Positions 1-11,697 of a stretch of DNA of 11,697 nucleotides are shown one piece after another. The stretch is taken from the NCBI GenBank assembly GCA_030591305.1, contig JAUVBI010000082.1:1-11697 (forward strand), in the 5' to 3' direction. Made by a program: the position numbers and the translations under genes. Source of the DNA: Pseudomonadota bacterium (lineage in GTDB: Bacteria; Pseudomonadota; Gammaproteobacteria; Pseudomonadales; Halieaceae). Position 1 is the stretch's first letter. Every line of letters begins with the position of its first letter. The notes under the pieces are model-generated. The model was not told where the DNA came from, ran no database searches, and saw nothing but the letters and a program-made list of their open reading frames with translations.

Positions 1-344
1 AACAAAATCAGGTGCATTTTATCCAGCACCCCCAAAACCTCCGCGGCGTAGAACGCCTTGGAGTGGAGCTCCATCTGCGGGGCCCAAACGGCTGGTGAGC
101 CCTTGAACTCAACATCGTCTGCCAGGGCTTTCTTCCACTGAGCAATTACCGGCTCAAAATTGTAGCAGTGGCCGCAGCCATACCAGAAAAACTCAACAAC
201 TTCTATTTTGTCGGGATTCGCCATACGAATGGCTGGCGTAATCACATCGTAGTGCTTTCCCTGTTCGAAGGTTTTTGCCTCATCGGCGGCAAACAATGGT
301 CCGGCAAATAATACACACAGTGACAACAACAAAGACTTCAACAT
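1..344 (-). CDS. dsbA: Thiol:disulfide interchange protein DsbA (N-terminal part, runs off left edge)
   Basis: Periplasmic oxidase that introduces disulfide bonds into exported proteins; DsbB normally re-oxidises it. About 114 codons are visible from an ATG at 344. GGAG lies 6 nt upstream of that ATG. Residues 1-20 form a signal peptide (short basic start, leucine-rich core, LFAA then DEAK), so the protein is exported. The thioredoxin-type active site CGHC is at residues 57-60, inside an EFFWYGCGHCYNFEP context that is typical of DsbA. The helical insertion domain begins after about residue 65, and the C-terminal part with the cis-proline is outside the window. It lies 107 nt downstream of the cytochrome c4 gene on the same strand, but a strong terminator stands between them, so it is probably transcribed separately. 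Cytochrome c4 next to dsbA near engB and polA is a familiar gammaproteobacterial order. The family call is secure. Confidence 0.93.
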   Translation of the reverse strand, partial: MLKSLLLSLCVLFAGPLFAADEAKTFEQGKHYDVITPAIRMANPDKIEVVEFFWYGCGHCYNFEPVIAQWKKALADDVEFKGSPAVWAPQMELHSKAFYAAEVLGVLDKMHLIL

Positions 345-409
345 GCTTTTCTCCAAAACACTCGGTTTATCTGTGACAACACAAGGGGTCGGATGTTCTC
401 CCCACAAGC

Positions 410-437
410 AAAAAAAGGTGGCCAAAGCCACCTTTTT
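410..437 (-). terminator. Intrinsic terminator after cytochrome c4 (symmetric, could work both ways)
   Basis: The stem GGTGGC (417-422) pairs with GCCACC (427-432) around a 4-nt loop. It is extended by A/T pairs on both sides, with A-runs at 410-416 and T-runs at 433-437. Read on the minus strand, the hairpin is followed by seven T, a classic rho-independent terminator 15 nt beyond the cytochrome c4 stop codon. It also has five T on the plus-strand side, but no plus-strand gene precedes it in this window. It separates the cytochrome transcript from dsbA. Confidence 0.88.
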
Positions 438-451
438 ACACGCCGAACTGC

Positions 452-1069
452 CTACTTCAGGCCAGCTATAAAGCTGGCGACAGCCTCAATTTCCTTATCA
501 CTCAGGCCGAAGGCAATGGTACGCATTATTTTGGCATCGCCATCGTTAGTGCGCCCGCTATCGTCTTCATAGCCCCTGCGGTACATTTTCAGCTGAGTGG
601 CGGTGTACTCGGCATGCTGGCCAGCCAGCGACGGGAAGCCCCCAGGTGCATTACCCTGCCCGGAGGGAGAGTGACATGCACCACAGGCAGCCACATTGCG
701 CTCGGCAATACCAGCGCGGTAGACTTTTTGCCCCAGTGCGAGCATGTCTGGATTGGTCTTACCACCAGATTTAGCCTGACTGGCGTAATAGGCCGCCAGA
801 TCTGCCAAGTCCTCATCGGACTTGCCGTCCAATTGCCCCATCATGGTGGGAACCGGTCTGGCACCGTCGCGGATGTCTATCATCTGCTTTACCAGATAAG
901 CTTCACCCTGACCCGCCAGCTTGGGAAAGCTGGGAACCACGCTGTTACCATTGGCACCGTGGCAGGCAGAACACGCCATGCTATTACTTTTACCGGCTGC
1001 TGCATCCGCAGCTACACTGGATTGTGTCCAAGCCATCAACAAGCAGAACATTATTGCTAGGTTTTTCAT
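452..1069 (-). CDS. Cytochrome c4, periplasmic dihaem c-type cytochrome
   Basis: A 205-residue dihaem cytochrome of the c4 family, which carries electrons from the bc1 complex to terminal oxidases in proteobacteria. Residues 1-20 form a signal peptide (hydrophobic core ending SSVA, then ADAAAG). There are two tandem class I cytochrome domains. Haem 1 binds at C33-S-A-C36-H37, with a likely axial methionine in PTMMGQL around residue 76. Haem 2 binds at C129-G-A-C132-H133, with a likely axial methionine at M182 (KIMRTIAFG). The repeated pattern FPKLAGQ.EAY / FPSLAGQ.AEY in the two halves is the typical c4 duplication. Length matches the family. The ATG at 1069 has AGGA 6 nt upstream. It lies 32 nt downstream of the cytochrome c5 stop codon, so the two are very likely co-transcribed, ending at the hairpin at 410-437. 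Confidence in family and start is high. Confidence 0.95.
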   Translation of the reverse strand: MKNLAIMFCLLMAWTQSSVAADAAAGKSNSMACSACHGANGNSVVPSFPKLAGQGEAYLVKQMIDIRDGARPVPTMMGQLDGKSDEDLADLAAYYASQAKSGGKTNPDMLALGQKVYRAGIAERNVAACGACHSPSGQGNAPGGFPSLAGQHAEYTATQLKMYRRGYEDDSGRTNDGDAKIMRTIAFGLSDKEIEAVASFIAGLK

Positions 1070-1101
1070 CTTAATTCCTGTCCGGGTTGGGGGCAGCGGC
1101 C

Positions 1102-1395
1102 TTATTCGGCAGCCTTAGCCATGTACTCAATCAGGGCTTTGTAGTCATCATCGGTGCAATCGAAACACATGCCCTTGGGTGGCATGGCATTCAGACCGTT
1201 GGCAACAGATTGAACCAGAACCTCTTCTCCTTTGGCCATACGAGGCTCCCAGGCAGCGACATCACCGGTCTTGGGTGCACCCGCGGCACCGGAGGCGTGG
1301 CACACGGCACAACTCCGATTATATTTGTCCATATCGGGAGCCGCGTATACGGCAGTGGCACAAAGTAAAAAAGCAACAGCAATCAAATTTTTCAT
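1102..1395 (-). CDS. Cytochrome c5, periplasmic monohaem cytochrome
   Basis: A 97-residue monohaem cytochrome of the c5 family, an electron carrier in respiratory chains. Residues 1-19 are a signal peptide (LIAVAFLLCATAVYAA). The mature part is short, with no membrane anchor, so it should be soluble in the periplasm. Haem attaches at C29-A-V-C32-H33, and the axial methionine is most likely M71 in NAMPPKG. The C-terminal CFDC (C77, C80) followed by TDDDY is the extra cysteine pair that marks c5 cytochromes. I chose the ATG at 1395 because GAGG sits 6 nt upstream. A TTG two codons earlier (1401) is possible but would overlap that ribosome-binding site. It is the first gene of a c5-c4 transcription unit that diverges from engB. 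Confidence 0.92.
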   Translation of the reverse strand: MKNLIAVAFLLCATAVYAAPDMDKYNRSCAVCHASGAAGAPKTGDVAAWEPRMAKGEEVLVQSVANGLNAMPPKGMCFDCTDDDYKALIEYMAKAAE

Positions 1396-1459
1396 GTTCA
1401 ACCTCTAGTTAGTTAAATTAATGCCACGTGTTTCTCGTCACTGGCAAAAGAGCTGTGGC

Positions 1460-1487
1460 ATTATATACGAGATACCCCCAACAGCAA
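1460..1487 (-). promoter_or_regulatory. Candidate sigma-70 promoter for the cytochrome c5-c4 unit
   Basis: Read on the minus strand there is a perfect -10 box TATAAT (1465 down to 1460). A weak -35, TTGCTG (1487-1482), lies 16 bp upstream. This would give a 5' leader of roughly 55-60 nt before the ATG at 1395. The -10 is convincing and the -35 is poor. The same AT-rich block could also serve engB on the plus strand (TATATA/TATACG around 1462-1469), which would make the two promoters overlap face to face. This is inference from sequence only. Confidence 0.38.
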
Positions 1488-1504
1488 AAGGCATACCCCC
1501 TGTA

Positions 1505-2164
1505 ATGGATGACTCACATCAAGACGCTGACGTTTCAACCCCCAACTACCGTAGCGCACAATTCCTCACCAGTGCCGCCAAGGTGTCACAGTGTCCGCCC
1601 GACGAGGGCTGGGAAGTGGCCTTTGCCGGCCGCTCAAATGCAGGAAAATCCAGTGCAATCAACAGCTTAACTGACAATAAAAAACTTGCCAGAACATCCC
1701 GCACGCCGGGCCGCACGCAGCTGATCAACTTTTTTCAGCTCAGTGATAATCAGCGCCTGGTCGACTTACCGGGCTATGGTTATGCCAAGGTTCCCATGGC
1801 TATTAAGCGGGAATGGAACAAACAACTGGAAAATTACCTGCGACAACGCGAAAGTCTGCGCGGCCTGGTGCTGTTAATGGACTCCCGCAGACCCATGCAG
1901 CCCTTCGATGAGCAAATGCTACAGTGGGCCCTGACCGCCAACATGCCGGTGCATATCCTGCTGACCAAGTCGGACAAGCTAAAAAAAGGCCCCGCCAAAA
2001 GTGCCTTGCTCAAATTGCGCAGCCAACTCGCCCAGCACAGGGATTGCATCAGTATTCAGCTCTTTTCCGCCCTGAAACACACGGGCCACAAGGAGCTAAT
2101 CGCAGTCCTCAACACCTGGCTAACCGACACCGGCGTCTACAAGCAGAGCGCCGAAGACGTTTAA
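1505..2164 (+). CDS. engB: Ribosome biogenesis GTPase EngB (YihA/YsxC)
   Basis: An essential-type GTPase of the TrmE-Era-EngA-EngB family that acts in the cytoplasm in assembly of the large ribosomal subunit. From the ATG at 1505 it has 219 residues, matching E. coli YihA in length. All G motifs are present: G1 GRSNAGKSS (42-50), G2 within [10 protein letters not shown] (69-77), G3 DLPGYGYA (87-94), G4 TKSD (154-157) and G5 SAL (188-190). An upstream ATG at 1421 would add 28 residues (including [14 protein letters not shown]) that do not resemble the family and would cover the likely promoter of the opposite gene, so I prefer 1505. No good Shine-Dalgarno sequence precedes either start. It is divergent from cytochrome c5 and convergent with polA, the arrangement also seen around yihA in E. 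coli. No terminator of its own is visible downstream. Confidence 0.95.
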
Positions 2165-2184
2165 GCAAGGACAATGTAACGGAC

Positions 2185-2226
2185 AAAAAAAGCCCGATTA
2201 CCAAACAAGGGGGAAGGCAATCGGGC
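2185..2226 (-). terminator. Strong intrinsic terminator of the polA-engB intergenic RNA
   Basis: Read on the minus strand, GCCCGATTGCC (2226-2216) pairs with GGTAATCGGGC (2202-2192). The stem is 11 bp with one G-U pair. The 13-nt loop is C- and T-rich, and seven T (2191-2185) follow. Read on the plus strand, the hairpin is followed by AACATAGG with no T tract, so it is a minus-strand terminator and cannot be engB's. It ends a transcript that begins inside the intergenic region or comes through from polA. Confidence 0.9.
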
Positions 2227-2291
2227 AACATAGGAGCCTCTGGGGTTAGAGACTTCCCCAAACCGACAAATGGAGGAAGCCAGTCCGGGGC

Positions 2292-2305
2292 GTAGCATTT
2301 GCTAC
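2292..2305. repeat. Perfect inverted repeat GTAGCA-TT-TGCTAC at the predicted sRNA start
   Basis: A 14-bp inverted repeat (6-bp arms, 2-bp centre) lying just downstream of the sigma-E-type -10 element. In RNA it would fold as a 5-bp stem with an AAAU tetraloop at the extreme 5' end, which commonly protects sRNAs from decay. As DNA it could also be a small operator overlapping the start site. Confidence 0.55.
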
Positions 2306-2311
2306 ATAAGA

Positions 2312-2338
2312 TAAGACTAGGGATTGTGGTTAAAGTTC
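2312..2338 (-). promoter_or_regulatory. Sigma-E/AlgU-type promoter driving the polA-engB intergenic sRNA
   Basis: On the minus strand GAACTT (2338-2333) is followed by exactly 16 nt and then TCTTA (2316-2312). The RpoE/AlgU consensus is GAACTT-N16/17-TCTGA, so the -35 is perfect and the -10 matches 4 of 5. Transcription would start about 5-8 nt downstream, near 2305-2307, just before a 5' hairpin. The placement relative to the terminator gives a transcript of about 120 nt. The element and its spacing are seen directly; dependence on sigma-E is inferred. Confidence 0.65.
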
Positions 2339-2380
2339 CGCGCCTTGATATTTTTTTCTCACGCGCCCTACGGGGTAGTG

Positions 2381-5101
2381 CTAGTGCGCCTCGTCCCAGT
2401 TATCCCCTACACCGGTGTCGACCACCAAGGGAATAGCTAACTGCGCCGCCGCAGACATTAAACGGGACAACTCCCCTGCTACCGCCTCCACTTCTGCAGT
2501 GGCCACCTCCAGCACCAACTCATCATGCACCTGCATAATCATGCGGGCATCGACACCGCTGCGCTGTAACCAGTTGTCCACAGCGAGCATGGCGATCTTG
2601 ATAATATCCGCCGCGGTACCCTGCATGGGCGCGTTGATAGCGGTGCGTTCAGCCGCCTGTACCCGCATTTTATTACGCGCATTGATTTCCGGCAGGTACA
2701 GACGTCGGCCAAACAATGTTTCTACATAACCCTGCTCCCTGGCCAGCGCCCGGGTGTCATCCATATAGGCCTGTACACCGGGATAGCGTTCAAAATAGCG
2801 GTCTATGTAATTCTGTGCCTCATGGCGACCCAGATGCAGTTGTTTGCCCAGGCCAAAAGCCGACATACCGTAAATAAGGCCAAAGTTAATCGCCTTGGCC
2901 TTGCGTCGCTGGTCGCCAGATACCTCCTCCAGGGCCACGTCAAAGACCTCAGATGCGGTCGCCCTGTGCACATCCAGGCCCTCATTAAAGGCGCGCAGCA
3001 AACTCTCATCACCGGACAGGTGTGCCATGATGCGCAGTTCAATCTGGGAGTAATCTGCGGCCAGAATTTTGTATCCCGGAGGGGCAATAAAGGCCTGGCG
3101 AATACGCCGGCCCTCCTTCGAGCGAATAGGGATATTTTGCAGGTTAGGGTCTGAGGACGACAGGCGCCCGGTCGCCGTGACCGCCTGGTGGTAGGAGGTA
3201 TGCACCCTGCCGGTAACCGCATTGATCATTCTGGGCAGCTTGTCGGTGTAGGTAGACTTCAGCTTGCTCAGGGTGCGGTATTCCAGCAATAATTTGGGCA
3301 GTGGGTAATCCAGCGCCAGCTCCACCAGCACTTCCTCGGCAGTAGAGGGCGCACCCTTGGGGGTTTTTTTGATGATGGGAAGCTCAAGTTTGGTAAACAG
3401 TATTTCACCCAGCTGCTTGGGAGACCCCAGGTTGAATTCCTGCCCGGCCAGATCATAGGCCCCCTGCTGCAATTCCAGCAGGCGCTCGCCCAGCTCGGCA
3501 CTTTGTTGCAGCAATAGCTCGCGCGACAGCAATGCGCCCTGGCGTTCGATACGCGACAAAACAGGCACCAGCGGCAACTCTATGTCAGTCAGGACCTTGC
3601 TCAGGCCCGGCTCCTGCTCAAACCGGGGCCACAGGGCTTGGTGCAGGCGCAGGGTAATATCCGCGTCTTCCGCCGCATAGGGGCCGGCCTGCTCCAAATC
3701 AATTTGATTAAATGTCAGCGCCTTGGCGCCCTTCCCCGCCACATCTTCAAATTTAATGGTTTTTACGCCCAGGTATTTGAGCGCCAGGGAGTCCATGTCA
3801 TGCCGGGTGGCGGTGGAGTCCAGCACATAGGACTCAAGCATGGTGTCGAACTTGATTCCCGCCAGGGTGATGCCGTGATTGGCCAGCACATTGGCATCGT
3901 ATTTGAGGTTTTGCCCGAGTTTGGCCACATTTTCATCTTCCAGCAGGGGCTTTAACTGTGCCAACACTGCCTCCCGGTCCAGCTGTGCAGGTGCACCCAG
4001 GTAGTCATGGGCCAGGGGCACATAGGCCGCCTTACCCGCTTCCACTGCAAAAGAAACCCCCACAATTCGGGCCTCCATGTACTTCAGGCTGGTGGTCTCA
4101 GTGTCAAAGGCGAACAGCTCGGCATTGCGCAATTTCTCCAGCCAGATATCGAACACCGCCTGATCGGTGATAACTTCATACTCACCGGCAACGCTCTCCG
4201 CTATTTCCAGCTCCTGGCCCTGCTCCATCTGCTCTTCTATCCAGGACCGAAATTCAAGCCGGGTAAACCAATTCAGCAAGGCCTCGCGGTTGGGCTCGGC
4301 GTTGTGCAGTTGGTCTGGCGAATATTCCAGCTCCACGTCCGTTTTTATCGTGGCCAGGGCGTAGGACAGTGTGGCGCTATCTCGCTCAGCCTCCAGTTTG
4401 GCCGCCATCTTTTTGGCGCCACGAAACTCCAGGCCCGCCACTCTATCCAGGTTTGCGTAGATATCATCTACCCCGCCCAGGCCCTGCAACAGTGCCAGCG
4501 CTGTTTTTTGGCCCACGCCCGCCACCCCGGGAATGTTGTCTACTTTATCCCCCATCAGGGCCAGAAAATCGATGATCAGCCCAGGTGGAATGCCAAACTT
4601 CTCAAGCACACCCGCCTCATCCATAACGGTCTCGGTCATGGTATTTACCAAGGTGACATGTGGATTGACCAACTGGGCCATGTCCTTGTCACCGGTGGAT
4701 ATCACAACTGCTATGCCCTGCTCGCTGGCCTGCCTGGCCAGGGTGCCTATCACATCATCGGCCTCCACCCCGGGCTCACAAATGAAGGGTAGGCCCATGG
4801 CCTTGACAATTTCGTGTATGGGCTCGATTTGTTCGCGCAGCTCATCGGGCATGGGTGGGCGATTGGCCTTGTATTGCGGGTACATATCATCGCGAAAGGT
4901 TTTACCCTTGGCATCGAAAATCACCACGAGCGGGCTGTCGGGATAATCCTTTTGCAGGCGTCTGAGCATGTTTATCACACCCTTGACCGCGCCAGTTGCA
5001 TGGCCGGTAGAGGTAATTAAGGGCGGCAGGGCGTGAAAGGCCCGATAAACATAGGAGGAGCCGTCGACTAAAACGATAGGGGGGGTGTTTTCTGTGGCCA
5101 C
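2381..5101 (-). CDS. polA: DNA polymerase I, full length, with both exonuclease domains
   Basis: A 906-residue family A polymerase that removes RNA primers and fills gaps in replication and repair. Residues 1 to about 290 form the 5'-3' nuclease: D13 in [12 protein letters not shown]115/D116 in GVEADDV, D138/D140 in STGDKD, D185/D188 in [10 protein letters not shown], then a helix-hairpin-helix GVGQKTA. Residues 310-500 form the 3'-5' proofreading domain with all carboxylates: D333 and E335 (FDTETTSL), D402 (NLKYDAN), and Y475...D479 (YAAED). Residues 515-906 form the polymerase: motif A D683 ([10 protein letters not shown]), motif B K736-Y744 ([10 protein letters not shown]), motif C H859-D860-E861 (QVHDELV). 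Everything needed for activity is present. The start is GTG at 5101, with a GGGAGAG purine stretch upstream. It begins 19 nt after the sco stop codon, so it may be read with the oxidase assembly genes. It converges with engB. Confidence 0.97.
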
Positions 5102-5120
5102 TGCGTTGAGCTCTCCCGAT

Positions 5121-5789
5121 TTATTTTTCCCACCAAAGGCGGGCGGAGCGATAGGTCACCTTCATTTTCCCCAGCTCCAGGGGCGCCCGGAAGAAGCCGT
5201 GATAGTCCCCCCGGGGGTTTATCAGCACCACGTTGGCGCTGTGGTCCACCTGGTAATCTTTACCCTGGCCCGACGTCTTGCGGAAAGGCGTGTTCAGTGC
5301 AGTGGCAAACCGGTGAATATCGAGGAAATTTCCGGTCACCCCGACAAACTCCGGGTTGAAGTAGGGCACATATTCGGATAACACCTCTACCGTATCCCGG
5401 GCCGGGTCGACACTGACCATCACAACCCGAGTATCTGCGGCCTCCGTTCCATCCAGGCTCTGCATAAACTGATTGAGAAATACCATCGTGGTGGGGCACA
5501 CATCGGGACAATGGGTAAAACCAAAGAATACCAGTGTCCACACCCCCTCAAAGCGCGCCTTGGTAAATGCCTCACCATTTTGGTCAATTAGATTAATTTC
5601 GCCGATATTTCTGGGAGTATCCAGCATATAGGCGCCATTTATCTTCATTTCAGCGACAGTCATAAGCCTGGGCTGCTGCACCCGGTAGACAAAACTGCCC
5701 ACCACAAACAACATAAAGAGCACCACAAAAATAACAGTTGTTCTAACACCCCGGTTCTGTGTCGACTGCAGCGTGTCATTGCCTGGCAT
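5121..5789 (-). CDS. SCO1/SenC-family copper chaperone for CuA assembly
   Basis: A 222-residue membrane-anchored, thioredoxin-fold protein. Sco proteins bind copper in the periplasm and help load or reduce the CuA centre of cytochrome c oxidase subunit II. One membrane helix spans about residues 17-35 ([17 protein letters not shown]), with the rest in the periplasm. The copper ligands are all present: C94 and C98 in [11 protein letters not shown], and H183 in [14 protein letters not shown]. The conserved SVDPARDT follows around 126-133. Length is normal for the family. The ATG at 5789 overlaps the ctaB stop codon by one base (TAATG), which suggests translational coupling. polA follows after 19 nt. 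Family and start are secure. The partner CoxB is expected to the right of coxA, outside the window. Confidence 0.95.
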
Positions 5790-6703
5790 TAAAGTGTGCT
5801 CACTGGGTAGATATAATGGTCCACCAACATAATCAGGAACAGTGCCATGAGATAGAAAATAGAGTATCGAAACGTTTTTATGGGCGCCAGGTGATTTTTA
5901 TTGCGCAATAGCTCAACGGCCCAGTACAGGAAGCCCAGGCCCAACACTACCGCGCCGGCCAGATACAGGGGACCGCTCATGCGGGTGGCGTAGGGGAGCA
6001 GGGTAATAACAAACATAATCAGGGTGTAGAGCAGTATGTGCAGCTTGGTAAATTCTATCCCGTGGGTTACCGGCAACATGGGAATGTCCACCAGCGCATA
6101 CTCATCCCTGCGATGGATAGCCAGGGCCCAGAAGTGCGGTGGTGTCCAGGCGAAAATAATAAGCACCAACAACAGGGCATGGCCGTGAACGTCTCCTGTT
6201 ACCGCCACCCAGCCCAACAGCGGTGGGGCGGCACCGGCAAGGCCACCAATAACAATATTCTGTGGCGTGGCCCGCTTCAGGAACATGGTGTAAACAACGG
6301 CATAACCCAGCAGTGCCGCCAAAGTCAGCCAGGCGGTCAGCGCATTTATCCAGATAAACAAAATAGCCATACCACCGCCACCGACAATCAGGACAAACAT
6401 ACTCGCCTGAAAATTGCTGATCCGGCCCTTGGCTAGCGGGCGATTTTTGGTGCGATTCATACGTTCATCTATCTGTTGATCTACCAAGTGGTTGATCGCC
6501 GCAGCCGCCCCGGCACACATTGCAATACCCAGGTTGCCCAGAATCAAGACATTCAGCGGCACCATCCCGGGCACCGCCATAAACATGCCGATGGTGGAGG
6601 TGAGAATCATCAGGGCGACCACGTTGGGCTTGGTCAGCTCCTTGTAGTCACGCCAGCTCGCTCTTTGACTTGTTTGTACCTCGGACATTACACGTTTACT
6701 CAC
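5789..6703 (-). CDS. ctaB: Protoheme IX farnesyltransferase (heme O synthase)
   Basis: A polytopic inner-membrane enzyme of the UbiA prenyltransferase superfamily (CtaB/CyoE/COX10). It adds a farnesyl group to protoheme IX to make heme O, the precursor of heme A. It has 304 residues from a GTG at 6703. The first aspartate-rich motif is N71-D75-D79 in NHLVDQQIDERMNRTKNRPL, followed by the conserved YTMFLKR (138-144) and GGLAGAAPPLLGW (153-165). The second acidic region is around HRRDEYALVDIPMLPV (197-212). About eight to nine hydrophobic helices follow the family pattern. The GTG start overlaps the end of the preceding gene by 8 nt; an ATG at 6688 (299 residues) is the alternative, and neither has a clear Shine-Dalgarno sequence. 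It sits immediately before sco, as in other cox assembly clusters. No heme A synthase gene accompanies it here. Confidence 0.96.
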   Translation of the reverse strand: MSKRVMSEVQTSQRASWRDYKELTKPNVVALMILTSTIGMFMAVPGMVPLNVLILGNLGIAMCAGAAAAINHLVDQQIDERMNRTKNRPLAKGRISNFQASMFVLIVGGGGMAILFIWINALTAWLTLAALLGYAVVYTMFLKRATPQNIVIGGLAGAAPPLLGWVAVTGDVHGHALLLVLIIFAWTPPHFWALAIHRRDEYALVDIPMLPVTHGIEFTKLHILLYTLIMFVITLLPYATRMSGPLYLAGAVVLGLGFLYWAVELLRNKNHLAPIKTFRYSIFYLMALFLIMLVDHYIYPVSTL

Positions 6704-7358
6704 TGGAATTTTTTAGCAAAAATTTAAGATCCGCCATGACATTCTTGTACGTCACCGCGCTGTTATAGGACATCATAATCCAGCCCGCTGGATCAACCAG
6801 ATACCAGGTGCTGGGGTCGCGAGTATACTCGACAAAAAGTGATTCGAAACTGCCGCCAGACACGGTAAGGGCTTTAAGCCCACGCTGTTCGATGTTCATA
6901 TATTGTTGAAAATCAGCGGGGGCAGGGCGCTTATCACTGAGGGTCACCACATCAAAACGGGTATCCGCCAGCGAGCTGGTACTGACATAAAAACGCCGAA
7001 TACGATTGAGTTCCTGACCCATGGCAAGGTGAATCTGGCGGGTCAGGTACAAGACCTCCTCACAGCCCGCGTTACAGCGTGCATCACCGGGGACCAGGAA
7101 GGTCCACTGGGGCTCCACCAGGTCAGCGTAGACAAAATCGATACCGCTCACCTCCTGCAACTCGCCATCATCCAGCGCACGCGGCGGTTGTACCAGAGTG
7201 CCGTAATTAGAAGTGCCCAGCATGGCAACCAGGTCAATGTCGCCCCGGGCCACAAAATACCATAACCAGGTCGCCGCCAGGACAATGGTAACGGGAATTC
7301 CCACGATGGATAAAAAAATCAGGCGATTATTTTTTGTCTGGTCTTTGTTACTGCTCAC
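6696..7358 (-). CDS. Sco-like, single-helix membrane protein of the cox cluster (function unknown)
   Basis: A 220-residue protein placed between surf1 and ctaB, where Pseudomonas cox clusters carry a hypothetical gene. One membrane helix lies at about 13-36 (LIFLSIVGIPVTIVLAATWLW...), so the C-terminal domain should be periplasmic. That domain resembles a thioredoxin/Sco fold. WTFLVPGDARC95-NAG-C99 parallels [15 protein letters not shown] of the neighbouring Sco, and WYLVDPAGWIMMSY parallels [14 protein letters not shown]. The Sco copper-ligand histidine position is occupied by D181, so classical copper binding looks incomplete. The start is GTG at 7358, with GAGG 7 nt upstream, overlapping the surf1 3' end by 11 nt. 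A role in oxidase assembly, perhaps as a thiol reductase, is inferred from context and fold only. Confidence 0.8.
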   Translation of the reverse strand: MSSNKDQTKNNRLIFLSIVGIPVTIVLAATWLWYFVARGDIDLVAMLGTSNYGTLVQPPRALDDGELQEVSGIDFVYADLVEPQWTFLVPGDARCNAGCEEVLYLTRQIHLAMGQELNRIRRFYVSTSSLADTRFDVVTLSDKRPAPADFQQYMNIEQRGLKALTVSGGSFESLFVEYTRDPSTWYLVDPAGWIMMSYNSAVTYKNVMADLKFLLKNSSE

Positions 7359-8127
7359 TCTGCTTCCTCATACCACCTGTCATTACCTGCCACAGGTTGC
7401 TGCTGCGCAGGATAAAAAATATAAACAGGGCCAACGCCATGGTAAACCACTGCACAGCATAGCCCGTGTGTTTCTCCGAACTGACATTAATCACCTGCCA
7501 CTCCACCGTTAATGCCGCCAACTGGCCCGGATCAATGCGCACAGAGTAGGGGAATAGCGCAGTTCCCGCCACCTCTTCGACCGCCGAATTCAGTTTATCC
7601 ATTTCAAGGGCCTGTATACGCTTGGGCCAGCCCGGCTCCAGATCAATATCCGCAAGTAAATAAGGTGCTCCCGGCGCCACATACACATGGCCCTGGAGAG
7701 TGACCGAGCCGTTGACCACAGGCGCTTCCGGTAAACTCCGGCGCGACGAATCCCCGGCTATCCAGCCTCGATTGACCAGCACCAACTGCCCGGTCTTGGC
7801 CAATTGTAAAATACCCAGCACCTCATAGCCAAACCGGCCCCGATAGATCCGGTTATCCAGGAGAAAATACTGACCCGCCAAAAACTGCCCGGTGAGCATC
7901 ACAGGCAGATATTCCAGCACGTCAGTATCGTCTATACTGACGTGCTGCAGAGGCACCGGGGCCTGCAACTTGCGCTGCTCCCAACGGGCAGCGATGGCGG
8001 CCTTCTCATCGGCTCGCTGCAGCTGCCACAGACCCAGACCCAGCATCGCTGGCAACAGCGCCAGGGTCAGCACCAGGGTACGCCATTCCAGGTCGAGATG
8101 GAGCCCAGTCGGGCTGCGCTCATTCAC
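7348..8127 (-). CDS. SURF1-family cytochrome oxidase assembly protein
   Basis: A 259-residue inner-membrane protein of the SURF1/SHY1 family, which assists insertion or retention of heme a during assembly of cytochrome c oxidase subunit I. The usual architecture is visible: membrane helix 1 at about 17-36 followed by WQLQRADEK (34-42), a large periplasmic domain with LVNRGWI (117-123), and a closing HTGYAVQWFTMALALFIFFI (220-239), which contains the family's G-Y-A-x-Q-W-F signature and helix 2. The start is GTG at 8127 with GAGG 8 nt upstream; an overlapping ATG at 8123 is out of frame. The 3' end overlaps the next gene by 11 nt. The divergent DUF2909-type gene starts 70 bp away. Its coding sequence contains a 14-bp perfect inverted repeat (7915-7947). 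Confidence 0.94.
   Translation of the reverse strand: MNERSPTGLHLDLEWRTLVLTLALLPAMLGLGLWQLQRADEKAAIAARWEQRKLQAPVPLQHVSIDDTDVLEYLPVMLTGQFLAGQYFLLDNRIYRGRFGYEVLGILQLAKTGQLVLVNRGWIAGDSSRRSLPEAPVVNGSVTLQGHVYVAPGAPYLLADIDLEPGWPKRIQALEMDKLNSAVEEVAGTALFPYSVRIDPGQLAALTVEWQVINVSSEKHTGYAVQWFTMALALFIFFILRSSNLWQVMTGGMRKQSEQ
7915..7947. repeat. 14-bp perfect inverted repeat with 5-nt loop inside surf1
   Basis: CAGCACGTCAGTAT (7915-7928), spacer CGTCT (7929-7933), then ATACTGACGTGCTG (7934-7947). All 14 positions pair. It lies within surf1 codons for about residues 60-71 and would form a stable hairpin in the surf1 mRNA. There is no T tract on either side, so it is not an intrinsic terminator. Confidence 0.85.
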
Positions 8128-8162
8128 AGCTTAATCCTCTAACCCCAAGCCAGTGCTGCTGG

Positions 8163-8170
8163 TTTATACT
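8163..8170. promoter_or_regulatory. Weak candidate shared -10 region between surf1 and DUF2909 gene
   Basis: In the 70-bp divergent gap, TATACT (8165-8170) reads as a -10 for the plus strand and TATAAA (8168-8163) reads as a -10 for the minus strand. Neither has a recognisable -35 at the right spacing. It sits beside the short palindrome TACTGCAGTA (8167-8176). This is only a possible divergent promoter. Confidence 0.2.
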
Positions 8171-8197
8171 GCAGTAAACTGCTTGAGGAGATATCCT

Positions 8198-8455
8198 TTG
8201 TTAGAAATTGCGATTGTACTACTGTTGCTGGCTTTGATCGCCAGCCTGGGAAGTGGGTTTTACTTCCTGATGGTCGATCAGGGGGATAAAACCAAACATC
8301 GACTCCTGCACTCCCTGGGTGTTCGATTGGGCATAACGATCACCCTGATTGCGATAGTGATCTACGGTGTTGCCACCGGCCAGTTGGGGCACCGCAACCC
8401 CTGGGACAGTGGCCCGGCGACTGCGGACACTAAAACTCAATCGTTTCCGGAGTAA
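8198..8455 (+). CDS. DUF2909-type twin-helix membrane protein of the cox cluster
   Basis: A small inner-membrane protein of 85 residues with two hydrophobic helices, at about 3-24 and 43-60. They are joined by a short polar loop (VDQGDKTKHRLLHSLGVR) and followed by a GQLGHRNPW end and a polar tail. This layout and the gene position between coxC and surf1 match the DUF2909 (twin transmembrane) family found in gammaproteobacterial cox clusters. The function is unknown. I place the start at TTG 8198 because GAGGAG lies 7 nt upstream and the residues fit the family. An ATG at 8153 in the same frame would add 15 polar, unrelated residues and lacks that signal. The gene runs opposite to all neighbours, diverging from surf1 and converging on coxC. 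The stop codon is one base before a 145-bp palindrome. Confidence 0.82.
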   Translation: MLEIAIVLLLLALIASLGSGFYFLMVDQGDKTKHRLLHSLGVRLGITITLIAIVIYGVATGQLGHRNPWDSGPATADTKTQSFPE

Positions 8456-8456
8456 A

Positions 8457-8601
8457 GGGGTCAGTCTATTTGGGGGCAATTTACTTAGTCTATTTGGGGA
8501 CAGTTTACTTATCTATTTGGAATCACGGAGCGTGATTCCAAATAGATAAGTAAACTGTCCCCAAATAGACTAAGTAAATTGCCCCCAAATAGACTGACCC
8601 C
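8457..8601. repeat. 145-bp near-perfect palindrome (71-bp arms, 3-nt loop), MITE/REPIN-like
   Basis: The left arm (8457-8527) and right arm (8531-8601) are exact reverse complements over all 71 positions, around the trinucleotide GAG (8528-8530). Pairing breaks at the next flanking bases (A8456/G8602). The tips are GGGGTC/GACCCC and the centre is the hairpin GGAATCACG-GAG-CGTGATTCC. It fills nearly all of the 153-bp gap between convergent genes, 1 bp after the DUF2909-gene stop and 7 bp before the coxC stop. No target duplication or transposase is seen. It may be a non-autonomous palindromic element (REPIN/MITE kind), and it may act as a transcript end for both genes. The structure is certain; its class is inferred. 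Confidence 0.93.
8464..8511 (+). repeat. Two tandem 24-bp units inside the left arm (mirrored in the right arm)
   Basis: Unit 1 (8464-8487) and unit 2 (8488-8511) are 24 bp each. Both begin GTCTATTTGGGG and end TTTACTTA, and they differ at only two positions (GGCAA versus GACAG in the middle). A third, truncated copy begins at 8512 (TCTATTTGG) before the central hairpin. The right arm carries the same units inverted at 8547-8594. Thus the palindrome is itself built from repeated units. Confidence 0.9.
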
Positions 8602-8608
8602 GCCGTTT

Positions 8609-9583
8609 CTACAAGATATAGACGAACAGGAACAACATTACCCAAACCACGTCGACAAAGTGCCAATACCAGCTGGATGCTTCGAAGCCAAAATGGTCAT
8701 CGGCAGTGAAATGATTGTTTTTCACCGAGCGAATCAACTGCACCAGCAACATGGTCATGCCCATAAAGACGTGAAAACCGTGAAAACCGGTCAACATAAA
8801 GAAGGTTGAGCCGTAGATACCGGAGTCAAGCGTCAGACCAAACTCGGCGTATGCCTCATGGTACTCCATGTACTGTAAGACCAGAAACACAAAGGCCAGC
8901 ACAACACTGATGGCCAGCCACAGGTTAAATTTGCTCTTGTTGCCCGCCAATAGGCCATTGTGTGCGATATGCACAGTTACGCTGGAGGTCAGCAGAATAA
9001 TCGTATTCCACATGGGTAGCCAGGCCCACCACACGTGGGCGTTGGCAAATGCCATGCTCTTGTCAGCGCCGACAAATGTGCCGTTGTTGGCGATAAGTTG
9101 TGATGCGGCACCACCCACTGCATCTTGTGGTGTGGTGACCAGGGGCCATGTAAATTCAAAACCTTCCCACAGCAAATGGCTCATACGGCCAGCATCACCT
9201 TCGCCGCCCAACCACGGGCCCGCCAGGTTGCGCACATAAAACAGGGCACCAAAAAAGGCTGCAAAGAACATCACTTCAGAAAAAATGAACCAGAACATGC
9301 CCAGCACATAGGAACGTTTCAGTTGCACACTGTTCATGCCAGCACGATTTTCTATAACTGCGGTGCGAAACCAGGCGAAAAGCGTCGCTACAAACACAAA
9401 CAAGCCCACCAGTAAGATAGACCAGGAATTACTACCGGCATCCGCACCGCCATAGGTCATATCATTCAATACACTGGAGGCACCAAAGATACTCAGCAGC
9501 AGGCCTATAGTCATGCTTATTGCCAGCCTGCTCTTGGCGGGTACGTAATATTTTTCGTACTCGGTGGACGTCTGACTTGTCAT
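8609..9583 (-). CDS. coxC: Cytochrome c oxidase subunit III
   Basis: A 324-residue inner-membrane subunit of the aa3-type cytochrome c oxidase, which stabilises the catalytic core and proton uptake. Seven hydrophobic helices fit the family. Signature stretches are FWFIFSEVMFFAAFFGALF (97-115, with conserved E103), LPMWNTIILLTSSVTVHIAHN (189-209), GSTFFMLTGFHGFHVFMG (258-275) and FGFEASSWYWHFVDVVWVML (298-317). The N-terminal YYVPAKSRL is also typical. It is longer than the classical 260-290 residues, because the stretch between helices 3 and 4 (about 120-188) is some 30 residues longer than I would expect. The ATG at 9583 has GGAG 7 nt upstream. It follows cox11 after 54 nt, and its 3' end abuts the large palindrome. 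No other start is attractive. Confidence 0.96.
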   Translation of the reverse strand: MTSQTSTEYEKYYVPAKSRLAISMTIGLLLSIFGASSVLNDMTYGGADAGSNSWSILLVGLFVFVATLFAWFRTAVIENRAGMNSVQLKRSYVLGMFWFIFSEVMFFAAFFGALFYVRNLAGPWLGGEGDAGRMSHLLWEGFEFTWPLVTTPQDAVGGAASQLIANNGTFVGADKSMAFANAHVWWAWLPMWNTIILLTSSVTVHIAHNGLLAGNKSKFNLWLAISVVLAFVFLVLQYMEYHEAYAEFGLTLDSGIYGSTFFMLTGFHGFHVFMGMTMLLVQLIRSVKNNHFTADDHFGFEASSWYWHFVDVVWVMLFLFVYIL

Positions 9584-9637
9584 TTTCTCTCTCCGCTATT
9601 ATTTTCCGTGAGCCCCCGATTCAACAGGGCCCAGGTA

Positions 9638-10198
9638 TCAGCGAATAGCTACCGCACTATTCGCCATATCTGTTACATCAAAAATCGTATAAGACAATGT
9701 GATGGTTTTAATATCCCGGGGTAAATCCTGGTCGACAATAAACTGCAGCGGCATCTCAGCTGAGCTGTTTCCCTCAAGAGGTTGCTGGTTAAAGCAGAAA
9801 CACTCTGTCTTGTGAAAATACTCTGCCGCGCGGGCAGGAGAGATGCTGGGAATTGCCTGGGCTACCATATTCTGTGGCAGCGGGTTCCTGGCATAAAACA
9901 CTGTATCGTTTACCGCACCGGGGTTAACTTTCATCCGTTTGACCGTGGGGACAAACTCCCAGGGCATACCGGCATTGTTGGAAGTCACAAATTGAATTTT
10001 GATTTCCCGGCTGGTATCGACATCAACGTTCACCGCCGTATAGGCCTCACCATTGGTTTTGCCATTAATGCCCAGGGCATCACACAACACGTTATACAGC
10101 GGCACCATCACAACAAACACAAAAGCGAACATCGCCACCGTTACCCCGACCAGTTTGGTCGCGGTATCGATGGTGGGATTTTCACTCAGTTGCAACAT
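9638..10198 (-). CDS. cox11: Cox11/CtaG copper chaperone for CuB assembly
   Basis: A 186-residue protein anchored by one helix (about 15-35), with a periplasmic beta-rich domain. Cox11 delivers copper to the CuB site of oxidase subunit I. The copper-binding C133-F-C135-F motif is in YFHKTECFCFNQQPL. The third conserved cysteine, C39, sits just after the membrane helix in LYNVLCDALGINGKT. The family strings NPLPQNMVAQAIPSISP (105-121) and MPLQFIVDQDLP (149-160) are present. The length is typical. The ATG at 10198 lies 8 nt after the coxA stop codon, with GAG at a suitable distance, so it is surely in one operon with coxA and coxC. The identification is secure. Confidence 0.96.
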   Translation of the reverse strand: MLQLSENPTIDTATKLVGVTVAMFAFVFVVMVPLYNVLCDALGINGKTNGEAYTAVNVDVDTSREIKIQFVTSNNAGMPWEFVPTVKRMKVNPGAVNDTVFYARNPLPQNMVAQAIPSISPARAAEYFHKTECFCFNQQPLEGNSSAEMPLQFIVDQDLPRDIKTITLSYTIFDVTDMANSAVAIR

Positions 10199-10206
10199 GC
10201 GCTGCT

Positions 10207-11697
10207 CTATTTCACCACCGGTGGCGTTTCAAAGGTGTGGTAGGGCACGGGCGTGGGAAGTGTCCACTCCAGGCCTTCAGCCCCTTCCCAGGTCTTCTCT
10301 TCACTGGTCGGCGTACCGGATCGGATAGTCGCAATCACGTTGTACAGGAACAGAATTTGCGACGCACCATAGATAAAGGCACCGATGCTGGACAACATAT
10401 TGAAGTCGGCAAACTGCAGTGCATAGTCTGGAATACGTCGCGGCATACCTGCCAGCCCTACAAAGTGCTGCGGGAAAAAGGCCAGGTTAAAGCCGACAAA
10501 CGAGATCCAGAAATGCGCCTGACCCATTTTCTCGTTGTACATGCGGCCACACCACTTGGGCAGCCAGTAATAGATGGCCGCCGTCATGCTAAAGATCGCA
10601 CCCGCCACCATCACATAGTGAAAGTGGGCCACAACAAAGTAGCTGTCGTGATACTGGAAATCAGCCGGTGCAATAGCGAGCATCAAACCGGTGAATCCGC
10701 CAATAGTGAACAGGATTATAAAGCCGATGCAAAACATCATGGGCGTTTCAAAGGTTAGCGCACCGCGCCACATAGTCGTCACCCAATTGAAGACCTTCAC
10801 GCCGGTAGGCACTGCAATCAACATGGTGGCATACATAAAGAACAACTCACCGGCTACCGGCATGCCCACGGTATACATGTGGTGAGCCCACACGATAAAC
10901 GACAGGAAGGCGATGGAAGCCGTAGCGTAAACCATGGAATCGTAGCCAAACAGGCGCTTGCGCGAGAAGGTTGGAATGATCTGCGAAACCACACCAAAGG
11001 CCGGCAGAATGATGATGTATACCTCGGGATGCCCGAAAAACCAGAACACGTGCTGGAACAACACTGGGTCGCCGCCGCCCGCCGCGGAGAAGAAGCTGGT
11101 GCCAAAGTGCACGTCCATCAACATCATGGTGACAAGACCTGCCAATACGGGCATCACAGCAATCAACAAGAAGGCCGTGATCAGCCAGGTCCAGACAAAC
11201 AGCGGCATCTTCATATAGGTCATACCGGGGGCACGCATATTCATCACCGTGGCGATGATATTAATAGAGCCCATGATGGACGATAAGCCCAACAGGTGAA
11301 CCGAGAATATAAAGAATGTTACCGAGGGGGCCGCATAGGTCGTAGACAGCGGCGCGTAAAACGTCCAGCCAGCGGCGGGAGCGCCACCTTCCATAAACAA
11401 GGTAGATGCCAACAACAAAAAGGTCGGGGGCAAAATCCAGAAGCTCAGGTTATTCATGCGCGGCAGAGCCATATCCGGAGCACCGATCATCATCGGAATC
11501 ATCCAGTTGGCCAGGCCAACGAAGGAGGGCATAATTGCCCCGAATACCATAACCAGGCCGTGCATGGTGGTCATCTGGTTGAAAAAGGCCGGCTCTACCA
11601 ATTGCATACCGGGCTGAAATAGCTCGGCGCGAATAATCATGGCAAAAGCGCCGCCCAGAATAAACATAGAAAACGAGAACCACAGGTACATGGTTCC
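10207..11697 (-). CDS. coxA: Cytochrome c oxidase subunit I (N-terminus beyond right edge)
   Basis: The catalytic subunit of a haem-copper oxidase, reducing O2 to water with proton pumping in the inner membrane. The reading frame is open to the window end (..GTMYLWFSFSMFILGG), so the ATG at 11691 is internal and the first membrane-proximal residues are missing. Numbering from that internal Met: low-spin haem ligand H44 (TMHGLVMVF), D-channel D73 (APDMALPRMNN), CuB ligand H221 with E223 and cross-linking Y225 (FGHPEVY), CuB ligands H270-H271 (WAHHMYTVGMP), K-channel K299 (VPTGVKVFNW), high-spin haem ligand H356, and H358 (VAHFHYVM). These residues define a type A1, D- and K-channel oxidase. 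No residue that should be conserved in the visible part is missing. cox11 follows after 8 nt. Confidence 0.97.
   Translation of the reverse strand, partial: GTMYLWFSFSMFILGGAFAMIIRAELFQPGMQLVEPAFFNQMTTMHGLVMVFGAIMPSFVGLANWMIPMMIGAPDMALPRMNNLSFWILPPTFLLLASTLFMEGGAPAAGWTFYAPLSTTYAAPSVTFFIFSVHLLGLSSIMGSINIIATVMNMRAPGMTYMKMPLFVWTWLITAFLLIAVMPVLAGLVTMMLMDVHFGTSFFSAAGGGDPVLFQHVFWFFGHPEVYIIILPAFGVVSQIIPTFSRKRLFGYDSMVYATASIAFLSFIVWAHHMYTVGMPVAGELFFMYATMLIAVPTGVKVFNWVTTMWRGALTFETPMMFCIGFIILFTIGGFTGLMLAIAPADFQYHDSYFVVAHFHYVMVAGAIFSMTAAIYYWLPKWCGRMYNEKMGQAHFWISFVGFNLAFFPQHFVGLAGMPRRIPDYALQFADFNMLSSIGAFIYGASQILFLYNVIATIRSGTPTSEEKTWEGAEGLEWTLPTPVPYHTFETPPVVK

What the first reader, a model, noticed from the sequence alone, without database searches (positions are those of the whole stretch)
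8457..8601. Perfect 71-bp inverted repeat with a 3-nt loop between convergent DUF2909 gene and coxC
All 71 base pairs match, with GAG as the only unpaired centre, which is far beyond chance and unusual because long perfect palindromes are normally unstable in bacteria. It occupies 145 of the 153 intergenic bases, almost touching both stop codons. Its perfection implies recent arrival or active correction. Plausible roles are a non-autonomous mobile palindrome mobilised by a REP-associated (Y1) transposase elsewhere, or a two-way transcript barrier and RNase III substrate for opposing mRNAs.
Basis: partly seen in the sequence, partly recalled or inferred. Interest (0 to 1): 0.8.

Follow-up and report, generated by a model that had tools for sequence, protein, structure and literature searches.

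The report
Triple-layered perfect palindrome, transposase-tip family
A 145-base perfect palindrome between two facing genes of a marine-type bacterium is built from three nested copies of the end-sequence of a known kind of small transposon; it is most likely a stripped-down mobile repeat that was copied into mirror symmetry, in a bacterial family where the enzyme that attacks such structures was rarely found.

Summary
Confirmed: two 71-bp arms, 71/71 complementary, loop GAG, at 8457-8601. The palindrome starts and ends exactly on GGGGTCAG/CTGACCCC; each arm holds three tips (GGGGTCAG, GGGGGCAA, GGGGACAG), each followed within 0-9 bases by TCTATTT. Two of the three fit the GGGGWSAS ends of 'TIRYT' Y1 transposases (PMC3733652). 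In relatives (family of G014, a Halioglobus MAG; I call it Halieaceae), 16 of 24 Y1 transposase genes have inward GGGGWCAG tips on both sides, against 0 of 20,000 random placements. Tip type follows the tree of the 20 tip-bearing genes. The inner window tip, GGGGACAGTTTACTTA, flanks such genes (L128, L143). Compact near-perfect two-tip hairpins occur in G014. The tips are absent from the 80 fetched coxC loci of relatives. So the mobile-palindrome reading is supported, as a TIRYT-type element rather than a GTAG REP. No terminator-like site was found. SbcCD was found in only 8 of 140 of these genomes, which may explain tolerance. The window's genome is not held, so copy number and a cognate transposase there are untested.

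The parts
8457..8601 (.). whole palindromic element, tip to tip
   Evidence: 71/71 complementary arms, loop of 3; starts at GGGGTCAG, ends at CTGACCCC
8457..8527 (+). left arm: GGGGTCAG-TCTATTT | GGGGGCAATTTACTTAG-TCTATTT | GGGGACAGTTTACTTA-TCTATTT | GGAATCACG
8528..8530 (.). unpaired centre GAG
8531..8601 (-). right arm, exact reverse complement of the left arm
8457..8464 (+). outer tip GGGGTCAG (fits GGGGWSAS); mirror copy at 8594-8601
   Evidence: consensus from PMC3733652 section 16
8472..8479 (+). middle tip GGGGGCAA (does not fit GGGGWSAS); mirror copy at 8579-8586
8496..8503 (+). inner tip GGGGACAG, continued by TTTACTTA; mirror copy at 8555-8562
   Evidence: the same 16-mer flanks Y1 transposase genes L128 and L143
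8463..8510 (+). two 24-bp direct repeats (tandem layer units), 92% identical; mirrored at 8547-8594 (reported there as 8547-8570 and 8571-8594)
8519..8539 (.). central 9-bp hairpin GGAATCACG-GAG-CGTGATTCC, the proposed fold-back point
   Evidence: role inferred
8153..8455 (+). DUF2909 gene, convergent with coxC
   Evidence: PF11137 E 1e-14
8609..9583 (-). coxC, cytochrome c oxidase subunit III
   Evidence: PF00510 E 3.2e-46

Best explanation
It is a non-autonomous, palindromic member of the TIRYT ('TIRtron') repeat family: inverted GGGGWCAG tips of an IS200/IS605-like Y1 (HuH) transposase, without the gene. SHOWN: the boundaries coincide with the tips; such tips flank Y1 transposase genes in relatives; compact two-tip hairpins of the family sit at several places in one relative; the tips are absent from the coxC loci of 80 relatives. 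INFERRED: (1) tandem tip units arose, as seen beside transposase genes; (2) two of them diverged by two substitutions; (3) the array was then copied into mirror symmetry by fold-back synthesis or template switching at the small central hairpin, because both arms carry the same layer-specific differences; (4) the element came, probably by single-strand insertion, into the gap between two stop codons where it does no harm. Its effect on the two mRNAs is at most a large 3' hairpin. It may persist because most Halieaceae seem to lack SbcCD.
For: Tip-exact ends and three tips per arm. 16 of 24 Y1 genes (16 of 25 with L183) have inward GGGG(A/T)CAG tips on both sides within 550 bp; control 0 of 20,000. 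A first count with narrower flanks gave 14 of 24, and 1 of 24 for the outward orientation. 8 of 8 scanned are Y1_Tnp PF01797. Tree of the 20 genes with a tip type: 7 types, 6 changes, the minimum; shuffled mean 13.8, as low in 0 of 200. GGGGACAGTTTACTTA flanks the gene at L107 3191-3868; decayed relatives of that gene in G055 and G233 (58-59% identity) have GGGGACAGTTTAC- or GGGGACAGTCTAC-type tips nearby (L186, L185). Two-tip elements: 30 hits in G014, 0 for the reversed pattern; of 26 non-overlapping ones 10 are compact (38-46 nt), 9 of these with at most 3 mismatching pairs. Three share an identical 20-bp arm with different loops and show no similarity 30-330 bp away (L164, L166, L179). Extra outward tips on at least one side: 12 of 24 fetched elements against 493 of 40,000 random places. 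No GTCTATTTGGGG or GGGGACAGTTTACT in any of the 80 coxC loci. SbcC and SbcD in the same 8 of 140 genomes.
Against: No whole genome for the window, so no copy count and no transposase there. The nearest relative by coxC, G001 (83% identity), has neither the element (best E 0.29) nor a transposase hit at E 1e-20. The exact 20-mer ATTTGGGGACAGTTTACTTA was in 0 of 390 genomes of the order and 0 viral contigs; in the class sample 1 of 369 genomes matched the arm at E <= 0.001 (G233; at that threshold even tip-rich G014 gave none). The intact Y1 gene of G233 (L183) has no such tips. 8 of the 24 family genes do not have tips on both sides (4 on one side, 4 on none). The middle tip does not fit the consensus. 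No other element seen is perfect through three layers; the nearest, L155, is perfect for 34 bp and imperfect outside. SbcCD absence is the family norm, not specific to element carriers (Fisher p = 1.0).
Confidence: 0.78

Rival explanations
1. Two-way transcript barrier: the palindrome is kept by selection as a bidirectional 3'-end structure (pause site, RNase III substrate or 3' stabiliser) for the convergent DUF2909 and cox mRNAs.
For: It sits between two stop codons and would give a very stable RNA hairpin. Several relatives have hairpins with T-runs at this junction, e.g. L037, L070, L075.
Against: No terminator-like site within 8300-8760 on either strand. In 31 of 80 relatives the computed gap is 10 bp or less, overlaps included, so no such barrier is needed there. 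It does not explain transposase tips at both ends.
Confidence: 0.12
2. Classical GTAG REP / REPIN mobilised by a canonical RAYT.
For: Palindromic, intergenic, between convergent genes, Y1-type mobilisation.
Against: No GT[AG]G foot at either end; canonical REPs have that foot (PMC6006769 section 12) and are given as 20-40 bp (PMC3733652 abstract). The genes found carry GGGG tips, mostly with NHVH and often Y-ELNP motifs.
Confidence: 0.03
3. Assembly artefact: a fold-back or error that made an imperfect repeat perfect.
For: A second long palindrome met here (L105, G003) runs past its element into an inverted copy of the end of the preceding gene, 4 mismatches in 92 nt, and stops at the contig end, which looks like an assembly fold-back or strain chimera.
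Against: In the window the palindrome lies inside the contig with a different gene on each side, and a DUF2909 match faces coxC in all 80 relatives. The palindrome ends exactly on transposon tips, which an artefact would not be expected to do.
Confidence: 0.05

Closest known systems
TIR repeats of TIRYT transposases ('TIRtrons'), Di Nocera et al. 2013, PMC3733652 (abstract, section 16, section 17 part 1, and passages seen; figures and supplements not)
   Same: GGGGWSAS ends, association with Y1/HuH transposases, TIR elements organised in dimers or clusters.
   Different: Here three tips are nested in each arm and the whole 145 bp is perfectly symmetric. I met no layered perfect case in the parts read; the word 'perfect' does not occur in its main text.
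TnpAY1 subclass 2.1, Quentin et al. 2018, PMC6006769 (abstract, section 12 and part 1 of section 15 read)
   Same: 19 of 25 genes here carry NHVH and 12 of 25 a Y(I/V/T)ELNP motif, close to the subclass 2.1 motifs; the paper holds that subclass 2.1 probably corresponds to TIRYT.
   Different: The additional C-terminal HTH domain of subclass 2.1 was not detected in the 8 gene pieces scanned. The paper found no REP-like sequences at subclass 2.1 genes, only inverted repeats reported by others.
'Double foot' REPs of subclass 2.4 (PMC6006769 section 12)
   Same: A hairpin with the recognition motif at both ends, which could arise by central deletion between two inverted REPs; the compact G014 hairpins look like that.
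   Different: Motif GT[AG]G there, GGGG(A/T)CAG here.
REPINs / BIMEs of GTAG REPs (PMC2817692, passages; PMC3116915, search listing only)
   Same: Inverted pairs of transposase-associated sequences dispersed between genes.
   Different: No GTAG foot; different tip sequence.

Membership tests
TIRYT-associated TIR repeats | GGGGWSAS motif at the repeat ends | tested here: met
   Outer GGGGTCAG and inner GGGGACAG fit; the middle GGGGGCAA does not
TIRYT-associated TIR repeats | the same repeat flanks a Y1 transposase gene in inverted orientation | tested here: met
   In relatives only: 16 of 25 genes have such tips on both sides; GGGGACAGTTTACTTA itself on both sides of L128 and L143. Not testable in the window's own genome
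TIRYT-associated TIR repeats | several dispersed copies in the same genome | not testable with these tools
   No genome held. In relatives: 30 hits in G014, 26 in G051
TIRYT-associated TIR repeats | dimers in inverted orientation | tested here: met
TnpAY1 subclass 2.1 (cognate transposase) | HuH NHVH and Y[IV]ELNP-like motifs, additional C-terminal HTH domain | tested here: inconclusive
   NHVH in 19 of 25, Y(I/V/T)ELNP in 12 of 25 by pattern; only Y1_Tnp found by Pfam, no HTH, in 8 matched pieces that were not whole ORFs
GTAG REP / REPIN | GT[AG]G tetranucleotide at the foot of the hairpin | tested here: not met
   Flanks are GGAGTAAA | GGGG and CCCC | GCCGTTTC
IS200/IS605-type single-strand insertion | no target-site duplication (recalled) | tested here: inconclusive
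   No direct repeat seen by eye at the two edges; no alignable empty site, since the remaining gap would be 8 bp
Intrinsic terminator | G+C-rich stem followed by a U-tract | tested here: not met
   0 terminator-like sites in 8300-8760, shuffles mean 0.8
Curated Rfam RNA family | score above the gathering cut-off | tested here: not met
   14 matches up to E 1 (best 2.6e-8), all below gathering scores, mostly microRNA-precursor models

The most novel reading that the evidence does not exclude
The element perfects itself: covalent Y1-transposase complexes at its tips block replication and provoke template switching across the hairpin, so each round of cutting adds tip layers and makes the arms identical. 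In a family that has largely lost SbcCD such palindromes are not destroyed, so they grow outward by layers.
Probability: 0.12. Interest if true: 0.7.

Novelty: new variant of a known kind. Interest (0 to 1): 0.45.

Why it matters
Only two papers in the held library mention the name TIRYT, and the parts I read leave open whether these GGGG-tipped repeats are moved by their transposases and how pairs become hairpins. Here tip type tracks the transposase tree, and the window gives an ordered record: tandem tips, divergence, then mirror copying. The rarity of SbcCD in this family, if it holds in closed genomes, offers a natural system for asking whether that nuclease sets the length limit of bacterial palindromes.

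Tried and rejected
No match to the palindrome in plasmids or phages at E 1, nor to two exact patterns in viral contigs. The exact tip 20-mer was in 0 of 390 genomes of the order. A literature search for GGGGTCAG with transposase gave 16 papers, none of the 15 listed about this subject by title. L105 (G003) was first noted as a second long perfect palindrome (note); I demoted it, because outside a 63-nt element (29-bp arms) its arms are the end of the preceding ORF (L105 333-2222, a topoisomerase IV B-like gene, name recalled) and its inverted copy, at a contig end; copies of that gene 79-80% identical lie elsewhere in G003 and G010, and no empty site could be read from them by me. Preference for convergent gaps: 6 convergent, 15 same direction, 3 divergent, 2 at an edge, of 26 rows by a crude ORF caller (two of them nested repeats of another row), so not shown. 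Association of SbcCD absence with element carriers: not found (0 of 8 with SbcCD, 7 of 132 without; p = 1.0). A first layering count with one mismatch allowed had a weak control (17 of 24 against 5,175 of 20,000); the exact-motif count replaces it. In one search only the 20 of 25 transposases with a tip type were used; I assigned the types by eye, some rows are near-copies, L143 is a fragment (27% of columns), and the program warned that two long branches meet. In one search, 27 of 30 G014 hits were measured (3 nested ones dropped), plus 6 from other genomes. The 24 elements are those whose surroundings I had fetched, not all: for G051, 8 of 26. Many of them came from a search that required ATTT beside the tip, so the ATTT there is not independent evidence. 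In one search only 5 of about 10-34 candidates per genome were scored for SbcC; for SbcD all were, and one search scored all SbcC candidates in 10 genomes with the same outcome (3 with SbcC). Of 14 named control genomes 9 rang for SbcC and 10 for SbcD, E. coli in both.

Full report
CHECK. The palindrome is real in the sequence: arms 8457-8527 and 8531-8601, 71 of 71 complementary, loop GAG. It fills 145 of the 153 bases between the DUF2909 stop (8453-8455) and the coxC stop (8609-8611). Chance is excluded: the next longest perfect inverted repeat with a loop under 20 nt in the window has 14-bp arms, and none of 200 shuffles folds as well.

ANATOMY. The palindrome begins at the first G of GGGGTCAG and ends at the last C of CTGACCCC. 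One arm reads GGGGTCAG-TCTATTT, GGGGGCAATTTACTTAG-TCTATTT, GGGGACAGTTTACTTA-TCTATTT, GGAATCACG. Thus there are three concentric tips and three copies of TCTATTT. The arm holds a 24-bp direct repeat, 92% identical. The two differences between the units are the same in both arms; so the units diverged before the arms were made, or last made, identical. This order of events is a direct reading of the sequence; the process is inferred.

WHERE IT COMES FROM. The 80 best coxC relatives are mostly labelled Halieaceae or genera that I recall as Halieaceae, best 83% identity. No whole genome is held for the window. In 80 of 80 relatives a DUF2909 match (tblastn E <= 1) faces coxC. The computed gap is at most 10 bp in 31, 11-60 in 17, 61-150 in 18 and over 150 in 14; the first class includes seven computed overlaps, two of them (L013, L066) so large that the ends may be mis-called. 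None of the 80 loci contains GTCTATTTGGGG, TCTATTTGGGG or GGGGACAGTTTACT. The nearest, L001, has a 50-bp gap without palindrome. Without the palindrome the window's gap would be 8 bp, within the commonest class. Three relatives carry another repeat in this gap (L022, L025, L045: CATCCCCGC...GCGGGGAT pairs), which resembles the CGTC-tagged REPs of PMC3733652 (my comparison), so the gap has received palindromic repeats more than once.

THE FAMILY. Searching 20 relatives with the palindrome gave matches in 16 at E <= 10, mostly weak and tip-only, most of all in G014. In G014 a Y1 transposase ORF (L107 3191-3868) lies between inverted GGGGACAGTTTACTTA tips at 3059 and 3871. A search of the 140 genomes of G014's family (G014 is the genome of L014, a Halioglobus MAG; I call the family Halieaceae) with that protein gave 24 genes in 21 genomes at E <= 1e-20. 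Of these, 16 have inward GGGG(A/T)CAG tips on both sides within 550 bp, 4 on one side, 4 on none; one further gene from G233 (L183) has none; random placements in coxC loci gave 0 of 20,000. Eight of eight scanned are Y1_Tnp. On the tree of the 20 genes with a tip type, the seven types need six changes, the minimum. So the sequence behind GGGG(A/T)CAG goes with the transposase lineage. Tandem tips beside the genes recur; one, L147, has CTATTTGGGGTCAGAACTCTATTTGGGGTCAG, very like the window's layers. Decayed relatives of the L107 gene in G055 and G233 also lie near GGGGACAGTTTAC- or GGGGACAGTCTAC-type tips (L186, two; L185, one), and both genomes hold two-tip elements of the window's inner-tip type.

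NON-AUTONOMOUS COPIES. Two-tip elements occur in 5 of 140 and 3 of 140 genomes, 7 of 140 together. G014 has 30 hits and no hit of the reversed pattern. Of 26 non-overlapping ones, 10 are 38-46 nt long and 9 of these have at most 3 mismatching pairs; the others have a longer unpaired centre, and one (C363) may be chance. Three share an identical 20-bp arm and differ in the loop; their immediate flanks share ATATTT-type layers, but from 30 to 330 bp away no similarity was found. Of 24 elements with fetched surroundings, 12 have a further outward tip on at least one side, 4 on both; random places 493 and 6 of 40,000. L155 is a two-sided layered case, perfect for 34 bp and imperfect outside. The window's element is the same design, with perfect symmetry through all layers.

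MECHANISM. Most likely a GGGG-tipped element of this kind came to lie between the two stop codons, and its symmetry was made by fold-back synthesis or template switching at the central hairpin GGAATCACG-GAG-CGTGATTCC. Arm homogenisation by template switching is described (PMC8604942, start of abstract in a listing), and covalent DNA-protein complexes stimulate template switching in E. coli (PMC6357072, abstract). That a Y1 transposase does so is my proposal. A role as intrinsic terminator is not supported.

WHY IT MAY BE TOLERATED. In E. coli SbcCD cleaves the hairpin of a 246-bp interrupted palindrome (PMC3315005, passages), and cells with a 460-bp perfect palindrome die when SbcCD is present (PMC4245961, passages); I saw no result for a perfect palindrome near 145 bp. 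SbcC was found in 8 of 140 genomes of the family and SbcD in the same 8; E. coli rang as a control in both. Completeness of these genomes is not told, and the SbcC search scored only the first candidates of each genome. None of the seven element carriers has SbcCD, but with so few positives this is no association.

WHAT IS KNOWN. TIRYT genes with GGGGWSAS repeats, in dimers or clusters, are described in PMC3733652 (section 16), and probably correspond to subclass 2.1 of PMC6006769 (section 15 part 1). So the kind is known. I met no report of a layered perfect case in two searches (listings) and in the parts of those papers that I read; figures and supplements were not seen. The novelty is one of degree and structure.

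Noticed in passing
140 genomes of G014's family (Halieaceae): SbcC and SbcD are found in only 8 of 140 genomes, the same 8 for both; the family as a whole seems to lack the hairpin nuclease.
   Followed up: partly
L144, L145, L146, L151: Y1 genes with NHYH motifs and ORFs of 280-316 aa, resembling subclass 2.3, have GGGGTCAGGTCT tips nearby (both sides in L145 and L151, one side in L144 and L146), although PMC6006769 reports no REP-like structure at subclass 2.3 genes.
   Followed up: no
L022, L025, L045, gap between coxC and DUF2909: A different palindromic repeat (CATCCCCGC...GCGGGGAT pairs, CGTC-like) occupies the same gap in three relatives.
   Followed up: partly
L003 and L010, gap of 153 bp after coxC; also L029 and, by eye, L005: A 13-16 bp inverted repeat with a 28-nt loop (e.g. 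GAAAATAGCCAAATAA...TTATTTGGCTATTTTC) occupies the gap; nature unknown.
   Followed up: no
L105 2160-2351 (G003 C109): A GGGGACAG hairpin lies directly after a gene end and is followed by an inverted copy of that gene end with 4 mismatches in 92 nt, at a contig end: fold-back assembly or true inverted duplication.
   Followed up: partly
G014 C4:11105-22952: Two-tip elements at 11105, 14451 and 20383 lie within 12 kb of a Y1 gene with the same tips (L150), like the local clustering near transposase genes reported in PMC2817692 (passage).
   Followed up: no
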